Shown piece after piece: positions 1 to 39,380 of a stretch of DNA of 39,380 bases. The stretch spans positions 1 to 39,380 of the forward strand of contig CALUWU010000036.1 in assembly GCA_944324555.1 (NCBI GenBank), read 5' to 3'. The translations under genes were made by a program, and so were the position numbers. Each line of letters starts with the position of its first letter. Positions within the stretch are counted from its first letter, which is position 1. The stretch is from an uncultured Desulfovibrio sp. (GTDB lineage Bacteria > Desulfobacterota > Desulfovibrionia > Desulfovibrionales > Desulfovibrionaceae). The notes under the pieces are model-generated. The model saw only the letters and a program-made list of their open reading frames with translations. It did not search any database and was not told the origin of the DNA.

Positions 1-25
1 CCACCACCAGCAAAGAAGCGAACAT
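1..25 (-). CDS. Start of a CDS running off the left edge, probably dsrM
   Basis: Only the first eight codons are visible (ATG at 25-23, reading MFASLLVV). A ribosome-binding site (GAGAGG) sits just upstream, inside the end of the preceding gene region. The hydrophobic start fits the first transmembrane helix of DsrM, the cytochrome-b-like subunit of the DsrMKJOP membrane complex that links the quinone pool to sulfite reduction. In Desulfovibrio an RsbRD-type gene commonly precedes dsrM, and one precedes this start by 24 bases. The identity is inferred from context and is not proven by eight residues. Confidence 0.45.
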
Positions 26-49
26 TCCCTACCTCTCTTGCAAAGAGTG

Positions 50-580
50 TTATTCCTTGCCCGCCGGGTTGAGCGGGCTGCCTCCCACCTTTTGCGCCCA
101 GCGCACAAGCTGGGCGTGTTGGTTGCGGATTTCCTTGATGCGCGATTCCGCTATGATCTCGCGATCGGCCGTATACATGTCGAACGCCAGCAGCATGACG
201 CTGTCGAGGCGCGACTCGGCTTCAAGATAATAGGATGTCAGGGCGTCCGAGCCCGAGCAGCGCGGCAGCACCAGCTTCCGCATGACGGGCTTCAGCAGCA
301 GGAAAACGCCGAGATTCTGTCCCGGCGTTCCGTTCTGCACGGCGCGCAGCTTCACAAAGCGGTCGATGGCCTTTCTGACCTCGTCGGGATTCACGTCCTC
401 CCCGGCCACGGCGTCGTAGACGACGCCGGCGGCTTCCCGCGTCATGTGCGAGACGGGGTTGGCGAAAGGATCGTTCTGGGTGCGCAGGAAACCGGTGGTT
501 TCCAGCGCGTAGGTATTGAATATGGCGTCCACCCACGCGCCGATGACGGCGTCGCGCTGATCGAGAAACAAGGCGTTCAT
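50..580 (-). CDS. RsbRD N-terminal-like protein upstream of dsr genes
   Basis: A 176-residue, cytoplasmic-looking helical protein with no signal peptide. The stretches AVIGAWVDAIFNTY, FLRTQNDPFANPVSH and the C-terminal ESRLDSVMLLAFDMY resemble the RsbRD/RsbR N-terminal sensor domain (non-haem globin-like fold) found in stressosome and histidine-kinase proteins. The ATG at 580 was chosen over one 16 codons upstream because GGGGC lies just before it and the family starts here. The domain stands alone, without STAS or kinase. In sulfate reducers such genes sit next to dsrMKJOP, so a sensing or assembly role for the Dsr complex is inferred. Upstream (581-773) is a weak promoter candidate (TTGACG, 17 bases, TTATGT) and a 12-bp palindrome at 740-751. 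Confidence 0.75.
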   Translation of the reverse strand: MNALFLDQRDAVIGAWVDAIFNTYALETTGFLRTQNDPFANPVSHMTREAAGVVYDAVAGEDVNPDEVRKAIDRFVKLRAVQNGTPGQNLGVFLLLKPVMRKLVLPRCSGSDALTSYYLEAESRLDSVMLLAFDMYTADREIIAESRIKEIRNQHAQLVRWAQKVGGSPLNPAGKE

Positions 581-773
581 TTCTTGCCCCTTGTTGGAGG
601 GGGAAAGGCCCCCGTGGCCGAAGCGCAAGGAGGTCGCGTTCGCCTTTTCCGGGCGAATCGCGACGCGGCCTTGCGCGAAAAAGCTATCCTACATAAGGGA
701 TAACCCGAACGTTCGTCAATAGTCCGCTCCTGTTTGTGCGCTCAATTGAGCCTCCGGGGCGTCCGCCGGCGCG

Positions 774-1796
774 CTACGGGCACGGGCGGCCTCCGCCGCA
801 CTGGCCGGCGATGGGATTATCGTTCAGGAAGGCCGGTTCGGCGCCCGTTCCATCCCACGAGCCGGGGGGCGGCGTCTGCCGGGACTGTTCCGTCGCCGCG
901 CCGGGAGCCGCCGACGGCGAGGGCTGCGGCTGCGGCCGCCGCGACTCCCGCGTCAGCATGGCGGGCAGGCCGTGATATTCAAAGAAGGGAATGGTGCGGG
1001 AACCGGCGAGGAAGATATGGGCCTTGTTGCGAAGCAGGCGGAAGCGCAGCCATACGGCGTCGGGCGTCCAGAGGCTCACGTCGTCCCGGGTCGCCTTCTG
1101 GGCCTGCGTCATGGCTTCGGCCATGCTCGCGCCCTCGTCCAGATGCTTCCGCATGGCAAGAATCTTGATCAGATCTTCCGGCCCTTCGGTCACGGGGTAG
1201 AAGCCCACGTCCACCTTGCCCGAAAGAATTTCCACGCCCTTGCGGCACGAGGGGCAGGACGGGGAAAAGAACATGCGGACCGAAGGCGCTATATAGCCTT
1301 CTTCATTGGGCGCGAGTTCGTTGATGGGCCAGACGTCGTTCTGCGAGCGCACGGCCACGCCGACATTGACGAGAAAGAGCGCCAGCCAGAGCAGCAGCAG
1401 GATCGAGGGGCGTTGCGGGCCGCGCCGTTCCTCGTCCGCATAGGCCCGGCGAAAGGCCCAATAGGAAAGCGCAAAGAAGACGGCGACCGTCAGACAGCTG
1501 ATGCACGGCGCCGTAAAGACCATCAGAAGCAGCAGCAGGGCGTCGCCCGCCAGCGCGAGCGCGGAAAAGACCACGCCCCAGGCGCTTGCGCCGACCAGCG
1601 CCAGCAGAAACAGGCCGGCAAACGCCGTCGTGCCCAGCCACCAGAGCGACACGCCGCCCAGCGAGAAGTCCTGATACAGGGAGCATCCCGCCGTTACGCA
1701 AAAATTGATGTCGTTGCCGAAGGCGCTCCACAAACAGAATGCCATGCCCAGAAGGGCCAGCGCCAAAGGCCCCATCAACAACTGCGGTTTCTTCAT
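774..1796 (-). CDS. VKOR-family disulfide oxidase fused to a thioredoxin-like domain
   Basis: A 340-residue membrane protein. Residues 5-150 contain five hydrophobic segments. They carry the two cysteine pairs of the vitamin K epoxide reductase/DsbB-like family: Cys33 and Cys38 in a periplasmic loop, and the CxxC Cys98-x2-Cys101 at a membrane face. Residues 170-290 form a thioredoxin-fold domain with CPSC (Cys181, Cys184). The C-terminal 60 residues are Pro/Ser/Ala-rich and probably disordered. Known role of such fusions: oxidising a periplasmic Trx/DsbA-like partner, with electrons passed to quinone. The ATG at 1796 (MKKPQ, AAAGGA upstream) was preferred to one 15 codons earlier. Its position next to dsr-related genes suggests disulfide or haem-protein maturation, but that is inference. 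Confidence 0.8.
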   Translation of the reverse strand: MKKPQLLMGPLALALLGMAFCLWSAFGNDINFCVTAGCSLYQDFSLGGVSLWWLGTTAFAGLFLLALVGASAWGVVFSALALAGDALLLLLMVFTAPCISCLTVAVFFALSYWAFRRAYADEERRGPQRPSILLLLWLALFLVNVGVAVRSQNDVWPINELAPNEEGYIAPSVRMFFSPSCPSCRKGVEILSGKVDVGFYPVTEGPEDLIKILAMRKHLDEGASMAEAMTQAQKATRDDVSLWTPDAVWLRFRLLRNKAHIFLAGSRTIPFFEYHGLPAMLTRESRRPQPQPSPSAAPGAATEQSRQTPPPGSWDGTGAEPAFLNDNPIAGQCGGGRPCP

Positions 1797-1897
1797 GCTT
1801 TTCTTATCCTTTGCGGCTCCCAAAAATTTCACATGCCGCACGCCCGGTCATGGTAGGTCATAACTTCGTTTTCGTAAAGCGGAGAGAACCTGTTTCA

Positions 1898-1945
1898 AGG
1901 GGGAGAAGAAAACTTTTCCGGCGGAATACGGTTTCTTCTCCCCCT
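1898..1945. terminator. Strong hairpin between the SH3-like and VKOR genes
   Basis: Perfect 14-bp arms (AGGGGGAGAAGAAA at 1898-1911 and its complement at 1932-1945) enclose a 20-base loop. It lies downstream of the gene ending at 1980 on the minus strand. There is no clear U-tract after it on that strand, so intrinsic termination is only possible. It could instead be an mRNA-stabilising stem. Confidence 0.4.
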
Positions 1946-1979
1946 GTTCGGTCCGAGTCCTGAGCGGACGGCCCCGGGC

Positions 1980-2420
1980 TCATTTCCGGGGCGCGCCGGC
2001 CTGCGCGGGCGCGGCCGGCGGCGTGACGTCCACCTGCCGGCAGGTCAGGCGGTCGAGCGGAACCCAGCCCTGGTGGCTGTCGCTGAGCCAGTCGGGATCA
2101 ATGACGCGCACGCGCCCCCAGCCGTCGCGCCGTTCAAGCAGAAGCAGGTTTTCCTCGGGCACGAGGTTCAGGGTCATGAAACTTTCGTCGAGATCGATTT
2201 CCGTGGTCTTCTGATTGCGTATTTTTCGACAGGGAGCGGCGGGCGCCTCGCACAGCGGTTCGGGGGCGTTCTGAGCAAGATTGCAGTGCGTTTCATAGAC
2301 GCGCGGGGTCTCCGGCCGCGCGTCCTGTTCGGGAGCGGCCGGGCGCAGCAGATAGAGCGCGCCGCCGATCAGCGCGAAACAGGCAATGGCTGCCAGAATA
2401 AAGAGGCGAGTCGTTTTCAT
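1980..2420 (-). CDS. Membrane-anchored periplasmic protein with SH3-like domain
   Basis: A 146-residue protein. An N-terminal signal-anchor (KTTRLFILAAIACFALIGGALYL within residues 2-24) is followed by a Pro/Glu-rich linker and a small beta-rich domain. NLVPEENLLLLERRDGWGRVRVIDPDW followed by GWVPLDRL resembles a bacterial SH3 (SH3b) domain. Four cysteines (HCNL, LCEA, PCRK, TCRQ) could form periplasmic disulfides. That is interesting beside the VKOR-type disulfide oxidase immediately downstream on the same strand. The ATG at 2420 has AGGACG before it. The function is unknown; SH3b domains usually bind peptidoglycan or peptides. Confidence 0.6.
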   Translation of the reverse strand: MKTTRLFILAAIACFALIGGALYLLRPAAPEQDARPETPRVYETHCNLAQNAPEPLCEAPAAPCRKIRNQKTTEIDLDESFMTLNLVPEENLLLLERRDGWGRVRVIDPDWLSDSHQGWVPLDRLTCRQVDVTPPAAPAQAGAPRK

Positions 2421-2591
2421 GGGTCGTCCTTTGGGGCTGAAGGCTTCGGAATGCGGACGCCCGCGGGCTTCGGGCCGGCGCGTCCGCGAGCAGCGAGGCT
2501 TTTCCATGCTACTAGCATTCACGGCGCGGGGCTTCAAGCCGGAGGCTGGACAATGCCGGACGGACGGCATACAAGCGCGCAAGACATCCTG

Positions 2592-2732
2592 GAGCGTTTC
2601 GCCTTTGAAAAGGGCGAAACGCGAGGCGGCGCCGCCGCCCGGCCCAAAGCGAGCGGAAAAACCGCGCTTTTTCCGCGAAGCGACAGGCCGTATGGTTTGA
2701 GACGCAACGCGTTTCAGACTGAAAATGCTCTA
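2592..2732 (+). repeat. Dispersed repeat R1, copy A
   Basis: About 141 bp of a family recurring near 18911, 21228, 27222, 33130, 38110 and 38534. It has three consecutive hairpins. H1: GCGTTTCGCC pairs with GGCGAAACGC. H2: GCGGAAAAA pairs with TTTTTCCGC. H3: a degenerate GTTT-AAACGC pair. It begins GGAGCG and ends GCTCTA. It lies between divergent genes and ends 18 bases before panD, so it may shape the panD leader. No coding capacity. Confidence 0.85.
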
Positions 2733-2749
2733 ATGGAGGAAAGGCGCGT

Positions 2750-3250
2750 ATGCCTCAAACCTTTGCGACCACGCAGGAAGTAACCGACATGACCCTGTTC
2801 CCGCCCGACGAACCGCTGTTTTCGACCGGCTCCGTCCGGGTGGTCGCCGCAAAACTGCACGGCCTGCGGGTGACGCAGGCCAAACTTGACTATCACGGCT
2901 CCATAACCATTGATACCGACATTCTGGAGCGCGCGGGCATGCTGCCGCTGGAATACGTGCACGTCTGGAACAAGAACTGCGGCGCGCGTCTTGATACCTA
3001 CGTGCTGCCCGGGGAGCGCGGCAGCGGCATCGTCTGCCTGAACGGCGCGGCCGCCCGTCTCTGCCAGCCCGGCGACGAGGTGATTGTTTCCGCCGAACGG
3101 CAGATAGACATGGCGGACTACCGTCGCGGCTTCTGCGCCCGGGTGCTGATGTTCAGCCATGATCCCCGCGTCAACGCCATAAGCGAAACCCTGGCCTATG
3201 CGATGGAACCCGACGGGGCCGGAATGCGTTTCCGGCTGCGGGAACTGTAG
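2750..3250 (+). CDS. panD: Aspartate 1-decarboxylase proenzyme
   Basis: Decarboxylates L-aspartate to beta-alanine for pantothenate and CoA synthesis, in the cytoplasm. It is a pyruvoyl enzyme made as a proenzyme that self-cleaves between Gly50 and Ser51 (motif YHGS). Equivalents of the E. coli residues are present at a constant offset of 26: Lys35, His37, Arg80, Thr83, Tyr84 and Asn98, the last within [12 protein letters not shown]. At 166 residues it is longer than the usual ~126, with 26 extra residues at the N terminus and about 14 at the C terminus. The start is supported by GGAGGAAAGG upstream; Met14 would be an alternative. Single-gene unit with a strong terminator after it. Confidence 0.95.
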
Positions 3251-3310
3251 TCGGGAACCCGCGGCGGGCGGCGTCGCGCCGCCCACGGCCCAAGGCGAGC
3301 GGAAAAAAGG

Positions 3311-3347
3311 ACGGGGAGGAAAAAGCGGCGCGCTTTTTCCTCCCCGT
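3311..3347. terminator. Bidirectional intrinsic terminator (panD / glycan cluster)
   Basis: A perfect 17-bp stem (3311-3327 with 3331-3347) is capped by a GCG loop between two convergent genes. A T-rich tail follows on the plus strand (TTCTTTATTG), and the A-run at 3303-3308 gives a U-tract on the minus strand. It can serve both panD and the AlgX-like gene. Confidence 0.85.
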
Positions 3348-3360
3348 TCTTTATTGTCCT

Positions 3361-4629
3361 TCAGGCTTCGGGCTGTTCCGGTTCGTCCATGACGCTTTTC
3401 GGGATACGGTACAAGAATCTTTCTATGGTCTGACAAAGAACGATATCCGGTTGTTCTTTCAGAATGATTCTTTTTTCCATGACAGGCGACCATATAAAAA
3501 TAAATTCGCGGAAGAGGCGCGCAAAGAACCACGTCAGGCAGCGCGACGTACCGCCGCGCTCGAAAAAGGAATTGCCGAAGCAAAGGACTCTTTTGTTGAC
3601 AGGGGCATTCTGATTGATGAATTTTCGCGTAATGCCAAGATGACCTTGTTCCGGATCGCGCTTGAAATAGCAGGCGGGCGTCATGGGAATATTATTGACA
3701 AGGAGTTGTCCGGCAATTGTATACGGCTCCTTGTATACAGCGCTGGAGGTCAGTAAGGAGAGAAGACCTCCCGTGCGGAATTGAATATCTGTATCTTTTA
3801 ATGAAAAATCAATGTCGATAGAGAGCCTTTTGCAGATTTCACGAGTCATGAGAGCCGATGCGGCTGTGGTGCAGTGCGTATCGCCTTTTTCAAAGGTGTT
3901 CTCATTTTTTTGCTTTTCGAGAAGAGTCTCATATATATTTGGAATAAATCTCTTGCGGGTCGTCTGTTCCAGAAAATATTTATACCTTGGCGTTGCTAGC
4001 GGAATATCAATCCCCGTGTACTTGTTAAGTATTGAAGTCTTTTCGGGAATGACTATTTGCAGAAAGTCGATTTCCTGCGTTGTGCAGAAGTGATATCTAT
4101 GTTCAAAGATTTTTATCAGGTTGTCGATTTGTTCAGAGAAGGATTCTTTCTGCTCAGTATATTGCGCGGATAGATTGTTTGAACCGGAAAAAAGGAACAG
4201 ATGCCCCTCTTTTCCGATTAGAACGTCGTTGCATATATTTTCTTTGTTTTGTAATATGATAATATTTTCTTTTTCAAGAAGTTTGTTCAGCAGTTTTCGA
4301 TCCTGCGGTGACAATGATTGCAGTAATGCTTTTGCATATGCAAGTTTCCATATTTTGAGACTGAAATTTTCGTTTTCGCATGAAAACGAAAATGATATAT
4401 TTTTTTCAAGTATGTCGAAAATATTTAAATTTATATCTGGCGTTTCCACCTCAAAGCCGACGCGTTCTGCGGAAATATCCGGTCTGGAATAAAATCTGGG
4501 CGCGAAGGCGGCTGTTTTTCCAAAAAAATGAATATGGAGCGTTACTTTTTGCGTCAGGTTCCTGTCGATCCAGCCGGATATTCTGTTTCGTTCAATTTTG
4601 TCTATTATCGCATTTTCAAAATATTCCAT
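3361..4629 (-). CDS. AlgX/AlgJ-like SGNH acyltransferase-type protein
   Basis: A 422-residue protein. Residues ~1-80 are a small beta domain with ISGW and later RPDI, shared with neighbouring cluster proteins. From ~135 it resembles the SGNH-like domain of AlgX/AlgJ, which O-acetylate polysaccharides: GKEGHLFLFSG, then IPEKTSILNKY, then GDTHCTTAAS (the Asp-x-His element), then CFGNSFFE (serine block, with GNSF in place of GDSF), then PDIVLCQTIERFL. No signal peptide is visible, which is unusual because AlgX/AlgJ act in the periplasm. The gene is strongly AT-rich compared with most of the window, suggesting horizontal acquisition. It is last in the minus-strand glycan cluster, 48 bases after the methyltransferase-kinase gene. 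Acetylation of a surface glycan is inferred. Confidence 0.7.
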   Translation of the reverse strand: MEYFENAIIDKIERNRISGWIDRNLTQKVTLHIHFFGKTAAFAPRFYSRPDISAERVGFEVETPDINLNIFDILEKNISFSFSCENENFSLKIWKLAYAKALLQSLSPQDRKLLNKLLEKENIIILQNKENICNDVLIGKEGHLFLFSGSNNLSAQYTEQKESFSEQIDNLIKIFEHRYHFCTTQEIDFLQIVIPEKTSILNKYTGIDIPLATPRYKYFLEQTTRKRFIPNIYETLLEKQKNENTFEKGDTHCTTAASALMTREICKRLSIDIDFSLKDTDIQFRTGGLLSLLTSSAVYKEPYTIAGQLLVNNIPMTPACYFKRDPEQGHLGITRKFINQNAPVNKRVLCFGNSFFERGGTSRCLTWFFARLFREFIFIWSPVMEKRIILKEQPDIVLCQTIERFLYRIPKSVMDEPEQPEA

Positions 4630-4677
4630 AGCATTTGACCTGCCATGAAAATGTTGAAAATTGTAATTTCAACGAGT

Positions 4678-5940
4678 CTATTTGATATCTTCTTTTGAAA
4701 GAGTCCAGACATGGACGCCGCGTTCCGTCAATCGATTGTATAGATGATCTCGTATTTGAGGAATGAGCAACGGATATCCTTCAATGACAATGCCATCCAT
4801 TTCAAGTGGGAGCATGTTGAAGAATATTTCAGATAGCTCTGCATATTCATTTTCGTCAAGCGATAAGATGAATTTGTCGATTTTATTTATATTGCACGTT
4901 TCTTTTATCTTTTTATATAGCTTTCTTTTGTCATCAGTAAATAAGGGGGATTGGGTTACGATATGAAAGTAAGAATCCAGAGACAAGGTTGCAAAATTTT
5001 CCGCAGTGCCTATTCTTGCAGCAAGGTAGGTCTTGCCGATACCGGATTCGCCTGGAATGAAAATAACGATGGGTTTTTTTCGTGAACAATGAAAAACAAA
5101 GCGCGGGACGGGATCGCCGCTTTGCATGATGCTGCTTCCCATCGTTGTGACGCAATATTTGTTGAGAAGGTTTTCTAAAAGCAGAGAAAATGTAGGAAAT
5201 TTAATGTATCCATCATGCCGTTGAATGGAAAACCATTGTTTTTTATTGCTTTCTTTAAAAATTCCGCATTCGAGGATTAATTTGCCGGAGTCTGTCAGAT
5301 GCTCGGAAAGCATGTCGAGCAGCGCCTTCTGGCGCGGTTCGTAATGAATGGCGGACAGGAAATAGATGATATCGAATTTTTCCTCAGGAATCTGCCACCA
5401 GCTCCCGTGAATATATTCCACCTTGTCCGTACGGGCGCGGGCCTTGCGAATGATCTCGGCGTTGGCATCAATGCCGACGACGCGGGACGCGCCCCGTTTC
5501 AGGGCATCCAGACAAAAAAATCCTTCATTACAGCCAATATCAAGGACGGACAGGCCGTCATAGCGGGGAGGCAGGCGCAGGGCTTTCAACTTTGCGAAGG
5601 AGTCGGAGTCGCCCTGCTGATTGTCGAAACTCTGGTACCCCCGGCTCTTGTCAATGACCTTTCCCCGGGCGGGCAGCGTCAGCTCTTCTCCCTGCGGCGT
5701 CCGAACGATTACGGAAATCTTGCGCACATCCGCCACGGCGTCGAAGTTCAGGAAGAAGGCGAAATTCTGGGATTCATGAATCTTGCCAAGATCGCTACGC
5801 TTTCTGTCGGCCATGCCCCGCAGGATTTCCCTGCCGTCGTACAGAACATGAACGGAAAGCTTCGCGGCGAAGTCGTTCGTATCGCAGGCCCAGCCTTCGG
5901 CCCGGTTGCAGGCCAGCAGATCGAGGTTTCCCTTAATCAT
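4678..5940 (-). CDS. SAM methyltransferase fused to a P-loop kinase-like domain
   Basis: A 420-residue fusion. Residues ~1-95: beta module (EGWACD, then KRSDL) shared with cluster neighbours. Residues ~120-290: class I methyltransferase, with SAM motif I VLDIGCNEGFF and acidic GID at the end of strand 2. Residues ~310-420: P-loop domain with Walker A GESGIGKT and a strand GIVIEG. The domain resembles small kinases, but no substrate can be read from it. The ATG at 5940 (GGGAG upstream) overlaps the preceding GT4 gene by eight bases (ATGATTAA), so the pair is translationally coupled. The upstream in-frame extension only mirrors the GT4 gene and is rejected. Base composition changes from GC-rich to AT-rich near 5290, inside the methyltransferase domain, so the gene looks mosaic. 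Confidence 0.75.
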   Translation of the reverse strand: MIKGNLDLLACNRAEGWACDTNDFAAKLSVHVLYDGREILRGMADRKRSDLGKIHESQNFAFFLNFDAVADVRKISVIVRTPQGEELTLPARGKVIDKSRGYQSFDNQQGDSDSFAKLKALRLPPRYDGLSVLDIGCNEGFFCLDALKRGASRVVGIDANAEIIRKARARTDKVEYIHGSWWQIPEEKFDIIYFLSAIHYEPRQKALLDMLSEHLTDSGKLILECGIFKESNKKQWFSIQRHDGYIKFPTFSLLLENLLNKYCVTTMGSSIMQSGDPVPRFVFHCSRKKPIVIFIPGESGIGKTYLAARIGTAENFATLSLDSYFHIVTQSPLFTDDKRKLYKKIKETCNINKIDKFILSLDENEYAELSEIFFNMLPLEMDGIVIEGYPLLIPQIRDHLYNRLTERGVHVWTLSKEDIK

Positions 5941-7186
5941 GCGCGACTCCCATGAGTTGCAGGTGCGCGGCGGCGGATTCTTCCACGGAAAACGGCTTGC
6001 GGATGCCGCCGTGCAGTTGATCCCAGAGCTGATTGTTGCCGCAGGTTTCGGCCAGCGCGTCGGCCCAGGCCTGCGGATTGCCCGGAGCGACAAGCAGGCC
6101 GTCGACGCCGTGCCGTACCTTTTCGGCCATGCCGCCCAGATTGGACGCCAGAACAGGGCGGCCGAAGGCAAAGGCCTCCTGTATGGTGACGGGCGAGTTT
6201 TCCCACCAGATGGAGGGCACGACAACCCAGTCCACGCCCGCCATGCGTTCGGCGATGCGGTCGGGTTCATAGGGGCCGATCACGCGAAGAACGCCCTGTT
6301 CTTCCAGTGGCGCGGCCCGGGTTTCAAATTCCGTGCGGAAATCTTCCGGCTGTTTTTCGAGATTTGCGCCGTGAACCTCCAGCACAAGACGCTTTTGCAG
6401 TTTGCCCGGCAGGAAGGAAATTGCCTGCAAAAGCAGCGGCAGCCCCTTGAACGGCGTGATCTGTCCGAAGTAGGCGAAGCGGCAGCGGCCCCGGGAATCC
6501 TTCATGGGGCGTGGAGGCAGGGCGGGCAGGGGACGCAGGCCGTTTTCAAGCGTGCGGATGCGTTCCGGCGCAATCCCCCAGGCGATATAACGCTGCCGAA
6601 GAAATTCCGAAGGAGCGATGAAGCCGTCGATCAGGGAAAAATAGTGCTGGAATCGGCGTTTCCGCTGCCAGAAGGCCGCCGCGCTTTTCTGGGGAAAACA
6701 GCGGACGCAGGCATCCAGATCCGAAACATGGCACAGCCGTCCATCCGTCTTGATCATCTGTCCCTGATTGTGACAGATGGGAATATATTCGTGCAGCGTA
6801 AAATAAAGTCGTATACGCGGATTGCAGCGCTTCAGCACTTCGATGATTTCATAGCCGAGGTGAACGGCATGATGCAGATGCACAATATCCGGTCGCACGG
6901 CCCGAATAAAGGAAGCGAATGTCGTCAGGGTCGCGTAGAGGTTCTTTCCCTCCATGAAAAAGTCGTTCCCCCGCTGCTGTTCCCAGAGGTATTCATGATC
7001 GGCATGGAGACTTATGCCGCCGGTCGCGGTTCGGCCTCTGTCGATGCGGGCCAGAAAGAAGGCTTCTTCGACGCCGGGATGACGGGCGTACTGCTGAAAC
7101 AGCGAATAGGCGGCGATTTCGCCGCCGCCAAGGGAAAAGTCGGGATGTCCGTGAGCCAGAACAAGAATACGCGGGCGAGAACTCAT
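5933..7186 (-). CDS. Glycosyltransferase family 4
   Basis: A 417-residue cytoplasmic GT-B fold enzyme that transfers a sugar from a nucleotide-activated donor. The N-terminal Rossmann half starts RILVLAHGHPDFSLGGGE (glycine-rich acceptor-side loop). The C-terminal half has FAYFGQITPFKGLPLLL, then PSIWWENSPVTIQEAFAFG (the E-x7-E donor-site signature) and ASNLGGMAEKV. It lies 24 bases after the GT2 gene and overlaps the methyltransferase-kinase gene by eight bases, so all appear to be one minus-strand operon. The acceptor and linkage cannot be told from sequence; surface polysaccharide or protein glycosylation is inferred. Confidence 0.88.
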   Translation of the reverse strand: MSSRPRILVLAHGHPDFSLGGGEIAAYSLFQQYARHPGVEEAFFLARIDRGRTATGGISLHADHEYLWEQQRGNDFFMEGKNLYATLTTFASFIRAVRPDIVHLHHAVHLGYEIIEVLKRCNPRIRLYFTLHEYIPICHNQGQMIKTDGRLCHVSDLDACVRCFPQKSAAAFWQRKRRFQHYFSLIDGFIAPSEFLRQRYIAWGIAPERIRTLENGLRPLPALPPRPMKDSRGRCRFAYFGQITPFKGLPLLLQAISFLPGKLQKRLVLEVHGANLEKQPEDFRTEFETRAAPLEEQGVLRVIGPYEPDRIAERMAGVDWVVVPSIWWENSPVTIQEAFAFGRPVLASNLGGMAEKVRHGVDGLLVAPGNPQAWADALAETCGNNQLWDQLHGGIRKPFSVEESAAAHLQLMGVAHD

Positions 7187-7210
7187 TTTGTTTCACTCGA
7201 TCGTGGGGAT

Positions 7211-9010
7211 TCAGGCAGGCTGCCCTTGCGACGACGACAGTTCGGAACGCCATTTTTGCTGATGCGTGATCGCATTGAAGATTGTCAGGCGCTGGCGATA
7301 GCCGTCGTCGCCGAGCAGCGCGAAGGTCTGCCGTTCCAGATGAACGAAACTGACGTGCGGATGATAGATTGTCTTTTTCCCCTGCGCCCGCATCTTGAGA
7401 CAAAGATCGGAATCCTCGAAATCGCCGATGATGTAGTCAGTGCTCCAGCCGCCGACGGCATCGAAATCTTCCCGGCGCAGGAGCATGCATGCTCCGGTGA
7501 CGGCGGGAACGGGCGCCGGGCCGGATGCGGGGTCCAGCTCGGGAGCGCAACCCGCATACGGATGCACGTTTGTCCAGATACGCAGGGCGTCCCGATACAG
7601 GAAGCGCATGCCCGCGTGTTGCAGGGAACCGTCCGGGTAGAGGAGACGACAGCCGACAATGCCCGCGTCAGGATCGTCGCGCAGGCAGGAGGCGAGCGCG
7701 TCAAGAGCGCCGGAATCGCGCAAAAAGACGTCGCTGTTCATGAAGAGCAGAAATTTTCCGCGAGCGACGGAAGCGCCAAGATTGTTGGCGCCTGCAAATC
7801 CTCTGTTTACGCAGCCGAAAACCCAGCGAACGGGGATTTGCAGCAGGCGGAACAACTCGTCGATCTTGATGCGGAAGGCGTCCAGAATGGAACTGTCGTC
7901 GACGACGTAAATCAGTTCGGCACGCGTTTTGAATACCGCATCCTCTGAAAAACAGAGGAGTTGCGTCGTCAGCATGTCTATATTTCCGTAAAGCGGGATG
8001 ATTACGGAAATGTCCGGCGACGCCGGCGGTTCGCCGACAACGCCCTCCTCGGGGGGCAGCGCCGCCAGCGTCGTCATTCTGCCCGCCTGAAGGCGCCCCA
8101 GAGGTTTGAGGAACAGTTTTTCAAAGATGCCCGCAAGCTCTGTCCATGGGTGCGGAATGCTGAAAACCCTTTTGATGAAGGTGTGAAAGGCGGATTCCTG
8201 ATTCACCTCGATCCGGCAGAGCTTCTGTCGTTCCCCTGCCCGGCAGCCTGCAAGCGTCAGCTCTTCGCCGTCCAGGACGCATTCATCCAGCGTTATCGTC
8301 ACGCCGCAGCCCCGCTGCGTCTTGCCGACAACGCCGCCGTACAGTTGTTCAATATCCGCTCTGGGCCAGAAACAGATCCGCGATACGGGAATCTGGCGAC
8401 CGTCTTCCCCTTCCACTTCGAGCGTCGCGTCGTCCGATAGGATTGCCCAACCGGAAAGGACACAGAGGCTTTCCCCCTGTTCATCCTGATAAGAAATGGC
8501 ATAGTCCAGCGCCGCGCGCATGCGCGAGTGGGCGTTTTCCCGCCGGTGCAGCAGGCTTCGCAGCTTGCGGAGCGCTTCCGCGCCAAAGACGGCGGGGTAG
8601 GTTTCGGCCTCTTCCTCGTCCGCGGTCGTCATGTCAAGCGCGATGCGGACGACGGTATTGCGCTGCCCGAGTTCGGCGAGCAGAAAGAGCGTCCGGGAAG
8701 GCGCGCATTCGGCAATGCAGGCGAAGCCGTGTCGCCGCGTTTCCGGCGTCTGCAAAAAGGCGTTGACGTCCGGCCGGGAGACGGTGGTCTGCCGCCGCGG
8801 CGTAATTTCCTCGTCGTCCGCTTCGAGGGAAAACGTCGCGGGTTCCGAAAACCAGCCGCCGACGGCGCAGACGCCGTGCGCGAGGAAAACAGCGTCAAGC
8901 TTGAACTGCACCTGCGAGCCGTCGGCAAAGCGCAGACTTACGGGGCGTTGCCGGGCGTCCTTTACCTCTGCGGAATGCGCTTGCGCCGGTTTGGGATTTT
9001 TCTTTGTCAT
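7211..9010 (-). CDS. Two-module protein with C-terminal family 2 glycosyltransferase
   Basis: A 599-residue protein. Residues ~20-115 and ~175-290 look like two copies of the beta module seen in its neighbours (VGGWF then SRPDV; LSGWA then PRADI). Residues ~335-585 are a GT-A glycosyltransferase: ISVIIPLYGN, VDDSS, NRGFAGANN, then the metal-binding FMNSDVF (DxD-like), GACMLLRRE and a GDFEDSDLC acceptor-site motif. This is the rhamnosyl/GT2 type that extends surface glycans. The start at 9010 (MTKKN, AGGA upstream) was preferred to an ATG 27 codons earlier that has no binding site. First gene of the minus-strand cluster, divergent from the XRE regulator. Confidence 0.85.
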   Translation of the reverse strand: MTKKNPKPAQAHSAEVKDARQRPVSLRFADGSQVQFKLDAVFLAHGVCAVGGWFSEPATFSLEADDEEITPRRQTTVSRPDVNAFLQTPETRRHGFACIAECAPSRTLFLLAELGQRNTVVRIALDMTTADEEEAETYPAVFGAEALRKLRSLLHRRENAHSRMRAALDYAISYQDEQGESLCVLSGWAILSDDATLEVEGEDGRQIPVSRICFWPRADIEQLYGGVVGKTQRGCGVTITLDECVLDGEELTLAGCRAGERQKLCRIEVNQESAFHTFIKRVFSIPHPWTELAGIFEKLFLKPLGRLQAGRMTTLAALPPEEGVVGEPPASPDISVIIPLYGNIDMLTTQLLCFSEDAVFKTRAELIYVVDDSSILDAFRIKIDELFRLLQIPVRWVFGCVNRGFAGANNLGASVARGKFLLFMNSDVFLRDSGALDALASCLRDDPDAGIVGCRLLYPDGSLQHAGMRFLYRDALRIWTNVHPYAGCAPELDPASGPAPVPAVTGACMLLRREDFDAVGGWSTDYIIGDFEDSDLCLKMRAQGKKTIYHPHVSFVHLERQTFALLGDDGYRQRLTIFNAITHQQKWRSELSSSQGQPA

Positions 9011-9166
9011 GACGCTTTGCCGTCCTGTTTTTTCTGCGATGTCGCAGAGAGCGGAGAACCGGACGAAAGAACCTCTTCGCGGAGGGAACATTGATTTCAG
9101 GGGAAGGGGCGGCTAGAGTCAAAGGGCACACGTGTTAAGGACTGAAACCGCCCGCAAATCAATGTA

Positions 9167-9221
9167 GGACAAAATTTTGTCCATTTCAATTGAAATGTTG
9201 GGTAAAACGAGAATTTTGCCC
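9167..9221. promoter_or_regulatory. Tandem palindromes in the divergent GT2 / XRE control region
   Basis: Two perfect 16-bp palindromes share one base: GGACAAAATTTTGTCC at 9167-9182 and CATTTCAATTGAAATG at 9182-9197. A third inverted repeat follows at 9200-9221 (GGGTAAAA, six bases, TTTTGCCC; one mismatch), with a further AAAATTTT at about 9222-9229. They sit in an AT-rich island between divergent genes. Phage-repressor-like XRE proteins bind such palindromes, so these are probably operators for the XRE protein at 9310. They may control its own gene and the glycan cluster. Confidence 0.65.
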
Positions 9222-9309
9222 AAAATTTTATATTTTACTTTTATCTTCGCGCGTTACGAGCTTGCCGAAAAAAGGGAATGTAAAATTCTGGGCATGGAGC
9301 TTTTACCCC

Positions 9310-9783
9310 ATGAACAGTTTGGGTTCCCGAATAAGGCAGATCAGAGGAACTGAAAGTCAGGAAACGTTTGCCGCAAGGATCGGCGTCAGCAAGGGGTCCA
9401 TCGGCGGCTATGAACGGGACGAAAATTCCCCCAGCGCCGACGTGATACTGAAAATTTGTTCGAAAGCCAATATTTCGGTTGAATGGCTCATGACCGGACG
9501 CGGCGCCATGCGCGCAGCCGCAATGGACGAGGGCGTCGCGGCGTCCTCGCCTGAACGGCCCGCGACGCAGCTGGACGCGAAGCTGGAACGGGTCGAGGCG
9601 CAGCGCGACGATCTGCTGGCCGAAAATCGGCGACTGCATCAGGAGAACGCGGCGTTGCTGCGCCAGAACGGCGACCTGTGCGAGCGCATCGCGCGTCTGG
9701 AAGGCGCGCTGGGCCAGCTTCAGGAGGGAAATCCCTCTCTTTTTGACGAGCGGCGGAATACCCGCCGCAATGAGCGGCTGTAG
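9310..9783 (+). CDS. XRE-family transcriptional regulator with C-terminal coiled coil
   Basis: A 157-residue protein. Residues 1-70 are a lambda-repressor-like helix-turn-helix (SLGSRIRQIRGTESQETFAARIGVSKGSIGGYERDENSPS, written here as SLGSRIRQIRG then ETFAARIGVSKGSIGGYERD), ending with VEWLMTGRGAM, typical of phage CI-like regulators. Residues ~95-140 are a leucine-rich heptad region (LLAENRRLHQENAALL), predicted to dimerise. No LexA-like peptidase domain. The ATG at 9310 has GGAG ten bases upstream; in-frame sequence before it is AT-rich operator DNA. Divergent from the glycan cluster, with palindromes between them, so autoregulation and glycan control are inferred. Confidence 0.82.
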   Translation: MNSLGSRIRQIRGTESQETFAARIGVSKGSIGGYERDENSPSADVILKICSKANISVEWLMTGRGAMRAAAMDEGVAASSPERPATQLDAKLERVEAQRDDLLAENRRLHQENAALLRQNGDLCERIARLEGALGQLQEGNPSLFDERRNTRRNERL

Positions 9784-9846
9784 ACGCGCGCCCGCGTTCC
9801 GCCGGCCGGCCGTTCCGCTCGTTCCGCCCGGCGCGGAAAAAGAAAA

Positions 9847-9876
9847 ACGGGGAGAAACCGCGCGGTTTCTCCCCGT
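9847..9876. terminator. Intrinsic terminator of ilvC (convergent with XRE gene)
   Basis: A 30-base perfect palindrome (ACGGGGAGAAACCGC at 9847-9861 pairs with 9862-9876). The A-rich run at 9837-9846 becomes a U-tract on the minus strand, so it terminates ilvC. It may also serve the convergent XRE gene. Confidence 0.85.
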
Positions 9877-9903
9877 TGCTTGCGTATCTGCCAGAAAGGC
9901 GGA

Positions 9904-10992
<1,089 letters not shown>

Positions 10993-11035
10993 TCAGATTC
11001 TTCCGGGGGGAGCTTGCGCGCAGGATGGTTGTTGT

Positions 11036-11190
11036 CCGGGGGGAAGGGGAACCCCTCTGCTGGCGCGAGAGGGGTTCCCCTTCCCCCCGGGCCCCCCATC
11101 CCTTCCCCAGCGCGCTTTTATCAGAGGGATGATGCGTTTCGGCAGCGCCGTCGCTTTCCTGCGGCAGCCGTCCCCCGGGGACGCCTCTTG
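11036..11190 (+). repeat. Dispersed repeat R2, short copy a
   Basis: Starts with a perfect 23-bp inverted repeat (11036-11058 with 11068-11090; arm begins CCGGGGGGAAGGGG) around a GCTGGCGCG loop. Next comes the family tail CCCCATCCCTTCCCC-AGCGCGCTTTTATCAGAGGG. Related copies lie at 11293, 32851, 37950 and, inverted, at 38320. It occupies part of the 490-base gap between ilvC and tyrA (10906-11395), in which no gene is seen. Confidence 0.75.
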
Positions 11191-11200
11191 TTTACCGTGA

Positions 11201-11224
11201 AAATCGTCCTCGCAAGGACGTTTT
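11201..11224. terminator. Small hairpin with flanking A/T runs
   Basis: CGTCCT at 11205-11210 pairs with AGGACG at 11215-11220 around CGCA. AAAAT precedes and TTTTC follows, so it could terminate in either direction. On the minus strand it lies downstream of tyrA and may end the aromatic operon. Confidence 0.45.
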
Positions 11225-11292
11225 CTGTTTATTGTCTTTGGGGAAGACGAACGATCCCATTGATGCCTGCGGGCGTCGCGGCCTGCGGAGCG

Positions 11293-11390
11293 GGCCGCGC
11301 GTGCGCGGGTTTTGGGGGAAGGGGGAGTTTGAGGGGGAAACCCCCTTTTTGCCGCAAGCAAAAGGGGGTTTCCCCCTCAACCACAATCAC
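11293..11390 (-). repeat. R2-related element with a 21-bp perfect hairpin
   Basis: Contains a perfect 21-bp stem (11329-11349 with 11360-11380; arm begins TTGAGGGGGAAAC) with a ten-base loop. Flanking sequence (GCGCGGGTTTTGGGGGAAG) is the reverse complement of the end of the long R2 copy at 32851-33036. It sits 6 bases beyond the tyrA stop and would form a very stable 3' stem on the operon mRNA. Confidence 0.7.
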
Positions 11391-11395
11391 ACCCC

Positions 11396-12259
11396 TTATC
11401 GATCTTCCTGCGCGTGTTCCGGCAGGGAGGCGTCGGGCCACCAGCGGACGGCGCGGTTGCAGAGCAGGTCTATATCGCCGGCGGAGGCGATGTTCAGGAG
11501 CTTGCTGTACTGGCGCACGGCCTCCTGGCTGTAGGGGTTGGCGTCGAAGAGGCCGGCAAACATGGGGGCGTCTTCGGTGAGCATCTTGCAGGCCGCGGCC
11601 TGACGGCGACGAAAGGACGGCGTCAGGAAGGGCGCCAGACTCTCGTCGTCGGCCAGCAGGGCGAAATAGACAAGACTGGTAATGAAGTTGAGGTTCTGAA
11701 TCCGCGCCGCTGCCTTGTCGTGCGCGGCGGCCGTCGTCATGAAGGGATGGCAGCCAAGAGCCTCGAAAAAGGCGGCGACGCGACGCACGTGCGCTTCGCC
11801 GGCCGTCGCGCCGGCGACGACGGCCACGGGCTGCGGCTCGTCGTTATGAGCTCCGGGGCCGAAAAGGGGATGGGTTCCCACGACCGGCCCGGACCAGTAC
11901 CGCTGCATGAGGGCCAGGGGCTGCTCCTTGACGGAGGTGATGTCGGCGACGATGGCCGAGGGCGGAAGATGCGGCGCGAAAACCTTCAGCGTATCGCCCA
12001 GCACGGCCGCGGGAACGCAGAGCAGCAGCAGATCGGTCCCGGCGCAGGCGGCGGCCACGGCGCCGTCGTCAAAGGGAATGTCTATTCCCTCGACGGAAAG
12101 CCCCGCCGAACGGGCGCGGCGGCGGAACATGCTCCCCATGCGCCCGCGCATGCCGACGATGAGGGTATGGCGCGGCGCGGCGTCGCGGACGCCGGACGGC
12201 ATGCCGGGAGCGGGCAGCTCCGGGGCCGGCGCCTGCGGGGCGGGACGAAAAGCGGTCAT
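11396..12259 (-). CDS. tyrA: Prephenate dehydrogenase
   Basis: Oxidatively decarboxylates prephenate to 4-hydroxyphenylpyruvate with NAD(P)+, the tyrosine branch. 287 residues. A Pro/Ala-rich N-terminal tail of about 30 residues precedes the Rossmann start LIVGMRGRMGSMF. Then LLLLCVPA, the ADITSVK strand, and the family motif GTHPLFGP with the catalytic His. The helical C-terminal dimerisation domain includes QNLNFITSLVYFA. No ACT or chorismate mutase domain. It overlaps aroA by four bases (ATGA). The protein is monofunctional, in keeping with chorismate mutase being carried by PheA upstream. Last gene of the operon. Confidence 0.9.
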   Translation of the reverse strand: MTAFRPAPQAPAPELPAPGMPSGVRDAAPRHTLIVGMRGRMGSMFRRRARSAGLSVEGIDIPFDDGAVAAACAGTDLLLLCVPAAVLGDTLKVFAPHLPPSAIVADITSVKEQPLALMQRYWSGPVVGTHPLFGPGAHNDEPQPVAVVAGATAGEAHVRRVAAFFEALGCHPFMTTAAAHDKAAARIQNLNFITSLVYFALLADDESLAPFLTPSFRRRQAAACKMLTEDAPMFAGLFDANPYSQEAVRQYSKLLNIASAGDIDLLCNRAVRWWPDASLPEHAQEDR

Positions 12260-13671
12260 TGGAGCGCCTCCCAGAGACTCCAGAAGTGAGGAAAGGATTT
12301 GACGACGACGCGCGGATCGTCAAGACGCTCCCGGAGCGAAATGCCCGCGCCGGGCAGCAGGGAAAGCAGGGCCAGCGACATGGCGATGCGGTGATCGTTG
12401 TGCGCCTGAAAGCGGACGTCCGGCGCAAGGGCGCGGAGATTGGCCGCAAGACGGTCGGGACCGATACCGTGAACGACAAGACCGTCGTCCTTCGGCTCGA
12501 CGCGCACGCCCGCGCGGGCCAGCTCCCGGGCCGGGGCGTCGATGCGGTCGGATTCCTTGATGCGGAGATGCGCCACGTTGCGGATGCGCGTCGGCCCGCT
12601 GGCGGCGGCGGCCAGCACGGCCACGGTGGGCACGAGATCCGGGCAGGAACCCATGTCCGCGTCGATGCCGCGCAGGGCGGACGGGCTTACGGTAACGGCG
12701 CCGTCTTCCGTCGCGAGGGTCGCGCCCATGTCGCGCAGGAGGTCGAGCATGGCGCGATCCCCTTGCAGGGAATCGAGACGGAGACCCTCGACGCGGATGG
12801 GACTGCCGCCCAGCGCGCCCGCACCGAGCAGATAGGACGCGCCGGACCAGTCGCCTTCGACCGTGTGATCGCCGGGACGGTAGCGGCCGGGATGGACGGC
12901 GATGCGCAGACGGCCGGGCACGGCCGCGTCAAGGCGGTGCCAGTCGTCGCCGGGCAGGACGCGCCATTGCTCGTCGTCGCCGAGGACTTCCACGTCGAAG
13001 CGGACGCCGAAATCCTGAAGACATTGCAGGGTCAGTCCCACATAGGGCCAGGAGACGGCCTTGCCGCCGGTCAGGGAGACGGTCAGCGGGCCGCCGTTCG
13101 TGGTGGTCGCGAGCGGGGCGGCCAGCAGCAGACCGGAAAAGTACTGGCTGGACTTGTCCATGCTCATGGCGGCCTGATCGCCGGCGGCCGCGGCGTTGAG
13201 GCCGTCGGTTTCGAGCAGCAGCGGCGGGCAGCCGGGCGCGCCTTCAAAGCCGACGCGGGCGCCAAGGCGGACGAGGGCGTCGGTCAGGTCGGCGATGGGG
13301 CGCTGATGCATGCGGGGCGCGCCGTGAATGCGGAAGGCTCCCCTGCCGGCGGCCAGCACGGCCGTAAGCAGGCGGCAGGTGGTGCCGGATTCGTGGACGT
13401 CGCAGGAGAGGGGCGCGTCGGGCGCGCCGCCGCGCGGACGTCCGTCGGCCATGCCCCGCACGCGCCAGTCGGCGGCGTCGCCGTGTTCGCTCCGGCCTTC
13501 GGGATCGAAGACGGCTCCGGCGGCGGAGAGGACGGCGCGCGTGCGGCGGAGATCGTCGCTTTCGAGCGCGTGACGGATACGGCTTTCCCCCGCGGCCAGC
13601 GCGGCGCCGATGCAATAGCGGTGGGACAGGGATTTGGAGGCGGGGGCGACGACGCGGCGGGGGCTAGTCAT
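12256..13671 (-). CDS. aroA: 3-phosphoshikimate 1-carboxyvinyltransferase (EPSP synthase)
   Basis: Transfers enolpyruvyl from PEP to shikimate-3-phosphate, the sixth step of the shikimate pathway. 471 residues, somewhat longer than the usual ~430 because of inserts near residues 65-95. Motifs: ASKSLSHRYCIGAALA (substrate Lys/Ser near the N terminus), ESGTTCRLLTAVLA (the NAGT-like loop, here ESGTTCR), LETDG, SSQYFSGLLLAAP, DWSGASYLLGAGAL, and the C-terminal IKESDR and HNDHRIAMSLALL. The start at 13671 (MTSPRR) overlaps pheA by eight bases. The longer upstream open frame only mirrors pheA. Confidence 0.93.
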   Translation of the reverse strand: MTSPRRVVAPASKSLSHRYCIGAALAAGESRIRHALESDDLRRTRAVLSAAGAVFDPEGRSEHGDAADWRVRGMADGRPRGGAPDAPLSCDVHESGTTCRLLTAVLAAGRGAFRIHGAPRMHQRPIADLTDALVRLGARVGFEGAPGCPPLLLETDGLNAAAAGDQAAMSMDKSSQYFSGLLLAAPLATTTNGGPLTVSLTGGKAVSWPYVGLTLQCLQDFGVRFDVEVLGDDEQWRVLPGDDWHRLDAAVPGRLRIAVHPGRYRPGDHTVEGDWSGASYLLGAGALGGSPIRVEGLRLDSLQGDRAMLDLLRDMGATLATEDGAVTVSPSALRGIDADMGSCPDLVPTVAVLAAAASGPTRIRNVAHLRIKESDRIDAPARELARAGVRVEPKDDGLVVHGIGPDRLAANLRALAPDVRFQAHNDHRIAMSLALLSLLPGAGISLRERLDDPRVVVKSFPHFWSLWEALQ

Positions 13672-14848
13672 GGCGCGCCTCCTCGGGCGATTCGGTACGG
13701 TCGAGCTGCGGCCCGGTGGGGTAGCAGCCGAGGATGCGGAAGGAGGTGCAGGCCTCGGCGAGCTTTTGCAGGGCGTCGGCGTACTGCGGCGCTTCCAGAT
13801 CGCATTCCACGTCGGCAAAGAAGGCGTACTTCCAGCACTGGCCGCGCAGCGGGCGCGATTCGAGCTTTCGCATGTTGATGTTGTTCGCGGCCAGCAGGTT
13901 GAGCACGGTGCAGAGGGAACCGGCCTTGTCGGGCAGGGTGAACAGGAGGCTGGTCTTGTCCGCGCCCGTGTAGCCGGGCAGGGGGCCGTTGACGGCCCCG
14001 CCGAGCTGAGCGCGGGCGGGCTTTGGCCCGATGATCACGAAGCGCGTCCAGTTTCCGGGCTCGTCCTCGATGCGCCGGGCCAGGATGCCGAGGCCGGTCA
14101 TGGCGGCGAGCCTGCCGTTGCCGATGGCGGCGGAGCCGGGATCGACGGCGCGGCGGGCGGCCGCGGCGGTGGATTCCACGGGAACGAGGCCGGCCGCCGG
14201 CAGATGGGCGCGCAGCCAGCCCGCGCACTGGGCCAGCGGCTGCGGATGCGAATAGACGGTGGTTATTTCGGCCAGCGAAGAGGCGTTGCTCAGGAGGCAG
14301 TGGGAAATGCGCGAAAAGAGTTCCGCCTGAATGAAGACCTCATGCCGCAGGAAAAGATCGAAGCTGACGCCGACGGTGCCCTGAAGGGAATTTTCCAGCG
14401 GCACGACGCCCAGTTCGCAGGTGCCGTCGCAGACTTCCTCAAAGACTTGCGTCAGATCGTTGCAGGGGTGGAAGCGGGCCGCGCGGCCGAGGTATTCCAC
14501 GCCCGCGAAATAAGAGAAGGTGCCTTCGGGGCCGAGGTAGGCCACGTTCTGGGGACGTTGCAGGGCGCGGGAGGAGGAAAAGACCTCCCTCCAGATGGCG
14601 CGCAGATGATCGTCCGGCAGGGGGCCGGCGTTGTCGGCGGCGAGCTTGTCCAGCACTTCGCGCTCGCGCAGGGGCTTGAAGACGATGCCGTCGGGATCGG
14701 AAGCCTTGATGCGGCCCACTTCGCGGCTGAGGGCGGCGCGTTCGTTGAGCAGGGCCAGAAGTTTGTGATCTACGGCGTCGATTTCCGTGCGGATGGCGGA
14801 AAGACGCTGCGCGGGGGTCTGGCCGGCGTTGTTCTGTTCGAGCGTCAT
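13664..14848 (-). CDS. pheA: Bifunctional chorismate mutase / prephenate dehydratase (P-protein)
   Basis: 394 residues in three domains. Residues ~12-100: AroQ-type chorismate mutase (RLSAIRTEIDAVDHKLLALLNERAAL, i.e. the Arg-Asp-Leu-Lys helix core). Residues ~102-285: prephenate dehydratase (YLGPEGTFSYFAG, PLENSLQGTVG with the catalytic Thr region, and TRFVIIG). Residues ~300-380: regulatory ACT domain (KTSLLFTLPDKAGSL and the LESRPLRG phenylalanine-binding motif). It makes phenylpyruvate and is typically feedback-inhibited by phenylalanine. It lies two bases after the DHQ synthase II gene and overlaps aroA by eight bases, so expression is tightly coupled. Confidence 0.95.
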   Translation of the reverse strand: MTLEQNNAGQTPAQRLSAIRTEIDAVDHKLLALLNERAALSREVGRIKASDPDGIVFKPLREREVLDKLAADNAGPLPDDHLRAIWREVFSSSRALQRPQNVAYLGPEGTFSYFAGVEYLGRAARFHPCNDLTQVFEEVCDGTCELGVVPLENSLQGTVGVSFDLFLRHEVFIQAELFSRISHCLLSNASSLAEITTVYSHPQPLAQCAGWLRAHLPAAGLVPVESTAAAARRAVDPGSAAIGNGRLAAMTGLGILARRIEDEPGNWTRFVIIGPKPARAQLGGAVNGPLPGYTGADKTSLLFTLPDKAGSLCTVLNLLAANNINMRKLESRPLRGQCWKYAFFADVECDLEAPQYADALQKLAEACTSFRILGCYPTGPQLDRTESPEEARHD

Positions 14849-14850
14849 GC

Positions 14851-15834
14851 CTAGACCTCCCGGATATCTTCGCGGATGCGCATGCCGAAGTGGCGTCCGG
14901 CTTCGTCGGTGCGGCAGAGGACGGTGTCGCCGGGCTTGAGATTCACCACGCTGACGGGCACGCCTCCGGGGGCCGTGAGGCGGATGGTCTCGGCGTTCTG
15001 GAGGAAGACGGCGCCCTTGCGGACGCCTTCGGGCGAGCTGATTTCGGCCTCCACCAGCAGCATGGGGCGCACTTCTATCTTGACGCGGCCGAGGGTCGCC
15101 GAGGAGGTGGAGCCGTCGGCGTCCACGATGAGGACTTCCTGACCGGCGTGAAATTCGCCGAGGTAGCAGGTCTTGTCGCCGGGCAGGCGGACATAGGCGT
15201 GAACGGCGCCCGCGTTGACGCGAAAGGGACGGGCGGCCACGTATTCGTTATGTTCGGTTTCGGCGTGCACAAGGAAGGTGAAGGCGCTGGAATTGCCGAC
15301 AAGCATGCCCTGCCCGCGCTTGAGAAGGGAGATGGTGTCCGCGCAGACGCGATGGCCGAGGCCGACGGGCTCCACGCGGGTGACGACGGCTTCCTGAAGG
15401 GTTTCGCGGCCCTGCGCGACCTTGCACTGCGCCACGACGGCCTTGAGGTCGTCCGCGGCTTCGGGCAGGAGGACGATGCCGTCCACGCCGCGTTCGAGAA
15501 TGCCGGCGGCAAGGCGCGCCTCTTCGAGGGAGCCGGCTTCGGCCAGCACCCTGTCGCTCTGGGCGAGCAGGTTTTCCACGGGAATGATTTCCCAGCCCCG
15601 GGCGAGGACGACGGTTTCGCCGTTGCGGAGGCGCTCCAGAAAGGCCTCCTCGTCGGCCTTTTCACTCAGGCCGACGGAGGGGACGTCTTCGGCGGCCAGC
15701 ACGGCGCAGCGGGAGAGGCGGGCGACGGGCTCCACGTTCTCGCGGGGCACGATGACGCCGTCAACGCCGGACTCCAGCGCCAGGGTGACAAGTTCCTTGC
15801 TGAAAGGAACGCATTTGAAGTAGATGCGCGCCAT
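14851..15834 (-). CDS. 3-dehydroquinate synthase II (archaeal-type AroB')
   Basis: 327 residues. Matches the non-homologous, archaeal-type 3-dehydroquinate synthase that oxidatively deaminates and cyclises 2-amino-3,7-dideoxy-D-threo-hept-6-ulosonate with NAD+. Telling stretches: GVDGVIVPRENVEPVARL near the N terminus, then RVEPVGLGHRVCADTISLL, GMLVGNSSAFTFLVHAETEHNEYVAARPFRVNAGAVHAY, and EVRPMLLVEAE (key pieces only). No similarity to classical AroB. It directly follows the ADH synthase gene (one base between them), its obligate pathway partner, replacing DAHP synthase and AroB. Same operon order as in Desulfovibrio. Confidence 0.93.
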   Translation of the reverse strand: MARIYFKCVPFSKELVTLALESGVDGVIVPRENVEPVARLSRCAVLAAEDVPSVGLSEKADEEAFLERLRNGETVVLARGWEIIPVENLLAQSDRVLAEAGSLEEARLAAGILERGVDGIVLLPEAADDLKAVVAQCKVAQGRETLQEAVVTRVEPVGLGHRVCADTISLLKRGQGMLVGNSSAFTFLVHAETEHNEYVAARPFRVNAGAVHAYVRLPGDKTCYLGEFHAGQEVLIVDADGSTSSATLGRVKIEVRPMLLVEAEISSPEGVRKGAVFLQNAETIRLTAPGGVPVSVVNLKPGDTVLCRTDEAGRHFGMRIREDIREV

Positions 15835-15835
15835 T

Positions 15836-16633
15836 TTATTCTCCCACGATGGCCAGGGCCTGATCCACGCCGGCGTTGTCGTGGACGATGGCGCGCAGGG
15901 CGCGCATCAGTTCGATGCGGCGGGGATGCTGGAAGACGTTGCGGCCCATGGACACGCCCGCGCCGCCGGCCTTGATGGAATCGTGAACCATCTGCAGCAC
16001 CTGACGGGTGGAGTCCATGCGTTCGCCGCCGGCGATGACGACCGGCACGCAGCAGGCGGAGACCACGTCGGAGAAGCTTTCCATGTCGCCGGTGTAGGGA
16101 ACCTTGACGATATCCGCGCCCAGTTCCACGCCGACGCGGGCGCAGTGGGCGACGATTTTGGGATCGAAGCCGTTGGCGATTTCGGGGCCGCGGGCGTACA
16201 TCATGGCCAGCAGGGGCATGTGCCAGTCGTCGCAGGCGGCGGCGGCCTTGCCGGGGTCGGCGAGCATGAGGCGCTCGTTGGGGTCGCCCAGGTTGACGTG
16301 GACGGACACGGCGTCGGCGCCGTGCTTGATACCTTCTTCCACGGTGCCCACGAGGGTCTTGGTATTGGCGTTGGGGGTGAGCATGGTGGAGGCGGAGAGA
16401 TGGACGATCAGGCCCACGTCCTTGCCCGCGCTGCGGTGGGAGCAGCGGATCAGGCCCTTGTGCATGAGAACGGCGTCCGCGCCGCCGATGGCCATGTCGT
16501 TGACGGCTTCGCGCATGTCCACAAGGCCGTCGACGGCGCCGATGGTCACGCCGTGATCCATGGGAACGATGATGGTGCGACGATCTTCACGATTGATGAT
16601 GCGTTCCATACGAACCTGTTTACCGAGGTACAT
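15836..16633 (-). CDS. 2-amino-3,7-dideoxy-D-threo-hept-6-ulosonate synthase
   Basis: 265 residues, a class I aldolase-type (DeoC/FbaB-like) TIM barrel. It joins aspartate semialdehyde to a 6-deoxy-5-ketofructose phosphate unit in the archaeal-style entry to the shikimate pathway. Motifs: PMDHGVTIG near the N terminus, ADAVLMHKG, HLSAST, DAVSVHVNLGD, and the Schiff-base strand DIVKVPYTGD (Lys), then PVVIAGGE and GAGVSMGRNVFQH (phosphate site). The start at 16633 (MYLGKQ) has AAGGAG; the 46-codon upstream frame runs through the attenuator and is rejected. First structural gene of the attenuated aromatic operon. Confidence 0.92.
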   Translation of the reverse strand: MYLGKQVRMERIINREDRRTIIVPMDHGVTIGAVDGLVDMREAVNDMAIGGADAVLMHKGLIRCSHRSAGKDVGLIVHLSASTMLTPNANTKTLVGTVEEGIKHGADAVSVHVNLGDPNERLMLADPGKAAAACDDWHMPLLAMMYARGPEIANGFDPKIVAHCARVGVELGADIVKVPYTGDMESFSDVVSACCVPVVIAGGERMDSTRQVLQMVHDSIKAGGAGVSMGRNVFQHPRRIELMRALRAIVHDNAGVDQALAIVGE

Positions 16634-16673
16634 GGGATGGCTCCTTGCTGTATGAGGACCTGGCGGCGCGAAT

Positions 16674-16816
16674 AAAAAAAGGGCCGCCGGCGAAAATGCC
16701 TGCGGCCCTGGTGTTTGCGGACAATGGATGTCAGCGAAGCGCCCGACCACAGGCTTCGGTAAAATACGCAAAATAGAACCAGCTAAAGCCGGCGGCGTAA
16801 ACGGAAGCGTGGTCGG
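16674..16816 (-). promoter_or_regulatory. Transcription attenuator of the aromatic amino-acid operon
   Basis: Four mutually exclusive segments are visible on the minus strand. Segment 1 is 16816-16809 (CCGACCAC). Segment 2 is 16754-16743 (contains GTGGTCGG, and GCCTGTGGTC for the other pairing). Segment 3 is 16708-16698 (GGGCCGCAGGC). Segment 4 is 16691-16681 (GCCGGCGGCCC), followed by seven U at 16680-16674. Pairing 1:2 is eight perfect bases; 2:3 gives ten pairs with two G-U; 3:4 gives an 11-bp terminator stem with one mismatch. The aromatic codons of the leader peptide lie between segments 1 and 2. Ribosome stalling there would free segment 2 to form the antiterminator. Confidence 0.88.
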
Positions 16817-16829
16817 AAAAGTTCATCAT
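16731..16829 (-). CDS. Aromatic-rich attenuation leader peptide
   Basis: A 32-residue ORF starting MMNFSD and ending RALR, with a GAGGG binding site ten bases upstream of the first ATG. Its codons 15-23 read FSWFYFAYF: four Phe, two Tyr and one Trp in nine codons, with another Phe at codon 4 and Tyr at codon 11. It starts four bases after the stop codon of the P-type ATPase gene and ends 23 bases before the terminator stem. Known principle: scarcity of charged tRNA-Phe, -Tyr or -Trp stalls the ribosome and prevents termination. Sensing all three aromatic residues fits an operon that makes chorismate, Phe and Tyr. Confidence 0.88.
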   Translation of the reverse strand: MMNFSDHASVYAAGFSWFYFAYFTEACGRALR

Positions 16830-16833
16830 GACA

Positions 16834-18765
16834 TCAACCCTCAATGGATGGGTTGACGTTACGCCCGGCCCCCGCGCTTGTCAACGTTTCTTCGGGATTT
16901 TTCGGCGCATTTTTTTCCTGCCAGCGCAGCAGAAGGGCGGAATGCGCGATGACCAGCACGGAGCCGGCGTTATGGACGAGGGCGCCGGCCACGGGGGAAA
17001 GCAGGCCGGTCATGGCGAGGAGTATGGCCGCGAAGTTGAGCAGGAGGGAGAAGGCCAGATTGAAGCGGATGACGCGCATCATGCGGCGGGAAAGAAGCAG
17101 AACGTGGGGCAGGCGGCGGATATCGTCGCGGGTCAGGGCCATGTCGGCGGCTTCCACGGCGATATCGCTGCCGACGCCGCCCATGGCGACGCTCACGAAG
17201 GCGCGTTTCAGGGCCGGGGCGTCGTTGATGCCGTCGCCGATCATGCAGACCCTGCGGCCTTCGCGATCGCGTTCCTCGATCCAGCGCAGCTTGTCTTCAG
17301 GGAGGCAGGCCGCGCGCATGTCGTCCAGACGCAGGGCGTTCGCGACGCGGCGGGCCGCTTCCTCATGGTCGCCGGTGAGCAGGGCGACGCGCGCGCCCGC
17401 CTTCTGAATGGCCGCCACGGTTTCGGCGGCGTCGGGGCGCAGTTCGTCGGCCAGCGCGATGAAGCCGGCATAGCGGCCGTCCAGCGCCAGATGCACGAGG
17501 GCGAGGCCTTCGGCGCGCCGCCGGGCGGCGGCCTGTTCGTCGGCGGGCGGAATCGTTACGCCGCGTTCCGCCAGCAGGGCCGTATTGCCGGCGAGAATGC
17601 GCCGGCCTTCCGCCGCGGCTTCCACGCCGCGCCCCGGCAGCATGCGGAAATCTTCCGGCGCGGGGCTTCCGGGGCAGGCGGCGGCAATGGCCTTGCCGAG
17701 GGGGTGTTCCGAACGGCTTTCGGCCGCGGCGGCCAGCCGCAGCAGCCGGGCCTCGTCGATATCGGGCAGGGCGGCGTGAATCATGCTCACGCCGGGGCGG
17801 CCGCGCGTGAGGGTGCCGGTCTTGTCGAAGGCCGCCATATCGGCCTGCGCCAGCCGTTCCAGGGCGTCGCCTTCGCGGACGAGAACGCCGTTGCGGGTGG
17901 CGTTGCCGATGGCGGCCATGACGGCCGTGGGCGTGGCCAGCACCAGCGCGCAGGGGCAGAAGACCACCAGAATGGTGACGGCGCGCAGGATTTCCCCGGT
18001 GACGAGCCAGGTTCCCGCGGCCGAGAGCAGGGCGCCGGCGACGATCCAGACGGCCCAGCGGTCGGCCGTGCGGACGATGCGCGCCTTGCCCGCGTCGGCG
18101 GACTGGACAAGGCGGATCATGCGCTGGAGGGCGCTGTCCTCGCCGACCCTGACGGCGCGCATGTCGAAGGCGCCGAACTGATTTACCGTGCCGCTGCGAA
18201 CCTCGTCGCCGGGGCCCTTGTCCACGGGCAGGGATTCGCCGGTCATGACGGCCTGATTGATGGCGGTGCGGCCTTCGACGATCACGCCGTCCACGGGGAC
18301 GGTTTCTCCGGGCAGGACGCGCAGCAGGTCGCCGGCGACTATCTGTTCGGCGGGAACCACGCGTTCCGTGTCGGCGTCCACGCGCCGGGCGGTGCGCGGC
18401 GTGAGGCGGATCAGGCGCTCGATGCCCGCGCGCGCCTTTGCGACGGTGCGTTCCTCCAGCATGGCGCCAAGCTGCATGATGAAGGCGACTTCGCCGGCCG
18501 CGAAGATTTCCCCGATGACGACGGAGGCGATCAGGGCGAGCGAGACGAGCACGTCCGCCCTGATGTCGAAGCGTTTCCACAGGCCTTCCGCCGCCTCGCG
18601 CACGATGGGCGCGCCGCACAGCAGGACGGCGAGCCACGCCGGATCGACGCCGCCGGGGCGGAGGTCGCAGAAACTCAGCGCCAGCGCCAGCGCGGAGGCG
18701 CCGAACACGAGCGCCTGCCGCCTGTCTTCCTCGTACCATTCCCGCAGGGATGTCAGAATTGCCAT
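16834..18765 (-). CDS. P1B-type heavy-metal translocating ATPase
   Basis: 643-residue inner-membrane metal exporter driven by ATP. It has no N-terminal HMA or Cys/His-rich metal-binding domain; the protein begins nearly at the first helices. Actuator loop TGESLP near residue 175; metal-site helix with CPC (Cys270-Pro-Cys272) followed by LATPTA; phosphorylation motif DKTGTLT (Asp314); SEHPLG (His354-Pro355); hinge GDGINDAPAL. The last helices carry LVHNAGSVLVI. The exact metal is not decidable from this. CsoR-type operators overlapping its promoter point to Cu(I) or another CsoR/RcnR-family inducer. The 3' end contains the likely promoter of the aro operon. The binding site upstream of the ATG is GGAGG. 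Confidence 0.93.
   Translation of the reverse strand: MAILTSLREWYEEDRRQALVFGASALALALSFCDLRPGGVDPAWLAVLLCGAPIVREAAEGLWKRFDIRADVLVSLALIASVVIGEIFAAGEVAFIMQLGAMLEERTVAKARAGIERLIRLTPRTARRVDADTERVVPAEQIVAGDLLRVLPGETVPVDGVIVEGRTAINQAVMTGESLPVDKGPGDEVRSGTVNQFGAFDMRAVRVGEDSALQRMIRLVQSADAGKARIVRTADRWAVWIVAGALLSAAGTWLVTGEILRAVTILVVFCPCALVLATPTAVMAAIGNATRNGVLVREGDALERLAQADMAAFDKTGTLTRGRPGVSMIHAALPDIDEARLLRLAAAAESRSEHPLGKAIAAACPGSPAPEDFRMLPGRGVEAAAEGRRILAGNTALLAERGVTIPPADEQAAARRRAEGLALVHLALDGRYAGFIALADELRPDAAETVAAIQKAGARVALLTGDHEEAARRVANALRLDDMRAACLPEDKLRWIEERDREGRRVCMIGDGINDAPALKRAFVSVAMGGVGSDIAVEAADMALTRDDIRRLPHVLLLSRRMMRVIRFNLAFSLLLNFAAILLAMTGLLSPVAGALVHNAGSVLVIAHSALLLRWQEKNAPKNPEETLTSAGAGRNVNPSIEG
16856..16884 (-). 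promoter_or_regulatory. Sigma-70-type promoter for the aro leader transcript
   Basis: Perfect -35 TTGACA (16884-16879), 17-base spacer, weak -10 TAACGT (16861-16856), inside the last codons of the ATPase gene. The predicted start is near 16849, about 20 bases before the leader peptide ATG. It would give the aro operon a promoter independent of the metal-regulated one. Confidence 0.5.
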
Positions 18766-18823
18766 GATAGTCGCCTCCTTTCGCGGTTCGGGACAGCCCG
18801 GAGGAGCGTCCGCTGGCTCTGCA

Positions 18824-18874
18824 TATACCCTGTGGGGTATAGTGTCAATATACCATGCCGGGTATATTTGACAA
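18824..18874 (-). promoter_or_regulatory. Promoter with two CsoR-like operators upstream of the metal ATPase
   Basis: An 18-bp perfect inverted repeat TATACCC-TGTG-GGGTATA at 18824-18841 matches the CsoR/RcnR-family operator form ATACCC-N4-GGGTAT. A second, imperfect site ATACCA-TGCC-GGGTAT lies at 18850-18865, centres 25 bases apart. A promoter reads toward the ATPase: -35 TTGTCA (18874-18869), 16 bases, -10 TATATT (18852-18847). The second operator fills its spacer and the first lies just downstream, which implies repression relieved by metal. No csoR-like gene is in the window. Confidence 0.7.
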
Positions 18875-18910
18875 TGAAATCCTTTTTATGCAGAGCGCGG
18901 CGCCCGCGCA

Positions 18911-19100
18911 AGAGCGTCCTGCCCTTGAAAAGGGCGAAACGCGAGGCGGCGGCGCGGCGAACTGGCCCGGAAGCGCGGGCAGGACGGCGGAAAGGAAAGA
19001 CGCCGCCCGGCCCAAAGTGAGCGGAGAAACCGCGCTTTTTCCGCGAAACGACAGGCCGTATGGTTTGAAACGCGCAGCGTTTCAAACTGAAATTGCTCTA
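18911..19100 (+). repeat. Dispersed repeat R1, copy B, with internal 45-50 bp insertion
   Basis: Has hairpins H1 (degenerate start), H2 (GCGGAGAAACCGCG / CTTTTTCCGC) and the best H3 (TTTGAAACGC-GCA-GCGTTTCAAA). Relative to copies A and C it carries about 45-50 extra bases after GAGGCGGC. These include a 21-bp segment (18952-18972) that recurs exactly at 31319-31339. Its terminal TAGAGC (minus strand) supplies the stop codon of the reductase gene that ends at 19098. Confidence 0.85.
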
Positions 19101-21182
19101 TCTGATGGCGAAACCCGCCCGGCGGCCTGTCGCCAGGGCGTGGACGATCAGGCTGCCTTCCTTATAACCGTTGGCGGAGCCGATGCGGATGACCTGCATC
19201 CCGGGGGTCTCCCGGAAGGTTTCATACAGATCGTCGTTGGGCGCCTGAGAGGTCAGAACCATATAGGTGTCGCCGGAGATGCGCAGACGCTGGCCGTCGG
19301 CGGTGGCTATGCCCACCCCTTCGTCCGTAATGTCCTGAATTTTCACGGAGGTGTGAATTTCAGCGCCCTTCTTGCGAAGCCAGGGAAGGACGCGATCCAG
19401 ATATCTGGGCGGAATGCCGCCGCCAAGATCCCCGCTTTCCTCGATGACGGTCACCCTGCGGCCGCGCTTGATCAGGAAGACGGCTCCCTGCAAGCCCTCG
19501 ATACGGCCGCCGATGATGACCACATGCCTGCCCAGGGGCATGAAACAGCGGGTCAGCCTGTGCAGCAGTTCCGGGCCAAAGATGCGGAGCGGCAGGGCCG
19601 CCTGCCTGCCGAGCTTGTCCACGCCGGTGGTCTTGCGGTTGTTGATGCCGGGGATGGCCGGCATGAGGTAGCGGCCGCCCATGCCGAGGATCAGGACGTC
19701 CGGCCGCTGTTCGCGAATCATGTCGGCGGTGACGGTCACGCCCGTGCGTACCTCGACGGGCAGGGCCGCAAGCCTGCGCTGAAGACCGGGGACTATGGAA
19801 CGGATGTCTTCCACGTCGCTGCCCTTGATCATGCCGGCCAGCGGCAGCTTTCCGCCAAGGCTGGAGGATTTTTCGTAAAGGCTGACCCTGTGCCCCAGCA
19901 GGCTGGCCGTGATGGCGGCCTCCATGCCCGCGGGGCCGCCGCCGACGACCATGACCTTTCGGGGCTGTTCCGCCGTCAGCGGGCGTTCGGGCAGGCGAAG
20001 CTCGCCTTCGTGGCCGAAGGCGGGATTCACGCGGCAGCGGCGGGGGCCGCCCACGGGCGGATCTTCACAGGTGCCGCAGCGCGTGCAGCGCACGATATCT
20101 TCGGGGCGGCCTTCCTTCACCTTGCGCGGCAGGTCCGGATCGGCCCAGAGCATGCGGCCCAGGGCAATCAGATCGGCCTTGCCGTCGGCGAGGATGCGCT
20201 CCCCCTTTTTTTCGTCCAGCCTGCCCACGGCGATGACCGGAATGCCGACCGCCTTCCTGATCGCGGCGGCGGCGGGCACAAGCAGCCCCAGATCCCGGAA
20301 GTCCCCGACAAAGTCTTTCATGTGCTCCTCGGGTTCCGGGTAGGGCCAGTAGTCGGGCAGGTAGCGGAAGGGGATGGGGCCGAAGCCGTAGCCGGACACG
20401 CTGATATAGTTTACGCCCTCGTTTTCAAATATCCTGGCGGCCTCGACGGCTTCCTCGATGGTCTGGGCGCCGTTCGCGCCCCATTCCCGGCCGTTGAGGC
20501 GCAGGCCGACGGGGTAGTCGGGGCCGAAGCGGCGGCGCAGTTCGCGGATCAGCTCCACGACGATGCGCGTCCGGTTTTCCATCGACTGGGGGCCGTACTG
20601 ATCGGGCCGGCGGTTCCAGACGCGGCTCATGAAGCTTTCCAGATAATAGCCGTGCGCGCAGTGCACCTCGATGCCGTCAAAACCGGCGTTGTAGGCGCGT
20701 TCGGCCGCGGCCAGATAGAGCCGCTTGTCTTCCTCGATTTCTTCCGGCGTCAGGCCGCGGGTCGGCTTGCCCACCGGGGGCGGACAGGGGATTTCTTCGG
20801 CGCTCAGGGTGGTGGAGCCGACGGGGGCGCCGCCGCCGTGCCCGGTCATGGCCGAGGGACCGGTGTGGTGAAGCTGGCACATGATGGGGCAATCGTACGC
20901 ATGATTGCGTTCCACGATGCGGCGGATGCCCGGCAGGAACTTGTCGTCCCACAGGGCGCCGTAACGGCCCGCGGGATGATCGGAGCGCCAGACGATGGCG
21001 GAGAGGATATTCAGCCCGACGCCGCCGCGGGCAAGGGCTTCGTAAAAGTTGACGACCCTGTCTCCGGCGGAGCCGTCTTCCTCGAAAAACCAGGAGGACT
21101 GGGGCGCCTTGACGATCCTGTTTTTCAGCTTCAGACGGCTGTTGATGACGAGAGGGGCCAGCAGATGCGGGAATTCACTCAT
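19098..21182 (-). CDS. Old-Yellow-Enzyme / 2,4-dienoyl-CoA reductase family flavo-iron-sulfur oxidoreductase
   Basis: 694 residues, the usual length of the FMN-[4Fe-4S]-FAD family (FadH, BaiCD/BaiH-like enoate reductases). Residues ~1-330: FMN TIM barrel with CQLHHTGPSA, HCAHGYYLESFMS and NRRPDQYG. Then a cluster motif C-x2-C-x2-C-x10-C around residue 355-372 (CTRCGTC), one residue tighter than the common C-x2-C-x3-C-x11-C. Residues ~395-694: NAD(P)/FAD domain (VMVVGGGPAGMEAA, VVIIGGRIEGLQ). It probably reduces an activated C=C bond; the substrate is unknown. AAGGAG precedes the ATG. It lies just upstream of repeat R1 copy B, which provides its stop codon. Confidence 0.9.
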   Translation of the reverse strand: MSEFPHLLAPLVINSRLKLKNRIVKAPQSSWFFEEDGSAGDRVVNFYEALARGGVGLNILSAIVWRSDHPAGRYGALWDDKFLPGIRRIVERNHAYDCPIMCQLHHTGPSAMTGHGGGAPVGSTTLSAEEIPCPPPVGKPTRGLTPEEIEEDKRLYLAAAERAYNAGFDGIEVHCAHGYYLESFMSRVWNRRPDQYGPQSMENRTRIVVELIRELRRRFGPDYPVGLRLNGREWGANGAQTIEEAVEAARIFENEGVNYISVSGYGFGPIPFRYLPDYWPYPEPEEHMKDFVGDFRDLGLLVPAAAAIRKAVGIPVIAVGRLDEKKGERILADGKADLIALGRMLWADPDLPRKVKEGRPEDIVRCTRCGTCEDPPVGGPRRCRVNPAFGHEGELRLPERPLTAEQPRKVMVVGGGPAGMEAAITASLLGHRVSLYEKSSSLGGKLPLAGMIKGSDVEDIRSIVPGLQRRLAALPVEVRTGVTVTADMIREQRPDVLILGMGGRYLMPAIPGINNRKTTGVDKLGRQAALPLRIFGPELLHRLTRCFMPLGRHVVIIGGRIEGLQGAVFLIKRGRRVTVIEESGDLGGGIPPRYLDRVLPWLRKKGAEIHTSVKIQDITDEGVGIATADGQRLRISGDTYMVLTSQAPNDDLYETFRETPGMQVIRIGSANGYKEGSLIVHALATGRRAGFAIR

Positions 21183-21227
21183 GCGTTTCTCCTTGCCGTG
21201 TCGCCGGCAAGATTCTGTTTGCGTCGT

Positions 21228-21375
21228 TAGGGCGTTTCACCTTTGAAAAAGGTGAAACGCGAGGCGGCGGCGCCGCGCCGCCCGGCCCGGAGCGAGCGGA
21301 AAAACCGCGTTTTTTCCGCGAAACGCCAGGCCGTATGGTTTGGAACGCCCAGCGTTTCAAACGGAAATTGCTCTA
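21228..21375 (+). repeat. Dispersed repeat R1, copy C
   Basis: Full copy with all three hairpins: GCGTTTCACC / GGTGAAACGC (a compensated base-pair change relative to copy A, conserving the stem), then GCGGAAAAA-CCGCG-TTTTTTCCGC, then the GTTT-GCGTTTCAAAC arm, ending GCTCTA. It lies between two co-oriented genes of the accessory module and may process or attenuate the transcript. Confidence 0.88.
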
Positions 21376-21392
21376 TCGGTGCGGAAGGAGGA

Positions 21393-22259
21393 TCAGGCGT
21401 TCCGTTTCAGGACGGCGGGATCGAGCTTCAGGGCGCGGGCGGCGTTCTGGTACAGCAGCTTGGGCAGGACTTCGGGCTTGAACGGCAGCGCCTTGAAGCC
21501 CTCGACGCCTTCCTTGAAGCCGATGAAGGGGTAGGCCGTGCCGAAGAGCATCCGATCCTGAAGGAAGGTGTTGGCGGCCTGCACGTATTCCGACACGCCG
21601 GGAACGTTGAACATGTACATGTCGGGGCAGAGATAGAGGTTGGGACGCTTGAAGGCGACAAAGCAGATCTGCGTCACCCAGGGGTAGCCGCCGTGGGTAT
21701 TGACGACGGTCAGCTCGGGGAAGTCGCCGCAGACGCGATCCAGAATCATGGGCGCGCTGTGGCTCAGATCGGGGCCGTTGCCGCCGCCGCCCATGACCAG
21801 GACGGGAATGCCGTGGCGCTGGCAGAATTCATAGACGGGATAGATGCGCCGGTCGTCGGCGTACAGGGGCGAAGGCAGGACGCCCGGCTCCATGCCGACG
21901 CCGACCAGCGGGCCGTCGATGACGGTGCGCTTGATCTCGTCGATGGCCTTGCCGGGCGAGGTCGGGTCCACGCCGGCCACGCCGATGAAGCGATCGGGAT
22001 AGTCGTTGACGATGGCGATGATGTCGTCGTTGGGCACGTTGCCCATGAAGGGATTGGCCTGACGCCCCGGCACGACGCCCATGGTCACGCCGCCTTCTTC
22101 CATTTCGCGGAGCATTTCCTCCATGTCGCCGCGTCTGGCCGACGGCGGCGGCGTCATGCCGAGGTTGCCGCTCCAGCGGGCGATGCGGTCCTGATTGCGG
22201 AAGATGTGCATATTGAGAAAGCCGCGCGTCGCGGGGCGCACTCGAAAATCGATGATCAT
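21393..22259 (-). CDS. Amidohydrolase-2 family protein lacking canonical metal ligands (paralogue 1)
   Basis: 288-residue TIM-barrel protein related to the amidohydrolase-2 (ACMSD/LigI-like) family of decarboxylases and lactonases. It is clearly a paralogue of the gene at 28328-29176: both share MIIDFR-RP, RGFLN, VTMGV-PGR, MEPG, YLCPDMY-FN and FKPEVLPKLL. The usual N-terminal His-x-His is replaced by DFRVRP, the strand-5 His by VLVMGGGG, and the terminal Asp by FGTAYPF; only the His in VNTHGGYPW remains. It is therefore likely metal-independent (as LigI is) or altered in chemistry. AGGAG precedes the ATG. Neighbours are two dienoyl-CoA-reductase-type enzymes. Confidence 0.8.
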   Translation of the reverse strand: MIIDFRVRPATRGFLNMHIFRNQDRIARWSGNLGMTPPPSARRGDMEEMLREMEEGGVTMGVVPGRQANPFMGNVPNDDIIAIVNDYPDRFIGVAGVDPTSPGKAIDEIKRTVIDGPLVGVGMEPGVLPSPLYADDRRIYPVYEFCQRHGIPVLVMGGGGNGPDLSHSAPMILDRVCGDFPELTVVNTHGGYPWVTQICFVAFKRPNLYLCPDMYMFNVPGVSEYVQAANTFLQDRMLFGTAYPFIGFKEGVEGFKALPFKPEVLPKLLYQNAARALKLDPAVLKRNA

Positions 22260-22390
22260 GACATGTCTCCTGGTTGCGCGGACCGGGGAAGGCGGACGGC
22301 TTTCGCCGCCCGCGCCGTTCCCGCGGCCCGCCCTGTTGTCGCGGACGCCGGGCGGCGTCCGCGTTCCGTTCTTTCCGGCCGGGGCCGTTC

Positions 22391-23505
22391 TCAGTTGATG
22401 GCGGCGGCGGCCCGGAGCCCGGCGGCCGTGGCCGTCAGGATTTTTTCCACATGTTCGCAGTCGCCTATGGCCGTGAAGGGGATGCCCGCCGCGGCGAGAC
22501 GATCGGCAAGCGTCCGATCCGGACGGTAGCCGACGGCCAGGACGATGGTGTCAAAGACGCCCAGCGAGTATTCCTCGCCGGACTGCGGGCAGACGCGGAC
22601 TTCGCCGTCGGGGCCGACGGAGGCGACCCGGGTTTCCAGACAGGTCCTGACCTGATAGGAAGCCATGCGGCGCATCATGTAGCGGCGGGGCCGGCTTTCC
22701 ATGTCCCGGGCCAGCTCGGGCTGCAGCTCGACGACGACGATTTCCCGCTCCCGCTCCGCAAGAAATTCCATGGTTTCGCAGCCGATGAGGCCGCCGCCGA
22801 CGATCAGGACGCGCCGGCCCGCCTCGACGTCCCCCGAAAGAATCCGCTCCGCGGCGACAACGCGGGCGTTGTCGCGGGCAAAGGGAAGCTCGACGGGCCG
22901 GCTGCCCGTCGCCAGCAGCAGCACGTCGGGCGCCAGCGTGCGGATTTCGTCCACGTCCAGCTCGTGCTCAAGATGGATTTCGACGCCGGCGGCCCGGAGC
23001 ATCTTGTCCATGCTCTTCGGGTAAAGGGCGATATCGCCCTTGAAGGGGGGGACGGCGGCAAGGTTGAGCAGGCCGCCGAGCCGCGGCCCCTTTTCGTACA
23101 GGGACACATAATGCCCGCGCCGGGCGGCGTAGAGCGCGGCGGACATGCCGGCGGCGCCGCCGCCGACGCAAAGCACCTTCTTGGGCATGAGGGTGACGGA
23201 AAGATCGTAGCGGCTTTCAAAGCCCGTCAGGGGGTTGAGCGCGCAGGCAACGCCGGTTCCGCGCGCGGAACCGCCCACGCAGCCGTCGTTGCAGCCGATG
23301 CAGCGGAAGATCTGATCGGACTCGCCGCGCGCGGCCTTGTTGGGCAGCTCGGGGTCCGCGATAAGCGCCCGCCCCATGGCGACGAGATCGGCGTCGCCCC
23401 GCCGCAGGATTTCCTCGGCGCAGTTCTCGTCGGCGATGCGGTTGACGGCGACGACGGGGACCTGCCGGTCGATTGCCTGCCGCACGGCGCCGGCCAGCCC
23501 GGAAA
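22391..23505 (-). pseudogene. C-terminal remnant of a second OYE / dienoyl-CoA reductase
   Basis: Homology begins near GLAGAVRQAIDRQVPVVAVNRI, at the end of the FMN barrel, and runs to the normal C terminus. It has the canonical cluster C-x2-C-x3-C-x11-C (CIGCNDGC), the FAD motif VLCVGGGAAGMSAALYAARRG and the NAD motif VLIVGGGLIGCE. About 320 N-terminal residues, including most of the FMN barrel and the catalytic loop, are missing. The frame stays open beyond 23505, but that part is the antisense of the sigma-54 activator, and no credible start is seen. It is read as a truncated gene caused by the junction at about 23505; an assembly misjoin is the alternative. Confidence 0.8.
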
Positions 23506-25387
23506 TCCATCCCTTATTCGGGAATCCTGGGAACGCTGCCGGCAGCTGGGCATCCCGGCGGACAAGGGCGAGCGGCAGGTGCTGCCCCATGAGCAGGCGA
23601 CCAGCCTGCTGCACCGCAACAAGGAACTGATAGAGGTGGCGGGCAGCATCATGGAGCGTCTCTACGTTCCCGTGCGCTCCTCGCAGGGCTTCATTTCGCT
23701 TTCAGATTCCCGGGGGTACGTCCTGCACGCCCTCTGGAACGTCCGCGACAGCTACCACACGCCCCATCTCGGGCCGGGCACCTGCGCCAGCGAGGAATCT
23801 TCCGGCACCAACGCCATAGGCATCTGCATCAAGGAGCGCCGCTCCGTGCAGACGCTGGGGGCGGAGCATTACTGCCGCAGCCTGCACAACTGGTTCTGCG
23901 CCGCCTCGCCCATCTGGCTGGACGGCAACCTTGTGGGCATCCTGAATATCAGCCTTCCCGTCGAATACTATCATCCGCATACGGGGGGCATGATCGACAG
24001 CGCCAGCCACGCCATTTCGGAAAACCTGCGCCTGCGCTCCCTGATCAGGGAGCAGAAAGCCACGCTGGAAATGCTCGACGAAGGGGTGATTGTCTTTGAC
24101 GCGACGGGCAGGATCAAGACGCTCAACGCCAAGGCCTGGGACATGCTCGGCGGCAGGAACGCCGAAATCCCGGAGAATCTGAATATCAGGGATATCATTC
24201 TGTCCCGGGACGTGGTGGAGACGCTCCTGTCCCGCAACTGCGGTTTCAGGATGCAGGAAGCCTTTGTGAAGTATCCGGGCGGTTCGCTGAACACGCTGCT
24301 GAGCCTGAGCCTTGTGGACAAGTACGGCACGCGGGTGCTGTCCATACGGGCGATCCGCAAGGCCAACGAAACCGCCGCCCGCCTTACCGGGGCCAAGGCC
24401 GTCTATACCTTCGAGGATATCTGCGGGCGTTCCTCGGCCCTGCGCAACGTCATCAGCTTTGCCCGGCTCGCCGCCCAGAGCGACGTCACCACCCTGATTC
24501 TCGGGGAAAGCGGCACCGGCAAGGAGCTGTTTGCCCAGGCCATTCACAACGCCAGCGCGCGGGCCAACCGTCCGTTCATCGTGGTCAACTGCGGCGCGCT
24601 GCCGCGCGAGCTGGTGCAGAGCGAGCTTTTCGGCTACGACGAGGGCGCCTTTACCGGCGCGAGCAAGCTCGGCAAGCCGGGCAAGTTCGAGCTTGCGGAT
24701 ACCGGCACCCTGTTTCTGGACGAAATCGGAGAAATGCCCCTCAGCGCCCAGGTTTCCCTGCTGCGCCTGCTGCAGAACGGCGAGGTCAGCCGGGTCGGCG
24801 GGAAGCACACGCGCCATGTGGACGTGCGCGTCATCGCCGCCACGAACCGCGATCTGGAAGAGGCCATTCGGGAAAACACCTTCCGGGCGGATCTCTTCTA
24901 CCGCCTCAACGTCTTTACCCTGAACATTCCTCCGCTGCGGGAGCGGCACGGGGACGTCGGCGAACTGATCCGGCATCTGCTGCAAAAGCTCTCCGCCTCG
25001 CACGGCCTCGATCTGCCGGACTTTTCGGAGGAGGCGCTGGGCTATCTGCACCGCTATCGCTGGCCGGGCAACGTGCGCGAGCTGGAAAATACCCTGGAAC
25101 GCCTGGTGCACATGGCGAAGGGCAGCCCCCGCATAGACGTGGGGCTGCTGCCGGCCTGCATCCTGCAGGCCGCCTCGCCGGGGCAGGAAGACAGGCGCGC
25201 GTACAAGGGGCTGCTTTCCCTTCAGGAAAAGGAAACGCTTGTCAAGACGCTCTGCGAGTTCAACGGCAATCTGCGCGCCGCGGCGCAGGAACTGGGCCTT
25301 TCGCGCAGCGGTCTGTACGCCAAGCTCAAGCGCCTGGGAATTTCGCAGGACGAATATCGCAAGAACAAGAGGAACCGCCTCCCCTGA
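23506..25387 (+). pseudogene. Sigma-54-dependent activator (AcoR-like), N-terminally truncated
   Basis: About 627 codons from the homology start LIRESWERCRQLG (normally preceded by 20-40 residues and a start). Domains: GAF-like sensor (~60-190), PAS (MLDEGVIVFDATGRI, ~200-300), AAA+ sigma-54 domain with Walker A GESGTGKE (~24500), GAFTGA (24645-24662), Walker B TLFLDEIGE and arginine-finger region FRADLFYRL, and a Fis-type helix-turn-helix (AAAQELGLSRSGLYAKLKRLG). Every catalytic motif is intact, but no native start remains. The frame is open back to 22274 only as antisense of the reductase. The first internal ATG is 23651, with a poor binding site. It may be inactive, or still made from an internal start. 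Confidence 0.78.
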
Positions 25388-25710
25388 TTGACTTTGCGGG
25401 GGGCGGGGCGTATGGTCTTACGAGGCCGGAAGGCGGCGTTCCGTCTTCCGCCGTCCAGACGCCGCGAGAACGAGGATTTCTCCGGGGTCTGGCTCTGGCG
25501 TCTGCTTTTCGCAGCCGCCAGAGCCGGGGTTTCGGAGCGTGCCTGCCGGAATGCGGACGCAAGACCAGATTCCGAGGCGCGCCTTTTCAGGCGTCGGATG
25601 GAAACCCTTTTGTGGAAGGGGTCTTTTCGTGCGGCGAGGCTTCGGCGTGACGAACCGTTTCCCGGACTTCCGGCGGATGCGGAACGGCCGGTCAGGGCGT
25701 CATGCCTTCT
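25388..25710. other. 323-base gap between convergent activator and porin genes
   Basis: No gene is supported here. The main structure is a hairpin at 25491-25525 (GGCTCTGGCG pairs with CGCCAGAGCC, with an inner CTGC/GCAG stem and a TTTTC loop). It could serve as a two-way terminator, although no U-tract follows. The remainder is GC-rich and shows no repeat family member. Confidence 0.5.
25491..25525. terminator. Hairpin between convergent genes
   Basis: Ten perfect base pairs, a mismatch, then four more, with a five-base loop. It lies between the activator (ends 25387) and the porin (ends 25711), where a shared terminator is expected. It lacks a U-tract, so confidence is limited. Confidence 0.4.
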
Positions 25711-27201
25711 CTAGAACTTGTAGGCAAAGGTCAGGTCCGCTTTCCAGATATCCTGCTTGCCGTAGCCGGCCCCCAGATAGTCATGGCCGTCCTGCCATGT
25801 CTTGGGACTCATGAGGTTCGCGATATAGCCGAGGCCAAGGCCGATGCTGAAATTCTCGTAGACCTTGTAGACGCTGTTGAGGTTGAACTCGAGCAGTCCG
25901 TCCTGCGTTGTCAGATAGACGCCTTCGTAGTCGTTCAGGCAATTCCAGTCTGTGCGGCTTGTGGCGTATTTGACCATGCCGGGACTGTTCGTGCCGCCCC
26001 AGTACAGCGCGCGCAGGGTATGCTTGAGATTTTTGACAAAGGACACGTCGCGCACCTGAAGGCCAAGGCCCCAGGTTCCCGTATAGGTGAGCTTCTGATC
26101 CTGCAGGCCGCCGCCGTAATGCACGTCGTCGCCCATGATGGACGAGAACTTGCCGTAGGGGCGCAGGGTGGGCATCCGCTCGGAACCGTTCTTGATGTTG
26201 TCGTCGTCGCCGCTGGCATACCAGCCGAAGACGCCCGGCCGGCCCCAGTTCGTCTTGTATTCCACCAGCGCCTTGGCCAGCCAGCCCTGCCGCTGCGTGC
26301 TGCCGCGCACGGGGGTAACGCCGCGCTCCATGGCGTCGTAACGCCCCATGGCTTCCACAAAGCCGTAGTTCAGCTCAAATTCGATATTCAGCGGATCAAA
26401 GGCGGTAATGCCCACGGGCAGGCCCGCCCAGAACATGCCGCCGTACGTCTTGCCGGTCTGGAGAGCGACAAGGTTCCCGGAGTTCGCGCCCCGGTCAAAG
26501 GGGTTGGCGCCGAGCGTGCTCATGGGATTGCTGTCGTTCCATATCTTGCCGCCGGTAAACGTGTTCCTGCCGCGAATGCCGTACAGCGCCCACGGGGTGA
26601 ATTCGACGCCGTCAAGCCGCACGGGCACGCTCAGCCCCCAGATATCCATGTTGTCCAGATAGCCGGCCTGTCCTTCCGCGGCATAGTTGTCGTTAAAGGG
26701 CCGCATCCAGAGCGCCGTGAGTCCCACGCGTTCGTTGATCGCGTACGAGGCCACGGCGGCGGCGACGTCAAGGTTGCCGAGCACCGAGGAGTTGCCGGCC
26801 TTGTTGGGCATGTTCATGTTCTGCAGGCCCATGCGGAACTTCAGATCCACGCCGGGCGCGGCCCAGTCCATGTAGGCCATGCGGATCTTGACGACCGTGC
26901 CGTCGGCGCCCATGGCCCCGCCCTGGGCCGCCTTGCCCCACTGAATGTGGCCGATTTCAAAGTAAAGCGTGCCGGAGAGGCTTTCCGACGCCACGGCGTC
27001 CATCTGGAAGCGGATACGGGAACGGCTGTTCACCGTGTCGGCGGCGTCGTTGTTCTTGTTGCCGACGGTCTTCACGAAACTTTTTTCAGACAGGCCCACG
27101 CCGACCTGCCAGTTGCCCTTGGTCTTGAAATCCACGGCCCGGGCTTCCTGCGCCGCAAGCGCCAGCGTCGCGGCAATGAGCAGTACGCCAAGTTTTTTCA
27201 T
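25711..27201 (-). CDS. Desulfovibrio-type outer-membrane homotrimeric porin
   Basis: 496 residues. Signal peptide KKLGVLLIAATLALA with cleavage after ARA, then mature VDFK. The rest is a long beta-rich chain of alternating amphipathic strands with many Gly/Tyr/Trp residues, ending in KADLTFAYKF; the terminal Phe is the usual BAM recognition signal. The sequence style matches the homotrimeric porin family abundant in Desulfovibrio. Probable role: diffusion of small solutes across the outer membrane. Here it is the last gene behind the TAXI-TRAP operon, so it may serve uptake of the same substrate. AAGGAAAGAG precedes the ATG. Confidence 0.88.
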   Translation of the reverse strand: MKKLGVLLIAATLALAAQEARAVDFKTKGNWQVGVGLSEKSFVKTVGNKNNDAADTVNSRSRIRFQMDAVASESLSGTLYFEIGHIQWGKAAQGGAMGADGTVVKIRMAYMDWAAPGVDLKFRMGLQNMNMPNKAGNSSVLGNLDVAAAVASYAINERVGLTALWMRPFNDNYAAEGQAGYLDNMDIWGLSVPVRLDGVEFTPWALYGIRGRNTFTGGKIWNDSNPMSTLGANPFDRGANSGNLVALQTGKTYGGMFWAGLPVGITAFDPLNIEFELNYGFVEAMGRYDAMERGVTPVRGSTQRQGWLAKALVEYKTNWGRPGVFGWYASGDDDNIKNGSERMPTLRPYGKFSSIMGDDVHYGGGLQDQKLTYTGTWGLGLQVRDVSFVKNLKHTLRALYWGGTNSPGMVKYATSRTDWNCLNDYEGVYLTTQDGLLEFNLNSVYKVYENFSIGLGLGYIANLMSPKTWQDGHDYLGAGYGKQDIWKADLTFAYKF

Positions 27202-27221
27202 CTCTTTCCTTCTCCTTGCTC

Positions 27222-27300
27222 TGGAGCATGTTCAATTTGAAACGCGCCGCGTTTCTGACGCCGCGGCTTGTCGCCGCCTCGCGTTTCCGGGCCGCGCGCC
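27222..27300 (-). repeat. Partial, diverged R1 copy
   Basis: In inverted orientation. TGGAGCATGTTCAATTTGAAACGCG matches the H3 end of R1 (in two parts: GGAGCATGTTC, then AATTTGAAACGCG) and runs into CGCCTCGCGTTTCC, like the H1 side. H2 is missing. It lies between the TAXI and porin genes, within the putative operon. Confidence 0.6.
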
Positions 27301-27336
27301 GTCCCCTGCGGAGGCGCGCGGCCCGCGTCGTTCCGG

Positions 27337-28317
27337 CTAGTCGAGATAGCCCTTTTCGCGGTAGTAGCGCTCCGCTCCGGGATGCAGGGGCAGGGCGAGG
27401 CCGCGGCCAGCCGTCTCCGGCGAGAGCTTGGACCAGTAGGGGCTGGCGATGATGATGTCGGCGCTCTTTTCGCAGATTGCCTTGACCATCTTGTAGACGA
27501 TGTCGTCCGGGACGTTCTTGTTGATCATGAGTTCCGTGCTTGCGTTGACGGTCAGGATGTCGCGGCCGAACTTGCCGCCGTAGGCCGAGGCGGGAATGAC
27601 GCCCCTGCCGAGGCCGTATTTCTTGTTCAGGCTGTCGAGCACCTTTTCATCGATGGGCAGGATGTCCAGATCGACGCTGTTCATGATGTCCAGAACCATG
27701 AAGGATTCGCCGGGGCCGATCCACAGCGCGGCGTCCAGCTGTCCGTCCTTCATCATCGCGGCGGCGTCGTTGGTGGACGGCGTATAGATCTTGCCGCCCC
27801 AGGAGGCGATGTCCTTCTGGCTGATGCCGTACTCTTCCAGCACCCACTTGCCGAACAGATAGGAATTGCCGGCCGTGTGGCTCATGGAGATGCGGATGGG
27901 CATCTTGTTGTCCTTGATCTGCTGGATGCTCTTGATGCCGGACTTCTTGCTGACGATGAAGTGCAGCAGGGTCGAGTCGTGCAGGTTCAGCATGCTGACA
28001 ACATTCTTCGTGGGCTTCTTGTAGGGATCGACCCCCTTCGCGGCGGCCACGATGACGCTGTGGGCGGCGATGCCGAAGTCGCTGGCGCCGCGCTCCACAT
28101 GCAGCACGTTGGCCAGGCCGCCGCCGGGGAAGATGGCGATATCCAGATCGGGGTTCTGCGAGGAGATGGCCTTGCCGATGGCCCCCATGCCCACGTACCA
28201 GGCGCCGCCCGCGGGAGAGGCCGCGCCCTTGATTTCATGATAGTCCTTCGCGAGGGCCGCGCCGGGAAGCAGCGCGGCGGCGAGAAGCAGCGCAAGGCTT
28301 GTGAAGAATCTTTTCAT
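27337..28317 (-). CDS. TAXI-family TRAP transporter solute-binding protein
   Basis: 326 residues, periplasmic. Signal peptide KRFFTSLALLLAAALLPGAALA, then the mature protein. Features of the TAXI family: ASPAGGAWYVGMGAIGKAI near the N terminus, FPGGGLANVLHVERGASDFGIA, SHTAGNSYLFGKWVLEEYG, and DGQLDAALWIG. It binds a substrate and delivers it to the fused TRAP permease encoded upstream (29196-31106). TAXI proteins often bind dicarboxylates or amino-acid-like and aromatic anions; the ligand here is unknown. AGGAG precedes the ATG, and it follows the amidohydrolase gene by ten bases. Confidence 0.9.
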   Translation of the reverse strand: MKRFFTSLALLLAAALLPGAALAKDYHEIKGAASPAGGAWYVGMGAIGKAISSQNPDLDIAIFPGGGLANVLHVERGASDFGIAAHSVIVAAAKGVDPYKKPTKNVVSMLNLHDSTLLHFIVSKKSGIKSIQQIKDNKMPIRISMSHTAGNSYLFGKWVLEEYGISQKDIASWGGKIYTPSTNDAAAMMKDGQLDAALWIGPGESFMVLDIMNSVDLDILPIDEKVLDSLNKKYGLGRGVIPASAYGGKFGRDILTVNASTELMINKNVPDDIVYKMVKAICEKSADIIIASPYWSKLSPETAGRGLALPLHPGAERYYREKGYLD

Positions 28318-28327
28318 GGCGTTTCTC

Positions 28328-29176
28328 CTAGGCGTCGGCGATATCCAGCTTCAGCACGCGCGCCGCGTTCTTCCACAGCAGCTTGGGAAGCACTTCGGGC
28401 TTGAACAGGGTCTTGAAGTGCTCGACGCAGTCCACGATGGGCATGAGCGGATAGGCGGAACCGTAGAGGAAGCGATCCTGCATGAAGTTGTTGGCCGCCA
28501 TGACGTAGTCCGCCACGCCGCTGCAATTGAAGAGGTACATGTCCGGGCAGAGATAGATGTTCTTCTGGAAGAAGCACACGCCCAGAATCTGCTGCACCCA
28601 GGGCCAGCCGCCGTGCGAAATGATGAAGTTGGTCTTCGGGAAGTCGGCGGCGATGCGGTTGATGATCTTGGGATCGCTGTAGGTGATGTCCGGGCCGGCC
28701 CGGCCGCCGAGCATCAGGATGATCGGGATGCCGTGCTTTTCGCATTTTTCATAAATGGGATAGATGCGGGGGTCGTCGGCGTACATGGGATTGGCCAGCG
28801 CGCCGGGCTCCATGCAGACGCCCTTGAGCGGGCCGTTGACGACGGTGCGCTCGATTTCGTCCAGGGCCTCGTCCTTGCGGGAGGCGTTCAGCCCCGCCGT
28901 GCCCACGAAGCGCCCGGGGAAGTCGTCGAGAATCTTGATGATGTCGTCGTTGGAGATGGTGCCCTTGAAATGGCCGTTGCGGCCGGGAATGACGCCCATG
29001 GTCACGCCGGCGGCGTCCATTTCCTGGAGCATCATGTCGGAAGACTTGGCCGTTACGGAGGGGGCCTGCTTCATGGAGAAACAGGCGGTCAGCTTGGCGG
29101 TGCGGCTCACGTCGTCGTAGACGCCGATGTTCAGGAAACCGCGCGCCGGGGGACGCATGCGAAAGTCGATAATCAT
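28328..29176 (-). CDS. Amidohydrolase-2 family protein lacking canonical metal ligands (paralogue 2)
   Basis: 282 residues, paralogue of the protein at 21393-22259 along its whole length. Again His-x-His is replaced by DFRMRP, strand 5 reads ILMLGG, and the usual Asp is replaced in YGSAYPL, while ISHGGWPW keeps one His. Lying between the TRAP permease and TAXI genes (19 and 10 bases away), it is almost certainly co-transcribed with them and likely acts on the imported compound or its first product, by hydrolysis, hydration or decarboxylation. AGGAGG precedes the ATG. The altered ligands argue for a metal-independent or new activity. Confidence 0.8.
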   Translation of the reverse strand: MIIDFRMRPPARGFLNIGVYDDVSRTAKLTACFSMKQAPSVTAKSSDMMLQEMDAAGVTMGVIPGRNGHFKGTISNDDIIKILDDFPGRFVGTAGLNASRKDEALDEIERTVVNGPLKGVCMEPGALANPMYADDPRIYPIYEKCEKHGIPIILMLGGRAGPDITYSDPKIINRIAADFPKTNFIISHGGWPWVQQILGVCFFQKNIYLCPDMYLFNCSGVADYVMAANNFMQDRFLYGSAYPLMPIVDCVEHFKTLFKPEVLPKLLWKNAARVLKLDIADA

Positions 29177-29195
29177 GGAAAACCTCCTGTGATTG

Positions 29196-31106
29196 TTAGG
29201 CGTTTACCGAAGCGTCGATGGGGCCGTAGCGGCCGGTGCGCTTCTTGAGGAACTGAATGATCATGCCCGCGCCCAGCAGGCCGAAACCGAGCAGATCGGA
29301 ATAGAGTCCGGGATAGATGAGCGAGGCCCCGGCGCCCAGGAACATGGCGCGTTCGGCCAGTCCGGCGCGGCAGATGATCCAGCCCTGCATGCCGCCGGAA
29401 AGCGCGATGACGCCGATGAGCGCCGTGGTCGCCGCCCACAGGACTTCCTGCGTGCTGCCCATGCCCAGCAGGGCGGGCTCGTAGACGAACATGAACGGCA
29501 CGATAAAGGCCACTATGCCCAGCTTGAAGGCCGTGAACCCGGTCTCCATGGCCTTGCTCTCCGCAATGGCCGCGCCGGCAAAGGCCGCGACGCAGACGGG
29601 CGGGGTGATGAAGGACAGAATGGCGTAGTAGAAGACGAACATGTGGGCGACCAGCGGCGCCGCGCCCGCCTTGATCAGGGCCGGAGCGCCGAGCGTGGCC
29701 ACGACGATGTAGGCGGGAGTGGTGGGCACGCCCATGCCCAGCACGAAGCTCGTCAGCATGAGCAGCACCATCAGCAGGAACATGCTGTCGCCGGCAATGA
29801 TGGTGATGAGGTTGATGAACTTGTAGCCGATGCCCGTCAGCGACAGCACGCCGATGATGATGCCGGAGCAGGCGCAGCAGGCGGAGACCATCAGCGCGCC
29901 GCGGGAGGACGCCACGAGAGCGTCGAGGAAGCCCTTGAAGTCAAAGCGCGTCTCCGCGCTCAGGAAGGACAGCAGGACGATGGAAAGGGTCGCCACGTTG
30001 GCGCAGAAGACGACGTTGTTGCCCATGGCCAGAAAGGCGATCAGCACGCCGATGGGCAGCAGGTAATACAGGCGGCGCACGACGCTCCCGGCCTCGGGGA
30101 TCAGCTCGGGCGGGGTCACGCCAAGGTTGCGCTTCATGGCCTCCATGTGAATCATGGCCAGCAGGGCAAGGTAGTACATGATGGCCGGAAGAAGGGCGGC
30201 CTTGGCCACGTTGAGGTAGCCGGCGCCGGAGAGGTCGGCCATCAGGAAGGCGGCCGTTCCCATGACGGGGGGCATGATCTGGCCGCCGGTGGAGGCGACG
30301 GCTTCCACGGCGCCCGCGAAGGGGGCGCGGTAGCCCACGCGCTTCATGAGCGGGATGGTGAAGATGCCCGTGCCGTAGACGTTGGCGGAGGCGGAGCCGG
30401 AAATGGTGCCGAACAGGGCGGAGGCGAAAATGGCCACCTTGGCCGGGCCGCCGCGGGACTTGCGCGTCACAAGGCAGGCAAGGTCCATGAAGATGCTGCT
30501 CATCTTGGAGCGCTCGAGGAAGGCGCCGAACATGATGAAGCCGAACAGGGTCGTCGTGGCCGTGCCGATCGGGATACCGTACACGCCTTCATTCAGCAGA
30601 AAGATATGTTCCGTGATGGTGGCGTAGTCAAAACCGGTATGCTTGACGGCGCGCGGAAGCATATCGCCGAAAAAGGCGTAAAGCAGCAGGCAGCCTGCAA
30701 CGACGACGAGAGCCCAGCCTGTAGTCCGTCTCGTGATTTCAAGCACAAGAAGCACGGTAATTGTCCCGAAGAACATATCCGCCGAAGTCACTTCGTCGAT
30801 ATACCGCATTCTTGTGGTGATCTCTTCAAGATGCATTGCATAGTAGACGGCGGTGGCAATGGCAAGGCCGGCGCAGAAAAGGTCAATCAGAACGGTAAGC
30901 CTGCTTTCCCGTTCTCCTTCCTTGAACTTTCTATAGGGGATATAAAGGAAAATAAGAACAATGATGAACGCAAGATACGCAACGCGCATCATGGAGCCGT
31001 CCAGCACGCTTACTCCGATAGTAAACCAGACCTGGAACAGCGCCAACGCGAGCCCGAAAAGCCAGGCGAGCGGCTTTATTCCCTCTCTTGATAAGCCAAT
31101 TTGCAT
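29196..31106 (-). CDS. TRAP transporter permease, fused small and large subunits
   Basis: 636 residues with about 16-18 hydrophobic segments. The N-terminal four (residues ~12-130) correspond to the DctQ-like small subunit; the rest is the DctM-like large subunit. Motifs include ATTTLFGFIMFGAFLER, GTISGSASANVYGTGIFTIPLMKRVG, GGQIMPPVMGTAAFLMA and GMGVPTTPAYIV, typical of the TAXI-associated 4TM/12TM fusion. Secondary uptake driven by a sodium or proton gradient. The ATG at 31106 has GGAGG nine bases upstream; the 45-codon upstream frame overlaps the sigma-54 promoter and is rejected. First gene of the operon. Confidence 0.93.
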   Translation of the reverse strand: MQIGLSREGIKPLAWLFGLALALFQVWFTIGVSVLDGSMMRVAYLAFIIVLIFLYIPYRKFKEGERESRLTVLIDLFCAGLAIATAVYYAMHLEEITTRMRYIDEVTSADMFFGTITVLLVLEITRRTTGWALVVVAGCLLLYAFFGDMLPRAVKHTGFDYATITEHIFLLNEGVYGIPIGTATTTLFGFIMFGAFLERSKMSSIFMDLACLVTRKSRGGPAKVAIFASALFGTISGSASANVYGTGIFTIPLMKRVGYRAPFAGAVEAVASTGGQIMPPVMGTAAFLMADLSGAGYLNVAKAALLPAIMYYLALLAMIHMEAMKRNLGVTPPELIPEAGSVVRRLYYLLPIGVLIAFLAMGNNVVFCANVATLSIVLLSFLSAETRFDFKGFLDALVASSRGALMVSACCACSGIIIGVLSLTGIGYKFINLITIIAGDSMFLLMVLLMLTSFVLGMGVPTTPAYIVVATLGAPALIKAGAAPLVAHMFVFYYAILSFITPPVCVAAFAGAAIAESKAMETGFTAFKLGIVAFIVPFMFVYEPALLGMGSTQEVLWAATTALIGVIALSGGMQGWIICRAGLAERAMFLGAGASLIYPGLYSDLLGFGLLGAGMIIQFLKKRTGRYGPIDASVNA

Positions 31107-31144
31107 AAATGCGGTCCTCCATGCAGGTTGTGATGCCTGCTGAC

Positions 31145-31160
31145 TGCAAGAAGCGGGCCA
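31145..31160 (-). promoter_or_regulatory. Sigma-54 (-24/-12) promoter of the TAXI-TRAP operon
   Basis: The minus strand reads TGGCCCG-CTTC-TTGCA, matching TGGCACG-N4-TTGCW with one mismatch and exact GG/GC spacing. The predicted start is near 31134, about 28 bases before the permease ATG. A sigma-54 activator gene lies in the same module (23506-25387). Confidence 0.75.
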
Positions 31161-31245
31161 TATATTTTTCAAAAGAAGGGATGTTGTGAAAAACAGCCTG
31201 GCTGCGTGATTTTTGGCACAGTATGCCCCGCGCGGGGCCAACAGC

Positions 31246-31267
31246 CATGTCCACTTTTCTGGACATG
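31246..31267. promoter_or_regulatory. Inverted repeat, likely enhancer site for a sigma-54 activator
   Basis: CATGTCCA, six bases, TGGACATG: perfect 8-bp arms centred about 122 bases upstream of the predicted sigma-54 start, a typical activator-site distance. Further half-sites follow: ACATGT at 31274-31279 and TACATGGAC and TGGAC to 31297. The site is also about 190 bases upstream of the divergent arylsulfotransferase-like gene, which could share it. Confidence 0.65.
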
Positions 31268-31446
31268 TATATTACATGTGTACATGGACGAATGGACAAT
31301 GGCGCAAAAGGGGCGGGCGCGCGGCGAACTGGCCCGGAATGTAGCCTTTGCTACAGCAAGGCGGGCGGGAGTTTGCTATTTTTTGCACAAAGGGGCGCCG
31401 CCGCGTGGACGGCGTCTGAAATGTCCTGTGAAAACGGAGGATTGTC

Positions 31447-32820
31447 ATGTTTCAATCTGCGCTGAAGCCGCTGGCTTCCCTGGCGATCTGCCTGTCGTGT
31501 CTGGCCCTGCCCGCCGGCCGGACCGCCGCCTACGAACTCCACGACGGCCCCACCGGAGTGCTCAAGAACGTCCCCGGCAAGACCTTCGAGGGCTACACCC
31601 TCTTCGCGCCCACCGTGAAATGCACCACAACCTACCTCATCAACATGCGGGGCGACGTGGTCCATACCTGGGAAAGCAAGTATCCTCCCGGCCTCTACGC
31701 CCGCCTGCTTCCCAACGGCAATCTGCTGCGCGCCGGAAGCCTGCCCGAACAGCCCGTGAAAATCGGCGGCGCGGGCGGCGTCATCGAGGAAATCGACTGG
31801 AACGGAAACGTGGTCTGGTCGTATACGATGAGGTCCGATAACGAAATTCAGCATCATTGTTTCGACCGCATGCCCAACGGCAACACGCTCATTCTCGGCT
31901 GGGAACGCAAGACCCCGGAAGAGGCCCTTGCCAGGGGGCGCAAGCCGGGCACCTGGCCGGAGGAGGTCGTCATCAAGGGCCAGAAGACCTCGGATTTCTG
32001 GATCGACTTCGTGCGCGAGGTGGATCGGGACGGCAAGACCGTATGGGAATGGCACGCCTGGGATCACATCGGCCCCGGCCCGGATCAGCTGGATATCAAT
32101 TACCGCCTGCCCGAACCGGTGGGCGCCGATTACGCCTCGTTCGACTGGAGCCATTTCAATACGGTGGAATATGTTCCGGCCACGGATCAGGTGCTGCTCA
32201 ATTCGCGCAACCTCAGTGAAATATATCTTGTGGATCGCAAGACCGGAAAGATCGTCTGGCGCTGGGGCAATCCTTCCACGCACGGCAAGGGCGAGCGCCC
32301 CTCGTGGTACGACAACGGCTCGCAGCGCATTTTTGGCTCGCATAACGCCACCATGCTGGAAAACGGCCATATTCAGGTCTTCGACAACGGTTCCGAACGG
32401 CCCGAGGGCAACCGTTCCGCCGTCGTCGAAATCGATCCGAAGACGGGCAAGGAGGTCTGGTCGTACGCCGCGAAGTATCCTTCCAGCTTTTACAGCTACC
32501 GGCAGGGCGCGGCCCAGCGCCTGCCCAACGGCAACACGCTGGTGACCTCCACCCAGCAGGGCCATCTCTTTGAAGTGACGCCGGCGGGGGAAGTCGTCTG
32601 GGAATTCGTCAATCCCGTCATGAAGGGGCAGCCCAAGCCCTTCTTCCGCGACGCCGAGGAGGCGCTGCCGCACAAGAGCGCGACCAACATGATCCATCGC
32701 GCCTACCGCTACGCTCCCGATTATCCCGGCCTTCGCGGGCGTGATCTGAGCGCGGCGCGGCCGCTGGTGCCCGGCTGGCCCCGTTTCCTCGACGTGTACA
32801 AGCCGCTGGAGAGCAAGTAG
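31447..32820 (+). CDS. Arylsulfotransferase (ASST)-like periplasmic beta-propeller protein
   Basis: 457 residues. Signal peptide FQSALKPLASLAICLSCLALPAG, cleavage near TAA. A beta-propeller of repeated blades follows, each with an LPNGNLL / MPNGNTLILG / LENGHIQVFDNG / LPNGNTLVTS signature and a G-x-x-VW-x-Y/W strand (GNVVWSY, GKTVWEW, GKIVWRW, GKEVWSY, GEVVWEF). This is the arylsulfotransferase family pattern. Known members transfer sulfate between phenolic compounds in the periplasm through a catalytic His; HHCFDRM and SHNATML are candidate positions. It diverges from the TAXI-TRAP operon across a shared control region. GGAGG precedes the ATG. The true substrate is unknown. Confidence 0.8.
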   Translation: MFQSALKPLASLAICLSCLALPAGRTAAYELHDGPTGVLKNVPGKTFEGYTLFAPTVKCTTTYLINMRGDVVHTWESKYPPGLYARLLPNGNLLRAGSLPEQPVKIGGAGGVIEEIDWNGNVVWSYTMRSDNEIQHHCFDRMPNGNTLILGWERKTPEEALARGRKPGTWPEEVVIKGQKTSDFWIDFVREVDRDGKTVWEWHAWDHIGPGPDQLDINYRLPEPVGADYASFDWSHFNTVEYVPATDQVLLNSRNLSEIYLVDRKTGKIVWRWGNPSTHGKGERPSWYDNGSQRIFGSHNATMLENGHIQVFDNGSERPEGNRSAVVEIDPKTGKEVWSYAAKYPSSFYSYRQGAAQRLPNGNTLVTSTQQGHLFEVTPAGEVVWEFVNPVMKGQPKPFFRDAEEALPHKSATNMIHRAYRYAPDYPGLRGRDLSAARPLVPGWPRFLDVYKPLESK

Positions 32821-32850
32821 CGAGGCTCGGGACTCATTGCGGTTTTCTTG

Positions 32851-33036
32851 AGGGGGAAGAAACCCCTTTGCTCTGCTGTCGATGCCCGTAAGGTGCCAAG
32901 GCGCCTAACGGGCACGGCCTGCGGCTGCCCGTCGGGTCGCTGCTCGCGGCAAAAAGGGCCCAGCCTTTCCGGAGGAAAGGCGTTCCCGTGGCTCCCCCTC
33001 AAACTCCCCCATCTTCCCCAAAACCCGCGCATGATG
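32851..33036 (+). repeat. Dispersed repeat R2, long copy
   Basis: About 186 bp downstream of the arylsulfotransferase-like gene. It starts GAGGGGGAAGAAACCCCTTTG, in two blocks GAGGGGGAAG and AAACCCCTTTG. The internal segments GCTGCTGTCGATGCCCGTA, CGGGCACGGCCTGCGGC and CAGCCTTTCC-GAGGAAAGGCGTTCCCGT match the inverted copy at 38320-38512. Its end (CCCCCTCAAACTCCCCC, then CCAAAACCCGCGC) matches the element at 11293. No coding capacity. Confidence 0.8.
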
Positions 33037-33507
33037 GACTGACAAGTAAAGATGGACGTTTTTTTATAACATGTAGTGATATTTTATTTTTTTTGCATGT
33101 TATCCCGCAGGAAGACGGCTCTTGATAACGCTGCGCCTTCCAAACCATGCGGCCTGTCGTTTCGCGGAAAAAACGCTGTTTTTCCGCTCAATTTTGGCCG
33201 GGCGGCGCGCCGCGCGTTTCTCCTTGGGCAACGGCCGGGCGCTCTTGCGGGAGCGTCCGGCGGCCGGAAGGGGAGGGGATTTTTAATTGTGAAAAAAATA
33301 TTTTATTGTGTGGGAGGTCGACACAAAATCAGACATATTTTAAGGCTTTTAGCGGGGTTATCGTCGTCGCGACGGCGCGGCGAAAGAATGCTGATTGTCA
33401 TAATTAGTTTAAATGTTTTGAAATATTTTATTTTTCAATAAAACCGCCGCCTTGGGAACGGCAGGCCGCAGTCCGCGAAAAATCGCCCGAAATCCGCGAA
33501 AAATGTA
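33037..33507. other. AT-rich intergenic region with an inverted R1 copy
   Basis: No gene is supported. It contains an 8-bp inverted repeat ATAACATG / CATGTTAT (33066-33073 and 33096-33103) around a T-rich loop, then R1 copy D at 33130-33255. After that comes about 220 bases of AT-rich sequence (33290-33440) with several short inverted repeats but no clear promoter until 33508. Confidence 0.5.
33130..33255 (-). repeat. Dispersed repeat R1, copy D
   Basis: Inverted relative to copies A-C and E. CCAAACCATGCGGCCTGTCG, then TTTCGCGGAAAAAACG-CTG-TTTTTCCGCT (H2), then GGCCGGGCGGCG and CGCGCGTTTCTCC. The H1 region is diverged and H3 is partly lost. Confidence 0.75.
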
Positions 33508-33536
33508 TTGACAAAAAAATCACAAAAAGGCATCTT
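33508..33536 (+). promoter_or_regulatory. Promoter upstream of the glycine riboswitch
   Basis: Perfect -35 TTGACA (33508-33513), 17-base spacer, weak -10 CATCTT (33531-33536). The predicted start near 33543 is about 18 bases before the riboswitch P1 stem. Only the -35 is strong. Confidence 0.5.
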
Positions 33537-33560
33537 CTCAAAAAAGAGACACGCGGATGA

Positions 33561-33640
33561 CGACCATGTGAGAGCGCGCCGCCGGCGCCGCCGAAGGGGA
33601 AAGGGAAACCGAATCTCTCAGGCACAAGGGAACATGGTCG
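33561..33640 (+). ncRNA. Glycine riboswitch (single aptamer)
   Basis: P1 is a perfect 9-bp stem (CGACCATGT at 33561-33569 with ACATGGTCG at 33632-33640). Inside is the conserved glycine aptamer core: GAGAG pairing with CTCTC, the CCGAAGGGG block at 33591-33599, and AATCTCTCAGGCA at 33612-33624 followed by AAGGG. Only one aptamer is seen; the classic tandem partner is absent. It controls the grdX-grdE-grdB genes downstream, directly tying glycine level to glycine-reductase expression. Confidence 0.92.
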
Positions 33641-33656
33641 GACGCACTCTGAAATT

Positions 33657-33694
33657 GGCCCCTGCCGATGACAGATGCAAACAGCACGGGGGCC
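33657..33694 (+). promoter_or_regulatory. Candidate expression platform masking the grdX ribosome-binding site
   Basis: GGCCCC at 33657-33662 (extended by TGC) can pair with GGGGCC at 33689-33694 (preceded by GCAC). The latter contains the only ribosome-binding-like sequence (GGGGG) before the grdX ATG at 33699. The hairpin has no U-tract, so translational rather than transcriptional control is inferred. How it switches with P1 cannot be settled by eye. Confidence 0.5.
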
Positions 33695-33698
33695 GATC

Positions 33699-34223
33699 AT
33701 GGCGTTTATCCTGCTGACCAACAATCCACGTATGCGGCTCTTTGCGCCGGGGAACAACTGACTCCCCTGGTCGGAGCTGCGTCCGCACGGCGTGCGGACC
33801 TCCCTGTCTTCCTCCTTTTCCTGCTTCCTTTCCGACGCGGCGGCGGTTCATGTTCTGACCGCCGGGCGCGATCTCGTCCATCTTGGCTGGCGTCTGCTGC
33901 ACCATCCGCTCTACGGTAATTTCCGTCCGCGCCAGCAGCCCTACCGCTCCCTTCTGCTCGCATCGTCCGACCGCGTCCCGGCTCGCCCCGACGTGGACGG
34001 CGATTCCCTGCGTCTTGTGGAAGAAGCGGCGGCCGTCTACGCCGCCGCCCCCGGCCCGCGTCCGGCGGACGTTCCGCCGGCCCTGCGCCAGTCCTGTTCC
34101 CTTCTGGATCTCGAATTGTTGCGGCATACGCTGGAAACGTACGACATCCGGCCCGCAACGGAATGCATCACTCATCGCACGCACGGCACGGAGCCGTGCA
34201 AGGAGGCTGGTCGTGAAGCTTGA
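33699..34223 (+). CDS. grdX: GrdX-family protein with in-frame UGA at codon 21
   Basis: Read through one UGA, the frame is 175 codons long. It begins MAFILLTNNP (GrdX proteins begin with a similar hydrophobic strand and TNNP). After the UGA it continues into the GrdX core: AGRDLVHLGWRLLHHPLYGNF and RPRQQPYRSLLL (~residues 56-88). Codon 21 (33759-33761) is TGA. A hairpin at 33781-33799 with a GGC loop lies 19 bases after it, like the one after the Sec codon of grdB. About 20 residues around the UGA exceed what I recall for the family. The frame ends 11 bases inside grdE, implying translational coupling. GrdX is a small protein of unknown function in glycine-reductase operons. Alternatives to Sec insertion: nonsense mutation, or internal GTG start at 33792. 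Confidence 0.75.
33781..33799 (+). promoter_or_regulatory. Candidate bacterial SECIS hairpin in grdX
   Basis: GTCCGCAC pairs perfectly with GTGCGGAC around a GGC loop. The loop starts 27 bases after the UGA, inside the spacing reported for SelB-dependent elements (roughly 16-37), and begins with G as those elements require. Compare the grdB hairpin at 36572-36588. Confidence 0.6.
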
Positions 34224-35499
34224 ACTGCACAAGATACGCGTCTCGCAACTTCGTTTCGGACCGTCCACCGGTCTTGACGGAAGCTGCCTCGTCGTCAACG
34301 CCGAGGAACTGCGCGCCCTGCTGCTGGAAGACTCCCACCTGGCGGACGTGACGCTGGATATCGCCCACCCCGGCGACAGCGTCCGCATCATGCCCGTCAA
34401 GGACGCCATCGAGCCCCGCTGCAAGCTGGAAGGCCCCGGCGAGGTCTTCCCCGGCTTCATCGGACCGGTGGAAACCGTCGGCGAAGGCAAGACCCTCGTG
34501 CTTGAAGGCATGTGCGTCCTGACGACCGGCCGCCTCGTGGCCGCGCAGGAAGGCATCGTGGACATGTCCGGCCCCGGCGCGGACTACACGCCCTTTTCGC
34601 GCACCTGCAACCTTGCCGTCGTCCTGCGCCCGCGCGACGACGTGAAGCTCCACGAAGCCGAACACGCCTGCCGTATCGCCGGCCTCAAGGCCGCCCATTA
34701 TCTGGCCTCGCACTGCAAGGGCCGCCCGGCCGACAGCGTGGAATGCTACGAAGCTCCCTCCCTGCGCGAAGGCCTCGCCGCCTGCGGCGATCTGCCGAAG
34801 GTCGCCTATATCTACATGCTGCAATCCCAGGGCCTGCTGCACGACACCTGGGTCTACGGCGTGGACGCCAAGCGCATCCTGCCCACCCTCATTTCCCCCA
34901 CGGAAATCATGGACGGCGCCATCGTGTCCGGCAACTGCGTGTCGGCCTGCGACAAGAACAATACCTACGTTCATCTGAACAACCCCATCATCCGCGAACT
35001 CTACAGGCGGCACGGCAAGGAACTGAACTTCGCGGGCGTGATCATCACCAATGAGAACGTGACCCTCGCCGACAAGCAGCGTTCCTCCTCCTACGCCGTC
35101 AAGCTGGCCTCCATGCTCGGCGTGGACGCCGCGGTCATCTCCGAAGAAGGGTTCGGCAATCCCGACGCGGACCTCGTCCTCAACTGCGTGAAGGCTGAAA
35201 AGGCTGGCATCCGCACCGTGCTGGTAACGGACGAGTTCGCCGGCGCCAACGGCGCAAGCCAGTCCCTCGCCGACTCCTGCGTGGAAGGCGACGCCTGCGT
35301 CACCGGCGGCAACGCCAACGCGACCATCATCCTGCCGCCCATGGACAAGGTCATTGGCGATATCGCCCAGGCCGACGTCATCGCCGGCGGCTTCTTCGGT
35401 TCGCTCAAGCCCGACGGCTCGCTGGAAGTGGAGCTTCAGGCCATCATGGCCGCCACCAACGAACTGGGCTTCAATCGTCTCGGCGCCTACACCATCTAA
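34213..35499 (+). CDS. grdE: Glycine reductase component B proprotein (alpha/beta, GrdE type)
   Basis: 428 residues, the family length. Component B binds glycine as a Schiff base and hands a carboxymethyl group to the selenoprotein GrdA. The proprotein self-cleaves at Asn241-Cys242 in GAIVSGNCVSACDKN, creating the carbonyl cofactor; this position matches the family. Other blocks: PGDSVRIMPVKDAIEPR, QEGIVDMSGPG, YMLQSQGLLHDTWVYGVD and TNENVTLADKQRSSS. GTG start at 34213 with AAGGAGG six bases upstream. It overlaps grdX by 11 bases and is followed by grdB after 17 bases. The sarcosine or betaine homologue (GrdG/GrdI) is possible, but the glycine riboswitch and grdX favour glycine. Confidence 0.9.
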   Translation: MKLELHKIRVSQLRFGPSTGLDGSCLVVNAEELRALLLEDSHLADVTLDIAHPGDSVRIMPVKDAIEPRCKLEGPGEVFPGFIGPVETVGEGKTLVLEGMCVLTTGRLVAAQEGIVDMSGPGADYTPFSRTCNLAVVLRPRDDVKLHEAEHACRIAGLKAAHYLASHCKGRPADSVECYEAPSLREGLAACGDLPKVAYIYMLQSQGLLHDTWVYGVDAKRILPTLISPTEIMDGAIVSGNCVSACDKNNTYVHLNNPIIRELYRRHGKELNFAGVIITNENVTLADKQRSSSYAVKLASMLGVDAAVISEEGFGNPDADLVLNCVKAEKAGIRTVLVTDEFAGANGASQSLADSCVEGDACVTGGNANATIILPPMDKVIGDIAQADVIAGGFFGSLKPDGSLEVELQAIMAATNELGFNRLGAYTI

Positions 35500-35516
35500 T
35501 TTCGGGGAGAACCAGC

Positions 35517-36818
35517 ATGAGCTATCGCATCGTTCATTATATAAATCAGTTCTTCGGCGGCGTGGGCGGCGAGGAGAAGGCCGATCTGCCCCCGGAAATC
35601 CGCGAGGGCGTCGCCGGCCCCGGCCTCGGTCTTGCCAAGCTCCTTGGCTCCGAGGTGGAAATTGTCGCGACCATCGTCTGCGGCGACAACTACTGCGTCT
35701 CCCATCAGGAAGAAGTGGGCGCGTTCATCGTCGAGACGCTCCGCAAGCATGACGCGCAGGGCCTGATCGCCGGCCCCGCCTTCAACGCCGGCCGCTACGG
35801 CATGGCCTGCGGCTTCGCCTGCTCGGCCGCCGCCCAGGCCGGCTTTACCGCCCTCGCGGCCATGTATCCCGAAAACCCCGGCGTGGAACTCTACAAGGCC
35901 GCCGCCTACATCGTGCCCACCAGCGACAACGCGCGCGGCATGGGCGCGGCCCTGCCGCCCATGGCCGCCCTCATGGGCAAGCTGCTGCGCGGCGAAAAGC
36001 TCGGCAGCCCCGAGAGCGAGGGCTATATTGAGCGCGGCGTGCGCGTGAATACCTTCTATGAAAAGATCGGCGCCGAACGCGCCGTGGACATGCTGCTCAA
36101 GAAGCTGCGCGGCGAACCCTTCGTCACCGAGTACAAGATGCCCGTCTTTGACCGCGTGACCCCGCGTCCCGGCGTGGAAGACATGACCCGCGCCACCATC
36201 GCCCTGGTCACCTCCGGCGGCATCGTGCCGCAGGGCAACCCCGATCATATCGCCGCCTCCAGCGCCCGCAACTATGGCGAATACGACATCAGCGGCGTCA
36301 ACGACCTTCAGGCCGGCGCCTATCAGACCGCCCACGGCGGCTACGATCAGACCTACGCCAATCAGGACCCCGACCGCGTGCTGCCCGTGGACGTGCTGCG
36401 CGATCTGGAAAAGGAAGGCCGCATCGGCAAGCTGCATCACCTTTACTACGCCACCGTCGGCAACGGCACGGCCGTGAGCAACGCCCGCAAGTGGGGCAGG
36501 GAAATCGGCGAAAAGCTGCGGGCCGCCAACGTGCAGGCCGTCATCCTCACATCCACCTGAGGCACCTGCACGCGTTGCGGCGCAACGCTTGCCAAGGCCA
36601 TTGAAGACGCGGGCGACATGCCGGTCGTGCATATGGCGTCCATCGTGCCCATTTCCCAGAGCGTGGGCGCGAACCGCATCATCCCCACGGTCGCCATTCC
36701 GCACCCGCTGGGCGATCCCACCCTTGACGCCGCCGAGGAAAAGGCGCTCCGGCGCAAGCTGGTGGAAAAGGCCCTCGCGGCCCTTTCGACCAACGTCGAC
36801 GAACAGACGGTGTTCTAG
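35517..36818 (+). CDS. grdB: Glycine reductase component B selenoprotein (gamma, GrdB type)
   Basis: 433 residues when the TGA at 36558-36560 is read as selenocysteine (Sec348). The protein continues in frame for 85 codons with full family similarity to an EQTVF end. The motif is STUGTCTRCGAT, i.e. U-x2-C-x2-C, identical in style to clostridial GrdB. Earlier blocks: VHYINQFFGGVGGEEKADL, CGDNY, AGPAFNAGRYGMACG, PVFDRVTPRPG, TSGGIVPQGNP, AHGGYDQTYAN and TVGNGTAV. It cleaves the C-N bond of glycine together with GrdE. A hairpin suited to SelB lies at 36572-36588. A stop-at-TGA reading would give a 347-residue fragment and is wrong. GGGGAG precedes the ATG. GrdF/GrdH-type substrate use is not excluded. 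Confidence 0.93.
36572..36588 (+). promoter_or_regulatory. Bacterial SECIS hairpin in grdB
   Basis: GCGTTGC pairs perfectly with GCAACGC around a GGC loop that begins 18 bases after the UGA. Position and guanine-starting apical loop fit SelB recognition. The loop and its closing C-G pair are identical to the hairpin after the UGA in grdX. Confidence 0.75.
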
Positions 36819-36864
36819 GGCGTTTTCCCTCCCCCGGCCTCCTCGGGCGCGTCCTGTCTCGGAG

Positions 36865-36893
36865 AAGGCGGCGCGGCGTCCCCCCGCCGCCTT
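36865..36893 (+). terminator. Hairpin between grdB and trxB
   Basis: AAGGCGGCG pairs perfectly with CGCCGCCTT around an 11-base loop. It is followed by CCCC rather than a U-tract, so it is more likely a stabilising or processing stem than a terminator. The 149-base gap shows nothing else. Confidence 0.35.
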
Positions 36894-36967
36894 CCCCGCT
36901 CGGCCGTCTTCCGGCGTCGCGGGGGAGGGCGGTTTGCCTGAATTTCGGAAAGAGAAGGGTTCGATAT

Positions 36968-37882
36968 ATGGAACAGAAGGAACTTGTGATCATCGGCGGC
37001 GGCCCCGCCGGTCTGACCGCCGCTATTTACGGCAAGCGCGCCGGTCTTGATCTGGTGGTGCTGGAAAAGGGCTCGTTCGGCGGGCAGATTCTCATCACCA
37101 GCGAGGTGGAAAACTGGCCGGGGCAGACCATGATTTCCGGGACGGATATCGGCAAGACCTTTCATGATCACGCCGAGCATCTGGGCTGCGAATTCCGCCG
37201 CGCCGAAGTGACGGGCATCACCCCCGGCGACGGGACGCACGTCGTGCATACCAGCGCGGGCGACATTGGCGCGAAAGCCGTGATCATCGCCACGGGCGCG
37301 GCCTTCCGGCGTCTGGGCTGCCCCGGAGAGGCCGCGCTGACCGGCGCGGGCGTGAGCTATTGCGCGGTCTGCGACGGCGCTTTCTTCACCGACGAGGAAG
37401 TGGCCGTCATCGGCGGCGGCAACACCGCCGTCGAGGAAGCCTGCTACCTGACGCGCTTTGCCTCGAAAGTCTATATCGTGCATCGCCGCAACGAATTCCG
37501 CGCCGACCGCGTGCCCAGCGAGCGCGCCCTTTCCAACCCGAAAATCGTTCCCGTCTGGGATTCCGTGGTGGAAAGCATCAACGGCAAGGACCTCGTGGAG
37601 GGCATCACCGTCCGTAACGTCAAGACCGGCGAAACCTCCGACATCCCGCTCGCGGGCGTGTTCGTCTTTGTCGGCACCGTGCCGCAGCTCGATTTTCTGG
37701 GCGACCTGTGCCGCCGCGTCGACGGCGGCTGGATTGAAACCGATCGCCGCCTTCAGACCTCCATACCGGGCATCTTCGCCGCCGGAGACGTGCGCGACAC
37801 GCCCCTGCGGCAGGTCGTGACCGCCGCAGGCGACGGCGCCCTTGCCGCCATGTCAGCCTATCATCATATTGTCGGCGGTTAG
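36968..37882 (+). CDS. trxB: Thioredoxin reductase
   Basis: 304 residues, cytoplasmic flavoenzyme that passes electrons from NAD(P)H to thioredoxin. FAD motif LVIIGGGPAGLTAAIYGKRAG at the N terminus (in part GGGPAGLTAAIYG), then SFGGQI, redox-active CAVCDG (Cys-x2-Cys ~135), NAD(P) motif VAVIGGGNTAVEEA with HRRNEFRA, and the C-terminal GIFAAGDVRD. Known context: glycine reductase is regenerated by thioredoxin, and trxB/trxA genes commonly travel with grd genes, so this copy probably serves GrdA/GrdB. No trxA is in the window. The binding site before the ATG is AGAAGGG. Confidence 0.93.
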   Translation: MEQKELVIIGGGPAGLTAAIYGKRAGLDLVVLEKGSFGGQILITSEVENWPGQTMISGTDIGKTFHDHAEHLGCEFRRAEVTGITPGDGTHVVHTSAGDIGAKAVIIATGAAFRRLGCPGEAALTGAGVSYCAVCDGAFFTDEEVAVIGGGNTAVEEACYLTRFASKVYIVHRRNEFRADRVPSERALSNPKIVPVWDSVVESINGKDLVEGITVRNVKTGETSDIPLAGVFVFVGTVPQLDFLGDLCRRVDGGWIETDRRLQTSIPGIFAAGDVRDTPLRQVVTAAGDGALAAMSAYHHIVGG

Positions 37883-37949
37883 GGCGGAGCGCGTCATACG
37901 GTTTGCCGGGGGGAGAGCGTTCCCGGCTGGCGCGCGGGTTGGTTGCTTG

Positions 37950-38105
37950 CCGGGGGGAAGGAAACCCCCTTGGCTGGCGCGCAAGGGTGTTTCCTTCCCC
38001 CCGGACCCCCCATCCTTCCCCCAACGCGCGTTATTCAGGAGGATGGAGCGTTTCGGAGGCGCCGGCGCCTTCCCTGCCGCCCCCGTCCCCCGGAAGCATG
38101 GGAGA
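37950..38105 (+). repeat. Dispersed repeat R2, short copy b
   Basis: Starts with a near-perfect inverted repeat (CCGGGGGGAAGGAAACCCCC at 37950-37969 against its partner ending 38004; one mismatch) around GGCTGGCGCGC. The tail CCCCCCATCCTTCCCCC-AACGCGCGTTATTCAGGAGG matches copy a at 11036-11190. It may serve as a 3' structure for trxB. Confidence 0.75.
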
Positions 38106-38109
38106 CTTT

Positions 38110-38242
38110 AGAGCGTTTTGCCTTTGAAAAAGGCGAAACGCGAGGCGCCGCCGCCCGGCCCAAATCGGGCGGAAAAAACGTGTTTTTTCGCGAAACGACA
38201 ACCGTATGGTTTGAAAGGCAAAGCGTTTCAATTTGAAAAGCT
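38110..38242 (+). repeat. Dispersed repeat R1, copy E
   Basis: TAGAGCGTTTTGCC start, H1 (GCGTTTTGCC / GGCGAAACGC), H2 (GCGGAAAAAACG / TGTTTTTTCGC) and H3 (TTTGAAAGGC / GCGTTTCAA), ending near GAAAAGCTC. Same orientation as copies A-C. Confidence 0.85.
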
Positions 38243-38245
38243 CGA

Positions 38246-38534
38246 GGGCCTGTTAACGAAAATTTTAAGCTACTTCAATAAAATAGAGATTGGCTGCAAA
38301 TGCTTGCCACTCCCGTGCCCCTCTGAAAAAGCGCGCTGGGGAAGGGATGGGGGCCTGGGGGGAAGAACTACGGGAACGCCTTTCCGCAGGAAAGGCTGGC
38401 CCTCTCGCGCCGGCAGCGACCGGATGGCGGCCGCAGGCCGTGCCCGTTGCGACGAAGGAAGCTACGGGCATCGACAGCAGCGCTGAGGGGTTTCCCTTCC
38501 CCCCGAACAACTTAGGGATATTGTTAACAGACCC
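38246..38534 (-). mobile_element. MITE-like element with 12-bp terminal inverted repeats, carrying R2
   Basis: Left end GGGCCTGTTAAC (38246-38257); the right end (38523-38534) is the reverse complement of GGGTCTGTTAAC, 11 of 12 matching. Inside (about 38320-38512) is an inverted long R2. It has no room for a transposase. It looks like a non-autonomous element; whether the R2 copies elsewhere keep these ends was not seen. Confidence 0.6.
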
Positions 38535-38600
38535 TGGAGCATTTTCAGTTTGAAACGCGCAGCCGGAGGTTTCCGGCGCCCGCGTCGCCTCTCTTCGAGG
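38534..38600 (-). repeat. Partial R1 copy
   Basis: CTGGAGCATTTTCAGTTTGAAACGCGC is the reverse of the R1 H3 end (seen as GGAGCATTTTC plus AGTTTGAAACGCG). The rest of the repeat is not recognisable. It abuts the right end of the MITE-like element. Confidence 0.55.
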
Positions 38601-38712
38601 TCGGACGGCAACGGGCAAAAAACAGGGGGAAGAGAGTTTTCCCACGGATACGAAAGCGGCGCGGCGGTTTCGTCTCCCCGGGAAAAACCTCTTCCCCCTC
38701 GCGATGACCTTC

Positions 38713-38741
38713 AAAAAAAGGGGCCGCAAAGGCCCCTTTTT
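38713..38741 (-). terminator. Intrinsic terminator after rplQ
   Basis: AAAAGGGGCC pairs perfectly with GGCCCCTTTT around GCAAA (38716-38740). The A-run at 38713-38719 gives a U-tract on the minus strand. It ends the ribosomal-protein alpha operon. Confidence 0.92.
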
Positions 38742-38759
38742 CATTCATGGCAGGGAAAG

Positions 38760-39185
38760 CTATTCCGCCTTTTCGGCAGGAGCTTCCGTCGTCGCCGGAG
38801 CTTCGGCCGCGGGAGCCTTGGCTTCGGGCTGATGCGTGAGTTCAATGATCGCCATGGGGGCGTTGTCGCCCTTGCGGGGCATGGCGAGCTTCAGAATACG
38901 GGTATAACCGCCCGGCACGCCGCCGAACAGGGGGCCGATCTCGTCGAACAGGCGCTTCACCAGCGCGTGATCGCACAGCACGCGGTAAGCCTGACGGCGG
39001 GCGTGCAGGTCGTTGCGCTTGGCAAGGGAGATCAGGGGCTCCACAACGCCGCGCAATTCCTTGGCCTTCATTTCGGTGGTGCGAATGCGCCCGTGCTGCA
39101 GCAGAGCCTTGGCAAGATTATGCAACAGGGCCTTGCGATGCGAAGGCGTGCGCGAGAGTTTTCTGCCGGAATTGCTATGCCTCAT
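38760..39185 (-). CDS. rplQ: 50S ribosomal protein L17
   Basis: 141 residues. Starts [21 protein letters not shown], the diagnostic L17 N terminus (in pieces: [10 protein letters not shown], then [14 protein letters not shown]). Then [25 protein letters not shown] and the C-terminal [23 protein letters not shown] low-complexity Ala/Glu/Pro/Thr tail of about 25 residues extends the core. It overlaps the end of rpoA by 11 bases, the usual rpoA-rplQ order. AAGGAAG precedes the ATG. The terminator after it marks the end of the operon. Confidence 0.97.
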
Positions 39186-39380
39186 TTTGCTGCTTCCTTT
39201 TCCATTCCTGATATTTCTTCTCGAAGCCGTCAACCTTCATGCCGAAATCACGACCCATGTCGAGCAGCACGCCCTTGATTTCATCAAGCGACTTGCGGCC
39301 GAAGTTCTTGGTCTTCAGCATGTCGTTTTCGGAACGCTGCACCAGCTCGCCCACAGTGGCGATATTGGCGCTGCGCAAGC
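39175..39380 (-). CDS. rpoA: RNA polymerase alpha subunit, C-terminal end (partial)
   Basis: The last 67-68 residues of alpha, cut by the right edge of the window. The sequence is the alpha C-terminal domain that contacts UP elements and activators: [14 protein letters not shown], then [16 protein letters not shown] (the (L/M)L--(K/R)N(F/L)G-KSL signature), then a basic tail ending KRKQQNEA. Directly followed by rplQ. Confidence 0.96.

Follow-up and report, generated by a model that had tools for sequence, protein, structure and literature searches.

The glycine reductase cluster of an uncultured Desulfovibrio sp. opens with a grdX gene that is interrupted at codon 21 by an in-frame UGA, and the question it raises is whether this codon is read as selenocysteine (Sec) and, if so, to what end. 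The window, by which we mean the whole stretch of 39,380 nucleotides analysed here (GenBank assembly GCA_944324555.1, contig CALUWU010000036.1), belongs to a draft genome of 192 contigs that is 88% complete. The features of the locus are as follows:

33557..33644, + strand: glycine riboswitch aptamer (a single match), 5' of grdX; Rfam RF00504, 60.2 bits, gathering score 32
33699..34223, + strand: grdX, 174 codons including one internal UGA; NCBIfam NF038093, 69.2 bits
33759..33761, + strand: in-frame UGA, proposed selenocysteine codon 21 of grdX, kept in eight type I genes
33781..33799, + strand: SECIS-like hairpin in grdX, arms 33781-33788 and 33792-33799, loop GGC at 33789-33791
34213..35499, + strand: presumably grdE, GTG start; frame and stop from the sequence, name by position
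35517..36818, + strand: presumably grdB, read through the UGA at 36558-36560; open frame, name from its TSTUGTC motif
36572..36588, + strand: grdB SECIS hairpin, loop GGC, 18 nt after the grdB UGA
36968..37882, + strand: thioredoxin-reductase-like gene, presumably trxB, last of the cluster within the window; open frame, name suggested by its sequence

The grdX frame, beginning MAFILLTNNP, runs from the ATG at 33699 to the TGA at codon 21 and continues in the same frame to a second TGA at 34221-34223, where the gene terminates. Its product is a member of the GrdX family, scoring 69.2 bits against a curated NF038093 cut-off of 40, and has no match in Pfam. The GTG of grdE at 34213 overlaps the 3' end of grdX by 11 bases, and an AAGGAGG within grdX (34200-34206) is the likely ribosome-binding site of grdE. 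The hairpin behind the grdB UGA, GCGTTGC-GGC-GCAACGC, has a stem of 7 bp and the same GGC loop as that of grdX; Rfam SECIS_4 matches it at 36561-36598 with 36.1 bits, slightly under the gathering score of 38. The initial annotation had described the interrupted frame, the 8-bp grdX hairpin with its loop 27 nt past the UGA, the grdB hairpin at 18 nt and the 11-base overlap, and each of these was recovered, the coordinates of the interrupted frame being exact. A GrdA gene with its UGA was located in 11 of 13 genomes, lying on another contig in the window genome. At the grdA loci (L154-L166) the simple small-loop hairpin after the UGA is absent from 12 of 13 copies, and the grdA SECIS is therefore probably of another form. 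We also note that inverted copies of an intergenic repeat (32859-33013 and 38346-38494), whose arms match in order over 72 nt (74%), 32 nt (91%) and 23 nt (96%), flank the glycine reductase cluster.

The window hairpin, GTCCGCAC-GGC-GTGCGGAC, was compared with the bacterial SECIS model as given in a 2026 review (PMC13188914), in which a small loop with an early G caps a stem of 4-16 bp at a spacing of 16-37 nt. Its 3-nt loop and 8-bp stem lie within the 3-9 nt apical loop and 4-16 bp upper stem of the model, a G occupies loop positions 1-2, and the loop begins 27 nt past the UGA, exceeding the spacing in grdB (18 nt). The folding energy of -20.4 kcal/mol for the UGA plus 57 nt, maybe a longer stretch than the model means, lies below the limit of -7.5 kcal/mol. 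Taken alone, the hairpin is only moderately unusual: of 2000 dinucleotide shuffles, 0.65% produced a stem of 8 bp capped, within the allowed range, by a small loop containing G. The folding energy of a 60-nt segment gives z = -1.35 at the grdX site and z = 0.17 at the accepted grdB site, so that energy is not decisive. Rather, we judged the hairpin by its conservation, since all eight genes with a UGA of this kind, here called type I, keep the UGA, a stem of 8-9 bp and the 27-nt spacing.

GrdX proteins over the cut-off were found in 13 of 79 genomes in a search of the genus, in 17 of 247 in the family, in 7 of 395 in the phylum and in 3 of 41 in the order of Candidatus Adiutrix. Among the 13 GrdX-bearing genomes of the genus, four (G000, G020, G022 and G098) have the codon-21 UGA in common and four (G002, G025, G029 and G065) have no UGA in grdX. 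The type I genes comprise that of the window, those of three sister species and four from other Desulfobacterota, three of them from Candidatus Adiutrix. The sequence of the stem changes between these genes while the UGA and the spacing stay: the gene of TD116_bin81 (G136, L042) has GCCTGCAA-GGT-TTGCAGGC, again at 27 nt, and those of Candidatus Adiutrix (L035, L038, L040) have GTCCGCAG-GTT-CTGCGGGC or alike. The number of the UGA codon ranges from 20 to 22 at constant spacing. In the alignment, the hairpin segment of type I is absent from most other GrdX rows, and the UGA-free comparison at this segment comes from a single row (L037, the same gene as L030) of Desulfovibrio OttesenSCG-928-A18, in which the UGA has become UGG or was lost with adjacent codons; in both cases the hairpin is missing. 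The check on relatives proposed in the initial annotation had a mixed outcome: the three nearest species keep both the UGA and the hairpin, whereas clade C (four congeneric species) and D. cuneatus have neither. The GrdX tree places the absences in clade C and in D. cuneatus as separate gains or losses of the UGA.

Selection on the RNA is apparent within type I, where seven distinct sequences have all 56 of 56 base-pair cells paired. The covariation score of 0.381 compares with a shuffled mean of 0.188 and was matched by 1 of 500 shuffles; doubly changed pairs number two, a count that 57 of 500 shuffles matched. In each of the six UGA groups, which together cover 25 of the 26 UGA genes, synonymous change is strongly reduced within the hairpin, with differences in the hairpin and in the rest of the gene of 0.00/0.19, 0.22/0.54, 0.00/0.21, 0.08/0.53, 0.17/0.44 and 0.13/0.50; the Fisher values of this test are a guide only, since the sequence pairs are not independent. 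The six UGA-free control groups gave 0.28/0.30, 0.56/0.50, 0.30/0.43, 0.62/0.54, 0.68/0.56 and 0.25/0.25 over the hairpin codons of types II-IV, and 0.25/0.30, 0.50/0.51, 0.27/0.43, 0.50/0.55, 0.62/0.57 and 0.21/0.25 over those of type V. A reduction is seen in one control group (0.30/0.43 and 0.27/0.43) and is weaker than in the UGA groups. The frame past the UGA is constrained as well. For the window gene, dN/dS in this part is 0.22-0.27 against three sister genes, and pairs with estimable dS gave 0.09-0.36 (22 of the 26 genes, TD116 and Adiutrix being left out), except for 0.54 in the near-identical pair G089/G017; in three type III pairs dS was saturated. Comparison shows the codons behind the UGA to be under purifying selection as protein, and shows the UGA itself to be part of a selected UGA-plus-hairpin element that fits the published bacterial SECIS model.

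The same arrangement recurs at other codons. A survey of Desulfobacterota and Synergistota genomes yielded at least 26 GrdX genes in which an in-frame UGA occurs early, and these fall into five position types. The UGA-to-loop distance, 19-27 nt overall, is 27 nt in type I (eight genes), 20 in type II (five), 19 in type III (four), 21 in type IV (three) and 24 in type V (six). The stem has 6-9 bp and is uninterrupted in 25 of the 26 genes, G912 having one mismatch, and in all 25 the 3-nt loop starts with G. In type II, from Desulfovibrio (G017, G021, G067, G071, G089), the UGA is codon 28, in a different part of the protein, and is followed at 20 nt by TCGCGC-GGC-GCGCGA, a short hairpin that is unremarkable by shuffling (P 0.09-0.18). 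GrdX is present in 125 of 185 Synergistota genomes, and among the matches listed at least 13 contain one TGA, a lower bound also because a UGA upstream of the matched stretch would be missed; these 13 genes form three groups, whose stems have 8-9 bp and whose UGA-to-loop distances are 19, 21 and 24 nt. A UGA conserved in other species, as looked for in a selenoprotein family, is therefore present, both as eight genes of the same type and as 26 with an early UGA. The GrdX alignment has 99 rows after duplicates were dropped, 25 with a UGA and 74 without. In the GrdX tree, types II-V each form one supported clade adjoining UGA-free rows, whereas three changes are required for type I, inside which the UGA-free D. 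cuneatus and OttesenSCG-928-A18 are nested; the number of UGA gains is rough, given the few columns, unsettled bootstrap, midpoint root and some long branches. Second GrdX-like proteins, all UGA-free, were seen at three loci (L024, L025, L031), and near those of L024 and L031 lies a grdB-like gene that has a Sec UGA and may serve a different reductase substrate.

The machinery for Sec is present in most of these genomes. A SelB search of 28 genomes, 26 with a UGA grdX and two with a UGA-free one, gave scores over the cut-off in 25, among them 23 of the 26 UGA genomes (the others being G020, G017 and G727). The tRNA-Sec likewise passed in 23 of 26 (the others being G020, G726 and G912); its best scores range from 65 to 83 bits, and here the score weighs more than the passing because 5 of 14 control genomes also pass the cut-off. 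Only G020, a 79% complete draft, had neither over the cut-off. The window genome has both, at 329.7 bits for SelB and 82 bits for tRNA-Sec, as a selenoprotein-encoding organism should. In Candidatus Adiutrix, genes for the Sec machinery and for glycine reductase lie near each other: selB (189-2072) adjoins grdX (match 2606-2935) on contig G726:C297, and at L040 the tRNA-Sec (9642-9735) is about 5 kb downstream of grdX.

The conservation of UGA and hairpin, the selection on both RNA and protein, and the presence of SelB and tRNA-Sec in most of the genomes make Sec insertion very likely, and we infer with high confidence that SelB with Sec-tRNA decodes the grdX UGA as selenocysteine. Three other accounts of the UGA were weighed. 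A sequencing error, a recent nonsense mutation or a pseudogene, suggested by the draft state of the window genome and the first two named in the initial annotation as what would overturn its reading, has a negligible chance of being correct: a UGA of the same type occurs in the genomes of eight species, among them the sister species and other Desulfobacterota, and both the frame past it and the hairpin are constrained. We rejected this account on the grounds of conservation. The UGA might instead end a short upstream frame, with the real start of grdX downstream, for example at GTG 33792, from which a frame of 143 codons is open. However, the N-terminal strand and its invariant NN are encoded ahead of the UGA position in UGA-containing and UGA-free genes alike, the GTG sits within an arm of the hairpin, and AlphaFold models the N-terminal strand of the read-through protein confidently (pLDDT 96 for the first block); the invariant NN and the model together led us to judge a downstream start very unlikely. 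The model as a whole has a pLDDT of 88.2 and a pTM of 0.82; its best Foldseek match in the PDB reached only E = 0.72, and a sequence search of the PDB with GrdX returned no match up to E = 1. Somewhat less improbable, if still unlikely, is that a near-cognate tRNA reads through the UGA without Sec, the hairpin being a general stimulator of read-through. UGA-C is a leaky stop context, and seven of the eight type I genes have it, but the base after the UGA differs in the other groups, the spacing and loop obey the SECIS rules, and the Sec machinery is there in most of these genomes.

What the Sec codon is for is less firmly answered. The initial annotation had offered Sec insertion or a selenium switch; the former gained from conservation across genera, the recurrence of a similar element at other codons in a second phylum, covariation, reduced synonymous change, purifying selection and the presence of SelB and tRNA-Sec, and the latter fits the non-homologous Sec positions, the early codon, the riboswitch upstream and the lack of a predominant Cys. 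We suggest, with moderate confidence, that the UGA-plus-hairpin element acts mainly as a selenium gate on the operon. Here grdX would be a leader gene downstream of the glycine riboswitch. With Sec-tRNA in short supply, ribosomes would halt after 20 codons, leaving about 460 nt of grdX mRNA untranslated, its C-rich tract included; polarity through Rho, the presence of which is assumed, and the uncoupling of grdE from grdX at their overlap would both reduce expression from the genes for glycine reductase. The GrdA and GrdB of this enzyme need Sec anyway, and the output of the operon would amount to glycine AND selenium before any selenoenzyme is built.

A glycine riboswitch precedes grdX at 25 of the 26 UGA loci (that of the window, 13 of 14 in one scan and 11 of 11 in another), the sole miss (L110) being at a contig edge with just 160 bases upstream of the match. 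In the seven Synergistota loci that were laid out, grdX precedes trxA-, grdE-, grdA- and grdB-like frames. In the 16 UGA genes measured, the part of grdX left untranslated by termination at the UGA would be 300-519 nt long, and it holds a tract that ranks in the 98th to 100th percentile of its locus for C over G. Neither the riboswitch nor the tract is specific to the UGA, however, because UGA-free grdX genes have both: the riboswitch in three of three scanned loci, and a C-rich tract at the 89th to 100th percentile in the 27 loci, out of 28, that gave a value. The tract as a UGA-specific Rho site was rejected on this account, and it goes rather with a protein motif. In the window, the 78 bases at 33902-33979 within grdX have almost the highest C over G and span the HPLYGN...QQPYRS motif, and similar tracts occur in most other grdX loci measured. 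The coupling of grdX and grdE is possibly not strict, as grdE has a good ribosome-binding site of its own.

It is possible, though doubtful, that GrdX represents a new selenoprotein family of the conventional kind, in which Sec in a flexible segment past the first strand serves redox or ligand chemistry and any regulation is incidental. In some UGA-free Synergistota a Cys (TNNxxLC) stands at the position of the type V Sec, and the type III Sec adjoins a Cys column; Cys at or beside the position of U in these proteins leaves some room for a chemical role. Between NN and RD, Cys makes up 2.6% of residues compared with 1.7% elsewhere, at least one being present in 21 of 47 representatives, and of two alignments, one sets the type II Sec opposite a Cys of L027 and the other does not. 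Against this, Cys does not replace Sec in most UGA-free homologues: it occurs at the type V column in 6 of 47 UGA-free representatives and beside the type III column in 9 of 47, the counts covering these two columns and the other types being judged by eye. The Sec position varies by group, leaving no common active-site residue, two UGA-free rows lie inside the type I clade, and the window protein shows neither a UxxC nor a CxxU motif. At the aligned position, Gly (three rows) or Asp (one) is found in the UGA-free sisters of type II, and with a residue that moves about in this way a catalytic role is hard to see. Two facts lead us to prefer a selenium gate to a redox role, namely that the position of Sec is not conserved and that a glycine riboswitch precedes 25 of the 26 genes. 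On sequence evidence, Sec insertion at the grdX UGA, mainly as a selenium gate, is on balance the probable explanation overall. For the fuller proposal, that grdX is a selenium-sensing leader gene whose Sec codon apparently arose at least five times, at different codons, and was kept for regulation and not for chemistry, we consider the chances to be even.

The proposed element has partial likenesses among known systems. With the bacterial selenoprotein genes of the grdB and fdhF type it shares the in-frame UGA, a hairpin whose small loop contains a G and lies 16-37 nt downstream, and SelB and tRNA-Sec; unlike in these, the Sec position of grdX is unconserved and mostly has no Cys counterpart, and five position types occur in one small protein. 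The leader of E. coli selAB reportedly contains a SECIS-like element, a SelB-binding hairpin that is said to control expression rather than to serve catalysis (Thanbichler and Boeck, 2002), and the role proposed for the grdX hairpin would be of the same kind. The selAB element is reported to lie in an untranslated leader and to have no Sec codon, whereas the grdX hairpin lies inside the first gene, behind a UGA.

That GrdX had not been described as a selenoprotein, as the initial annotation supposed, agrees with a table of 119 selenoprotein families in PMC13188914, which includes GrdA and GrdB and not GrdX, the family (NF038093) to which the window protein belongs. Among the papers listed for GrdX, no title or start of an abstract treats it as a selenoprotein; the main text of the deep-Sep paper (PMC12013277) contains no 'grd', and the Sargasso Sea paper (PMC1088965) no 'grdx'. 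According to PMC13188914, bacterial selenoproteins are often detected by matching UGA to Cys among relatives, an approach that would tend to miss GrdX. If the UGA is indeed translated, ordinary gene callers would cut the UGA-type grdX genes short. If the gate reading is true, the 21st amino acid would here be encoded to sense the supply of selenium, and the grdX element would show how these anaerobes may decide on building glycine reductase.
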